Source of the DNA: Aldrovandia affinis
Lineage: Eukaryota > Chordata > Actinopteri > Notacanthiformes > Halosauridae
Length of the DNA: 64,000 nucleotides
Reading direction: 5' to 3'
Assembly: GCA_029706075.1 (NCBI GenBank)
Contig: JAINUG010000087.1
Span: 434,001 to 498,000, forward strand
Position numbers and translations under genes: made by a program. The notes beneath the pieces are model-generated. The model was given only the letters and a program-made list of their open reading frames with translations. It ran no database searches and had not been told where the DNA came from. This document shows, piece after piece, positions 1-64,000 of this stretch (its first letter is position 1; every line of letters begins with the position of its first letter).

Positions 1-310
1 ACCGCGAGGACGGAAGCAATTTCCACCATTTTAATGGATTAACTGCAGCGGCGCCCACGGCGCGGTGAGATCCATGCTCGCTCCGGCCTCCGTTCCAAAG
101 CTCCAGCTTCACCATCGGGGCTGTGGAAATGAGATTGCGCCTCTGAGAGACTCAGCTTCTTCACCCCGCGTTATGGTCCGGTTGGGAAATCTGTGGGGCA
201 AACCTGTGGCCCGCAGGCGTCCGGAACTGTGAGCCTATAGCCCCGCGCCGTAAATCCGCAGCCGCTCAAACAACAGAGAACCGACTACAAATACTTCTCC
301 TGAAGGCGCG
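1..310. other. CpG-rich segment at window edge, no gene seen
   Basis: This stretch is visibly richer in CpG than the following kilobases, with clusters such as GGCGCCCACGGCGCGG and CCCCGCGCCG. I see no convincing open reading frame or splice pattern. It could be the edge of a CpG island belonging to a gene outside the window, or simply a GC-rich patch. Confidence 0.3.
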
Positions 311-377
311 TGGCTTTATGGAAGACACCCACAACTTGCATGAGGGTGTGGGAGTTGTACAGAAGAATTCTGTCTGT

Positions 378-525
378 ATCAAACAAAGAACTTCCTTCAA
401 ACAAAGAACTCAGGGCTTCAAACAAATAACTTCAAACAAAGAACTTCCTTCAAACAAAGAACTCAGGGCTTCAAACCAAGAACTCAGGGCTTCAAACAAA
501 TAACTTGTTTCAAACAAAGAATATG
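378..525. repeat. Short tandem array, TTCAAACAAAGAACT-type units
   Basis: About eight units built on TTCAAACAAAGAACT occur in variants of about 14, 18 and 21 bp, the longer ones ending CAGGGC. The variants interleave, which suggests slippage or unequal exchange. The short open frame across it reflects the repeat and is not a gene. Confidence 0.75.
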
Positions 526-930
526 AGGCTTCAGGACGTCGTCCGAAGCTGAAAGCTATGTACCGTTACACTCTCTGCACGCAACCTCCTTCAGGAAGTG
601 AACTGCTCTGGACTTCAGTAAAGTGTGGTCACATTCAATATAATAAAAAGTTACTAAATACAGAAAGGACCTCTAGCTTACAATCAAAGTTCAGCCTTTA
701 CAACATGACGTTATGCTGGTGGAATAAAATGAATGTAGCTGTGTTTCCAATAAGATTGTTTCCACTTTAGCCACTAAATCTGTATCATTCTTGTTGCTTG
801 AGTGTGAATGGCTGCAGCAAACCTTTTGCAAGTTATTTGGGACTGCTCCGTCCCAAAGCAGGGTGGGACAGGTGAGCCCCATCTGAGCTTCCACGGGTAG
901 CTGGCTAGGAGGGACAGCGTACATTACAGC
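526..930. other. Unique sequence, nothing recognised
   Basis: The sequence has mixed composition, with short open frames only and no recognised repeat or RNA. Confidence 0.4.
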
Positions 931-1138
931 CATTTAGCAGATGCTCTTATGCAGAGCAACTTACACAGTTTACATTTCTTTACATACAATCCATTTATAT
1001 GGCTGGATATTTACTGAAGCAACTGAAGTTATGTACCTTGCTCAGGGGTACAACTGCAGTGCCCCACCTGGGAATTGTACCTTCAACCTTTGTATTACAA
1101 GCCCAGTTCCCTAACCATTATACTACACTGCCACCCAG
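931..1138 (-). mobile_element. tRNA-derived SINE (fish V-SINE/HE1-like), inverted
   Basis: Read on the minus strand this starts GGTGGCAGTGTAGTATAATG, a tRNA-like head with an A-box-like region, followed by a B-box-like region (AATTCCCAGGTGGGG), the body motif CCTGAGCAAGGTACATAAC, and the tail GCATAAGAGCATCTGCTAAATG. The order head, body and shared tail matches a SINE type widespread in teleosts. The 50.9 kb copy has the same head and body in the opposite orientation. Substitutions in the B box suggest an old copy. Confidence 0.8.
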
Positions 1139-1529
1139 CATGTCAGGAGAGTAGCCTGTCACGCATCCCGGCTCATAGCAAGGCCATGCAGGAGAGACAT
1201 GACTTGTTTTGCCATTCCATTTGTTCTTTGATCCACTGTTCTTTTGGGCCAGCTCAATCTGTGCATTAAATGGACACAAAAGATCATATGAATGCAATGG
1301 AATATGTGAGATGTGTTGAACACTAGATATAGAAAGAGGTCCACTTAGTCACCACTCAATGCAGTGCTGAGAGGGGCAGGCACACCCACACTGGGGCAGG
1401 TGCTGTAAATTCCCTCCACAGGAGAGCCTCCGCTCCATTCTGGGACAGCAGCCGGGTGCTCCCCGTTTCAGCACCTGGGACAGCAGCAGAGTGCCTCTCA
1501 GGAGCAGAGATCTGTTCAGGACCATGGAC
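1139..1529. other. Unique sequence, no gene seen
   Basis: Only short open frames are present on both strands. I see no motif, repeat or RNA gene. Confidence 0.35.
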
Positions 1530-1642
1530 AGAGGTAGCCAAACCCTAACCTTAACCCTAACCTGTAACCCTCTGGAGATAATATCAGAGCACTGACCCCT
1601 AACCCCGAACCCTAACCTCTAACCCTATCCCCTAACCAGCAA
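1530..1642. repeat. Degenerate interstitial telomere-like repeats (CCCTAA)
   Basis: Two clusters of AACCCTAACC, AACCTTAACCC and ACCTCTAACCC units are separated by about 25 bp of unrelated sequence. The unit is the complement of the vertebrate telomere repeat TTAGGG, but the register drifts and units vary in length. This looks like a decayed interstitial tract and not a chromosome end. Confidence 0.65.
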
Positions 1643-2225
1643 TCAGTGGCTAATCAAGTAGGTCTACAAATCAACAGGCTTCTCCCCAAAAGACTGGGAG
1701 AGGTAGCTAGGCAGAACAAACTGTGTCCAGTCCCAGCTCTCCTGCTAACTTTTCTTGTACTTTTCACTGTCCAGTGAAGGTGAACTGCACACGCACCTCC
1801 TGACCTGAGGAGGCAGTGACTGTAATGATTGGCCGTCAGATTCCAGGCTGCCACACTCTCAGGCCTGGGGCCAGACTTGTTCCTGTCTTGGCTGCTCGGA
1901 CATTCATCTATTTTTGGCTTTGCTTTTTGAAGAATCACCGCGGTGATGCTCACATGCACTCCTGCCTTCCTTTTATGGCATTCCCACTCACAATCCCCAT
2001 GAGTTATCACACACGCCCTATGATCTTTATGTAAAAGCCCCAAACTCTCAGTTACTTTGCAACCCTTATATTAAGAATACAAAAATAACATTTGTACATT
2101 GTATTTCACATTTCACACACATTTGCATTTCAACACGGACAAAAGCAAACACACACTGAGTCCCACGGACCAGTGCTAGAGCACACTTCTTAAAGAAACC
2201 TGCTGAAGCCTCAGCTGCCAAATGT
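1643..2225. other. Unique sequence before the CA tract
   Basis: No gene is recognised. A 129-codon minus-strand open frame (1654-2043) has no recognisable domain or conserved-looking pattern and is treated as chance. Confidence 0.35.
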
Positions 2226-2229
2226 GTGC

Positions 2230-2289
2230 ATGCACACACACAGACATACAGACACACACACACACACACACAGACACATGTGCTCTGTG

Positions 2290-2336
<47 letters not shown>

Positions 2337-2421
2337 ACACACACACACAGAGACAGACAGACATACAGACACACACACACACACACACATACACACACAC
2401 ATACAGACACATGTGCTCTGA

Positions 2422-2481
<60 letters not shown>

Positions 2482-2482
2482 G

Positions 2483-2518
<36 letters not shown>

Positions 2519-2544
2519 AGACACAGACACACACACAGAGACAT

Positions 2545-2587
<43 letters not shown>
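2230..2587. repeat. Compound (CA)n microsatellite
   Basis: CA runs are interrupted by CAGACA, TCTCTCTC and the segment ACACATGTGCTCTG, which occurs twice about 140 bp apart. The interruptions repeat as blocks, so the tract grew both by slippage and by duplication of larger segments. The long open frames here encode only simple Cys-Val or Thr-His runs and are not genes. Confidence 0.9.
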
Positions 2588-2588
<1 letters not shown>

Positions 2589-2882
2589 GCACTACAGAGC
2601 ATTCCATTCCAAACAATTTTGACACTTCTTCAATTTCCAGGGAAAGAGATGGTAAGTATTGTTAATACTCCAGTGCAGGCTACTCAGGCTTTCATGTTGA
2701 CTCAATAGATCTAGTCTAAATATTTCATCAGACACTCACAGCTCTTCTGACCAATGACCTTTAGCTCTCATCCCCTTCAGGAATCGAGTTTTTGATGAGC
2801 GCAGCAGAAATGTCCGATAGGGGATCTGGCTACTCCTCCGCTTCTGAGAACTCTCTGACCCACATCCTGCCCTAAGGATCAC

Positions 2883-2993
2883 CCTGTGTGGCTCAGTGGG
2901 TAGAACGTGGCACTAACAACGCTTACGTTGTGGGTTCGATTCCCATTGGGATCACACACTGCAAAATGTATGAATTCACTACTGTAAGTCGTG
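2883..2993 (+). mobile_element. tRNA-Ile-like SINE, head and partial body
   Basis: The sequence has a tRNA-like A box (TGGCTCAGTGGGTAG), the stretch AACGTGGCACTAACAACGC resembling the anticodon arm of tRNA-Ile, and a B box GGTTCGATTCC. The body motif TGTATGAATTCACTACTG follows, and the copy stops near GTAAGTCG, short of the usual tail. Further copies lie near 12.0, 21.7, 35.1 and 46.3 kb. It is not a functional tRNA because the acceptor stem does not pair and a SINE body follows. Confidence 0.8.
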
Positions 2994-3374
2994 ATGCGCT
3001 CGGGAGCACAGAAATCTACAGCACTACCAGCAAAGGCTGAGCAAATCTTTTGCTATTTAGTACATTGCGTAACGCACAATCATGCATTTTGCTTCATCCT
3101 GGTGTTAACCCCTTGTTGACGATTGCTAATGCCCTTAAGACCTTAATACAGCAAAAAATTAATTTAAATTTTTTTTAAAATTCAGGCAATAAGGGGTTAA
3201 TGCCCGTTCCTCTGTAACTCATTTGATCCCATTACGTTAGCAGACGACACAAAAGCACTGAACATTCTTGGGAAATGTTGAACATCCTAACAGCATAATT
3301 TTGCCACAACAATTTATTCCACACAATTGACACAATTGAAAATTAGTGTGAATCACAGTCATATGTCGTCTGAC
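2994..3374. other. AT-rich unique sequence
   Basis: The stretch contains short A and T runs and no open frame of note. Nothing further was recognised. Confidence 0.35.
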
Positions 3375-3624
3375 ACAGGTAACTCCCAAAATAAAGAAAA
3401 CACTTTAGTAAATAGAGGATCCTTTAAATGGATGCAGTACCGTGAGTGTCCATTGGGGGGTACAACAGCCAGCACAGGCGGATAGGCCCGGCCCTCCCCT
3501 TTCCAACGAGCTGTCCCCAGCCACCCCTAGGACTCTCCTAGCCCGGACCTGGGCCGGATGAGTGCCGCCCCCTGTTCCCCCAGTGAGTTGCCAAAGTGTT
3601 GCCTTTATTTTGGCAGTTACCTGT
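3375..3624. mobile_element. Tc1-type MITE with inverted ends
   Basis: The left end ACAGGTAACTCCCAAAATAA and the inverted right end, read as ACAGGTAACTGCCAAAATAA, match with one difference and extend less exactly through AACACTTT. About 250 bp of GC-rich sequence without a transposase lies between. The same terminal motif (TTTACCTGTA read inward) closes the Tc1-like copy at 31.26 kb, so this is probably a non-autonomous relative. The flanking TA duplication is not clean. Confidence 0.65.
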
Positions 3625-4619
3625 AAGTCATCAACATATTGTCAATGTAAATGTAAAATGTAAAAATATCTCAGTGCAGATCATCTTGAAAAATGTGGGG
3701 TGATTCACCCAATTTCACAGCGACTGCTGAACTACAAGCTTCTCTGACAAGTAAAAGAATTACACAAGTTAATCCTTTTCCCCACCGGAGTCCCGAATTA
3801 GCTTTTCAGAGTCAGCATCCACAATGTGGACCGCATCTTAATGAAACTGACTGTTTCGGGCCTTTTGAGCGAGCACTCCTTAAAATCGTGGTGCTCATTG
3901 ATTTCAGAAACTCTCATTTGCCTTTAATTCATTCAAGTGCCTTAAAACTCACCTACCTCAGCAAAAAAAGCCCTCAAACAAAACAGGTAAAAAGATTATA
4001 AACAATGCACTGTGGTAGGAACATTTAAAAATGAAAAACAAGGTGTCCATTTTGATTTTATAGCCTATGGCATAAACACTTTGTGAGGAAGAGGAGCGGA
4101 TAGACAAACACAGGTGGAGGTCAAGACTTTTTGAATAGCAGAAATAAGTCACCTACCATGCTCCCTGTCAATGCATTTAACAGCTGTCTGCTTGTGGAGC
4201 GGGACGGAATGACTTACGGACGTGCTATGTGCAGATGCGCATGGCCTCCAGGCACATATTCCACAGCCTCCAGCATGCTGCGTGAATCTCGAGCTGTGTC
4301 TACATTTCTGTAAACTTGAATGTATAGGTTACATTCTCATTCCTGTCCCTGCACTGTGCAAATAAAAGATAAAAGGTCCTTCCATTTTGGAATCAGGTCT
4401 TGAGAAGTCCCAAATGTGCAATTTTGACAGATTCCAGGATGGTTCCAGAGGTCAGATTCTGACAGATTTCACTTGGCCATGCTTGGTGCGGTGTGCAAAG
4501 CCCCAGACCTCTCAGCAATTAGCAGAGATAGACAGCCACTGACAGCATAAGTGGAGGACATTCAAAACAGCAATAGCAGGCAAGGAATTCTGTCAGTCAC
4601 CGGACATGTCTGTCATACA
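3625..4619. other. Unique sequence, no gene supported
   Basis: The longest open frame (3693-4001, plus) shows no recognisable domain. No splice-bounded exon candidate stood out. Confidence 0.35.
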
Positions 4620-4686
4620 ATATAATTACAATTATAATTATAATTATCATGATTATTATTAGTAGTAGTATTATCATTATTATTTT
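4619..4686. repeat. (ATT)n-rich simple repeat
   Basis: An imperfect run of AATTAT and ATTATTAGTAGTAG units. A similar TAGTAGTA block occurs in the (ATT)n tract at 27.3 kb. Confidence 0.7.
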
Positions 4687-4719
4687 GTTTAAATGTAAGA
4701 ACATTAGATATTTTAAGCA

Positions 4720-5037
4720 TTAAATACTATGCAGTAAAAGTGTAGTAAAGCAAAAGCTTAATTTTACATTTAGTAACAGGTTCACGGTCTGGGATATTCT
4801 TTGCTGCGGTGCATCGCTTGAGAAGGCTCTGTCACCAGCACAGTGTCTCTTGGTGCATTGGACAGCTAAATTACCCGAGTCGACAGAATAGAGATTTCTC
4901 TTGAGGGCGTGAAGGATTAATAGTTCTGGACTATAATAAGGCGCCGGGCCGTGCAAGACCTTAAATGACAGTAGAAGAATCCTGAGTTTTATCCCGAGCG
5001 CTACATAAGCCGTGGCGAGATCCTCGTGGAACACCAC
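4720..5037 (-). pseudogene. LINE ORF2 C-terminal fragment (L2/Maui-like)
   Basis: The 105-residue minus-strand frame contains LRILLLSFKVLHGPAPYYSP near residues 17-36, then SVDSGNLAVQ and GDRAFSSDAPQQ. This order (a short Leu-rich helix ending LHGPAP, an SxDSGxL block, then GDRAFSxxAP) is the usual ending of L2-type fish LINE polyproteins after the reverse transcriptase. No reverse transcriptase domain is present, so this is a 5'-truncated copy. The family recognition is from memory of L2-like proteins. Confidence 0.7.
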
Positions 5038-5118
5038 ATGACAGAATTACAGCCCTGCCCGGTGCTAATCACATGACTAGTACAACGTGTGCAGAACGGT
5101 CTGCCTCGTCCGAAATGA

Positions 5119-5217
5119 GTGAAATGAGGCTCAGGTTGACCTATGGTGAGATTCATTTGACTCCATTACGTCAAATCAAATTAATCTCATCATAGGTCAA
5201 TATGAGCCTCATTTCAC
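5119..5217. repeat. 99-bp foldback (hairpin) element
   Basis: The arm starting GTGAAATGAGGCTCA at 5119 is matched in inverted orientation by TGAGCCTCATTTCAC ending at 5217. Matching continues through TTGACCTAT and GAGATT to TTTGAC around a short loop near 5162-5169, with about four mismatches and one 5-bp duplication in the right arm. It could be a small MITE or a hairpin-forming RNA gene. I see no clear flanking target duplication. Confidence 0.7.
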
Positions 5218-5489
5218 CAGGGCCAGAAGGCACTACACTTATATCACAAAGCACAAACCAAACACTGTGTTTATGTCGCAAAGAATAAACCACTCTGGGA
5301 TTTTCACAATGACAAACATCCTATCTGCACCATTTGCCCCTTCTGACCTGCAACCACATTTTTGGGTTATCTCTGTATGAATTTGCTTATTAAAATGATT
5401 AAAATCACATTTCACACCTGCCAGCTAAGCTCTCACGACTTGGACAGGAGCAGCGCTCCCTGGGATGGGACAGTGTTTGTCCTGAACAG

Positions 5490-5546
5490 CGAGGTCACGG
5501 TGAGGTCACAGTGAGCCCACGGTGAGGTCGCAGCGAGGTCACGGGT
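5490..5546. repeat. Short GAGGTCACGGT tandem repeat
   Basis: About five imperfect units of GAGGTCACGGT/GAGGTCACAGT lie in tandem, with units of about 10-11 bp. Confidence 0.65.
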
Positions 5547-5674
5547 ACAGGAGTTATCCCCTGGAGGAAAGGCTGAGGATTGTGGAAGTCAGAGACTCCA
5601 GAGCTTGAACTCCAGTCCCTCTGGGCATTCTCACACACTCCAATCCGGAACGCCAGGAAACACATTCCGTAGAG

Positions 5675-5851
5675 CAGAGGTGTCCGACCTGATCCGAAAA
5701 GGGTGCAGGCTTGATTAAAAGCCATGATTAGTTGATCTGTTGAATCAGTGCTGGGCTAGAACACAAGCCTGCAGCCACACCGGCCCTGCCCAGATAAGAT
5801 TGGACACCTCTTATCAGAGAGGTGGAGGTGGACTCTTATTGGACACCCCTG
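5675..5851. mobile_element. hAT-type MITE
   Basis: The copy begins CAGAGGTGTCC and ends GGACACCCCTG, an inverted terminal pair. The internal block GTGCTGGGCTAGAACACAAG is shared with the better-preserved copy at 52.1 kb. The flanks CCGTAGAG and CTGCAGAG agree at six of eight positions, consistent with a decayed 8-bp target duplication as made by hAT transposases. It carries no coding sequence. Confidence 0.7.
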
Positions 5852-8160
5852 CTGCAGAGCATGGCTATAAGCCTGATCCGTCTGAGCCAAAGGCAAAGCC
5901 ATACTGCCGACCATAACTTGCCGTGTTTGCACAAGACAACCAGATCACTCTGTGATCTGCCCGTTGAGCCAGACACCCCAAATGATTGTTAGTGGATAAT
6001 CAAAGCAATCCTGAGTTTGCAGATGTGCTCATTTACATAATGAACGAGCTGGATGCAGCTGAAAACAGGACAGGGTGCGAGCTTTCACACCCTCTTCCTA
6101 TAGTTACACTCTCCCCGAGGCTTGCTGCTGACACTTCCACAGACAGATCCACACACCTTAAATCAGTGGTTCCCAAAATGTGGGTCAGGACTCTCAGGTG
6201 TGAAAAATATGAGCACTTCCCACGTACCGTCATAAATCACTAATGTTTTATTACACTGGGTTAGTGTGCATGCACTTATGTTTGCAAAAGATTTTTTCCC
6301 CATATTTTAAATATGTCACGCTACATTTGAATAAAGGTTGGGTCACAGAAAATGTATCCCTGCATTAAATATGTTGCGGGGAAGTTTGGGGCACCCTTCC
6401 TTAATGACCAAAATAAGTTTACATTACCCCACATTAGCCGGCCCAGCCTGACAGAAACCGTTTGTCTCAACATCTAATGTTTATGTTGATTCAGAAGTGC
6501 ATTGCAAACAATGGTCTTACACCTCTCAAGGAAAAGCTTTACAAGAGCCCCCTTTCTAAGACAGGAAAAAGAAAAGAAAATCCTCCCTATAAAATGGACC
6601 ATGAAAGAAAAGTTTCATTTGTTATATTTAAAACATGTAGAATTCTCAAAATCTCATTGTGACACTGGGAGAGGTGGAGGGAGGCTTACAGGCAGGCTCA
6701 CCTGAGGCTAATGAGCAATCAACTCAGTTGTGAGCCATTGCCTTCATTAGGTCGTTATAAACGCATAGCCTGCCATGCCTGATTGGGGAGTTTTGGGTTT
6801 TTGTTGGTTGCTGGTTTCCCTCTAATGGATAGTTTTTTTGTCGATTCAAGGATTAATAGAATAAACTGGCCATTGGCCAATTGGAACCCTAATTTTTGTT
6901 AGTCTACTCACCACCTGGCATGGTGGCCACCCCTGCCACTGTGCTACACTCATCCTTTTTATTGCAAGGTAAATTACCTTATGGAACATTTTTTTATAAG
7001 GAAAACGGCTATTAATAAACAGATTTGAGCACAGCCCCTCAAGCAGAAGTTGGCGGATGAGCCTTTATGAAGACGCACGAGCACAATTACCTCAGTCGCT
7101 CCGAGGAGCTGCGCAAATGTGTATCATTTAATTTCCTCCTGCTGTCTTGTATGCTCGCCTGTCTGATTGACTCAGCCTGGAGCTGCTGGGCGAGGGCTGA
7201 GCACTGGAGCTAAAGCTAGCACCGAGCAGCCTGATCGGGCCTCCTCAAACTCGACTAACACTTTATTCTGCGGAACAAAGGACCACAGCTCAGAGGAAAA
7301 CACGAAACAAACATCGGAGTCAGCATTTAAGTGTGTAAGTGAAAATGCTGAGCTAGGTATTTTTATTTTTCTAGCTTTGTGTGTTGCACGAGTGTGTACG
7401 GTGCGGGCGCGGTTATTGTGGTCCCACTTCTGGCTCATCACCAGCGGTGCACTGCGGGTTTTCAGCCATGTGGCCGTTCGGCTGGAAATGTCACGTTCTG
7501 GATTATACACCCGTCCTTGGGCGGCCCTGTCATCCTTGGGTAGTCGCAGCCGAACCCAGCGGGCGCCGATTGAGGGGCGGGACAATATTCTGGGCATGGA
7601 TAAAATTCATATTGCATCAGAAACTACAATATTAAGGAGAAACTCCACACTGACACGGCTCTGGAAACATGAGCCAACTACCTGTTCTGCCACTGCATTT
7701 GTATTCCATATTTTCAAATAGCGGGATAAAATTTGAATACAATAGCCCTTCATCCTACGTACAGCAATCCTGTACTTCAGGATCAGGGGGATAAATGAGG
7801 CTCAGTGGCTGTGTTTATTAATGACCACATGATGCATCTATATTCATACGGACGCGGCGCGGCTATTTGTGTTTATTGCCGCAAGCCTTTTAGGACTGTG
7901 GTGTAAAACATACTGACAAAACAGCAGCGCGAGATGTCATTATTATTCATAACCCGAGAGGATCTCAATGAGAACGTGGAGCCGTGCACGTCAGGAAAAC
8001 GGGCAGGGAAAGAACACGCCTCGACACCCGCAGTGCCTTAACATCCGCCGTCTCAAACGGATCCTAAACCCAGGTGATTTAGCGAGAGGAACTGCGAATC
8101 ATCACCTCGCAACGGCAACAGGAAAAGTTGCCAAGAGCCATGGGTGAGAATTTAACATCA
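5852..8160. other. Mostly unique 2.3-kb stretch, possible conserved non-coding DNA
   Basis: No gene was recognised. At 6166 a sequence beginning CAGTGGTTCCCAAAATGTGG resembles a hAT terminus, but no partner end was found. Segments near 7020-7170 and 7800-7900 have balanced composition, CpGs and homeodomain-like ATTAATAA or TTTAATTT words, as conserved non-coding elements often do. The 184-codon open frame at 7167-7721 overlaps a 141-codon frame on the other strand and has no recognisable domain. Confidence 0.3.
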
Positions 8161-8164
8161 TTTT

Positions 8165-8525
8165 ATCCCCAATAAAGTTTCCTTCTCTCCCAATTTGGGA
8201 TGCCCCATCGTACTTGTAGGCCCGTCTGATCGCCGCTTTGTCCTCCGCTGCTTCGCGAGAGGGCAGACAGGCACGCACTTCGCTTCACATCGCAGCCCAC
8301 TCCACAGCTCAGCTGGCAGTGCCTGTGTGAGAGGAGCGCAGTGACTGGTGTGTGAGACAAGTACAATCCCAGCAACGGCACCCTCCCTCCCTGGGCAATT
8401 TGAAGGTCGATTATGCATCAGCCGATGAGTGTATGCAGGCCACGCGCGGCCAGGATGCGGTGCGTCACACACTGGGGTTGCGTCGCACGCTGAAACGCTG
8501 CGGGCCAGGTTTATTAAGGACATAG
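8165..8525 (-). mobile_element. Possible decayed SINE with CAAATTGGGAG tail
   Basis: Read on the minus strand the segment ends GCATCCCAAATTGGGAGAGA, like the 3' ends of the tRNA-Glu-like SINEs at 45.4 and 54.7 kb (CCAAATTGGGAG, CCAAATTGGTAG). Upstream it is GC-rich and contains CCCAGGGAGGGAGG, as those copies do. I cannot see an intact tRNA-like head, so family membership is tentative. Confidence 0.45.
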
Positions 8526-9509
8526 TCGCAGCGCAGCAGCAGGCGATATAATGCAGCTGTTTTGCGGTCGGAGATACCTAAATGTTAACGACTAATTTAC
8601 TAAGACATGTTCTAAATACGTATTTGCAATTTGTGGTAGGAGACACCCATAAAGAAGGGTCATGTAAGGAACATGGCACACTTACACGTCCAGATCATAA
8701 TGCACAAGTAATGAAGGAACCATGAGAAAAAGAAAACCTATATTTACAGTAAGGAAATAGAAGTAATAGAAAATAGAAGTAAACGTCACAATGCCGTATT
8801 ACATCATAAGAATGCAACAACAAGGGATAGGAGAAACATCACAAAAAAACTCCATTAGGCACAACAAAACTAACAACATATGATGTAAAGAAAAGACAAC
8901 ATGATTTTAGAGGAAGTACAAATTACAAACTTTCCTACAACATAATCTGGGCAAAAGACACAGGTGGAGGTCCAACCGATGAAAGAATATAAACACAGAT
9001 AATACAACAGCTGAAATAATCCTAGTTAGATGAAGACAAATAACTGGCTACGTCATTCAAGTTCTCCAGACCCAAATGTATAAGAAGTTGCACCAATTTC
9101 TTGGCAATAAGTAGATGAAAAACATGAGTAGCATGCTGCTTACTTTGCTAGATATGTGGTTTGACATAAAACAATGGATACAATGTGTTCCTACCATCTA
9201 CCGTAGCTTGCTACTTCAGCAGTTTATCTTGAATCTCCGCAACAGCTTCAGGTAAGACAGACTGAGTACTGAAGTGATAAAAAAAGGCTCACAAAGCCAG
9301 TGGATGACACAATAAACAAATGAGAAGGGATTGCAGTAACAATATTTTACCACATCAGCTGTAAACAGAAATGCTGTTTGCTTAAGGATAAGGATCTTTA
9401 TTTACCATGTTACACACACGTTTTATACAGGGTAGTTGGAATGCATCTTTTCGCATACCTCTCCTAGATGTACACACACCATCAGAGAGGTCAGAGCGCA
9501 GGGTCAGCC
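8526..9509. other. AT-rich unique sequence, no gene seen
   Basis: The region is A-rich on the plus strand with dense stop codons in all frames. No recognised repeat. Confidence 0.35.
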
Positions 9510-9716
9510 ATGGTACGGCGCACCTGGAGCAGTTAGGGGTTCAGTGCCTTGCTCAAGGGCACTTCGGCAGTGCCTCAGGAATTCCCACTGGCACTTCAGT
9601 GAAGTGAAGTGGCTTCCCTCTGGTTTCCAGTTCATTGCTTTTTCGTTGGCCTTCCTGGGATTTAAACCAGCAGCCCTCCACTTGCCAGCCCATGTCACTA
9701 ACCACTGAGCCACTGC
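9510..9716 (-). mobile_element. tRNA-derived SINE, inverted
   Basis: On the minus strand the head reads GCAGTGGCTCAGTGGTTAGT (A box), followed by a B-box-like GCTGGTTTAAATCCC. The body contains GTGCCCTTGAGCAAGGCACT, the motif shared with the SINEs at 0.9 and 51 kb. The stretch between has its own sequence, so this is a related but distinct subfamily. I do not see the usual terminal tail. Confidence 0.7.
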
Positions 9717-11039
9717 AAGGTGCGCAAGGTGCACCCTTAATGCAAGGTGTGAACTGCCACTTACATGCAAGGTGTGAATCAAGTTCAAGCTCAGACGTAA
9801 ACCACACACATGGGTCATTTTGACAGAGCAGAGTATATGTTCCATGTAAACAGGGCCTTTGAGGATTTTTAAAATCCTTGTTGGACCATTGACAAATTGA
9901 TCGTAGATCATATTCTTCTGTGATAAACTTTTATTTTCAAACTTTCTTTTTTTTTGTTTCAGACCAGTTCAAATGAAACTCACCCATAAGAATTAGCTCC
10001 TTATTGTGGTCACATTCTTTGATTTTATAGAATATTCAGCTAGGCTATATCAGTGCTCAGAAAAACACTGCCTGCTTTCAGGTGTTCTCACGCAAATTCT
10101 CACGCAAGTTCTTAACATTTTCATGCAAACAGGAGAGTCACAATTAAGCCACGCTTTAGTACATCAGATGGAATATCTATTCAGCCTAATTTACAAAATC
10201 TCCATCCACTTTTAGTGCATTTACCCCAGGCATACATATGCATGAACAAATTGAAATATGTATCTCATAGTCGCAAAGTGACATCACCACCGCAAATTAC
10301 ATTGTAATAGTGATTTGACCCATTACGGCAGTTTAGTAAATCCGACATAGATATTGCGACCTTATATCGAACACAAAAAGCAGTCGCAATCCTTTCAGTA
10401 AATCTGGCCCTGTGTTTTATCTGGATGAGCCACCAGCCCAGGGAGAATCTGTAACAAGGAATCTGCATTTGTGGCTTCAGGCTTGGCGAGCACAAGCTAA
10501 GGAAATGATTTTTAATGAGAAGGTCATGAGAGATTTCAGAAATAAAATCGGGTTATTGTGTGGTACACAAGCTGGGTCATACTTAATCAACTTTCATCAT
10601 CTTTATATGGTAATGAGGTCAGCAAAACTTACAATTAGGGGTTTCACCACACAAACAAAATTATCATGTGTCTTAAACCAAGGCTGGTTGGGAATTGGGT
10701 TGGTGTGTGTCTGTGTGTGAGTGTGTGTGTGTACAGTCGAGAAACAAGATCCCTGCTCCCTTGCTTATTGCTAATCCCAGATCAATGCATGGGGGGGCAG
10801 AGCTCTGACATCATCACACAGTGACAGGCTTAACAGTGAGGTGTTCTCCTCCTGATTTCAGTGCTTTAATCTCGAATAAGTCACTTCCTTTCCATTTCGT
10901 TTGTCATATTCACCGTGCGCTCCAAGGCCTCGCTATTGAATGATGGTGTTAATAAACAGCCCTTTACGTGAGCATTACCCTCTTCCATCTGGCAAAGCAG
11001 GCCGTCTTCCCACTCTCCCGGGGCTTTCAGCAGCTATGA
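9717..11039. other. Unique sequence with a short (GT)n
   Basis: A short interrupted GT run lies at about 10702-10733. The rest is unique sequence with no supported exon. The segment at 10860-11000 is balanced and complex in composition and could be conserved non-coding DNA. Confidence 0.3.
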
Positions 11040-11267
11040 TCTAGACAAGCCATCAGAACGGAGAGGACAAAGTACATTTCGGGGGTGCGAACAAGCTGTC
11101 TGACGCGCTCGAACGCGTTCCTCTGGAGGTCGTTCCCCGAGTCGTCCTTTGCGGACGGCATCGCCGTGCAGGAGTTGGTCTCGCGCCCCCAGGTTAACGT
11201 CGGGGGGAACAGCTGGGCCGTCGTTCAGGACACCCTGGAGATCGATGATGGGAGCAGCTGTGCTTGA
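11040..11267 (+). other. CpG-rich open stretch of coding-like composition, unidentified
   Basis: A CpG-dense segment is open for 75 codons on the plus strand to a TGA, with no ATG start. It contains AFLWRSFPESSFADGIAVQE and ends EIDDGSSCA. The opposite strand is also open here for 96 codons. An upstream TTTCAG at 11025-11030 is a poor acceptor because a stop follows in frame. It could be a terminal exon fragment, a retro-copy or chance. I do not recognise the protein. Confidence 0.2.
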
Positions 11268-11784
11268 CACTCGACACTCGCGCGCCGGAAGGCGAGCCAG
11301 AAGCCAGGGGCGAGGCGATGGCACGTGCCCCTTCTAACAGCCTGTCCTGCCAAACAGAGGGCCAAACCCATCAACACCGTCCCGTGTGTGTCAGGACAGC
11401 GGGATCAGTGGCCGAGTGTTGCCCCCCTCCCGCCAGCCCGCAGCCACAGAATGAGGATGTCAAGCAGGGTCGTTCTGAGGTGACAGTTTCCACTTCAGAG
11501 CCTGACCGGGTTCGAAACTTGGCAGGGCTTGACAGGGAGACGGAAAACTCAGAGCCCACATGTCAAATTCGAGGGAAAAACGATTTCATTCCTTCAGCAG
11601 AAGGCGTGATGTCCTTGCTGTGAGAGCTTAAATGAAATGAACGACCCAAAACCTTGGGCAGAGTAATCCTCCATAAACTAATCTGCTCGCAGGCACCGAG
11701 AACAATGGCTAATTGTGCGACACCTCAGGGCGTGCTCAAAACATCGAAAAGGAAATATATCACCATTCACCTTACCGCCAATAG
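11268..11784. other. Unique sequence, nothing recognised
   Basis: GC-rich at the left, becoming AT-rich. The 119-codon frame at 11264-11623 shows no recognisable domain. Confidence 0.3.
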
Positions 11785-11787
11785 AGG

Positions 11788-11832
11788 GTACAATTGGCCA
11801 CCAAATTGGGAGGAAAAAAAAAAAAAAGAACA
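11788..11832 (+). mobile_element. Solo SINE 3' tail (CCAAATTGGGAG) with A-run
   Basis: ATTGGCCACCAAATTGGGAG is followed by a run of A residues. It matches the 3' ends of the tRNA-Glu-like SINEs in this window, but no head is visible upstream. Confidence 0.5.
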
Positions 11833-12029
11833 ATTTGAAATAAATGTATAAAAAAAAGAAAAAGCTAAGCTGAGCTGAAGAAATATTGTTCCACATATTT
11901 ATTTTTTTATGATGCAAGATATGGAAGTAAAGAGCTCTTTGGACTACAGATTTGTGATTTTTTTTGCCTACTCCTTCTGTAATATAATGTGTAGTTTACA
12001 ATACATGACTGTTCTTTTCAAACAACGTG

Positions 12030-12181
12030 TGGTTCTGTGTGGCTCAGCAGGTAGAGCGTGGCACTGACAACACTTAGATTGTGGATTCGATTCCCACTGG
12101 GACCACATACACTGAAAAATGTATGCATTCACTACTGTAAATCGCTTTGGGTAAAAGCACCTGGTAAATGGCATATATTAT
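12030..12181 (+). mobile_element. tRNA-Ile-like SINE, near full length
   Basis: Head TGTGTGGCTCAGCAGGTAGA (A box), AGCGTGGCACTGACAACAC and B box GATTCGATTCCC, then body ATGTATGCATTCACTACTG and tail ATCGCTTTGGGTAAAAGCAC ending TAAATGGCATATATTATATT. It is the most complete plus-strand copy of this family outside the 46.3 kb cluster. Confidence 0.85.
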
Positions 12182-13584
12182 ATTATTATCCACATTTTTA
12201 AATTGCAAAATTCAATTTCTCATGAGTATTGTATCAAGGTGCATTGCGACTCCTGTATCGGGATATATATCATGAATTGCCAATAAATACCCAATCCGGC
12301 CTCACTGAAGAGACCCATAAACTCTCCTTTGCGATATCAGAGCTGACCAACAGCTCTGGTTGTGGGATGGACTTCCTGTTCCCAGTAAGCCAATCACTGA
12401 CAATCACACTGATTGATCAGACTGATACAGGGTCCCAGCCCACACAGTAGAAGTGGTGTCTAGCAGCTTGTATAGTGGTGCTTGGCAGCTTCGAGCTCTG
12501 AGCTCTGCAACTCTCTCTGTTCCTGAACAAAACAGATTACTAGGCCCTGGACATAGGCAGGCCTCGCTCTTGTGAAGAGGCTTGCATCATAAGAGACTTT
12601 GTCTAGTAGGCTGGGACTCGCCCATGCAGCAAAGCAAATCACTTTTCATTACTCACAATGGAAGATTCTGAGTGAGCCTGAGGTCAAGAGGGTTCTAGCA
12701 AGAAAACTAAAGCAGCAGCCTTTGTCAGAGAAAAGTCCTGGAAGAAGGACCAAGCTGTGAGTTCCCTCAGCGTCAGCAAGCAGCTGAAAGGCTCATCTAG
12801 CCACCTGGGCAGCCATTCCACACAGGACAAAGGACGCCACACCAGGAGCAGACCAGCTGGACCCTCAACAGTCTTCAGGAACCAACCAGACAGATTGGGC
12901 ATAACAACCTGAAATCTCAAAAGACTTGAGAGTATAAGATAACAATTGTGTTTGGTCAAAATACATATGATCTTTTCTAATAATTCTTCTATTTATGTCT
13001 TTTGTATATTATTTTTAGATGAACGTTACAAATTGTCTTTTTATTCTAACTGATTAAACAAACTCAAATAAAAGTTATTGGTAGTTTCCTCCTAAATTAT
13101 AATAAATAGGTGGTGCCTGTGATAACTGGTAGATAACTCAGAAGGCCTGCGTCATATTTTATAGCCAACGCCACTACCATTAACAATGAATTGCATTTAT
13201 TTTTACTTGGAAGGAAACACTTAAAAAATAAACTGTACACATGATCTTATTTGAATAACTAACTTTTGCAGCACATGCTTACCGATCACGTTCTTGATCA
13301 GAAGCGAGCCTTGAGAATGTTAGTCCATTAAACTGAATTGCAAATTATTAGTCATCTTCTCTCTACATTACAGCTGACATGCTCATACTGCTACAGAGAT
13401 AAATCCATTTCCAGTGTCAGACTCAGTGTCCTCCATCGCAGTAGCACATTAAAATGCAAATCAAAAATGGCTTCCTGTCTGGAAGATGCCTTTTAGATGC
13501 AAATGTAAATAAACCTTGGCCAGCAAAATGAAATGAAAAACCTGCGCGTGATTATGCTAGGGACACCTTAAGGTGGAACCGCCT
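12182..13584. other. Unique sequence with octamer-like sites
   Basis: No gene was recognised. ATGCAAAT octamer words (POU-type sites) occur near 13455 and 13498 in complex sequence at 13370-13540, which could be an enhancer-like element. The function is inference. Confidence 0.3.
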
Positions 13585-14026
13585 CCCTGTGCTGTGTGTG
13601 TACAGCGGTCGTCTCTGTGCTGTATGTGTATCTCTGTGCTGTATGTGTACAGTGGTGTCTCTGTGCTGTATGTGTATCTCTGTGCTGTATGTGTATCTCT
13701 GTGCTGTGTGTGTATCTCTGTGCTGTGTGTGTATCTCTGTGCTGTATGTGTATCTCTGTGCTGTATGTGTATCTCTGTGCTGTATGTGTATCTCTGTGCT
13801 GTGTGTGTATCTCTGTGCTGTATGTGTATCTCTGTGCTGTATGTGTATCTCTGTGCTGTGTGTGTATCTCTGTGCTGTGTGTGTACAGCGGTCGTCTCTG
13901 TGCTGTGTGTGTATCTCTGTGCTGTGTGTGTATCTCTGTGCTGTGTGTGTATCGCTGTGCTGTGTGTGTATCTCTGTGCTGTGTGTGCACAGCGGTCGTC
14001 TCTGTGCTGTGTGTGTACAGTGGTAC
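13585..14026. repeat. 19-bp minisatellite (TCTCTGTGCTGTGTGTGTA)
   Basis: About 22 units of TCTCTGTGCTGTATGTGTA or TCTCTGTGCTGTGTGTGTA occur, with occasional units extended by CAGCGGTCG. Because 19 is not a multiple of three, one stop-free unit leaves all three frames open. This explains the overlapping Cys-Val-rich frames and the His-Thr-rich reverse frames, which are not genes. A degenerate outlier lies at about 14222-14278. Confidence 0.92.
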
Positions 14027-14160
14027 CAGTGGTACTAACCTTTTCTTTCCTGGTGTGACAGGTATGGTACGCAGCTGCCAACAATGATGTATATCGCTGT
14101 ATTACTGCACTGATCTCTTGCGCGATCTATGATTGATCTTACCATGTATTAATGCAAATC

Positions 14161-14215
14161 TTGTAAGTTGCTCTGGATAAGAGCGTCTGCTAAATGCTTA
14201 AAATGTAAATGTAAA
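14161..14215 (+). mobile_element. Solo SINE/LINE 3' tail
   Basis: TTGTAAGTTGCTCTGGATAA followed by GAGCGTCTGCTAAATG is the tail shared by the fish SINEs here, ending in TGTAAATG-like short repeats. No tRNA head lies upstream, so this is a tail-only fragment or the 3' end of the LINE that supplied the tail. Confidence 0.6.
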
Positions 14216-14279
14216 GTAAATGTCCTCTCTGTGCCTTGTGTGTACAGTGGTCCTCTCTGTGCTGTGTGTGTACAGCCGA

Positions 14280-16969
<2,690 letters not shown>

Positions 16970-17239
16970 GCACACATATCTACTAGTGTTACTATGGAGG
17001 GCAGGTAAAGTGGGCCATTTGCATGGGAGAGTCACGTCTCAATAGACACAATCAAACCTTTTTATGTACACAAGAACATCTAATCGTATTCAAGGACAGA
17101 CCCACAATATATGCCCAAGGAGAGACCCATAATATGCGCCCAAATCCCACCAACGGAAAGACTTTGAATCTCTGCGCCCTTAGATTTTAATAAGTGCCTA
17201 GTTTCATCTTAAAGAATGCGAAAAAATACTACCAACAAA

Positions 17240-17241
<2 letters not shown>

Positions 17242-17276
<35 letters not shown>

Positions 17277-17298
17277 TCACACACACACTCACACACCA
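17242..17298. repeat. (AC)n microsatellite
   Basis: An AC run with two interruptions near its right end (TTCAC, CTCAC). Confidence 0.95.
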
Positions 17299-17799
17299 AA
17301 AAGAGGATGAGCAAAAAATACAGCATCCAAGTAAAAGAATGAGAATACGCATGCAGACCGTGAGCAGAGACTGAACGCAGCAGACCCACTGCCCACAGGA
17401 CAGACCGGAGGAGATGCACTCTGACACAGAGGACACATTAGAGAAGTCTTCCGTATGTGTCCTCCGCAGGCCTCCCCACCCCCCCACTCGCTGCAGAACG
17501 CTGTCTGGACTTTGCACGTCATATTCCCCCTTATATGCTGTGACTGGTCATGCCAGCTGATTCAGAGAAGACCGCTCTTGTGGTGGAGCGAAGCTGACAG
17601 GCCTTGAAAGTCAGGAAACCGTGCAAAGTGAGCGTTGTGTAAAGTCAGCTCCAGGATGTTGTTTAGCTCATGTCATAGAGTCCAGTCCACAGATTTTAAG
17701 GGCAGGTTTATTCTGTTAGGAAACTGTAGAAATAACAATTTATTCCCCCCTTTATACTCCTCTCATATTGTGCCTTGAATATCACTCGCACAGGACCAA
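17299..17799. other. Unique sequence, nothing recognised
   Basis: No supported gene or repeat. Confidence 0.35.
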
Positions 17800-18505
17800 G
17801 GACTAGGAGCTACCGGAAAGCCAGTGACTATTTTACACCCTACAGCCCACACACAGTACTACAGGAGAGCCAGTGACTATTTTACACCCTAAAGACCCCA
17901 TACAGTACTACAGGAGAGCCAGTGACTATTTTACACCCTACAAAACACACAGTACTACAGGAGAGCCAGTGACTATTTTACACCCTACAGCTCACACACA
18001 GTACTACAGGAGAGCCAGTAACTATTTTACACCCTACAGCCCACACACAGTACTACAGGAGAGCCAGTGACTATTTTACACCCTACAGAACACACACAGT
18101 ACTACAGGAGAGTCAGTGACTATTTTACACCCTACAGCCCACACACAGTACTACAGGAGAGCCAGTGACTATTTTACACCCTACAGCCCACACACAGTAC
18201 TACAGGAGAGGCAGTGACTATTTTACACACTACAACCACACACAGTACTACAGGAGAGCCAGTGACTATTTTACACCCTACAGACCCCATACAGTACTAC
18301 AGGAGAGCCAGTGACTATTTTACACCCTACAGAACACACATAGTACTATAGGAGAACCAGTGACTATTTTACAACCTACAGGCCACACATAGTGCTACAG
18401 GAGAGTCAGTGACTATTTTACACCCTACAGAACACACATAGTACTATAGGAGAGCCAGTGACTATTTTACAACCTACAGGCCACACAGTACTACAGGAGA
18501 GCCAG
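17800..18505. repeat. About 49-bp minisatellite
   Basis: Fifteen or so tandem units contain AGTACTACAGGAGAGCCAGT and GACTATTTTACACCCTACAG, spaced 46-53 bp, followed by a variable CCCACACAC or AACACACA segment. The length variation sits in that CA-rich segment, and the rest of the unit is well conserved. The first and last units are the most diverged. Confidence 0.95.
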
Positions 18506-19765
18506 GGCTGACTGGCATTATCCACTACACCACTGAACTATCATCACTTCTGGAGAATTGAGATTGCTTACAACACAAAGTGCTCTGTAATAAGACTGAA
18601 TAGAGGCCATAGTGTAGTTATCACTACATCTATTCTCCTCGATTTCCCATGCTTACGCAAGCTGCTGATATATTTTAACAGTCTTTAAATACACAAATAT
18701 CTCAGATACACGGCATGCCAAAGGTGCACATCAAGCATCGCACAGCCATATATCCCCCCACTATCCTAGAACAGGACCGAACAAAGCAAAAGGCCAGGCA
18801 ATATAAACAGAGAAACTAAAATTAAACTACCGTTTGGAACTAAACTCTTGTTTAAGGTCACAGAAGTGCTTGCACAAGTAGGCCACACGGGTGTAGAAAC
18901 CCAGCTCCAGGCACATTCTCCTTTACAGCGAGGAAAATTGTCTGTGTCAGAACTCTGCATGGTGTCGCCCGGCGGCGATGGGAGCTGGCAAGCGGCTCAT
19001 CTTGCCAGGCCACGCTCGGGTACGACGCCAGGCTCCAGGTGGAGGGGCAGTCGAGCTCTCTCGGTTAGCGCTGGCACAGCAGGGCAGGCAGATTTGGCCT
19101 CTGAGGAGCACAGCGCTCGAACGCCGCTATCTGCCGTGGTCCAGGCACAAACGCACACGGGCTAGAGGGCCGGGAAGATGGGGAAATCCGGCCTTTAAGA
19201 AAGGAATTAAACTCTGCCTCCTCTCATCCTGAGGAGAGGACTCACTGGGCTGCAGCCCATTATAGTTACTCCAACGCACTCTGATACTGTCAGGAAGATA
19301 TCAAAACCTCATGGATAGTTTCCCCACTGATAAAACTTGAGACTCGAGTCTTCAGTAGATATAATTATTGAAGTGAACGGTGGGCGCTTAAATGCTGAAA
19401 CAGCCTTGAAAGAGGCTGTAACCTGAAGGGCTGTTTTTATGTGGAGAGCGAAAGCACTGCAGCAGTAGAACTCCAGCACAATCTCTCGCTCGCTCGCCGT
19501 CTCTCACTCTCAGCTGCGTATCCTTTATTGTCTGGAACATGCAGTGGAAAGTATTTCCAAAGCAAATGATTTGTAAAAATAAAATATTAACACGAACAGT
19601 AACATTATCTGTAATAATAATTGATACAAGGTTGGTAAATAATTAATGACACAAGAGACATTTGTGTTGCTAAAGCAATGAACACATCGGTGATGAAATT
19701 ACATTTACATTACACAATATTATACAACATCCCATAGCCTCTTTCCCTTGGTCTCTCCTCTTCTC
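18506..19765. other. Unique sequence, no gene supported
   Basis: A GC-rich patch at 18960-19170 is open for 105 and 84 codons in overlapping frames, but shows no recognisable domain. Confidence 0.3.
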
Positions 19766-20172
19766 GTTCCTCTCTCTCTCTCTCTGTGCAGTAGCAGAGG
19801 CTGCTCCTCCTCCTGTCTCATCCCTCTCTCTCTCTCTGTGTAGTAGCAGAAGCTGCTCCTCCTCCTGTCTCATTCCTCCTCTCTCTCTCTGTGCAGTAGC
19901 AGAGGCTGCTGCTCCTCCTGTCTCAGTCCTCCTCTCTCTCTCTGTGCAGTAGCAGAGGCTGCTCCTCCTCCTGTGTCATTCCTCCTCTCTGTCTCTGTGC
20001 ATTAGCAGAAGCTGCTCCTCCTCCTGTGTCATTCCTCCTCTCTCTCTCTGTGCAGTAGCAGAAGCTGCTCCTCCTCCTGTCTCATTCCTCCTCTCTCTCT
20101 GTGCAGTAGCAGAGGCTGCTCCTCCTGTCTCATTCCTCCTCTCTCTCTCTGTGCAGTAGCAGAAGCTGCTCA
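19766..20172. repeat. 50-53-bp CT-rich minisatellite
   Basis: Eight units of CTCTCTCTCTGTGCAGTAGC followed by AGAGGCTGCTCCTCCTCCTG and TCTCATTC, with unit spacing 50-53 bp. Each unit places a pyrimidine tract directly before an AG, most often TGTGCAG, a 3'-splice-site-like arrangement on the plus strand. Two units carry TAG or CAT in place of CAG. Confidence 0.93.
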
Positions 20173-20454
20173 TTCCGGTGGAGCCACAGTTCATGGCTGA
20201 CTGTCTGAACAGGGTAACGTGACTGACCACCTCTGCTCATGCGACTGACCTCTGGCCAGTCAACAAGGCTGCGTAAAACAGCCAGCACCCACATTGGTCA
20301 CTGCTTATAGACTTTTTGGTGTAAGATGGCTTTGGAAATTAAAGGCATGACAATGCTGGTCACAGGACATCATCATTCCTTCAATTAAAAATGTGACAAC
20401 AAAGATTCACATCAAATCAATTCGGATTTACTACCAGTCATGAATAACCTAAAA
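20173..20454. other. Unique spacer, nothing recognised
   Basis: About 280 bp without a recognised feature. Confidence 0.35.
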
Positions 20455-21046
20455 TACACTAAACAGCCAAAGGTAAAAAAAAAAGTTTATGTGACCAAAA
20501 ACTGAAAAAGGTTTTAGAACACCCCCATTTTCAACAGCTCAGTTTTTACTGAGTTTCAATGTGAAGAGAAGAAGTTGCAGGTTTTCAAGTAAGAAAGCCA
20601 TTGCAGATGGCAAAATAACCTAAAATGGTACAAAGGTATGGAGATTAATCAAAATGTTAAATTTGAAATTTTGAAAGGCTGCCATCAAGTAGGTGAAAGG
20701 ATGGTTCCTCAGTGTGTGACACCAACTGTCAAACATGGAGGAGGAAGCGTGATGGTCTGGGGCTCTTTTGCTGGATCCAGAGTCGGCGACTTGCACAGAG
20801 TGACTGTTAACCCACGTTAACCCATTACTTGTTCCCTGAAAAGGACCTTTTTTATAACTCTGAAAAAAACTGTTACCAAAAACTGAAAAATACTGTTATT
20901 TTTTCATTTTTGGTAACCTAAACCTTTTTTTTACTTCTGGCAGTTTACCTCTGTACCATTTCAGGTTATTCACTGGACTTGAACTGCTTAAATTTCAGTC
21001 AAAACTGGAAAATGGGGGTGTTCTAAAACTTTTGACCGGTAGTGTA
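20455..21046 (+). mobile_element. Decayed Tc1-like transposon, internally deleted
   Basis: The right end reads inward as TACACTACCGGTCAAAAGTT then TTAGAACACCCCCATTTT. The left end keeps TACACTA and, after an inserted stretch, GGTTTTAGAACACCCCCATT. The internal sequence retains two transposase remnants on the plus strand. About 592 bp survive of an element normally about 1.3 kb or more. A second copy of the family lies at 26.66-27.21 kb in the opposite orientation. Confidence 0.85.
20638..20820 (+). pseudogene. Tc1-like transposase fragment
   Basis: The frame contains VTPTVKHGGGSVMVWGSFAG at about residues 27-46, the Tc1 signature between the first and second catalytic acidic residues of the DDE domain. 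The first Asp region, the second Asp block and the NPIEHLW block are missing, so it is inactive. Just upstream (20560-20600) a short stretch encodes KRR-type residues of the N-terminal DNA-binding part, separated by a deletion. Confidence 0.8.
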
Positions 21047-21540
21047 CGTGCAAAGAAATTCAACAAATATTCTGAACAGCAGAGGATTAATGCTGTCTCT
21101 TCTCAGATGCATATGTGGTGTACTGTATGTGTACACATTATTTATGAAGACTGGTATTACAAAACAACAACACCAGAGGGAGCGCTCTGTTTGGGCACCT
21201 GCTGGCGTGACAGTGTATGAAAAACTAAATCAACGAAGCAACACAAAACAGTTTCTTCACACCCGAGGCCGTGGAATCATTCCAAAGTAAAGCTCATATT
21301 TGAAGTGTTTGTTTTCTTGGTATGAAGCCAGACAGTATTATTGCCTAAGGTGGCAGAATGAGTCTTCTCACCAAAACAAATTTGAGAGATTATTTGAATG
21401 CTAGTTTTGTCCTTGACGCAACAGGAGTTCACTGTGTGAGGCATCGTGCAGGCTGACATCAGGGTTGATATTCGGGAGAGTGTCAGTCTGCACACCTGAT
21501 GTGTCTCTGGGCTCAGCTACACAGTCAGTAGTGAAAAGAG
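21047..21540. other. Unique sequence, nothing recognised
   Basis: No supported gene or repeat. Confidence 0.35.
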
Positions 21541-21605
21541 AAGTGACAAGACCAGGTGACCAGAAGGTTGTGGGTTTGAAGCCTGGCAGTTGCACCCTGT
21601 ACTCT
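21541..21605 (+). mobile_element. SINE head fragment
   Basis: GTGACCAGAAGGTTGTGGGT followed by TTGAAGCCTGGCAGTTGCAC resembles the B-box part of a tRNA-derived SINE head. It ends just upstream of the inverted SINE at 21.64 kb. The copy is short and diverged. Confidence 0.4.
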
Positions 21606-21641
21606 GAGGCTCCTATTAAATGTACTGTTTGACCTCTGTAA

Positions 21642-21791
21642 CATATGCTATTTAGCAGATGCTTTTATCCAAAGCAACGTACAATAGTGATTGCATACAT
21701 ATTTCAGTATATGTGGTCCCAACGGGAATCGAACCACCAACCTAAGCGTTGTCAGTGCCATGCTTTACTTACTGAGCCACACAGAATCACT
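21642..21791 (-). mobile_element. tRNA-Ile-like SINE, inverted, near full length
   Basis: In minus orientation it reads TGTGTGGCTCAGTAAGTAAA, GCATGGCACTGACAACGC and a B box GGTTCGATTCCCGTTGG, then the body with TGTATGCAATCACTATTG and the tail TGCTTTGGATAAAAGCATCT. Two A-box positions differ from the other copies. Confidence 0.85.
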
Positions 21792-23789
21792 CTGTATCCT
21801 ACAACGCTCTGCTTGGCTACCCATCATTATCTGCAGTGAAACAATGCTACTGTAAGTCGTCAGTAATTCCCATTGCAGATCCATGGGTTTCTGGCCTTTG
21901 TTCAATCCCAGGTCTTAATTAATTGATTGGATCCACTGATTAATGGGGAGCCTGAATTATTTATTCCAATCAGGGTCAATCGGCGAGCCGTCTGGAAAAC
22001 CCTACAGTCCCATAGATCTTGAGACCGAAGAGTGGACACTGCTGCTGTCAGGGAATGGTTCTTTGAATCGAAACTACGCTCGCTCCATCGAACCCAGCCT
22101 GGCCTAGCGAGAGTCAAGTGCTTACACAAACTGTCCTATCAGAAGGCGCACGGGAGAGGGAAAATGAGCATCTCCTCTGCCTCCATCGATCTCCATTTTC
22201 AAAGCACGGAGGCCTGAGAAGAGAAGCGTCGCCGAGCGTGACGGAAATGACAGGAACAGCGAAGCGGGATGGAGGAACGCCGCGAGAAGAGAGCCGAGGA
22301 AGGAGCGTAGCCCATTGACACGTCCTCCTCTGTTCCACCGCCCTTGCCTTTGGAGATTAAGGAGAGGCGGTAACGGATGTAAAGAAATCAGGCAGCAGAT
22401 CTCTACCACGAGCATACGTGTCTCTCCCTGCCGAACGACAGTCAGGTTGGATGCCATTTCTCGGTCTCCTCGTTTGGAGCAATCAGTAATATTATTACAA
22501 GTTCCTTGTTCCTGTTCCTGTATCTCACTTTGCATTAAGAGACTTTATAAGCGCAACTACACTGCAAATACTAAGAGGCCACTGTGAATTTCCGTGCGTT
22601 AGCATTTTTAATATAAGGAACATGGGAAGCCTGACTGAGGACTAGAAAGAAGGGTATCCAAAGACCCTCGAGCAAACACACTTCACAACAGTAACAGCTT
22701 GTACCAGAAGGAGAGCAGAATTTTACTGACCTAAATGCCTGAGCCCACTGAAGCACTTATAGACCTAAATATAGAACCCTGACTCTCCTCAGCTGCCGTT
22801 TCTCGGGGGACAGTGGTGTCACCGTGGCAACCCATACTATAGTAGCACTCTGGCATCTGAATATTCATGTCCCTGACCTGCAGATCCCAGGGTCTCAATG
22901 GGCACAGAGGAGCTGTTGTCCTCACAATGATCCGATGGTTACCTCCCTATTATGCGTTTGAGAGTGAGCGTCGCACCATTTATTCAATCTACACATTTGA
23001 TATTGGACCGTGAAATTACATTTCAGGTATATACTGGTACTGGTATATAAGAAATTCAAAATAAAGCCCAAGGAATGTGTTTACATTTATGCACTGATCG
23101 CACACCAAGCAGTTGGCTCTTCTGAGGTTGATTATAGTATTCCCAGCCTGAACCTCTCCCTTGGTTATCCTTTCGTCTTAGAACAACCCAAGGGGCTTTT
23201 TATGCCTTGATCATTGTTAACTTCCCAAGAGGTGGAAATATAGATACCTCAGACATTGGGTTGTGAGGATGGATAAGTCATATGGCAAATTCAAAATAAA
23301 AAAATGAAATATTGGGCATGACACATTAGTCAAAAACAGCACACCATAATATCTACATATCTTACATACCCCCTGTATCATGCAGACCAATGTGAGGTAA
23401 ACTTGCCCGGGTAGTTCGGATGTGAGAGTATGCCCTTTGGCGTGAGAGAGGCTGCACACACAGCTGTCTGACGCTCACTACCCTTGTGCTCGTGTAGTCT
23501 CTGTCAGATACATTCACTGCCACTGTTCAGGAGGAGACACACACTCACACACGGTGCTGCCTGAACAATCACTGACCACTGAAGCACAGATCTGATGCCT
23601 CACAGAGGAGAGTCCAAAAGTACGGAAAAATTATTTTAGTTTGTTTATGCTTGAATAATTCTTACTGTACATATATTCGTACTACAATAAGCAACAATAC
23701 AACATATTACTCAAAAGAGACAATCTTTCCCTGGCAAGTCATATTTCGTATATCTTAGACTTCACTGTGCCCATAGAGCATATGGGGTT
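21792..23789. other. 2-kb unique stretch
   Basis: No gene is supported. A CpG-containing patch at 22120-22440 is open on the minus strand for 137 codons, with overlapping frames on the plus strand and no recognisable domain. Confidence 0.3.
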
Positions 23790-24420
23790 CCTTGGAACAG
23801 CTCATTATAGTCCAATGTTCTTGTTGAATCTCTCACCGCCTTTGCCGCAAACTTGGGGTCTGGTTTATTTTCTTTGTAACAAATTGCTAAGGGTACTCCT
23901 ATTGCGGCAAATCTTTTTAACTATTCTCTCTCCCACACTCTGGTGGTCTGGAACAGGGGACTCCAAGCTTTCAGTGTGAAAAAAACATTGATCCTCAAAA
24001 AATGTAGCTAAAACAAACGTGTTACAAATGTGTAAACAGGTCCTCCGGACTCCTTATTGTTAATTCAAAACAAAAATATCTGATGATTAAACATGTATTT
24101 TTGGATTTGCTGCCCATGTGTTTCCTTGTTACTGTGGGTGGAGGTGCCCACGCACCCTGCAGTTGCTCTTATTGGGGATGACTCCCAGATCCGGTTAAAC
24201 TTACACAAGAGATGTCTTTTATTGGCAGCCTTGACTGCATCTAACAAATCAATTCAGAAAGGCTGGGCAGAGATCGGTGTGCTCATTCTATTCTCTCCGT
24301 GTCTTGGTTTTGGAGGTCAATGGTGAGATTGCACAGGGCAGAGTCAGCCACTTTGAGCAGTCGGTCTGATGCTGTGGCCTTCGTTTTTGACCTTGTTCGT
24401 AAAGTTTAGTTTTGTTGCTT
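23790..24420 (+). mobile_element. Possible L1/Tx1-type LINE 3' remnant
   Basis: The plus-strand frame at 24093-24326 contains VALIGDDSQIRLNLHKRCLL and then LAALTASNKSIQKGW. An LLGDDS-like block followed by a helix with LLxGLTAxKKxIxxxW is what I recall at the C-terminus of fish L1/Tx1-type ORF2 proteins. Frames upstream are broken. The assignment is from memory and tentative. Confidence 0.4.
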
Positions 24421-24970
24421 TTACGGTGTATCCCCCAACTTTCCCCCTCTTAAATGTATTACTATTATTATTGTTATTACTGCTATATATTATGTTCATT
24501 AATTAACCGATGTTTTATTTTATTATGGAACCATCCAAATTAACGCCTCTGTCAAGGGGACCTGTTGTCATGATTCAAAGAAAGGAATTTGATGCACACT
24601 AAGATGGAGAGGAGTTGTACACATTTGATTCAGGTACCATTTACTCATTTGTACAGTGGTTTTGTTTTGGGATTTCTCTCCTCGCTCTATAGCCGAGATA
24701 TTCTCAGTGTGCGTGTTGGCTACATTGTTGGGAGTTCTTGACATGCAATCAAGTAAAAATTGAAAAAGATGGTGAGCGTTAATTAAAGGATCATGCCTGT
24801 TGATTTAAACTGATTATGCGCATCAATCAAAGACAAGTTCTGCATAATTGTGCAACAAATATAAGTTCTCCGTCTCCTACAGCTGTAGCTCACCAGCTGC
24901 TGCCTCGAAGCTCTCTAAACATCTCGGCTCGGCCGTTGCATCTCCCCAGCCTTTTCAGCCTGACCCACAA
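24421..24970. other. AT-rich unique sequence
   Basis: Nothing recognised before the 32-bp minisatellite. Confidence 0.35.
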
Positions 24971-24971
24971 G

Positions 24972-25228
24972 CCTCGACCTCCTCCTTTACCTACTCAGGT
25001 GAGGCTCAACCTCCTCCTTTACCTACTCAGGTGAGGCTCAACCTCCTCCTTTACCGACTCAGGTGAGGCTCAACCTCCTCCTTTACCTACTCAGGTGAGG
25101 CTCAACCTCCTCCTTTACCGACTCAGGTGAGGCTCAACCTCCTCCTTTACCTACTCAGGTGAGGCTCAACCTCCTCCTTTACCTACTCAGGTGAGGCTCA
25201 ACCTCCTCCTTTACCGACACAGACGAAG
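24972..25228. repeat. 32-bp minisatellite with splice-site-like units
   Basis: Eight units of CTCAACCTCCTCCTTTACCT plus ACTCAGGTGAGG lie in exact 32-bp register. They differ mainly at one position (CTACTC or CGACTC), in partial alternation over units 2-6, which hints at a 64-bp higher-order unit. Seven units carry CAGGTGAGG after a pyrimidine tract, and the last has decayed to CAGACGAAG. There are no unique spacers, so this is not a CRISPR array. Confidence 0.95.
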
Positions 25229-26659
25229 CTTCCTCCTTAATGCCACAATGCCTCTGCCATCAAACGGGCAGGAGATGGGGGGGGGTGTTACCTTTTGGGT
25301 GAGGTTATTCCCAGTCCTGTTTGACTCTGGGGGCCTCCATGGTCTCCATGGGAGCTGCAAGCAGGTGACCTTCAAGTTGCACAGTGCAAACAGCGAGGAG
25401 AGGACGAGCTGGGGGTCTATTCCAGTTTGAGATTATTAGAAGACACACTCAACAGTCATTGAAATGGACAGTGAGCCAATGACAGCGAACACGGGGGTGG
25501 ATTCTGAGGACAGAAGACCAGAAAGTAATACATACTTCTCCGGAAAGTAATATATATTTGTCAGCACCCAAGCTAATATTTGACGTAGTTTTTTTTTTGA
25601 GAGAGAGAAAACACTGTGTTTGTTCTGTCGCATGGCGAGTCTGGCTCTGCCTGTGCCATGCTGAGTGAGGTCCCTCACAGGGAAACCCTCAGCAGGAGAG
25701 ACGTGAATAGAAACAGACTGAAGTCAAGGCTCCGTTGTAGAACCTTTTCTAGTGCACATATACAGTACTGGAAAAGCACATCACATGCGGTTACATCAAA
25801 CACCAACAGAGCTGAGCTTTCTGTGAGTCCAAAGCATTGAGGTTTGAAGTAAAGTGTGAAGATGAGAAGTGGAAGATAGTTTTTACAGGCTCATCTTTAA
25901 GGTGTTATATTTGATTTATCTTTATGTGTGAAACCAGTATGTCTGCCATCATTGGCCAATTTTAATGTGGAGGATTATTTAATGAGTCTTTAAACATTTG
26001 AACCCCCAGGCACACAAATGAAAACTCCTCACGTATTAAAGGTTTTGTGAAAATTATATATATATATATATATACTATCCTCAGATTGCTATAAATCCTT
26101 TAATTAGGATTTTTTATAGCCAATAAAACAAACTATAAAGCTAGTAAGCTGGCAGTCGCTATCACAAAGATATAACAACATTATGCGATTTATGGTCCCT
26201 TTAATTTTCCTTACGTTTCACTCACAACTAGCTCCTCATCAGTCTCCACTCCAGAGTGTTGCTGGATTATTGATGAGAATCACAGCAAATCACCACAGTG
26301 CTCTAAACGAGCAATCATGCTGCTATCATTTAAAGCCTAATATCTCTGATATTTCAAAGCTTGTTGTATGGCTTGTTGTACTTAGGAAACGTGGGTACAT
26401 GGGTAGGTGGTTACATGATTTCTATGGTACAAACTACTTTGACTACGTGGAGAAGTGTCATGACTGGCCGAGGCCATTATGGGATTCTACAAAGCGGCTA
26501 TTTGTAGCCGCTACGGGTTCTAGAGTGTTGCATATGACACATATAGAAATGCAGAAATATTGCCTATTTTCTACAGCTAAACAATACAATAAAAATATGT
26601 AAGTGTTTATTTGGAAACCACTCATTAAAGTTGGCACTGAGCATTAATGGACCTCTGGC
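25229..26659. other. Unique sequence with a short (TA)n
   Basis: A (TA)n run lies at 26054-26076. The 139-codon frame at 26183-26602 has no recognisable domain and no second exon in sight, so I do not call a gene. Confidence 0.3.
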
Positions 26660-27208
26660 AGTACAAAAGCTTTGACATTTTTGTAAACTGCAAAATGGAT
26701 TTGAGGTTAAAAAAGTTTAGGTTACCAAAAACTAAAAAAACAAAAAATAATGTAGATTTCAGAGTTATAAAAAAAGGCCCTTTTCAGGGAACAAGTAGTC
26801 CACTGGCGCTGCTTCATGGCCCAGGCAACCCTCTTTTTCTTATTTTGCCATCTTAGCAATGGCTTTCTTACTGCCACTCGACCTGTCAAACCTGCAGCTC
26901 AAAGTCTTCTCTTCACAGTTGAGACTTCCTTACTTCGACCAGTGTTAAGCTGTGCTTGAAGCTGTTGTCCTGTGAGCCGCCTAGCTGTTGACTCTCAGAA
27001 ACTTGCCTTCTGATTTTGTTGTGGCTTTGGGTCTGCCAGACCTCTTCCTGTCAGTGGCAAAAAATGTACATTATTTTTACTTTTTTGGTAACCTAAACTT
27101 TTTTTTTACCTTGGATGATTACCTTTGTACCATTTCAGGTTATTCACTGGACTTTTTCAGTAAAAACTGGAAAATGGGGGTGTTCTAAAACTTTTGACCA
27201 GTAGTGTA
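26660..27208 (-). mobile_element. Decayed Tc1-like transposon, same family as 20.5 kb
   Basis: The right end, read inward, gives TACACTACTGGTCAAAAGTT then TTAGAACACCCCCATTTTCC, nearly identical to the 21.05 kb end. The minus strand carries transposase N-terminal remnants (see separate entry). The left part retains the subterminal TTTAGGTTACCAAAAACT but lacks a clear terminal repeat. Confidence 0.8.
26850..27065 (-). pseudogene. Tc1-like transposase N-terminal remnant
   Basis: Translating the minus strand gives GRPKATTKSEGKFLRVNS near 27035-26985, then after stops and shifts QL-rich sequence and SGSKKAIAKMAK near 26865. This resembles the helix-turn-helix part and GRP linker of Tc1 transposases. 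Stops interrupt every frame and no catalytic domain follows. Confidence 0.65.
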
Positions 27209-27280
27209 TATCAACAAGATGTTTAGGACATGGCCCCACAGAATTTTGGAGAAAAGAACCAGTATTTTGATGAGAACAAT

Positions 27281-27352
27281 TATATTATTATTATTATTAT
27301 TATTATCATCATCATCATCATTATTAGTAGTAGTATTGTTATTATTATATGT
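27281..27352. repeat. (ATT)n/(ATC)n simple repeat
   Basis: An imperfect trinucleotide run of ATT, ATC and TAG units. Confidence 0.85.
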
Positions 27353-28759
27353 ATTATTTGTAAAATCAGGAATTAAGTACAGGGCTCCACAATACAATGG
27401 AGCAGTACAACCAATTGTAAGCGGTAATTAGCAGTGATAGTGTGGGTCAGATCATATTAAAATCACTAAAATGCTTCATTTTAGATTAGCGTGTGGCCTG
27501 GTTCTGCTGCAATTCCCTCTTCTGTGCTGCTCAATGCAGCTGTGGAGCAGACCCCAGGGCTGAAGCAGGACACACACCTCAGCAGAGAGAGGCCTCTCCT
27601 CCAGGACATTAGTCCAAATGTAGGTGACAGGGAAGGCATGGGGAACGGGGTCCAGAAGTCAACCCGCTTCACTCTCCCCTGCTGCATGACCCTACAACAG
27701 ATCTGTACAGCTTCACGCGATCACTACTGGTAAGAGGGATTGTGGGAGATAAGGCCTCCCCTTTCCCAAATATGCTAGGGCACTGGGGTAGGGGCAAAAC
27801 CTGCCAATGTAAGTGCCAAAGAGTGCTGCTATTTTATGATACTTTATACAACTCCCCACCCCCATCAATATGATCCCTCATCCCTAATGTCTGAACCAAT
27901 ACAGCACCCACTGGCACACCCTATATGGGCTGCAGGACCTCAACACACACTCGTAAAGTAAAATGTAAAATGTAAATGTTCTCGTCCTGAGGTCAAGGGG
28001 AGGCCGTCAAATTTATTGGGGGGTGTCTTAACGATGCTGATTAGAATACGGGTGGTACAGGTGGAAAGGTACAGGTTCATTGTATTTCCCGATTGTGAGC
28101 AGCAGAAACTGAAATAGGCCGGTGGGTGACAAGTATGCTTAGTATATGGGGCTCTATTGTGACCAGCAGATCTGCTCTCCTCTTCATTACAGACTGGAAA
28201 AGGAAGAGATGGGGAGGAGGGGGGGCAGGGGTGGTACAGGGGCATCTAAATCTGAGAGGGTTACTAATCTCCCACAGCTCCTGCAGGCTGGCATGGCAAC
28301 TGGAATCAGAGGGGGAACAGGTTAATCCCATGGGGGTGGCACAATCAAATCTGTGTCAGACACAGAGGTAAGAGATTGTGGGGGGCCGGGGGTCATTTCA
28401 CACTGTGGTGAGGGGGGCGGCATTGTTGGCTAAAATGGTTATAAAAATAAGGGAGAATACTGGTCAACACATTACAATAACGGATTCAATTGTTTCAATA
28501 TGAAGAATGGGAGACAGCAGCATACTGCAAAGCATGCAACAAGGCAATTATTTTAATGACTACTTCACAGCAGTTCAGAAAATGCTAGGACCCCAGAGAG
28601 CAATTTTTCCCCTTCAAAGCTTCTGTAAGTCTTCTTCATGATGTTATCATCACATGTTCAACAACAAAGTTAAAAGGCAATACAAATCTTCCAAAAAAAT
28701 ATTTTCAAATATTTTCATATCTTGGAGAAAAGCTGTGCACGACCATTTCATTGACCATA
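27353..28759. other. Unique sequence, no gene supported
   Basis: Frames of up to 101 codons occur on both strands at 27490-28370 without a recognisable domain. A G-rich patch lies at 28195-28420. Confidence 0.3.
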
Positions 28760-28764
28760 TTGCC

Positions 28765-29235
28765 TTATTTTGCGATTTCAATAGTTCCCAGCGATAGGAT
28801 TGGACTCATCCCATTAGGGGCACACATAATCCTCCCAGAAATGTGAACATCATCCAGTGATACCCGTGATACACCCCTCCTACAATTAGGGCTAGCTCTC
28901 CTGTAGCACTGTGACATCATGATCCAGGAGTTTGCACTTTCGACCACAGTTGCCCTTTGTTGATGAAGTCTTTCCCTCAGAGTTCCTCGTGAAACATCAG
29001 AAAGCTGAGCAGTCTTGGTCACTGAAGCTCCTGCCAAATGTGCCCCAGCAATCACCCCTCTCCCTAAGTCACTGAGATCTTGTCTTCTAGCCATGCCAGC
29101 CATAATTATAAGAAACCAGGCCTGCCCAGCATTTTGTATATGATCCTGTGCATGCTGGGATGTTAATTGCTTCATTAACTCAGGAACAACACCTCTATGG
29201 AAGCACCTGCTTTCAATAAACTTAGTGTCCCTCAT
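28765..29235 (-). pseudogene. Tc1-like transposase N-terminal fragment
   Basis: The 156-codon frame contains MARRQDLSDLGRGVIAGAHL at about residues 48-67, then AGASVTKTAQLSDVSRGTLR. This is the first helix-turn-helix of the paired-type DNA-binding domain of Tc1 transposases; the true start is probably the internal Met at about residue 48. The tail past residue 95 loses similarity, and no DDE domain is present. Confidence 0.8.
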
Positions 29236-29266
29236 TTACCCAGGTGTTTCCACCTTTTTGGCCACT
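28765..29266 (-). mobile_element. Tc1-like transposon 5' part
   Basis: Read on the minus strand the copy begins GTAGTGGCCAAAAAGGTGGA just inside the terminus, followed by untranslated sequence and then a transposase start. It ends after the first third of the gene. A copy of the same family begins 840 bp to the right in the opposite direction. Confidence 0.8.
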
Positions 29267-30105
29267 ACCTGTATTTTTAAAAGAGATTAAATTAAATGGA
29301 GTTGCCATTTCATTCATGTAAATTACTACAGTGTATACAGTGATTATAATGTGATATGCCAATGTTTCAAGGAAGGTACTACAATTGTATTGACACTTTT
29401 CAATAAAATTTCAATAAACTAACCTCTGAATCTTATTGGGCTGTGACAACATTCATTTAGCCTGATTTAGGCCTGAAGAATATCTTTAGTATTCCAAACA
29501 CGTAGGCAACACACTTGAGGAAAATGTTTTTGATGTCTACAAAAAAGCTTAAACATACGCAAGGCTCAAAATTAACTGGAAAAAAATCTATCTGCAGTGA
29601 ATTATTTCATAAATTATGGATGTGGTCAGTGCGATTAGTGTCCTGCCCCATAAGATAAATCTCTTTCCAGACACGTCTCGTGTAGTCAATAATGTAATGA
29701 AAAGCGAAAGGAATCGAGCCCCTTGGTCACGGGGAGGAAACGAGCGACGGTGAGACTTCTCTTCTGCGCAAAGCTACAGATCACTCGTCGTTACAGACAA
29801 GCAGGTTGCACACGGGAGTCGCAGGCACGCACGTCCCCGCTGCATTTCCATTACCGCTTGAGCCACGGCAACACAACCCTGTCAGAGTCCATGCGGCACT
29901 CCAGGCAGACAGCCAAAAGGGGAACTCGCAAGGCATCGCCGGGACTTCGTAATGTATTAATGAATGAAAAAGAGCAGCTACACAGTGGCAGGTGTCCTTA
30001 GCACATCCAAGGTGTGGTACATGTTAGCTGTGGAATCTACTGACTAATCGTCTTATTGATTAGACGTCAATGTGTGAGGGAGTGAATGCATAAAAGAGGT
30101 CTTTT
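29267..30105. other. Unique sequence between two Tc1 copies
   Basis: AT-rich at the left; a CpG-containing patch at 29700-29960 is open for 92 codons without a recognisable domain. Confidence 0.3.
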
Positions 30106-30109
30106 CCTG

Positions 30110-31215
30110 CCGGGTGATTGTTGTGGCAGGAGCTTCAGTGACAAAGACTGCACAGTGGCTTAGGTCAGTGTTTCCCAATCCATTCCTACAGGGCACACTG
30201 CCCTGCATGTTTTCATTCCAACCTCTGCTCCCAACCTATCATCTGCATCGGTCGTCTGTTAATGATCACTTGAGCATGATTAAGTGGTGGTTGGAATGAA
30301 AACATGCAGGGCAGTGTGCCCTGTAGGAATGGATTGGGAAACACTGGCTTAGGTGATGTTGGCATGGAAGTCTGAGGGAAATACATCATCAACTAGGGGC
30401 AACTGTGGTCAAATGTGCACATTCCTCGACTGCGATGTCCATGCAATGCTTTGAGATGCAAGCAAAACACATGAGCAACTGTGAATCAGTTGACTGCAAA
30501 TATGAACCCAGGGCGTGAGCAGGCAGTTTCATCAGGAACAGCTTGTGAAGAACTTCCCAGATAGGGATACTATGGTTGAGTTTGAGTGCATACACCCCTA
30601 AACACCTAAAAATGCATGTTTGCGAGTAAAGTGATACAAAGAACAAATCATATGGTTAGAGGAGTCATCCTTCACCCTGTTCTCAAAAAGCGTATGTGTG
30701 GCACGTGCCAAAAGACACCTACAGGCCTGAGTGGTTGTTTCCCACGGTGAAGGGCTCTGGTGGCTCTGTTATGGTGTGGAGAGCATTTTCCTGGCATGGT
30801 TTAGGTCCACTCAACTCCTTAGAGGGCAAGATAAACTGCAACAAATCCATTCTGAGTGATCACCTTCATCCTATGGGGAGGCATTTCTATCCTGATGGGA
30901 GTGGTCTCTTTCAGGATGACAATGCCCCCATCGACAGGGCATGAGTGGTCACTGAATGGTTTCATAAGCATGAAAATGACGTAAACCATCTGTCATGGCA
31001 ATCTCAGTCACCAAATTTCAACCCAATGGAACACTTATGGTAGATTCTGGAGCAGTTCCTGAGATAGCGTTTTCCACCACCCTCAACAAAACATCAAATT
31101 ATGGAATTTCTTGTGGAAGAATGGCGTTCCATCCCTCCAATGGAGTTCCAGACACTCATAGAATCTATGCCAAGCCACATTGAAGCTGTTCTGGTGGCTT
31201 GTGGTGGGCCAACGC
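30110..31215 (+). pseudogene. Tc1-like transposase, inactive
   Basis: In order: AGASVTKTAQWL (helix-turn-helix); after the MITE, WLEESSFTLF at 30653-30682, where related transposases have Asp (SDES) as the first catalytic acid; GGSVMVWRAFSWHGLGP near 30757-30810; FQDDNAPI near 30910 with the second Asp; SQSPNFNPMEHLW near 31003-31042 with the final Glu; and EEWRSIPPMEFQTLIESMPS towards the C-terminus, ending GGPTPY. Stops and frameshifts are frequent. The Asp-to-Glu change plus the frame breaks make activity implausible. Confidence 0.85.
30166..30346. mobile_element. hAT-type MITE with perfect 58-bp inverted repeats
   Basis: The element runs from CAGTGTTTCCCAATCC to GGATTGGGAAACACTG. The two 58-bp arms (30166-30223 and 30289-30346) are exact inverted copies around a 65-bp centre. 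The flanks GCTTAGGT at 30158-30165 and 30347-30354 are identical 8-bp target duplications, as expected for hAT transposition. It has no coding capacity. Confidence 0.93.
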
Positions 31216-31262
31216 CCTATTGAGACATTTTATGTTGGTCTTTTCTTTATTTTTACCTGTAG

Positions 31263-32180
31263 ATGGAGAATAGCTAGTGGGATAGGGAGGACAGGGATGC
31301 CAATGCCCAGGGTCTCCAGACACATTGGTGTTCCCTGGATAATGTCATGTTGGCAGTCACAAACAAAATCAAAAAGATTCAACTCCGGTCTCTGTTAGTG
31401 CAATTACATGGTACCTCCCCCCATGCGCCAGATCGATTGTGACATCAACCAAATTTTGAATATAATTTTTGTATGTAAACTAGCAAAATTCAAATAATTC
31501 ATAACTCATTTGGTTATAGAAGAAGCTATCTTGATTATAAGATGTTGTACAGAAGCTGTCTAGTGTAAAGTTATAGTGAATAAAGTTACCAGTGAATAAA
31601 GCTGATGGTAGGATGGGGTGGGAGATCGTTATGTTCTCTCTGCTCATGTTCCATTCTGATCCTACACTACAACTCTGTAACAATGTGACACGCGCGACAA
31701 TGCGCCAGCAGAATCTACCTTACTCAGATAAAAAGCCTTCACTACTACCTCCACAAATTCCCATCTCACAGCGCTGAAAACACCATCAGCAGGTATTTCT
31801 CACAGCATAAAGACCTGCTGTCATTTATTTTGGATTTGTTCACGTCCATGGCACACTAGGCAAAATTATTGCTACATGATTCCCGGAGCTTCATAACTAT
31901 ACGATTCGACAGTGCCTGAACAGACTGTTCCAGTTTTTCATATTGGGTGTTTTCCTATTTGGTGTTCATGGTGTTTTATTGTATTTTGATATCTGTAATG
32001 TGCACTCTTCAAGCTATTGATGAAACTGGTCTGCAGACCAAATTAACCAATCTCCCATCTCCTGTCTAGTCTTCACCGGGAATGAGCTCTCTTTGGCAGC
32101 TGAAGGACATCCTGCACAGTCTAGTGAGATTGAAACAGGCACTGTGATCATCTGTCCCCTTCATATCAACAGTGCGAGCT
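31263..32180. other. Unique sequence
   Basis: AT-rich with no supported gene. Confidence 0.35.
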
Positions 32181-32755
32181 CCGGTTCTGTTCAGGAGGGG
32201 GCCAGACCGAGCAACGCTCTGTTCGGGAGGGGGCTGCAGCGAGCCAGGCTCTGTTTGGTGGGGGGCTGCAGTGGGCGAGCGACGTTCTGTTTGGGAGGGG
32301 GTGCGGTGAGCGAGTGGTGATTTGTTCGGGAGGGGGCCTCAGCAAGCAATCAGTGATCTGTTTGGGAGGGGGCCGCAGTGAGCGAGCAAGGTTCTGTTAG
32401 GGAGGGGGGCAGTGAGCGAGCAAGGTTCTGTTAGGGAGGGGGCCACGGTGAGCGAGCAAGGTTCTGTTAGGGGAGTGGGGCTGCAGTGAGGGGCGAGCAA
32501 GGTTCTGTTAGGGAGGGGGCCACGGTGAGCGAGCAAGGTTCTGTTAGGGAGGGGGCAGCAGTGAGCGAGCAAGGTTCTGTTAGGGAGGGGGCCACGGTGA
32601 GCGAGCAAGGTTCTGTTAGGGAGGGGGCCACGGTGAGCGAGCAAGGTTCTGTTAGGGAGGGGGCCGCAGTGAGCGAGCAAGGTTCTGTTAGGGAGGGGGC
32701 CGCAGTGAGCGAGCAAGGTTCTGTTAGGGAGGGGGCCACGGTGAGCGAGCGACAC
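32181..32755. repeat. 36-bp G-rich minisatellite
   Basis: About fifteen units of GTTCTGTTAGGGAGGGGGCC plus ACGGTGAGCGAGCAAG. Units from about 32385 rightwards are near-identical, alternating CCACGG and CCGCAG variants; units to the left are progressively diverged. Each 36-bp unit is 12 codons, so stop-free frames run through on both strands, for example SVREGATVSEQG. I treat these as repeat artefacts. Confidence 0.95.
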
Positions 32756-34043
32756 TTTCACAGCTCACCCCATCAGGCATAGTGGGGCTCCTCTCGCTGT
32801 CATTAAAACATAATTAGACTTTCTTCTCCTCGTTCAGTTCTGTGCGTCGATGCAGTGATTATTTAAGCCCCCCCCTGGCTTCAGGGCTGCCGTGCTCTGA
32901 TAGCAACAGATAACTGCTGCCCCCCCATCGCAGGCCTCAAAGCACACACTCAACGGTGAACGAAATTCAATCTGAAAAACCCTTCTCCCTCCTCGGCATG
33001 TCTGTTTGTGCTGGATGGAGTCTCAGACAGTATATTAAGCCTCCCTGGCCACCGCTGTTTGGGACGTGACGGTTCGCATTTCCAATGTAGTTGCGGTGTG
33101 TGGCAAACACACCCGAAGGAATGGCCTTCTGTGAGAATGGAAGTGCGTTTTAAATCGCGGGAGCCGACACTAGACGCTGACAGGACTTGAGCAGGGTAAT
33201 GTGCTAATGGCTGCCCTATTGCGCAATCACACTGGGTTAAACGCAGACGAACAGCCCTTCCTGGAGATAATGAGGCCAGTTATGAGTAATTTCCTCCCTC
33301 TGTAGATAAAGTGGGAAAATGTCACCACTGGGGAGCTGTGTCATTTCACACTGGGGTTTCTGTCACGGGTTCTGCAGGGCTGTGCTCAGAGGTGCTGGAA
33401 CCCACAGATTCAACCTTGCCTTTGGAAGAACGAGAGATGGGGGTTTGCTTGGCTGCATTCTCTTCTCAACGTGGCCCTCGGGTGGTTACATGACTAGGAA
33501 GAAACTAAACTGCCGCTCCTCTGCTTCGAGGCCGCCTTGAAACGGAGCAGATGGCGAGGGAGCAAGTACGCTCTCGGCCCACAACTTCCTGTTTATATAT
33601 TTCTTTTTTGCTCTCCCTTCAAAAACACTGCTATTCCCTCCGACGCCGATCATGTATACCACGGATAGCAACACAGAAGAGCAGCATGCAATACTAACTG
33701 GGCTACTTAATACAAGAAGCCGAAGCTGTAGAATTACCCACAAAACCCGAGCCGCACACCCCTATGAAGAGGATGGCATTGTTGACCGGTATCAATTTAG
33801 CACATCACAAACAAATGCAGTGGCGGAAAAGGGAACGAAGAAAACACACACATTTTGGGTTGAAAGCACATTCCGAAATACTCAACAGGCTGAAGGAACG
33901 CCTGGCGAAGTGGATCTGCAGGGAGGAGATAATCGTTGTGTCGTCCCCGATAAAAATAGATGCGTAAACACGTCTCTTAATCGGTATGATTAAGGGATGT
34001 TCGGAAACAAAAGAGACCGTGACGAGGAAATGGCTTGAAACAA

Positions 34044-34075
<32 letters not shown>

Positions 34076-34668
34076 AAGAGAGAACCTGAAGTAAGAAGGG
34101 GCAGAGAGACGAGTAATGAAACAGAGCGGATTTCTTTCATGTGCTGAAAGCATTTATACGGGCAATCCGGGGCAAAGCAATCCAGACAAACGCGTTTAAT
34201 TCCGCTTCTACAATATTTGCATTACCAGAGGGGCTTGATGCTCCCCTTGAATATCAATGCAGGGCATTGGAACACGTGAGCCTTGGTCTCTTCTATGTTA
34301 GAACAATAATGCTATTCCTCTAAAATGTCACATAGAAGCGACTGTCTGTATTGGGGTCTGACACTGTTTTTTGGTGTTAACCATTTTAAAGGGCATCTGA
34401 TGCTTTCCCTTTCAACGTTATCCGATTATGATTTGTCATGTTTTATATAATTGGGGGCCTGAAATTAATTTCAAATTCTGGAACAGGTCCCTGGGTATTT
34501 TAAAATAAATTGTGAAGATCATTGTTTTGTTTGCATGCAGTGGGAAATTAAGGCTTATTTGTAAATGCTCGGCACGTCCAATAAAGAGTTTTGTGGTTTT
34601 CTTGCGGTGCCTTTTAGCCACAGTCTTGTTTCTCGGGCTGCACAAGCAATTTCAAATTTACAATTTAG
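32756..34668. other. Unique sequence with short (CA)n
   Basis: A (CA)n run lies at 34043-34070. A 113-codon frame at 33652-33993 has no recognisable domain. The segment at 34140-34290 is compositionally complex and could be conserved non-coding DNA. Confidence 0.3.
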
Positions 34669-34712
34669 TTATTTGGCGGACACTTTTATGCAAAGCGACT
34701 TACAAGAGTTCA
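34669..34712 (-). mobile_element. Solo SINE/LINE 3' tail, inverted
   Basis: On the minus strand TTGTAAGTCGCTTTGCATAA then AAGTGTCCGCCAAATA, a diverged version of the shared fish tail. No head is seen. Confidence 0.55.
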
Positions 34713-35057
34713 TTCTTATGGTCGAGCTGTCGAACATTAAGTCTGATCATTCACATTGCTGACGTTCATGCCCGTTCAAAACCACATGTCATACAAAGGG
34801 AAGAGAAATGTTATTATGCATTTTTTTAATATAACCTGAGGTGAAATCTGAAAAGGTGAGCTTTCAGTCTTTTTTGGAAGATAGCAATGGAAAGCAAGAC
34901 CACAATGGAAATACGTTTTTTAACCTTTTAACCTTTTTGTGTTATCCTCAGCAATTTGCGGTGTCCATTAATGTGATGTCATGTATCAAGGGTATGTGTG
35001 TTCGCATCGTGTATACCTACTCCTTTTTAAATGGTCAAATAAAACTACCTAACTAAC

Positions 35058-35091
35058 AACATGCTCTACCCACTGGGCCACACAGAACTAT
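35058..35091 (-). mobile_element. tRNA-Ile-like SINE head fragment
   Basis: Minus-strand GTTCTGTGTGGCCCAGTGGG TAGAGCATGTTG matches the first 30 or so bases of the family seen at 2.9 and 12.0 kb. The rest of the element is absent. Confidence 0.6.
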
Positions 35092-38000
35092 ATCAGAGCA
35101 GGAAGAACTATTGGGTGTCTTCACACAGTCTACAGGATAGTTAATGATTCTCTTGCAGCAATCCATAGTGCCATGTCAGGGTGAATCAATAATAAACCAT
35201 GGAAGATGAGTCATATTAGTCCCAGGATGAGCCTGCCGTTACGAAACCCTTTATCGCTGTTTATTTCCTGTCATTTAAAGCCAAATCTACAGAAAATGAA
35301 ATACCAAGCAACAATCTTCAAGTAGGAATGGCGAAGGACAAAAATCCATAGACAAACGGAGCCTATGCCTTATAAAAAGCACTCCTGCACCTCATGAACG
35401 AAACAAGCAATTAAGCAGTATATTCTAAGGCACTGGCTTTAGAAAAACCCAGGTAGTAACATGATTAGACAATGTCACTTAAGTACCAAAATAAATGGAC
35501 TGGAGCAACAGCTTGTCGCCTCTTTAACAATGGTCAGCTTTCAAGAGCCATGCAACCTCCTCCTCCATCTGAGCTGCTTCCTAATCTCCGGTTCGTCAGC
35601 GTTTTGCAGTCACCATGTCATGAACAATGAAATGTGTACCGTTGCCTGACACAAACCAATCGTGTGCTCCGCAGCTACACAGTGCACGTGATTGGATGTG
35701 TACAAGCCAATGAAAGTCATGGATAGCAAATTGTGGTTCCACCCACTACAAGGTTCACAAAGCTTCATATTCCCGTCAGTCCCGTCAGTTCTTAACCGCA
35801 TACTCAGGCACTGGTTCTCGACCCTGGTTCAGGGGGAACATTATATTTGCTGGGGTGATAAGTAATAAGTAGGAAGTTTGTTTTCTTCATTTTTCCTTTT
35901 TCTCTTATGTTTTCTGTATTCTTGTCCCTCAAGTTACCACTCTGCCACCCATGCAAGTTGTAACGTAGCTTTTTTTCCTGTTTATTTTCCTTTAAATTTG
36001 ACATGCATAGTTGAATTTAGCAACTTGTATTGAAACAAGGTTAATTCGTTGATTAACGAAATGTACAAGGCTGCATTCAGACAGCTGCCCCAAATGCATT
36101 TAAGGGGCAAATATTAACAAAGCTATGCTGAATAATGTCTTTACCTTTTGTGTTTTACAAGCACAAATGCACAACGTACTTAATGAAAAACGAATAGCTG
36201 ATTAACTGTCAACAGCTCAGTCGAGCCTAATTCATTAAAGCCAGGAGACAATAGCAGAGACAGAGTAGCTCCAGAGGCAGTGTAGGGAAATGTTGTACTA
36301 AGTTAACTGACATGACTAAATTGTCAAATTTTTGCTAAAGCAAGTCAATAATAGTTATTAGAAGTCATGTATTCCCCTGGGCAAAATCATATACGCTGAA
36401 TGAACATATACAATCCATAAGAGTTTATTAAGGCTGCAAAGACTTTACTGGAATCTGTCGTATAATTTGTGCTTCTTGCAGCCAATTCAAGCTGCCAACA
36501 TCAGCAGGAACACTTTTCAGGAAAAATGGTTGTAATTGAAGAGGCAGGCGACAGCGTTGATTGAATCAATATGTTAGCTGGGTTAGAACACTCAACGGAG
36601 TGAATCAGTCGCACACTGGAGTCTGAAAACATTCTGACTCATTTCCAAAGGTCAATCTAGGACATTATAAAGTCCGCAGGCATTCAATACGCTAATAAAT
36701 CATACGACTTTTGAATTTCAAACAGCTCGTGCTTCTGACTTCAAATTTGGAGGTCAATCACTTCGGTGAGCTTTTCCCTCACATTCAAACAGGGCTGTTT
36801 TAGCCTTGCGACGAGAGACGTTCGGCTCGTCTCAAGACGGACGTTAATTCACAGAGCGTCAGCCCTGAACACTACTGCACGACGGTTACACATCGCCTCA
36901 TCGGCTCCCCTGACTCTCTCCCTCGCCATTGTATTCAGCTGAAATTCCAATTAAAAAATGTGAACTAATTAATCTCAGTGGAAATGAGCAGTCACTCCAC
37001 TCAGTAGCAATGCAGGTTGCCACTTTGACTGATTTTGCCAGAGCTGGGAGAGAAGTGATGAATTAAATGATGAGAATCGCAAGCCCTACGCAGTGACGTC
37101 ATCTCGTTGCAGTGACTGCAGTCTCATTCTAATGTCAGATCCCCCCCCCCGCCCCTGATCTTGTACATTTTGCTGATCTGCCCCCTCCCAGAATCTCACC
37201 ATATGTTAGCGTCAGCATCCTGTTAGTACCTCTCTATGCTGTACGGCCATTTTACTGACTGAAGTCTTATCATCACCTCTTTGAAGGAAAAGAATGGCAA
37301 CTCATTTTGATCGAATAATGCCGCAATAGCACAAGACATCGAAGACTGTGCAAGTGGAAAATCTTTGTACGTCCCTTCACAGTTGTTCATTTTGCACTTG
37401 AATTGGTGCTTGATGTAACAAAATAATGAATGCTAACTGGCGAAGCACCGTGTGCCATTTCTGAGCCCGGTTGAGCAGGAGATTATAGGTGTAGCGTGCA
37501 TAATGCTACATTACCTTGACAAAGGCTGAGGCAGATGATCATTAGCATGTATTTATAGTTATCCATTTGCGAAATTACACATGAAACATAAGAATCACAG
37601 TTATTGTCTATAAGGGAATGAGAGCGAAATTACATACATGAATCATCATGCTATGTGGGATACTAATTCTGCCAGCACGTGTGGCAGTATGCCTACAGAA
37701 ACATGAGGAAGTGCACCATCACAGATGTTGATGGCCGCGTCTGTCCCTGCTTATTTCACTCCTGGATTCTGCACACTCAAACCCGTCCCTGCAACACATG
37801 CCGTCTCTCTCCTCTGTGAGCACAGCCAAATCCATTACCGGGCCAGCTTCCTACGAATGCAGCGCATTAGACATGACAGCGGCAGCCACACATAAAGTGG
37901 AGTGAATATGCCGTTGGTTGCACAAGGATGTTATTAGGAGGAGTTACTGACTTTCATAAATCATGAACTATGATCCATTCATATACAGCCCTGATTAGTG

Positions 38001-38294
38001 ATACTTAAGGCACCTAAAAACTGACCAGTTATGTTCCTTACAGTTATCATTTAGAATAGAATATAATACATTACTGTCGATTAAATATTGCAAAAAATGG
38101 AAGGAAGGAAGGAAGAGGTTTTCACTGATTACAAGATTTCATACCCCCAAGCCCCAGGGAGGCCATGCAAAACAAGTACTTATGTTGTAACAAGGCGCAA
38201 TAGGCACCCCTTTTATTTGAAGAAAATATACTAATAGACAAAGAAATACTGAAAAATATTGCACACAAATACTAAATTGTAAAACTCCAAGATA
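35092..38294. other. 3.2-kb repeat-poor stretch, candidate conserved non-coding DNA
   Basis: No transposon or tandem array was recognised apart from a poly-C run at 37141-37150. Segments near 36700-37110 and 37380-37620 have balanced composition and homeodomain-like TAAT words (for example GATGATCATTAGCATG). Such texture is common in conserved regulatory DNA near developmental genes, but I cannot align it here. Confidence 0.3.
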
Positions 38295-38295
38295 T

Positions 38296-38964
38296 CTAAA
38301 GCATTGAAAGCACCCAGGAGAACAGTGGGCTCCATCATTGTGAAATGGAATAAGTTTGAAACCACCACAACTCTTCTTAGAGCTGGCCGTCTGGCCAAAC
38401 TAAGTAACCGGGCAAGAAGGGACATGGTCAGGAGGTGACCAAGAACCCAATGGCCACTCTAAGAGAGCTTCAGAGTTCCTCTGCAGCGATGGGGGAACCT
38501 GGTAGAAGGACAAACATCTCTGCAGCACTCCCATCAATCAGACCTTTATGGTAGCACTTGGCATTCAGGCCAAAAATTTCAATTTGTGTCTCATCAGACC
38601 GGATAATCTTTTTCCTGATGCTCTTAGAGTCCTTTAAGTACCATTTGGCAAACTCCAGGTGGGCTGTCATATGCCTTTCACTCAGAAGTAGCTTCCGTCT
38701 AGCCACTACCATAAAGGTCTGATTGATGGGAGTGCTGCAGAGATGTTTGTCCTTCTACCAGGTTCTCCCATCGCTGCAGAGGAACTCTGAAGCTCTCTTA
38801 GAGTGGCCATTGGGTTCTTGGTCACCTCCTGACCATGTCCCTTCTTGCCCGGTTACTTAGTTTGGCCAGACGGCCAGCTCTAAGAAGAGTTGTGGTGGTT
38901 TCAAACTTATTCCATTTCACAATGATGGAGCCCACTGTTCTCCTGGGTGCTTTCAATGCTTTAG
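38296..38964. repeat. 259-bp near-perfect inverted repeat with 151-bp loop
   Basis: The left arm at 38296-38554 and right arm at 38706-38964 are exact inverted copies except for one base (G at 38494 against a position that would require A). They have equal length with no gaps. The 151-bp loop is single-copy Tc1 transposase sequence. Arm boundaries: CTAAAGCATTG on the left, and CTACCATAAAG starting the right arm. Confidence 0.95.
38470..38712 (-). pseudogene. Tc1-like transposase, DDE region start, running into inverted copy
   Basis: The 80-codon frame contains HLEFAKWYLKDSKSIRKKII then RSDETQIEIFGLNAK, with the first catalytic Asp of the DDE triad at residue 40 (38593-38595). After NAKC the frame enters the inverted duplicate and the sequence becomes unrelated (HKGLIDG...). 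The second Asp and the final Glu are not present. Confidence 0.8.
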
Positions 38965-39004
38965 CAATGTTTTTATACCCTTCCCCAGATCTATGTCTCA
39001 ACAC
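38822..39004 (-). pseudogene. Tc1-like transposase N-terminal fragment
   Basis: The 60-codon frame includes GEGYKNIAKALKAPRRTVGS and IIVKWNKF, then TTTLLRAGRLAKLSNRARRD. This is the helix-turn-helix and GRP-like linker region of Tc1 transposases, here with RAGRLAKLS. The frame ends at a stop, whereas related genes continue, so a mutation separates it from the 38470-38712 frame. Confidence 0.8.
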
Positions 39005-39310
39005 AATTCTATCTCGGAGGTCTATGGAGAGTTCCTAGGACTTCATGGCTTGGTTTTTACTCTGACATGCACTGTCAACTGTGGGACCTTACATAGACAG
39101 GTGTGTGCCTTTCCAAATCAAGTCCAATCAATATAATTAAGCACAGCTGGACTCCAATGAAGGTGTAGGCCCATCTCAAGGATGATCAGAAGAATTGGAC
39201 AGCACCTGAGTTAAATATACAAGTGTCACAGCAAAGGGTCTGAATACTTATGGCCATGTGATATTTCAGTGTTTATTTTGTAATAAATCTGCAAAAATTT
39301 CTATACAAAT

Positions 39311-40800
39311 AACACATTTAAACTGAACAATAAATATTTTTACAGCTAACATAGTTACTTCTGTAATTAGGTTATTACATAATGTCATTATGCACAAACC
39401 AGACTTAAGATAGCTTCTGCTGTTTTGCTGCTAGTTTAGCTATTGACCTCCACCCCTCCCCCACTTCGGGTTTCTAGCAGGTGAGGACTAGGAGACTTCA
39501 TAGGCTGACAGACAGCAGAAGCAGTGTGATGAAAAAGTCACATCATGCCTGCCCAATGCTAGCGTAGCACTGTAGCGCAGATGAGCGAGACTGAAGTGAG
39601 CGCGCGTCTGTGTCTGTATATGGAGAGATGTGTGCGTGCGCCCCTTGCAGGCATGCCGCCCTAGGCGACTGCCTATGTCGCCTATGCCAGGATCCACCAC
39701 TGCGTGTTGGAGATAGTGAGTGCTGAGAAAGCAAACTAGTGTGGATTATTGGATACGACCCGGATTGTTTTGAAAACCTGCTTTGTGCACCGAGCATCTA
39801 ACATCTAACGACCATCCCGACTTGGAAACCAACCATTGGACTACAGACTTTTGACAACGAGTAAAGATTATGGATTGGACTTGATAACACCCCCTCCCCT
39901 TGTTAAATCTCCCCAATAAAATATGATTGTTTCAAATGCATACTTTGTATGCAAGGTTTTGTTATTGATCATAGCTGTGTGGAAACCCCACACCCCTGAT
40001 CTTGCCACACTACCTATTTATGGGAATAAAATATAGGTAGCTGGCAAGATAATCAAGCTTGTTAGGTACAGTGCAATAAAGTCAAGGCTAATTGCTAGCA
40101 AGCTGGCTAGTCTGCTTACTCACATACCGATTTCCAATGTCCTACTTCCCTTTTCTACTGTCGTTATCTAAATCAAAATAAATGTACACAACTAAACATT
40201 TCATGCTGAATTGATGCTGAATGTTTCATAAAACCCATCTACAGAAGCCATACAGAGTGATTTAAGGGTTACATTTGAAATACATTTTTAATATTTTCCT
40301 GGTGTATTCAAATGTATAATTTATTCAAGATTTGCTGATACTGATTCATCTGATCAGCAGCAGCTTTTATGTTCACCTTAATTAGGGCTTTTGGTTCTTA
40401 CAGCGTGTGAATTGGTCGAATTCACAGATAAAAAAGTGTATATACTTAAATTTCCTTTATATTTCATATATTTTCACATATTTCACTAAAGCCAACATTC
40501 ACTCAAATATCACATGTGATCACATTATCCCATAACTCACGTGTTCCACACTGATACATTTTTTACATTGATCTTCAATTTTCTAATAAAATGCTAACAG
40601 AAAAAATAGGTGCTCAAAAGTCCCCAAACAATCCTAAACGAAAGCAGCAAACTTTGAACTGCAACAAGAAAACCTCAATTAATTTTATAAATGGTGCAAA
40701 AGGTAGTGATTGGACATCATTCAGTCACAATTTACAGTAAATATATATTCCTGAAGCCTTCACGATGCATGGACAATGCCTTCATTAAAATATGAAGGGT
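39311..40800. other. Unique sequence with one possible hAT-like end
   Basis: At 39640-39703 the minus strand reads CAGTGGTGGATCCTGGCATA and GGCGACATAGGCAGTCGCCT, resembling a DNA-transposon terminus, but no partner was found. The rest is AT-rich without a gene. Confidence 0.3.
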
Positions 40801-43800
40801 AAGATGACACATGCATGACACACTGTTTTATTCTTAACTGTGGCATAACACGTGATGTCACTTTACTTAATGTCAAACCTCTGATGAATCATCTTAAAAT
40901 TCTTATGAATCATGAATCATCTGTATTCAGGTCTGTAGTCTATATCCATGGTAAAGAGCTGCGTGGAGCTGTCAGAGAGCTGGAGACGAGGCTGATGCCG
41001 CTGTGGTTTGTCTTCCATCTGTTACTTCACAGACGCTCTCAGCCCAACGCCCAGGTCAATATTTGTTTTGCCCAATGTACTGCAAAAAACTGATGCTGGG
41101 TTTCCAAGAGCAGTGTAGTGACCGATTCCATTAAAACCGACATGCTGGAGATGCTATAAATGGATGCACGCAGAGACGTATAACTGGGTCAGCGGTTACC
41201 AATACTATCATTTCAGTCTTAAGAACATTCCGCAAAACTGCAAGTCTGGGTTTCTGGGAATCGCCTTTAGATATTACTTCTGATCCCCTCTATTACAGAC
41301 ACAGAACACTCTACCGAAATAAATCTGAACTGTACAGAGCTTCTGCAAATTGGAATGGTTCGCTTTTTTTGAAAAGAAAAAGAAAAGCTAGCTAGTTAGC
41401 TCAACATCTCCGGTCCTCAAAGAACTGAAGAGGCGCCTGTCAAAGTCCAGTTAGACTAAAAACTGGGAGTTATTAAGGATAAATTATTAATTCTGTCCAA
41501 TTTATTCATGCAAGTGTGCGCTCGACGAAAACCAATCCGAGACCATCAAGCACCACCAAGTTCCTTGCACGGCAAAATTAAATTGGACCAAATTTAATAG
41601 GGCTTCGCTTCAATTTAAAACAAATCACGCACAAACAACTCCTGCAGAGAACATTTCACTGCGAGAGGCTCCCAAAAGTCTCGAGTTAGAATTAATGCGG
41701 AGCGATGGAGGGGGCCCGGGCTACCACGTATTTAAAGAGCTTAAAGGGCCTGTCTACGGGTTCCTACTGTGAAAGGTATATATCAGAGGATTAAGAGCGG
41801 AGTTGGACATGGCGCTCTAACAAGCTTTCACAGTCACATCGCGCATGGTAAATAACCAGAGGGAAAACCTAAGAGACTTTATTATTGGGCTGCTTCACTT
41901 GCACAAATATGGACAGAGAGGTCCCTGTGGTCACGGCTTGCTGTCGCACAACATGAGCTCCCAGTCACATAGAAATATCTGCTGAGGAGTGAGGTTTGAT
42001 ATGAAGAGCATCACGTTGCGTTGAGATGGTACACAGAATTAAATGAAGCATGCAGGCCAACATGGCAGGGGGTAACACCATTGACTGATCACATGTGCAA
42101 AACTGCTGCAGATGCCTTAAATGCAGAAATAAACGTTGGGCAACAGTAGAGGATGGACCTGGCTTCGCGCAGGATGATCTGTCACACGTGGTCATGAAAC
42201 GTGTAAACGCCTTCATTGCTAGAGCATAAAATCGGTATGAATCGTTCATTAGCGTTTGTGCTGGAATTTTGGTCTAAGGTTTGACCTAAAGTCAAGAGAC
42301 ATACAGTACATGTGCAAATAATATTTTGACATTACGTGCTATGTCATAAAGCAATACATGTTGTACGTACGTTTTGCCATATTTGTGAATAATATATCAC
42401 GTTACGTGTTGTGTCATCCTTCGAAAAGCAATGCATTTGCTTAGGAATGATTTAAACAGATGCCACGACAAGTAAGGCTGTATGCATGCTCAAAGTCTGG
42501 GAAACAAGACAAATTGGTTTTGTGTAAAGTTAGGAAACAAGGAAAATAAGGTTTGTGTAAAGTTGACTAAATGACACATACGTAGGCCTACATACACATA
42601 GCTTTGTCCAGTGGTCCTGTGGGGATTCAAAGCGTTAGCTCTAAATCTTAGAACTTTGTAAACTGCGATGCTGGCAGCCCTGTCATGATTCCGTGATGAG
42701 CGTCGCCATGACGCGCCCGGTGCTGCACTGCAGGTGTAAATTACAGGTCGTGTCAGAAAGCAAATTCCGATCCATTAACCAGGCCACAACATGGCACCTT
42801 AAAGAGCTACAGAAGGAGGAATCATCCCTCATCCCACTACAAGAGAAATGATGACCGGATGAGCAGCGGAGACCCATCGATATGATGTCGCACACGGCGT
42901 CGCGATCGATGTCCGCAGACCGAGCAAGCAAGAGCCAGCTGTAAATCTCCGGGTGCTTTGAGAGCAGAGTTCCCAGTCAGAAGTGGCTCAGCGTGTGTGT
43001 TGCCATCCGTCGTGGCTGAGTGGTTGTGTTGCCATCCTTATTGGAGTGTGAAACCATGCTGTGTCAGTAGCATTGGACGTGATTGGCTCTACATAGCAGA
43101 CTGGTCCCTCGGTCAAAATGGTCACCCCCTGCAAATTATGTTTTAATGTTGAACTTTTTCCTTTAGGTTGCGGAACATTGTGAAAATGTTGTGTGCTCGT
43201 GATTTTGTGAAGTTGTAAACACATAAGCGCAAGTGTGGTCTGGAATGATTTACAGCATAGCTAGAAAGTTGTGCTTTGCAGGTCGTAAAACAAACTGAAA
43301 CATAACATGTTGCCATGACATTTATATTCACCATGAACTTACACAAACTTTGCAATGTTGTAACATTGCTGTGCTGTGACAGCTCGTACTTCACATGGCC
43401 CCCTGCAGTGGAGAACACATCCCCAGATGAAACCACTTAAAAGCACTCTCATCAACGAAGGGTAAACCTCAGCTTCGGATTCACTGCTAAAACTGCTAAA
43501 GTTACAAACACAACAATGAATAATGAGTGAATGTATGAATGCATTAATGGAATAAATAAAAGAATAAACAAATAAATATGCAAAAATAAATATGTACAGG
43601 TGTACTTTGTTTACTATTCGTTGTGGGACCCAATACTACCAACAACATGTCACCGGGCATGACCAGGTGTGACCAGCAGGCACATGCCCTGAGAAAAACC
43701 AAAGGAGTTTTGAAATTTTCTTTACATTTCAATTACTTCTTTCATTCTCTGTGTACGGTAAGACTTTAGAACAGACTTTAGTGCACTTATAAATGCGTCA

Positions 43801-45369
43801 TTGCAATATTACACAAGATTACAACATGCACTTTCGATGGACTAAATGTCCAACAACACATTTTTGAGAAGGTATAATCTAAGTATCAGAAATCACCTCA
43901 AGGAGAGGGGACAGAACGTTTACCAAAAGTGTTACAGCCGTCCCATCCCTGGAGCGCAAACAATGGGTCTGCCAGCTGGCAGCATGCTCAACTAATAAAT
44001 CACAAAAAGTGTAGCGCAGCAACAGCTCGTGACAGAATATGAAAGCTCTCCCGGTGGTGACACTGCAGTAATAGAGGGAAATACATTGGTTTTAATCACG
44101 TTTTGCCTGGTTATGTGAACGGGAGCCGGGGGACACAAGTGGCACAGAGAAGTGCACCGTCTCTCTCCCGCTGCAGCTTTCGTAGAGCCGGCTGTCTGGC
44201 GACAAACGGAAACACGGACCGCAGGTTAAACAGGTTAAACAGTTTAGTGTGGTTCTGGGAGAAAACAGAACCCAGGGATAGTGTCTGGTTTGCCACAGAA
44301 CGTGTTTCTAAATGAGCCCTGTGCTAATGTAAGGGCCACTAACCTGGTGTGTGTATGCCAATGTCCAACCCCTGGTTTCACTTTCAAATACTTGCTGGCA
44401 TTCTCCAGAATCCTACACACATTCATAATTAATAATAAGTAAGTGCTTTTCTGTTCAACTAACTCCACGTGTTGTCTAATGATATGTATGGGTATGAGAA
44501 GTGGGTTGTACTTTTCCTTGTACCTCAGTAATACAAAGAAACACTATTTGTATAGCTTGTATCACTTCATACAAAGACTTGCAGTCTCACAATGCACTGC
44601 CTCGCAATGCCAATTCAAACACATATTTAAAATAGGCAGGAAAGCAGACAATACTGAATGTTATTCAGCTGCTCAGCCCATCAACTTCATTGTACCACGT
44701 TCTGCTTAACTACCCCTAATTTACATCGTTTTTGCAGATGACAAATCATCAACTGCTAAAAGGCTGTCAAACAATTACTTTCACAGCCCGTCTGAAATTA
44801 GCATGTGGGAGCAAGGGAAAGGGCGAGTTCAAGGCGTCGCCACAGTATTCACTGTGTTTGTTCTATTTGTGCTTAATTGGCCTGTTCAAGGATGGGATAA
44901 TAGCGCATGTCAGTTACACTTGCCTGTTACTTATAAAGCATGGCAAAAAAACTAAAAACTAGTTCACGCTGAACCTCAATCAAGACAGGTGGTGAACAAA
45001 ACTAGCTCATTACCTTCCAGGCAAACAGGCTACTTAATGAATTGAAGATAATTGACTCACAGTTACTAACAGTTTTATATCATGACAGCAAGGAAATCCC
45101 AGAACATATCAATGTATTATTTTACCAGTAGCCATGGTAATGGGAATATCATTCTCCCTCGAAGATGGTACGGTGCTGGGTTTAGTCTAAAGCAATCTGG
45201 GTTTAGTCTAAACCACATTGGATGTAGAAACAAAGTTGAAAACATAACGTGTTGCACTCTGCACTCTGCTGAATGTAGGCTGCAGCAATAAGCATGAACA
45301 CAACACAATTGAGCATTCCAAGTTGGGAGAAAATAGGGGTAACACTTTACAAAAAAAAAAAAAATATAA
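40801..45369. other. 4.5-kb repeat-poor stretch, candidate conserved non-coding DNA
   Basis: No gene or transposon was recognised. Segments near 41500-41870 and 44730-45070 look complex and non-repetitive. The latter contains ATTAGCATGTGG, TTAATTGGCC and TTAATGAATTGAAG words of homeodomain-site type. The longest open frames (up to 97 codons) have no recognisable domain. Confidence 0.3.
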
Positions 45370-45669
45370 TCTCCCAATTTGGTAGCCAATTACCTGTGTG
45401 CTTAGTTCAATCCCCCTTCCCTCAAGGGCAAAGCGCTGCCTCCTCCGAGACAACACTCGTCGTGCCGTCAACTGTAATTCCGGTACCCTAGAACCACTCC
45501 TGTGCGCAACGGACTGTGTTGGCTTCCCTCCCCCCTCCCTGGGGCGGACAGCCAATTGCCGTCCCAATGGCACTCCCAACCAGAGCCGACTGTGGCGCGA
45601 CAGGGAATCGAACCCCGGTCGCCGTGGCCAGCGTCAGACGTTGAAACCACTAGACCACGTGGGAGGCCC
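45370..45669 (-). mobile_element. tRNA-Glu-like SINE, inverted
   Basis: On the minus strand the head reads CCACGTGGTCTAGTGGTTTC (A box like tRNA-Glu), GACGCTGGCCACGGCGACC and a B box GGGTTCGATTCCC. A GC-rich body with GGGAGGGGGGAGGGAAGCC follows, then the tail GTAATTGGCTACCAAATTGG GAG. It aligns by eye along nearly its whole length with the plus-strand copy at 54.68-55.03 kb. Overlapping 187- and 123-codon frames are by-products. Confidence 0.88.
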
Positions 45670-46200
45670 GGGGTAACGCTTTTAAAAAGAAGTAAAATTT
45701 ACCCAGCATCAAAATCATACTGCCAAAAAGACCCCAAACACAGCCCCTGTGCAAATCTAATAGTGGTTAGTTCTTTTGATTTCACACTAATACTTCAAAC
45801 ACACTGCGAATGGCACAATCTGCTGAAAAGCTATTCATGTTTTTTTATTTCTGCACAAAGGAAAGGTGGCAGAAAAATCAATATGTGGGATCAAAGCAGT
45901 GAGCAGATAAGCAGAACACCTGGGCAGTTCAAGGATGCGGCGGTGACCGCTACAAACAAGCAGCAATTGAAAACAGGATCTCTGAGCTGTGAAAACTTTG
46001 ATCACTCGAACCCCTGTGGACTGGCGACAAGACGCCCCGGAGTAGGACCGACCCACGGTCAATAAACCAATAATCAGAACTCGGTGCGGCAAGGCTGTTC
46101 TCGGGCAGGCGGCATCCATGCGGAGGAGGGGATGATGGCATCACGCCGTGCCACTGGCGTGCACGTCCTCTTGCCCTGGCAAACACTGACAACAGAGCTA
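45670..46200. other. Unique spacer
   Basis: No gene recognised. Confidence 0.35.
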
Positions 46201-46520
46201 TCATATATATGCCATTTAGCAGACACAAAGTGACTTACAGTAGTGAATGCATACATTTTTCTGCATATATATAGTTGTAGTTCTGTGTGGCTCAGTAGGT
46301 AGAGCATGGCACTGACAGTGCTTAGGTTGTGGGTTTGATTCCAATTGGGGCCACATATACTGAAAAATGTATGCATTCGTTACTGTAAGTTGCTTTGGAT
46401 AAAGGGTCTGCTAAATGGCATATATTATATTATACAGTATTATACATGATATATATTATATGTGGTCCCACAAGCGTTGCCAACGCCATGCTGCCTGCTG
46501 AACCACACAGAACCACACTC
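46201..46520 (-). mobile_element. tRNA-Ile-like SINE, inverted, interrupted by a sister copy
   Basis: The tail half lies at 46205-46270 (minus strand: AAAAATGTATGCATTCACTA then CTGTAAGTCACTTTG). The head half lies at 46450-46517 (minus strand: TGTGTGGTTCAGCAGGCAGC then ATGGCGTTGGCAACGC). The head lacks its B box by an internal deletion. Between them sits a plus-strand copy of the same family. Confidence 0.75.
46280..46434 (+). mobile_element. tRNA-Ile-like SINE nested in an inverted copy
   Basis: Full order of head (TGTGTGGCTCAGTAGGTAGA), anticodon-arm-like GCATGGCACTGACAGTGC, B box GGTTTGATTCC, body ATGTATGCATTCGTTACTG and tail TTGCTTTGGATAAAGGGTCT ending CTAAATGGCATATATTATAT. It lies inside the minus-strand copy of the family and makes a local palindrome. 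Confidence 0.85.
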
Positions 46521-46544
46521 TGCACTTACACAGCTGGATATACT

Positions 46545-46650
46545 GACCCTAACCCTAATACTAATACTAATACTAATTGTAAATACTAATACTAATACAA
46601 AATACTAATACTAACCCTAATCACTAACACTAACCTTAATCCCAACACTT
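46545..46650. repeat. Degenerate CCCTAA/ACTAAT repeats
   Basis: GACCCTAACCCTAAT leads into runs of ACTAAT and back to ACTAACCCTAATC. It resembles decayed telomere-type repeats that expanded into a hexanucleotide ACTAAT array. Confidence 0.65.
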
Positions 46651-47030
46651 CCCTCATGTCAGCACTGACATATCCCTAAACACACACACAGACCTGTCAG
46701 AGCACTGTCAGGCTACAACAAAATAAAAATGCTGTTTCGATACACGCCTTCCCAATTCTGCCATTTTCCTGGAACTCAAGAAAAAAACACAAGTGAAGTC
46801 TGGTATTGGTGGCTCAACAGGGATTTGCCCATTTACTTTTTACATTTTTGATGGGAATTGCAGTAGTAAGTAAGTAAAAAATAACTGCTGGCAGGTACTA
46901 ATCTCCAAAGGCAACAAAATAAAGTACTACAACCTTCTCAGCTCTCTGCATAAAATGATTCAGTTTTAACTTTAAAGGGAGAAGCTCAGGGTTTTACCTC
47001 AGGAAAGACAGACGGTGCTTTCAGGACATG

Positions 47031-49326
<2,296 letters not shown>

Positions 49327-49416
49327 CAGCAGCACTGCTTCCATCAGGGATTTGAACCTGCAATCTCACCGTTAAAAGTCGATTTCTCTAGCCTCTCCAC
49401 TATACATACTGCTGCA
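49327..49416 (-). mobile_element. SINE head, tRNA-like, inverted
   Basis: On the minus strand GCAGCAGTATGTATAGTGGA then AGGCTAGAG and a B box GCAGGTTCAAATCCC. This is a tRNA-type promoter pair without an obvious body or tail. Confidence 0.55.
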
Positions 49417-49581
49417 TTGCTAAAAATAGCATGTGCCCAGAACAGCATAAACTGAGCTGCGGTTGTCGCCTCAGATTATACAGTATTTGTTGTGTACAGG
49501 CAACAATTTCCTTTTCCAGACTCGCACTTTCGGTCGGGCTTTCAAAGATAGGTCAAGCAAAAATGTGACCTCACAGCGTTT

Positions 49582-49698
49582 CAGGAAGCGACAGGAGAGT
49601 GAATGTCTGACAGGAAGTGACAAGAGAGCGATGGCCTGACAGGAAGTGACAAAGAGCGAATGTCTGACAGGAAGTGACAAGAAAGCAATGGTCTGACA
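49582..49698. repeat. 28-29-bp tandem repeat
   Basis: Four units of CAGGAAGTGACAAGAGAGCG followed by AATGTCTGA-type sequence. Each carries CAGGAAGTGAC, which resembles an ETS-family binding word (GGAA core). Confidence 0.85.
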
Positions 49699-49916
49699 GA
49701 CGGGTCACCCCCCTCGAGGCGCCACATCTTTATCTGGGCCTGCCACGCCCCCACCCCGATCCCCCCTGCATATAAATGCCCCCCCCCATCCCCTTTACTC
49801 AAAGGTCCTTCAAAACAAATAAGATATGACACATATCACTACGATTTTGAAGCAAGGCATACCAACAAAACCGTACGAAGCCAGCACATTTAAAAAAAAT
49901 AAACAAACAACACCAC

Positions 49917-49969
49917 ATTTTACATTTTAAGCATTTAGCAGATGCTCTCATCCAGAGCAACTTACAAGA
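49917..49969 (-). mobile_element. Solo SINE/LINE 3' tail, inverted
   Basis: On the minus strand TTGTAAGTTGCTCTGGATGA then GAGCATCTGCTAAATGC and TTAAAATGTAAA. It is the same solo tail as at 14.16 kb, including the AAATGTAA ending. Confidence 0.6.
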
Positions 49970-50828
49970 TGTGCATTAAACAACATCAGGCTAACAGAAA
50001 TAAATGAACCCACAAATAAAATATACAGAATAGGCCGAATTCATTTAAAGGCTGAAAAAAAGTCTTGTAAAACCGTGCGCTCCGGACATAAACGCAGAAA
50101 CCAAATCAGGCTGCCCTTTTGTTTTTCTTTTAAATAATGAATCTCCTAGCCCGGAAAAGTAAAAAAAACCGTGCCATCAGCACAGAGGCATGAAGCGTGT
50201 TAAGCAAATGAAGCCCAAGTGTGTCCCAGAACGGGCAAAGGCCCACGCATGTCACATCGTTGCTCTTCTCAAAAGCACAAATTTTAACTTTTACTGGCCA
50301 GTTGGTTTCCTCTTGCTTTGTATTTATTAGTTTGAAGATATTTCCTCTGATGGAGAGACCCGCGCAAGCTCAGTCAGCATGTCCCTGCTAATGAATAATT
50401 AGAGGTGCCACACTAAAGCTTTCTCAAATGCCCTATCAGCAGAGCGACGCCACTCAGGAGCTGTGCGCGCTTAACCAGCCGTAACGACAAGGTGCTTATG
50501 CTGAGAAATGTGGCGTCGGGTGATAATGAAGAAAACAGCATCCACACACCAACGCCGCGCACATACACGCGCACGTATAAATCTCAGGCCTAAAGCAATG
50601 CAGAGCAATCGGACTGAAAAGTGGACCGATTTTAACGCTGGTGTAAGTACAACGCAGCAGCACTCTGAACTCTGGGTGGTGGTTCACGGTCAGCTGACTT
50701 TGCCCAAGGTGGCCATGGCCATTACGCCACTGTCACAGGAGCTCAGCATTTGTCATTTTGACTGACAAGAGCTTTCTGAACTCAAGGGACGTTCACTCGT
50801 CGGTGAGAGAGCACGTCTTGAGACAGCA
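49970..50828. other. Unique sequence, candidate conserved non-coding DNA
   Basis: The segment at 50330-50490 contains CTAATGAATAATTAGAGG, a paired homeodomain-type TAAT/ATTA arrangement, in complex non-repetitive sequence. No gene recognised. Confidence 0.3.
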
Positions 50829-50907
50829 GAGGAGCTGTGAGCCACAGTGATTCCACCAATCACAGCAAACAGAGCTGTGGGCCACAGTGATTCCACCAAT
50901 CACAGCA
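50829..50907. repeat. Two-copy 39-40-bp tandem duplication
   Basis: GAGCTGTGAGCCACAGTGAT then TCCACCAATCACAGCAA is repeated once with one substitution. Each copy holds CCAAT and ATCACAGC words. Confidence 0.85.
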
Positions 50908-50945
50908 ACTTTCTGACTCCTTGGATCTATGACAGCAGTAAGTAA

Positions 50946-51119
50946 GGCGGCAGTGTAATATAGTGGTTAGGTAACTGGGCTTGTAACTCAGAGGAAGTTT
51001 AATTCCCAGGTGAGACACTGCCATTGTACCCTTGAGCAAGGTACTTAACCTGAATTGCTTCAGTAAATGTAAACTGTCTAAGTCACTCTGGATAAGAGAA
51101 TCTGCTCAATGCCTAAATG
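50946..51119 (+). mobile_element. tRNA-derived SINE (V-SINE/HE1-like)
   Basis: Head GGCGGCAGTGTAATATAGTG GTTAGGTAACTGG, weak B box AGTTTAATTCCC, body CCCTTGAGCAAGGTACTTAA, and tail CTCTGGATAAGAGAATCTGC. It is the plus-strand counterpart of the copy at 0.93-1.14 kb and is shorter between body and tail. Confidence 0.85.
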
Positions 51120-51740
51120 TCGTGCTTTAGCTGGATACGTCACCATATTTGATCAGGACCAGCATGCCATAATCAATAATCAACACTTTCCCCATTGTTT
51201 GCAATAGTTATGAACAGGACTGCACCAGCAGATTGCTTCTAGGCCAATGCAAATATCCAATATTCACAACCATGTCCGCAGATTGTAGATACCATGCCAG
51301 TAGTTCCAAGAAATGTTGTAAAATGTGTATTCCCCAATGGGGACTCTTCTTCCTAGCAAAGCAGTAACCCGAATGAGAGTGATAAACACAATCAATACGT
51401 GATAGATATTACGGTGTGTAAAATCTTTAATTAAGTTTCAAATGAACACATTTGAATAATCTGTACTCCCAGCTCTGTAGTTATTTATAGCCAGTTCATT
51501 AAAATGGATCAAAAGGCACAGAACAAGAAAGCAAATAAGCAAAATTACAGTAACCAAATATCTTAGCAATTCAATGTTGGAATCCATTTCTCAAGGAAGA
51601 ATTGAAACAAAATATGCTTGCATGGGTTATGCCAATTTCAATGTTCTACATTTCAAACATGTTGTAAAATGTTTCCAATATTACTCCAGTCATGTGTTCA
51701 TCAATGAACTCTGCCTTTTGCAATTCAAAATATGCGTGAT
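51120..51740. other. AT-rich unique sequence
   Basis: No gene or repeat recognised. Confidence 0.35.
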
Positions 51741-52077
51741 TACAGTTTTTCTCGATTGCTAAGTCACTTTGAATGAAACTGTGGTCCACTTAATCATGAC
51801 CATGACCTAAATGAGCACAACAATATGCTTTTTTACAAAACAGTAAGTCATTTCTCATTGCTTTCACACAAAATGCAAATGTTAAGCACATTTCTGCAAA
51901 CCAGTAAACACAATCCCACACAAAAGACACAAAAATCAATGAAGTAAATCATGTCAAACAAAACTGAAGCATTTGGTCTCAGCTGATATAAATTGCTCAC
52001 ATAACTGTGAATCTCTTCCTGCATGTGTGCAAAACCTCTTTGCACATTCATTCAATCAACAATCAGTCCTTATAGAT

Positions 52078-52279
52078 CAGGGATGTCAATCTTATCCGAG
52101 AAGGGCCAGTGTGGGTGCAGGCTTTTGTTCTAGCCCTGCACTAAAACACCTGATTCAACTAATTCACCAATCATGGTCTACAATCAAGACCTTGGTTAGT
52201 TTAATCAGTTGTTTAGTGCTGGGCTAGAACAAAAGTCTGCACCCACACTGGCCCTTCTCGGATAAGATTGACACCCCTG
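52078..52279. mobile_element. hAT-type MITE nested in a mariner-type element
   Basis: The ends are CAGGGATGTCAATCTTATCC and, inverted, CAGGGGTGTCAATCTTATCC. Arms of about 68 bp match except at three positions. The 8-bp flanks TTATAGAT (52070-52077 and 52280-52287) are identical target duplications. It is the same family as the 5.68 kb copy. Confidence 0.93.
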
Positions 52280-52325
52280 TTATAGATGCATAGAAGAGGT
52301 CACCTCTGAGTTGGCGTTTCCAAGA

Positions 52326-52931
52326 ATGGAGCAAGTAAGAGATCAAGGACAAGTGCAAAGGAGAGGAAGAGGTGCCCATCAATGTCCTCAAAAAATGATA
52401 GAATTCAAAGACAACCCTGTGCTGGTGGCAGGGGGGTAAAGTCTTCACTGCGGAGCAGGAAGCTGCCATAGTGGATATGGTTGTTGCCAACAATGCCATT
52501 CGATTACGAGAAACCCAGAAAGCAGTCATTCAGGACCGCAATATGTTTGCCAATGTCAAAAGTGTAAGTGTAGCCACACTTGACCGGGTCCTTAAAAGAC
52601 ATACAATCGGAATGAAACAGCTCTACAAAGTCCCCTTTGAGAGGAATAGTGACAGAGTAAAGGAGATAAGATACCAGTATGTACAGGTAAGGGTTTATCA
52701 CTGTCATCTATTTTCTTACAGTAAAATATTACATTGCATGCAGCTGGAATATTTTACAATGTATTTTCTCTATTTATAATGATAATTATTTAAATGTATT
52801 TCTGTAATGTAGACAATAATGTAGCTTCAATGCAACTCCACATATTTTCATATATGTGTATGAAGCAGGTTTCAACCTGTCAAAAGTAAGGAGACATGGA
52901 AGGAACATCATTGGTCAACAAGCCAATGTAT
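52326..52931 (+). pseudogene. IS630/mariner-type transposase, broken
   Basis: Three pieces follow in order. From ATG 52326 a basic N-terminus (MEQVRDQGQVQRRGRGAHQ) stops at 52437-52439. From 52435 in another frame: FTAEQEAAIVDMVVANNAIR, then SVSVATLDRVLKRH and the ERNSDRVKEIRYQYVQ block, a DNA-binding region, ending at 52686 with CAG directly before GTAAGG, a strong splice-donor match. At 52856-52930: VYEAGFNLSK and RRHGRNIIGQQAN, where the expected catalytic Asp (VDEAGFN in relatives, from memory) is Tyr at 52859-52861. The rest of the DDE domain is missing. Confidence 0.8.
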
Positions 52932-53377
52932 TTACAGCATCATTCAATTTGTAAAGAACACATTACAATAAAGTAAAGCCTTTTGTTGCAGTTCTTGCTC
53001 TTCAGTGAAATTCTTTCTGCTTTGGTCTTCTTTGGTAACATCCTTTTAGGAAACAAGAATACACGCCATGCTGTGGTAAAATGTTTACTTGCCTTTACAT
53101 ACTACGTATAATTATAGTATCAAAAAGTGGCACACACACTCAAAAATGTTTGGGTATATTGATAGTTGTAGTTAGTGCTTATTGGACCATTGTGTAATGA
53201 TTGATAGAAATAACTTTCTGTGAGATGACAAGTTATGATGTTTTGGTGTCTTAGGGTATTTTGCAAATGAAATGTGTCATTTTGGCAAATGCTATTCAGT
53301 TTGGGGGTAGTGTTAACTGTTTTGCAAAAGTGACTTCTGTTTGGAGAAATGTGCTCAAGCAATCGAGAAAAACTGTA

Positions 53378-53454
53378 AATGAAACATGGATATAGGAGAT
53401 AGGTCTGAACTCTAAATGTCTTTATAAAGCCCACAGCTGAAATGCTATCTGTGA
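53378..53454. other. Short unique spacer
   Basis: Flank of the mariner-type element; nothing recognised. Confidence 0.4.
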
Positions 53455-53733
53455 GTGAATGTGTGTGTGTGTGGAGATGATGTGTGTGTGTGTGTGAGAG
53501 AGTGTGTGTGGAGATGTGTGTGTGTGTGTATGGGGAGATGATGTGTATGTATGGGGAGATTATGTGTGTGAGTGTGTGTGGAGATGATGTGTGTGCGTAT
53601 ATGTGTAGATGCTTTGTGTGTGTGTGGAGATTACGTGTGTTTGTGTGTAGGTGTAGATTATGTGTGTTTGTGTGCATGTGTATGTGTAGCTGTGTGCATG
53701 TGTATGTGTAGATGTGTGTGTGTGTGTGTGTGG
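53455..53733. repeat. Degenerate GT-rich array
   Basis: TGTGTG runs are interrupted by GGAGATGATG, GTAGATGCTTTGTG and GTAGATTATGTG units. A segment around 53590-53632 recurs near 54085-54127. Confidence 0.85.
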
Positions 53734-54056
53734 GGGGTAATGTTGTAGGCTACAGTTGTGGAAATGCATTCTGAGAGAAACCCTGCTGCAGAGCGCAGGT
53801 GGATTGATGGATCGATGATCAGGTGGCAGCGTGCCGGAAGATGGCTGATCACGCAGTGAAGTAAATGTATAATATTGCCACGCTGCTCTTTTCCCCTTGG
53901 ATTGCTGTGATCTAATTTCTGCAAATGCAGCGAAGGTTGAGACACAGACAGCTGTGTGAACCTGGCCCTGGCAGGCCAGGTGGGGTGATGTACCTTTGGC
54001 TGATTCATCTTATGTGTTGTAAGTTACTCAATTCCCTAGAGTCCCATTCTAGATGA
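53734..54056. other. Unique spacer
   Basis: About 320 bp of non-repetitive sequence between two related GT-rich arrays; no gene seen. Confidence 0.4.
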
Positions 54057-54235
54057 TATGTGTGTGTGTGTGTGTGTAGAGATGATGTGTGTGTATATGT
54101 GTAGATGCTTTGTGTGTGTGTGTGGAGATGTGTGGATGTGTGCGTGTGTATGGGTATGTGTCGGGGTTGGGTGTGTGTTTGTGTATATGTGTGTTTGGGT
54201 TGGGGGAGGATGTGTGTGTGTGTATGTCGCGGTGG

Positions 54236-54272
<37 letters not shown>

Positions 54273-54289
54273 TTTGGGTTGGGGGTGGA

Positions 54290-54322
<33 letters not shown>

Positions 54323-54443
54323 ATGTGTGTCAGGGTTTGGGGTGGATGTGTGTGTGTGTCTGGGTTGGGAGTTGATGCTGTATGTGTGTATGTCGGGAAG
54401 GATGTGTGTGTGTATGTGTGTGTGTGTCAATGTATATGTGTGT
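54057..54443. repeat. Degenerate GT-rich array with GTTTGGGTTGGGGG units
   Basis: GT runs alternate with TTTGGGTTGGGGGAGGATGT and TTTGGGTTGGGGGTGGATGT, and with related TCGGGTT or TCAGGGTTTGGGG words. The stop-free Cys-Val frames are artefacts. The G-runs may allow quadruplexes. Confidence 0.85.
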
Positions 54444-54679
54444 TACGGTTGGCCAAAATATGACCCCGGAGAGACTGTTAAACAGCAGGTGCTTGATTGC
54501 CAATTAAAGCCATGCTGAGGACACATGATCACGCTGCCTGCAGGGTCTGAGACTAGCACCCGACCACCTGCCAAATGCGGGTATGATTATATCAGTGTCG
54601 GGTAAATGGAACCAATTTAACAGACACATTCTGGTGTAGAAATCAAGCTGCCGAAAAAATCCCCAAAACATAAATGTAA
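54444..54679. other. Unique spacer
   Basis: Nothing recognised. Confidence 0.35.
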
Positions 54680-55032
54680 GGCCTCCCGCGTGGTCTAGTG
54701 GTTTCAACGTCCGACGCTGGCCACGGCGACCGGGGTTCGATTCCCCGTTGAGCCAGAGTCGGCTCTGGTCGGGAGTGCCATCTGGGCGGCAATTGGCTGC
54801 CCACCCCAGGGAGGGGGGAAGGAAGCCGACACACACAGTTCGCTGTGCACAGAAGTGGTTCTGGGGTACCGGAATTACAGTCGACAGCACGACGAGTGTT
54901 GTCTCGGAGGAGGCAGTGCTTCGCCCTTGTCACTGCCGGTCACAGGGCTACGGCAGCAAACTATAAGGGAAGGGGGATTGAACTAAGCACACGGGTAATT
55001 GGCTACCAAATTGGTAGAAAAGGGGTAAAATC
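54680..55032 (+). mobile_element. tRNA-Glu-like SINE
   Basis: Head CCGCGTGGTCTAGTGGTTTC, ACGTCCGACGCTGGCCACGG and B box GGGGTTCGATTCCCCG closely follow the tRNA-Glu layout. A roughly 250-bp GC-rich body contains GACGAGTGTTGTCTCGGAGG, then the tail GGTAATTGGCTACCAAATTG GTAG and A-rich sequence. The B box is perfect, so this may be a fairly young copy. The 45.4 kb copy is its inverted partner. Confidence 0.9.
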
Positions 55033-58000
55033 TGAAAAAATTTAACTATTAAAAAAACAAAACATAAATGTAAGTTCACACAGTTATAGCAATCACAGAA
55101 TATGAGAGAAGAATGTAAAGAAGGAATGAAGCAAGTGAAAACTGACTGGTGGTCAAATCTTAAATGTGAGACCATGTCAGATCTGCTCATGGTCCAGCTC
55201 TCATCCCCATCAATTAAAGACTTTGACCTAAGCTGAGCCATTGAGATGTAGCATGCTGACAGCATTAGGTCCAGGAGACCAGATTACATGGATGGACAGA
55301 AGAGCAAGGAAGAGGATGATGACAGTCTTTCAGAGTCTAAGGAAGATGATAGCTGAAAACATATCTATGGGGGAAAAACAACACCCCTGAGTGACACAAA
55401 AAAAGAAAAAAAGAAAAATATTGTAATTACTATTGTTTGTTCATTTAATCGCATTGTGAAATCTATTTTGTCTTAAAACAAAGATTTGAAAAATGTTTTA
55501 CAACGCATGCTCATGCGGTTCTACAATTTTCATTTTCATATTGTGTAAAAAAAGAGTGCAAATGTCATCATCCACCAGACACAGTGGCTGGTTCAACAAA
55601 AAGTTCGTTTCAGACCCTGTGTCTGTGATTGGACTGTTTCCAGTTGCACTCTCCACGACCTCGTCTGGCCCCGCCCCTGTCTGAAGAATATAACGAGTGG
55701 AGCTACATTTTGGAAAGGCTTTTTTCTTCTTTTTGACTTCATGCTAATCAGCTGCACATTTTTACCTTTTTGGAAAACACTTTTGCAAATGTTTTTACCT
55801 TACTTGTTTGTCCATTTTTCCCTGAGTATTTTTGATAGTTAGGGAAGCGTAGAGGAGGGGAAGCAGTCTGCAGAAGAGAACGTCCATTTTAATCTGCACC
55901 GGGAGGAAGTTTCAAATCTTTTCTTTCTAGGGCTTATTCAGACTGTTTTATTGGTTGTCTTTCTTATATCCCTTCGTTGTAATGTGAGTATGTACTCCTG
56001 AAGAACGTCAAGACAAGCATGTCATGAAATCGCAGAAAACGGCACACTTGTCATAGTACAAGCTATCAGAAAATGAACTGCTCTTTAAAATCTAATTAGC
56101 ATGTAGCACTGAAGTCCTGCATCCAGGTGATTTTCCAACCTACTTAAATCAAGGAGGAATCTCAACTTTATCTGAGATACCTGAGGTTTGGTGTTGACTG
56201 AATAACATAATCTACTCCAGCTGTCTGTCGTGCACTACAGAGTCACCGACGGCAATTATTTGCTTTGATCGTTCCACGGCGTTCTTTCAAGGCCTGTTGA
56301 GCTGGTCATGTGATCCGCATTGATGGACGCAGGCAAAGAGATATCCCATTCAAAGGTCAAAAAGAATCAATAACTCTGAAGGCCCACACATCAATGTGTC
56401 AGATTCAAATGAGAGCATGCAGTGCTTGGAGCTCAAGCCTCTCACAATGAATGGAGATATGCTTGATTGCACACTTAGATCTCTTTGCTTTTTCGCTGCC
56501 ATGCCTACAGGGGGTACAATAAGACGTGTTTTAATCACTCATCGACATTACTATACCGGATAAACACGTCACGCTTTGGCTCATGAGCAGTGTTGGGGCC
56601 ACTTTGAGACCCAGTTTACAATGCAGTCCGATCCAGTGTTTTGGTCTGCTCAGAAACTGTTTGGATCCGATTCAGTTCCAGTTCAGTGCATCTAAATTGA
56701 AGTTGCATTTCCTGTTTTTCAATCACGCTCACGTGGCTGCTATGTCAATATTCCTTTGAAATATTTCACTGGTACGTCTTCATCAAGTCAAACACATCAG
56801 CATACGCAAGACGGTTGGTAGCTGTGCTGGTGCTGGTAGCTGCTTTGAGCTTGCATACAGTTTACCAGTCTGTGCAGAGGCAGGACTGGTGGGAGGGAAC
56901 TGCGATTTGGACGTTCGAGCACACAGCGGTTTGCCAACTTCGGATTCCATCACTTTCGAGTAGCTCTATGACCGGTTGTGATCAAAGCCGTCTCAGACAG
57001 ATGCCTGCTTGTATTCTGCAATACTGGTCAGTAGAAACGTAGCCAGCCAATGGGCCCAATATGTAAGTGACATCATCTCAATGCGCATACAGGGACGGAA
57101 CTGTGGTTTCGAAAAAACATCCACATGTGGTTAGTTCAAGCAATTCTTCCAAATCCACTGGGTGGCAGGTGAATAACTGGAAAAGGCAACTGGTAGAAAA
57201 GATTAATAGCCTCAATAGGCACTAAACTGGATCAGTCCTGTTTAAAAACATAACGATATCATGTTCTTCCATGTCTGTTTAGTACGTCCTTTCATTTTTT
57301 AAGTTGTACAGTACTTTATGCTTCAGATCTTTATTTTGTAACACTATTATGAATTAAACTGAGGGACTGCCCTACATAAAACATTTCTCTACATGCGTTT
57401 TCCCCACACAAGCGCCCTACATTGCGTGGCGCAGAGGCACATGCGTACAGTATGCACGGGACAGTAGACTGCACAAGCCCATTAAAGATAACAAGTGAGT
57501 AGTGATGTTGCATTGATGGAGGAGTAAGGCTTCATGAACCCCAAAATGGATGAATCCAACATGTGTTATAGAGATCCGAACCAACCAATTTGCTTTTGCT
57601 TTTGAGAGCTATGTCTTTTGATTGATTCAAAGCCAGTGATTGTCAGCATGTGGCAACCCTAACCATTACATGGTTTGTTAACCTCTACCACGACAGCAAG
57701 TAATACAATCAAATTGAGTATTTAAGGATTTATAGATAATTTACTTACAGGATTCTACAGGGCACCCTTATCCTTCAATTTCCACATTAATTTTTTTCTG
57801 TTGTTTCTAAATATCACATGGATTTGTACTGAACATAAAAATAGTTTAAAAGGCATATAGGATTGGGCCCAGTTAAAACAACGAAATTATTTATAAAACA
57901 GCCAAGCAAAGGCCACTGAGCTAGCGTGTGATTAGTATGTCCATCCACACACTTTCAAACACCTCCTGGTGTTTTTCTGCAGCTTATAACAAATGTCAAG

Positions 58001-58930
58001 GTCAAAATAAATAGGCTATATGTGACAAACATTAATCAGAAAACTACAGATCGCTTTTCAGAGAACAGTCCTATGTGCATTTTGAAATCTTGCGAGAAAT
58101 ATTTTCTGTGAGCGAAACAAATATTCAGTTGAAATAAAATCATGTCCATTACCACAGGTTATTGCACAGAATGAAATGGAGGTTATTTTGCAGGTGATTT
58201 TATTTTTCTGCATTGCTTCATTGGATTGCATTATTTGTTAATTTCATTCACAATAATAAGGTGAGTTATCATATTGAAGTTATAGTGAACCTAGAGAAAA
58301 AGCAAAAAAGATACAAATATCTTGGTTTCTTTCATAATCTTTAATATTAACTGCTCTTTCTCATTAGTTAAATGAACAAAGGCAAGCATGGTTCATTTAC
58401 CAGAAAGAATGTCAGGCATCCCTTTAAAATCTACTCTGTCTCAAATACAAGTTTATTACTTGCCTTTTGGGGTAGGAGTGTATCTGGGGGACCAATACAT
58501 ATTATTTATGCTCAGTATATAGTCAGTAAATGGTCAGTATACAGAAAATCTTTATATGCTACTTCCTAGAAACACTTATTCATCAAGCTCAAACCCTAAA
58601 CCCTCCCTGCCTCGATTTGATGTGGGCTCATATGTTGCTCAGTTCCATTTCCATTTCCATTTCCAGTGTTATTATCTGGCTATGGGCACTCACAGATTTA
58701 GTAAAAAATAAATAGTGAAAAGAGTGAAGAGTAATTCTAATGAAGTGGCATCAATACCAACAGGATACTCTGTTATCTGATCATCTAGTTTGTGGCAATC
58801 TTATCAGTTCACTCTTATTTACAACATTCTCACACAAACATTCACAAACAACCATTGACGCACAAACATTGTCACACATTGTCACACAATCAATCCCACA
58901 CACACAGGCATTCTCACACAAGCATTCACA
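55033..58930. other. 3.9-kb repeat-poor stretch
   Basis: No gene supported. The segment at 56050-56300 looks complex and could be conserved non-coding DNA. A four-unit CATTTC repeat lies at about 58645-58664, and CACAAACATT-type short repeats at 58830-58940. Confidence 0.3.
55626..55720 (+). promoter_or_regulatory. Promoter-like cluster (CCAAT, GC box, TATA-like)
   Basis: An inverted CCAAT word (GATTGG, 55627-55632), a GC box CCCCGCCCC (55669-55677) and a TATA-like ATATAA (55688-55693) occur within 70 bp in the order and spacing of a vertebrate core promoter. No coding exon is seen downstream, and such words arise by chance, so this is a weak call. Confidence 0.2.
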
Positions 58931-58996
58931 CAAACACACTTGCTTGCTCGCTTATGGTTGTCCATCGAATCCGATGATGACTTCTACTTTTGTCTC

Positions 58997-59290
58997 TTAA
59001 CAGTGAGTTATTTGATGGCTGAACAGTCCAATCCGGGATCTACAGGTTTTATTGCAGGTGGGGCATGTGTAAGTGGTACTGGTGGTGGTGGCAATTGTGG
59101 GCATGTTTCTCCTGTGCCATCTTAGTTGTCTTCTATCTGTCCTCTCCTCCTCAAACCTACGAGTCCCGTCCAGGCAGCGCTGCCGCCAGGTGTTGCGATC
59201 AGCAGCAACGTCCTCCAGATCCTCAGGTCTGATTGCACACTTCCTCAGTGATACCTTCAGCTGGTCTTTAAACCTTTTCTTCCGCTCCAC
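58997..59290 (-). pseudogene. LINE ORF C-terminus with C2H2 zinc finger
   Basis: The 97-codon frame starts in KKRFKDQLKVSLRKC, continues DRNTWRQRCLDG and ends with YTCPTCNKTC RSRIGLFSHQITHC, where C-x2-C and H-x4-H define a C2H2-type finger. A terminal finger of this form is known from this LINE type and is thought to bind nucleic acid. The stop falls directly after the last Cys. Confidence 0.85.
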
Positions 59291-59442
59291 TGCTGACCAT
59301 TATCCATGGTGTAGCTGGCCATATAGGATCCTACGAGACAGTACATTTTGGGGCATCCTGATAACATGCCCAACCCAGCACAGCTGATCATGGCCTCAAT
59401 ACTTCTGCAGTTAGTCTTTGCAAGTATTTCAGTATAAGGCAC
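59257..59442 (-). pseudogene. LINE ORF linker fragment
   Basis: MPYTEILAKTNCRSIEAMIS near the start corresponds to the region after the reverse transcriptase in this LINE type. Frameshifts separate it from both neighbours. Confidence 0.7.
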
Positions 59443-59483
59443 ATGGTCATGTTATGTAATTCCCAAGGTGCACTGCAGGCATC

Positions 59484-60278
59484 CTATGTGGAAGGGCTCA
59501 AGGGAACTGATATGGCGCCTGTAAGTAACTCAGACCTCACAGCTGTAGAGGAGTGTGATGATGCAAACAGCTTGGCAACCTTAGTGTAGAGATGAAGATT
59601 CTTGTTCTGAAAGATCCTGCACCGAAGTCTCCCAAAGGCAGCAGAGGCTTGCTTGATTTGGTTTTGGATTTCATGATCAGTAATGCAGTCCTTCATGATG
59701 ATACTGCCCAGGTATTTAAATGACAGCACTATTGTTACTGTTTTGTAGTCTATGGTGAAGACAGGTATGGTGGATGTGGGGTGAAGCTCCATTAGCAGAT
59801 CACCTCTATCTTGGTGGTATTCACAGACTATCCCATTCTGCTGTAGGTTCGAACAACAACAGCAATGATGGACTGGAGGTCTTCTGAGGAATGGGCCACA
59901 AGAGCAGTCATCTGCATACTGCAGCTCAAAGCCCCGCTCTCTAGAGACTCTGGTGGATGCTTGGAGCCTCTTGATGTTGAAGAGGTTTCCAGCCAACCTG
60001 AAGTTCACTGCAACACTGCTGCTGTCCCCAAACTCCTTGTGGAGAAGCGGAATCACACATAGGAGGAATATGTTGAAGAAAACAGGTGCCAGCATGTATC
60101 TCTGTCTCACACCTGTGTATACAGGGAAAGGTGCAGACTCCTGTCCACCAAAGGTCACTCGAGCCATCATCCCATCATGAAATTGGCGGAGTATGTCAAC
60201 AAACTTGGCGAGGCAGCCAAATTTGAGAATTATGCCCCATAAGAGTTCTTTGCTCACAGTGTCAAAGGCCAGTGTCAA
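59484..60278 (-). pseudogene. LINE reverse transcriptase domain
   Basis: The 264-codon frame lacks a true start: it opens at LAFDTVSKELLWG (RT motif with catalytic Asp), followed by RQFHDGMMARV, GVRQRYMLAPVFFNIFLL (normally GVRQGCVLAPVLFN) and the YADD box at residues 121-124 (59907-59918). Later come SFKYLGSIIMKDC and AAFGRLRCRIFQNKNLHLYT. Near residue 225 the frame shifts away from the expected sequence. YADD is intact, but the R-Y for G-C change and truncation make it inactive. Confidence 0.88.
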
Positions 60279-60384
60279 AGCTGCTGTTTTCAGGGGGTGA
60301 TGGAACAGTTTCTTGGGCCATAAATAGTTTTAACGGAGTTGTAGAAGTTGTGCATGTTATTTTTATCTGCATAGCTTTGTATTT

Positions 60385-60532
<148 letters not shown>

Positions 60533-60839
60533 CAGTCTCCTGTAAGGTTTAATTCAATGTATGCCCTTGGGTACTTCTCCATGTTGTTCACCTTTTCTTT
60601 TTCAATATTAATTAATTAATGTAATTGTGTTTTCTTCTTGTGTTTGTAATTTAACCTGTTTTGTTTGTATATTGTGTTTGATTTGTTTGAACGTGATTTT
60701 GTTCTTTGATGCAGAAAGGAAATGCAGAAAGGAAATACAACTGACTTTTAAAACTGTGTTTTAACAATAGCAGCAGACTTGGGATTTACAGGAGTTAAAT
60801 GAACTTAATGCTACACTGATGGAAATGGCATGTTATTAT

Positions 60840-61200
60840 AAGCTTCTTCTTAAGAGCACTTTCTTTATTTTATAATTTTTAATAATATTAACAATATTAC
60901 AGGCAGCAGCAATAAGTTACAGACAAGGATAAAACAATGAACAAAAATCATAAATTACAAAAGATAGGGTTACTACAAGGAAGACTAAATAGTCAGTATG
61001 GGAAAACCACACAGAGGCAACATTTAGCTGAGACATTTGCCCAGCCTGTTGCTCCAGCTTCTAATTCCTTAGAATCATATTATTAAACACCCTTAACGAG
61101 ACTAGCTCCATAACATGCAACTCACTCTATAGCACGTTCCATGTGGAGGGCACAGCACACTTAAAAGCCCTTTTTCCCATGTCAGTATGAGCATTTGGGA
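60840..61200 (-). mobile_element. LINE 3' remnant
   Basis: On the minus strand the segment translates as KRAFKCAVPSTWN, then after a stop ELVSLRVFNN, with a long AT-rich 3' region after it. The order (K)RAFxxxAPSxWN then a Leu-rich helix is the C-terminal signature of several fish LINE ORF2 proteins. Stops are present and the clade is unclear. Confidence 0.55.
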
Positions 61201-63319
61201 CCGATAGTAAATATGAGCATTGGGAACGTAGGCAATATCTTCCTACCTAAGGTGGTCCCATGAGAAAATAAAACCAATAGAGAGCACACGGTTAGACACA
61301 CAAAGCATTTACAAATCTGCCTTTTAAAGGACCCTTGGACACAATGCGCTGCATTTACTCTAAACCCAAAATGCTGAATAACTGTACGGTTAACTGCAGG
61401 TAATGATGGGAGGAAATCGTGTGTCCTTGATACGTGATCATTCCACGTACTGACCTGGGGCAGGTGAGGAGGGGTTTGGACCCCTCCCCAGCATGCTTCT
61501 CATGCAACCCAGCGAACTCATTGGCGTTTCGTGCATGGACGGTTCCAGAAACCATTGCCATTGCCATGATGACATCTTGGTCTGACTCAATCTGGGCATG
61601 AATTAATAGAGTCTATTAAAAATGCAACACAGAGCCATCCAGAGCCTGAGGAAATATGCTTAAAATGGAAAGAGATGGAGCAATGAATTAAAATCCTGTC
61701 TGAAGAAAGAAAGTGCTATTTCCTTCTTTCTTCTTGCTTGTGAAAAATATGAATTCTTACACCGTGAGGCAGACATCATTATTGCATTGCACATATATTT
61801 GATGTTCTTTATTCTATATTCTGTATGTGCATATCATTTCACCATAATATCTCATCTCCAAATACACCTTGCAATTCATATTAGCGGTGTTGTTTTAATA
61901 AGACCATACATGATTCCTTTTTTCATGCTCCAACACAAAATTTGTTGAACTGATTTTATCTTTGTGCAAATAAAAGAAACTTGATGAGGCAAATGTTTGC
62001 CTTCTCCACCACAGCGTTGCAACCAGGCTAGCACAACACAAGCCAAAGCTGGCTGAATTATTATTCCTCCATTGCACTACTCTCAGGCAGAGCTGGAGCA
62101 CATGACAGCAGAGAGGTAATGACGGCATACAGAGGACTCAAGTGCATGGTCTTCGCCCTTGTCACTGATTACTATACCTCGTTGGTTTAAGGGGTGAGCA
62201 GTTAATTGGTTAGAGCAAATACCTGCAGCCACTGTGTCCCGTAGGACTGAGAGTTGACTACGTTGGGAATAAATAAAGAGAATGAAAAATAAACTCGATA
62301 TATATTACATATAATAGCTAACATATTACTTCTATCCACCTCTGATTGTTTGCTGTGATGATAGATGGCAGTGTGCTCCATTCTTCCTTCCCTGTTCACA
62401 TTAAAGACTGCATGTATTGGTAATGACATGTCCATTCAGAAACATCAAATACAATTGAGTGTGGAGCTTTGCTTTGTGTCAGTATGCACACCACCACAGC
62501 TTGCCACTTCAGTGCCACGGTTCACCTGCACAAAAAATCTGGAATCAACCAATGGGCTCAGAGTGCAAGACTGACAAATAAACGCCATCCCTTTGAGCCA
62601 AACTATGCTGCTCAGTGTGAGAAATGAGATGATCACAAACAGAGTCTGGACCACATACAATTCATAGCACAAAATACTGTTGTACTGTGTGATCAGGTGT
62701 GGAGTCAACATTGCACAATGACCAGATGCCTTTGTTTCTCTTGATGTATTAGCGCAGCCCCGCCCCCCTCCACCAAAATCAGAAAATGAACTGCTTTAAT
62801 TGGATTAGTGAATGATTCTGCCTGAAATATGGGTAAAACGTGAACAGAATTTTATCAGGCAAGAATTAAATGGCCCCTCTGGCTGTTCTGTGAAATATCT
62901 TCAGTAGTTTACTTTCTGATCATCATTTAAGAGACAGCCCTTAGCCTAGATCTCACTGGAGCTTGAACATAATTACTTTTATACATAAAAGTTCAAGCTT
63001 TTCTAAAAAGGTACTTACAGTAACTATATGAAACAGAACCCTTGTGACAGGGGACAGTAACAGGCCATATTTGCAAATGGAGAAAAATATTAGCGACTAA
63101 AAATGGATAGTTATAGAATGTTCATGTTGACACATAGCACAAATTAATATATCAATTCAACATACACATTCCATGATTCCACACTGTTTACTGAAAGATT
63201 AGCTGATCACTTCACAAAATCATATACATTTTTCTTTTTGGTGCATTCATTTGTAATTTATTGTATTTACATACAGCTCAGGGGCTGCAGGTTTAGGTAG
63301 ATACATACTCACTCTTACA
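61201..63319. other. Unique sequence, no gene supported
   Basis: The segment at 62760-62990 is complex and AT-balanced, with TTTAATTGGATTAGTGAATG homeodomain-type words, so a conserved non-coding element is possible. No gene recognised. Confidence 0.3.
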
Positions 63320-63324
63320 TCAGA

Positions 63325-63525
63325 AAGTACTTTTTAACAGAGATGTAAAGGCTTGGAACAGCTTGCTGGGTAATGTAGTAGAAGCAGGGATCCTTTGGGT
63401 GTTCAACACCTGGCTTGACACAGTGCTATACACACTCTGGACAGTAGACCAAATAAGTCAACTAGATGGGCTGAATGGCCTGTTCTCATCAGCAAACATC
63501 ACCCTTCTCGTGGTCTTATGTTCTT
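63325..63525 (+). mobile_element. LINE C-terminus/3' end remnant
   Basis: The plus strand reads VKAWNSLLGNVVEAG (LINE-like WNSLP...VVEA block) near 63345-63390 and then GGGCTGAATGGCCTGTTCTC at 63468-63487, a sequence I recall from the 3' ends of a common LINE of basal fishes and amphibians, ending CTTATGTTCTT. It is short and diverged. Confidence 0.5.
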
Positions 63526-64000
63526 CTGCAGGACTCACTCAGGCGATAGCCCATGAAATGGAAATGTGAGAGATCTGGCCATAGCTTTTATAGCTAGCCC
63601 TCAGCACAGAGGGTTTGTTTTTGTTTGGCCCATGGATGGTTCATCCCAGCTAAAGCAGAGCATCAGAGCATCTCAAAACCAAACCTTTTGCGTTGTATCA
63701 AAATGTGTTGCAAGCAGGTAAATCCACCGTTTAATCAATTATACTCCATTTTGTTTGGTTGTCAAAGTGGCATTGTACTGTCCTTTAAGGGCAACTTAAA
63801 AAAAAACTTTCTTCACACACTTCACTTGAACTGTATGCCTACATAATGCTGTGAAAATCATGACAGATCATGAAGAAAAAAAATATCATGACAACAGTCA
63901 TCAGTCATAACCAGTCATGACAGCGTATTACAGCTTATGACCAATGTAACACTATCATAATGTATGCAACAATCATTTTAAATTATTTTAAACCTGTTTG
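63526..64000. other. Unique sequence at window end
   Basis: Short TCATGAC-rich words repeat near 63850-63940; otherwise nothing recognised. Confidence 0.35.

Follow-up and report, generated by a model that had tools for sequence, protein, structure and literature searches.

A transposase-less palindromic Tc1/mariner family with one core and several types of ends in the genome of Aldrovandia affinis

The hairpin in the window and its host site

The DNA analyzed here, hereafter the window, is a 64,000-nucleotide stretch of contig JAINUG010000087.1 of the halosaurid fish Aldrovandia affinis. Comparison of the window with itself showed two 259-bp arms, one base apart (38494 G against the complement of 38766), bracketing a 151-bp loop, as had been described in the initial annotation of this DNA; the arm pair was 99.6% identical over 259 bp, with a BLAST E value of about 1e-130 within the window. 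The transposase reading direction of the hairpin piece is the minus strand, on which a 70-residue piece between stops (38825 to 39034) matched the Pfam family HTH_SB (PF25787; E value of 1.8e-22) and the Sleeping Beauty PAI structure (PDB 2m8e; E value of 3.1e-5). A stop at codon 4 and further stops downstream break the frame of the gene remnant in the right arm. The initial annotation was thus right to read the arms as the N-terminal region of a transposase, duplicated in inverted orientation within a Tc1-like, frame-broken element. The loop holds an SDET...FGLNAK stretch (SDETQIEIFGLNAK), which we take to be the first catalytic block of the transposase, and the fold-back would therefore lie just past this block, in agreement with the proposal that the arms are joined where the gene reaches it. 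The hairpin at 38296 to 38964 is real, but the element-derived DNA reaches further, to 39303, and is itself a fragment of a 1,633-bp dispersed palindrome (Table 1).

Table 1. Features of the hairpin locus and its flanks, in window coordinates.
Feature	Positions	Strand	Basis
Internal fragment of palindromic Tc1, both terminal inverted repeats absent	38296..39303	-	Reference positions 483-1490 of 1633; 1006/1008 identical to full-length L002
Left arm as kept in the window	38296..38554	+	Arm positions 483-741; full arm = 741
Fold-back junction, family-wide	38554..38555	.	24-mer across the junction, genome counts
151-bp loop, next transposase stretch in single copy, holds SDETQIEIFGLNAK	38555..38705	-	Sequence and arm borders
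Right arm, portion paired with the left arm	38706..38964	-	Self-comparison
Right-arm remainder, unpartnered in the window; 5' UTR and transposase start, codon-4 stop	38965..39303	-	Arm positions 144-482
Sleeping Beauty-type HTH remnant (PAI subdomain)	38825..39034	-	PF25787 HTH_SB; PDB 2m8e
Left flank, piece of the unrelated dispersed repeat hosting the fragment	38143..38298	+	Repeat-copy comparison
Right flank, same dispersed repeat; directly after the left flank in other copies	39302..39336	+	Repeat-copy comparison

The two flanks of the fragment are contiguous in other copies of the unrelated repeat, e.g., L073. Comparison of the junctions, CCAAGATAT/CTAAAG...TTTCT/ATACAAAT, with the uninterrupted form, CCAAGATATATACAAAT, placed the fragment at an ATAT site, with 0 host bases lost and a duplication of at most 1 bp. 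Because the ends required for transposition are absent from the fragment, it would have entered as filler DNA during break repair and not through transposition.

Self-comparison also brought out other repeats in the window. A tandem array at 17810 to 18505 repeats about every 98 bp, its copies being about 92% alike, and another tandem-like array, with about 84% identity between copies, lies at 32183 to 32750. A palindromic stretch of about 200 bp (52078 to 52279; 84% identity) also matches 5722 to 5815, and an inverted pair (45370 to 45668 and 54680 to 55018; 81% over 339 bp) is probably one dispersed repeat present twice.

A dispersed palindromic family

The genome searched comprised 1.22 Gb in 2,576 contigs. 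With window positions 38200 to 39100 as the query, the 40 candidates scored, out of 2,157 at first look, included copies 98 to 100% identical from about 38296 on. The junction search suggested in the initial annotation, performed with the 24 bases across 38554/38555, gave 832 exact sites, rising to 1,239 when up to 2 mismatches were allowed, and the reversed-pattern control gave 0 in both cases. Public viral and prokaryote contigs each contained 0 matches to the junction, as expected for a eukaryote sequence.

An intact copy is 1,633 bp long and consists of two 741-bp arms, each with a Tc1 end, the 5' UTR, and the transposase DNA-binding region, around the central 151-bp loop. Copy L002, for instance, spans CAGTGGGTTCGG to CCGAACCCACTG with this length, these arms, and the loop as it is in the window. 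TA was found at both sides in 15/15 copies aligned end to end; TA flanks and the CAGT... ends of Tc1/mariner (Sleeping Beauty-like) elements are thus present in full copies, and absent from the end-less window fragment. A complete DDE transposase is absent, given the stops in the window copy and the turning back of the sequence after the loop. The family has no working gene, a high copy number, and inverted repeats that reach the element ends, as non-autonomous inverted-repeat elements do. It is a transposase-less palindromic Tc1/mariner (Sleeping Beauty-like) element, dispersed at about a thousand places in the genome.

These results also bear on whether the hairpin arose here alone, through a single local fold-back template switch, or is an assembly or library artefact, as the initial annotation had considered. 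The near-perfect arms, the broken transposon, and the truncation on both sides would suit such an origin, but the 832 exact and 1,239 near-exact junctions and the TA-flanked end-to-end copies rule it out, barring assembly products at every copy, and in the two sets of fetched places considered here most sit in contigs of >3 Mb; we regard its probability as negligible. The similarity of the arms, which had seemed too great for an old transposon, is unremarkable since near copies are young, as the match between the window fragment and L002 indicates.

In total, 43 palindrome copies were studied in detail: the window copy, the seven best matches (L002-L008), and 35 junction sites (L027-L061). The latter were drawn from the first 38 junction sites in the list, of which 3 were skipped; because these 3 ranked among the 40 best matches, type A (ends CAGTGGGT) is somewhat under-counted in the figure of 15/35 junction-site copies. 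The other 20 had different ends or were too short to type. Seven of these 15 type A copies were full, 5 had a deletion in one arm and kept both ends, and 3 were truncated. For three of the five one-arm deletions, the alignments overlapped by 7 to 8 bases at the break (an exact overlap in L038, and one containing mismatches in both L036 and L041), and the remaining two had no overlap; these breakpoints fit palindrome instability. Two copies, L043 and L046, carry different one-arm deletions with a common start at reference base 302/303.

We also considered whether the family could have been kept because its hairpin RNA yields small RNAs that silence Tc1 elements. PMC1192797 mentions a theoretical role for endogenous double-stranded RNA produced by transcribed Tc1 elements of fish. 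Read-through RNA from the minus strand of 38296 to 38964 has a predicted fold of -582 kcal/mol (z-score of -42 against 20 shuffles), and the promoter regions of the two arms would point into the element. However, one arm is partly deleted in 5 of the 15 sampled type A copies, all with both ends, which would weaken the hairpin, and the TA-flanked spread is accounted for by transposition alone, making a silencing role unlikely.

One core, several end types

When type A was compared with the other palindromes pooled, 634 of the 741 arm positions were identical, 42 with low support were set aside, and 65 were diagnostic. All 65 diagnostic sites differed in both arms and 0 in one arm only, and 63/65 fell within arm positions 1 to 326. 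The end module thus covers about arm positions 1 to 326, and at least 4 end types (A, B, C, and D) occur on one palindromic core. Typing of the outer segment by single-linkage clustering at 10%, applied to 59 arms, gave four groups, with 40 arms of type A, 16 of type B, 2 from L054 (type C), and 1 from L049 (type D); a single copy thus stands for type D, and type C includes one clustered copy and three copies in the trees.

Within a copy, the two ends consistently belonged to one type. Outer-segment groups were alike at both arms in 24/24 copies with both arms clustered, and by the terminal 60 bases both tips were nearest the same type in 27/27 copies recognized on both sides (19 A, 7 B, and 1 D), leaving 0/24 and 0/27 mixed-end copies that could represent intermediates. 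Two candidates were dismissed: L061, with a weak left-end match, shows by eye two type C ends that are almost the same (its tips begin CAGTCAAGCC), and in L040 the B ends lie at 768 and 1774, a weak second candidate at 1882 being set aside.

The difference between types is concentrated in the ends. Representatives of A and B were 25.2% different in the outer segment and 1.4% in the inner, and those of A and D 26.5% and 7.1%, respectively. The non-palindromic Tc1 copy L018 of the same genome differed from the palindrome by 22 to 29% in the outer segment, 7% in positions 327 to 400, and 15 to 21% in the rest of the arm, a less sharp step than that between A and B. In the stretch 327 to 400, nine non-palindromic copies were only 3 to 12% from the palindrome. 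The end-exchange point would thus lie at or inside this conserved stretch, as expected for recombination between families.

Phylogenetic analyses pointed in the same direction. For the inner segment, IQ-TREE placed all palindromes in one clade (UFBoot 89), with A, B, and C together at 98, and united the palindromes with L010, L022, and L023 in a clade with a support of 100. For the outer segment, type A and type C each formed a clade (100 and 100), D fell with L023/L010 (99), and the hypothesis of one shared origin for the palindrome ends was rejected (AU p = 1e-5). The core and end trees are therefore in conflict, the core being a single clade and the ends not. Consistent with this, the B end is 94.1% identical to L018 and the B core only 81.2%, and joining the B core to the L018 group was rejected on the inner segment (AU 8.6e-5). 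On the opposing side, B and the L018 group formed a clade in FastTree only. The D ends were nearest L023 (82%) among full-length candidates, and the L010/L022/L023 lineage is also nearest to the core. The FastTree inner tree, with A nested in B, D outermost, and most C arms next, suggests D, C, B, A as the order of end types. Counting against this order, in IQ-TREE B was not a clade on either segment and C was not one on the inner, where one L054 (C) arm falls among B, and few copies represent C and D.

An independent origin of the palindrome in several Tc1 families at one hot spot, with no exchange of ends, would also give matching arms within each end type, and short inverted microhomology could create such a hot spot. 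It is hard to reconcile with the identical junction, with inner segments of A and B that are only 1.4% apart when their ends are 25% different, or with the single inner clade and the rejected placement of the B core, and we consider it very unlikely. Instead, both ends of the element seem to have been swapped jointly in this family, on more than one occasion.

Instead of copying between arms, both ends could have been exchanged by two separate recombinations, or by a double crossover with an inverted-repeat donor carrying both ends, and two internal exchange points have been proposed for the X-E-X copies of Galileo, a Drosophila element (PMC3573991). Two separate events should, however, have left mixed-end copies, which the sampled palindromes lack by either measure, and a double crossover requires a palindromic or long-repeat donor for each type, with none among the copies fetched. 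We regard such routes as a serious possibility, albeit a somewhat improbable one.

The 50-base end of type A occurred at 485 exact sites in the genome (control, 0). Six such sites without the exact junction were fetched, and 0/6 held a transposase-bearing element; L080 is a complete palindrome whose junction is mutated, L085 is a loopless palindrome, and the others are partial or rearranged. In L085 (58 to 1091), type A arms of 368 bp and 671 bp are joined directly. Neither the donor of the type A ends nor a live transposase for type A was found at these six sites. Genome-wide, DDE_3 candidates numbered 34,365 at first look, and among the 150 scored several had long open frames; two of the best-scoring open transposases, fetched as possible helpers, had no match to the palindromic family and were dropped.

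Proposed history and comparison with known systems

At the turn, the family reads GAATGCCAAGTGCTAC/CATAAAGG, whereas related non-palindromic copies have GAATGCCAAG and then variants such as CACTACGTCTGG. Since CTAC occurs on either side of the turn, a 4-base fold-back primer is plausible. The palindrome would have been born once, from a Tc1 of the L010/L022/L023 lineage in which synthesis turned back at the short shared CTAC; alternatively, gap repair may have duplicated the 5' half on the opposite side. With two good ends, the product would have been mobile with transposase supplied in trans. Searching by pattern for places where the gene runs on in the ordinary way yielded 33 sites, and no close non-palindromic parent was found among the 17 of these that were fetched, the best inner match being 88.9% (L010) when the palindrome copy lying in L024 is left aside. 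In L024 (167 to 2012), a full palindrome is directly followed by a D-like Tc1 end (1801 to 2012), perhaps through insertion beside or into another Tc1.

Later, the ends would have been exchanged with those of other Tc1 families via recombination in the conserved adjoining segment. With the arms as templates for each other, a new end on one arm would then have been copied to the other. Among 14 full-length type A copies, 7 of which are best matches and not a random sample, the two arms of a copy differed by 0.67% on average compared to 0.79% between copies, with 2 of 5,000 permutations as low. Variant copy-sites in these 14 copies were found in one arm in 69 cases and in both in 8, which counts against regular copying between arms and indicates that homogenization is occasional. 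At arm position 33, 8/14 copies had a one-arm variant, 4 in the left and 4 in the right arm, as if the orientation of arm and loop had been exchanged. In the type B copy L035, each arm was 11% from type A and the arms were 1.4% from each other, and in five other non-A copies the arm-to-arm difference was 3.7 to 8.9%, with 8.6 to 21.7% between arm and type A. These figures imply that the arms converged once more following the exchange of ends, although the remaining arm-to-arm differences in the six non-A copies (1.4 to 8.9%) also count against frequent copying. From these comparisons, we infer copying between arms, e.g., by snap-back synthesis or gap repair, as the preferred mechanism.

Together, the results are best explained as a whole if the window holds an internal fragment, inserted as filler DNA, of a once-born palindromic Tc1/mariner family whose ends were later exchanged and whose arms act as mutual templates, an account that we consider likely. 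The transposase-less palindrome would have survived by capturing the ends of other Tc1 families, with the captured end probably copied between arms. More tentatively, the palindrome itself may keep the core alive: an end captured on one arm would spread to both, allowing the core to hop between transposase families (D, C, B, and then A) after extinction of its original parent. We find this quite conceivable, if a little short of probable.

Like fish Sleeping Beauty-type Tc1 elements, the family has CAGT...ACTG ends at TA, the HTH_SB domain, and the transposase sequence order; in contrast to them, it is a palindrome without a complete transposase, having the 5' half twice and no 3' half. With MITEs and Foldback-like elements it shares non-autonomy, high copy number, and inverted repeats, with long arms around a short middle, although usual MITE arms are much shorter than those of the palindromic Tc1 and Foldback arms, probably unlike those here, are built of tandem repeats. 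Fold-back amplification has been proposed for the fish Angel elements. In annotation, palindromes of this kind would be mistaken for broken Tc1 copies. Within Tc1/mariner, the Bari elements of Drosophila have MITE relatives, and one Bari variant carries two long end repeats of identical sequence (PMC4877112). A palindromic Tc1 of the present kind was not described in the titles and abstract openings of the open-access papers listed in the literature searches.

The closest precedent is Galileo of Drosophila mojavensis, a member of the unrelated P superfamily (PMC3573991). In its 2RT copies, an internal segment is inverted beside the ends (TIR1-F1-F1-TIR2), and in chimeric copies one central region is combined with the ends of three subfamilies (D, E, and X), both ends being of one subfamily. 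Galileo thus likewise has an inverted internal segment by the ends and a fixed core with several alike-ended types; these copies are non-autonomous, and two X copies have a similar length of about 1,640 bp. It differs in being a P-superfamily element of an insect with a target duplication of 7 to 8 bp, compared to TA flanks and HTH_SB here, and in scale, with 170 copies of all kinds studied there and 1,239 near-exact junction sites here. In addition, one end type of the palindromic Tc1 is nearest a different, non-palindromic transposon family (L018), and the inverted segment of the palindromic Tc1 spans the transposase DNA-binding region. The palindromic Tc1 thus works like Galileo but is not a member, its ends, target duplication, and domain being different. 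With roughly a thousand natural copies available in a single genome, arm-to-arm copying in long palindromes becomes testable. A fixed inverted core with the ends of several families, as in the fly Galileo, now occurs in Tc1/mariner of a fish genome, which suggests a general route by which defective transposons may outlast their own transposase.
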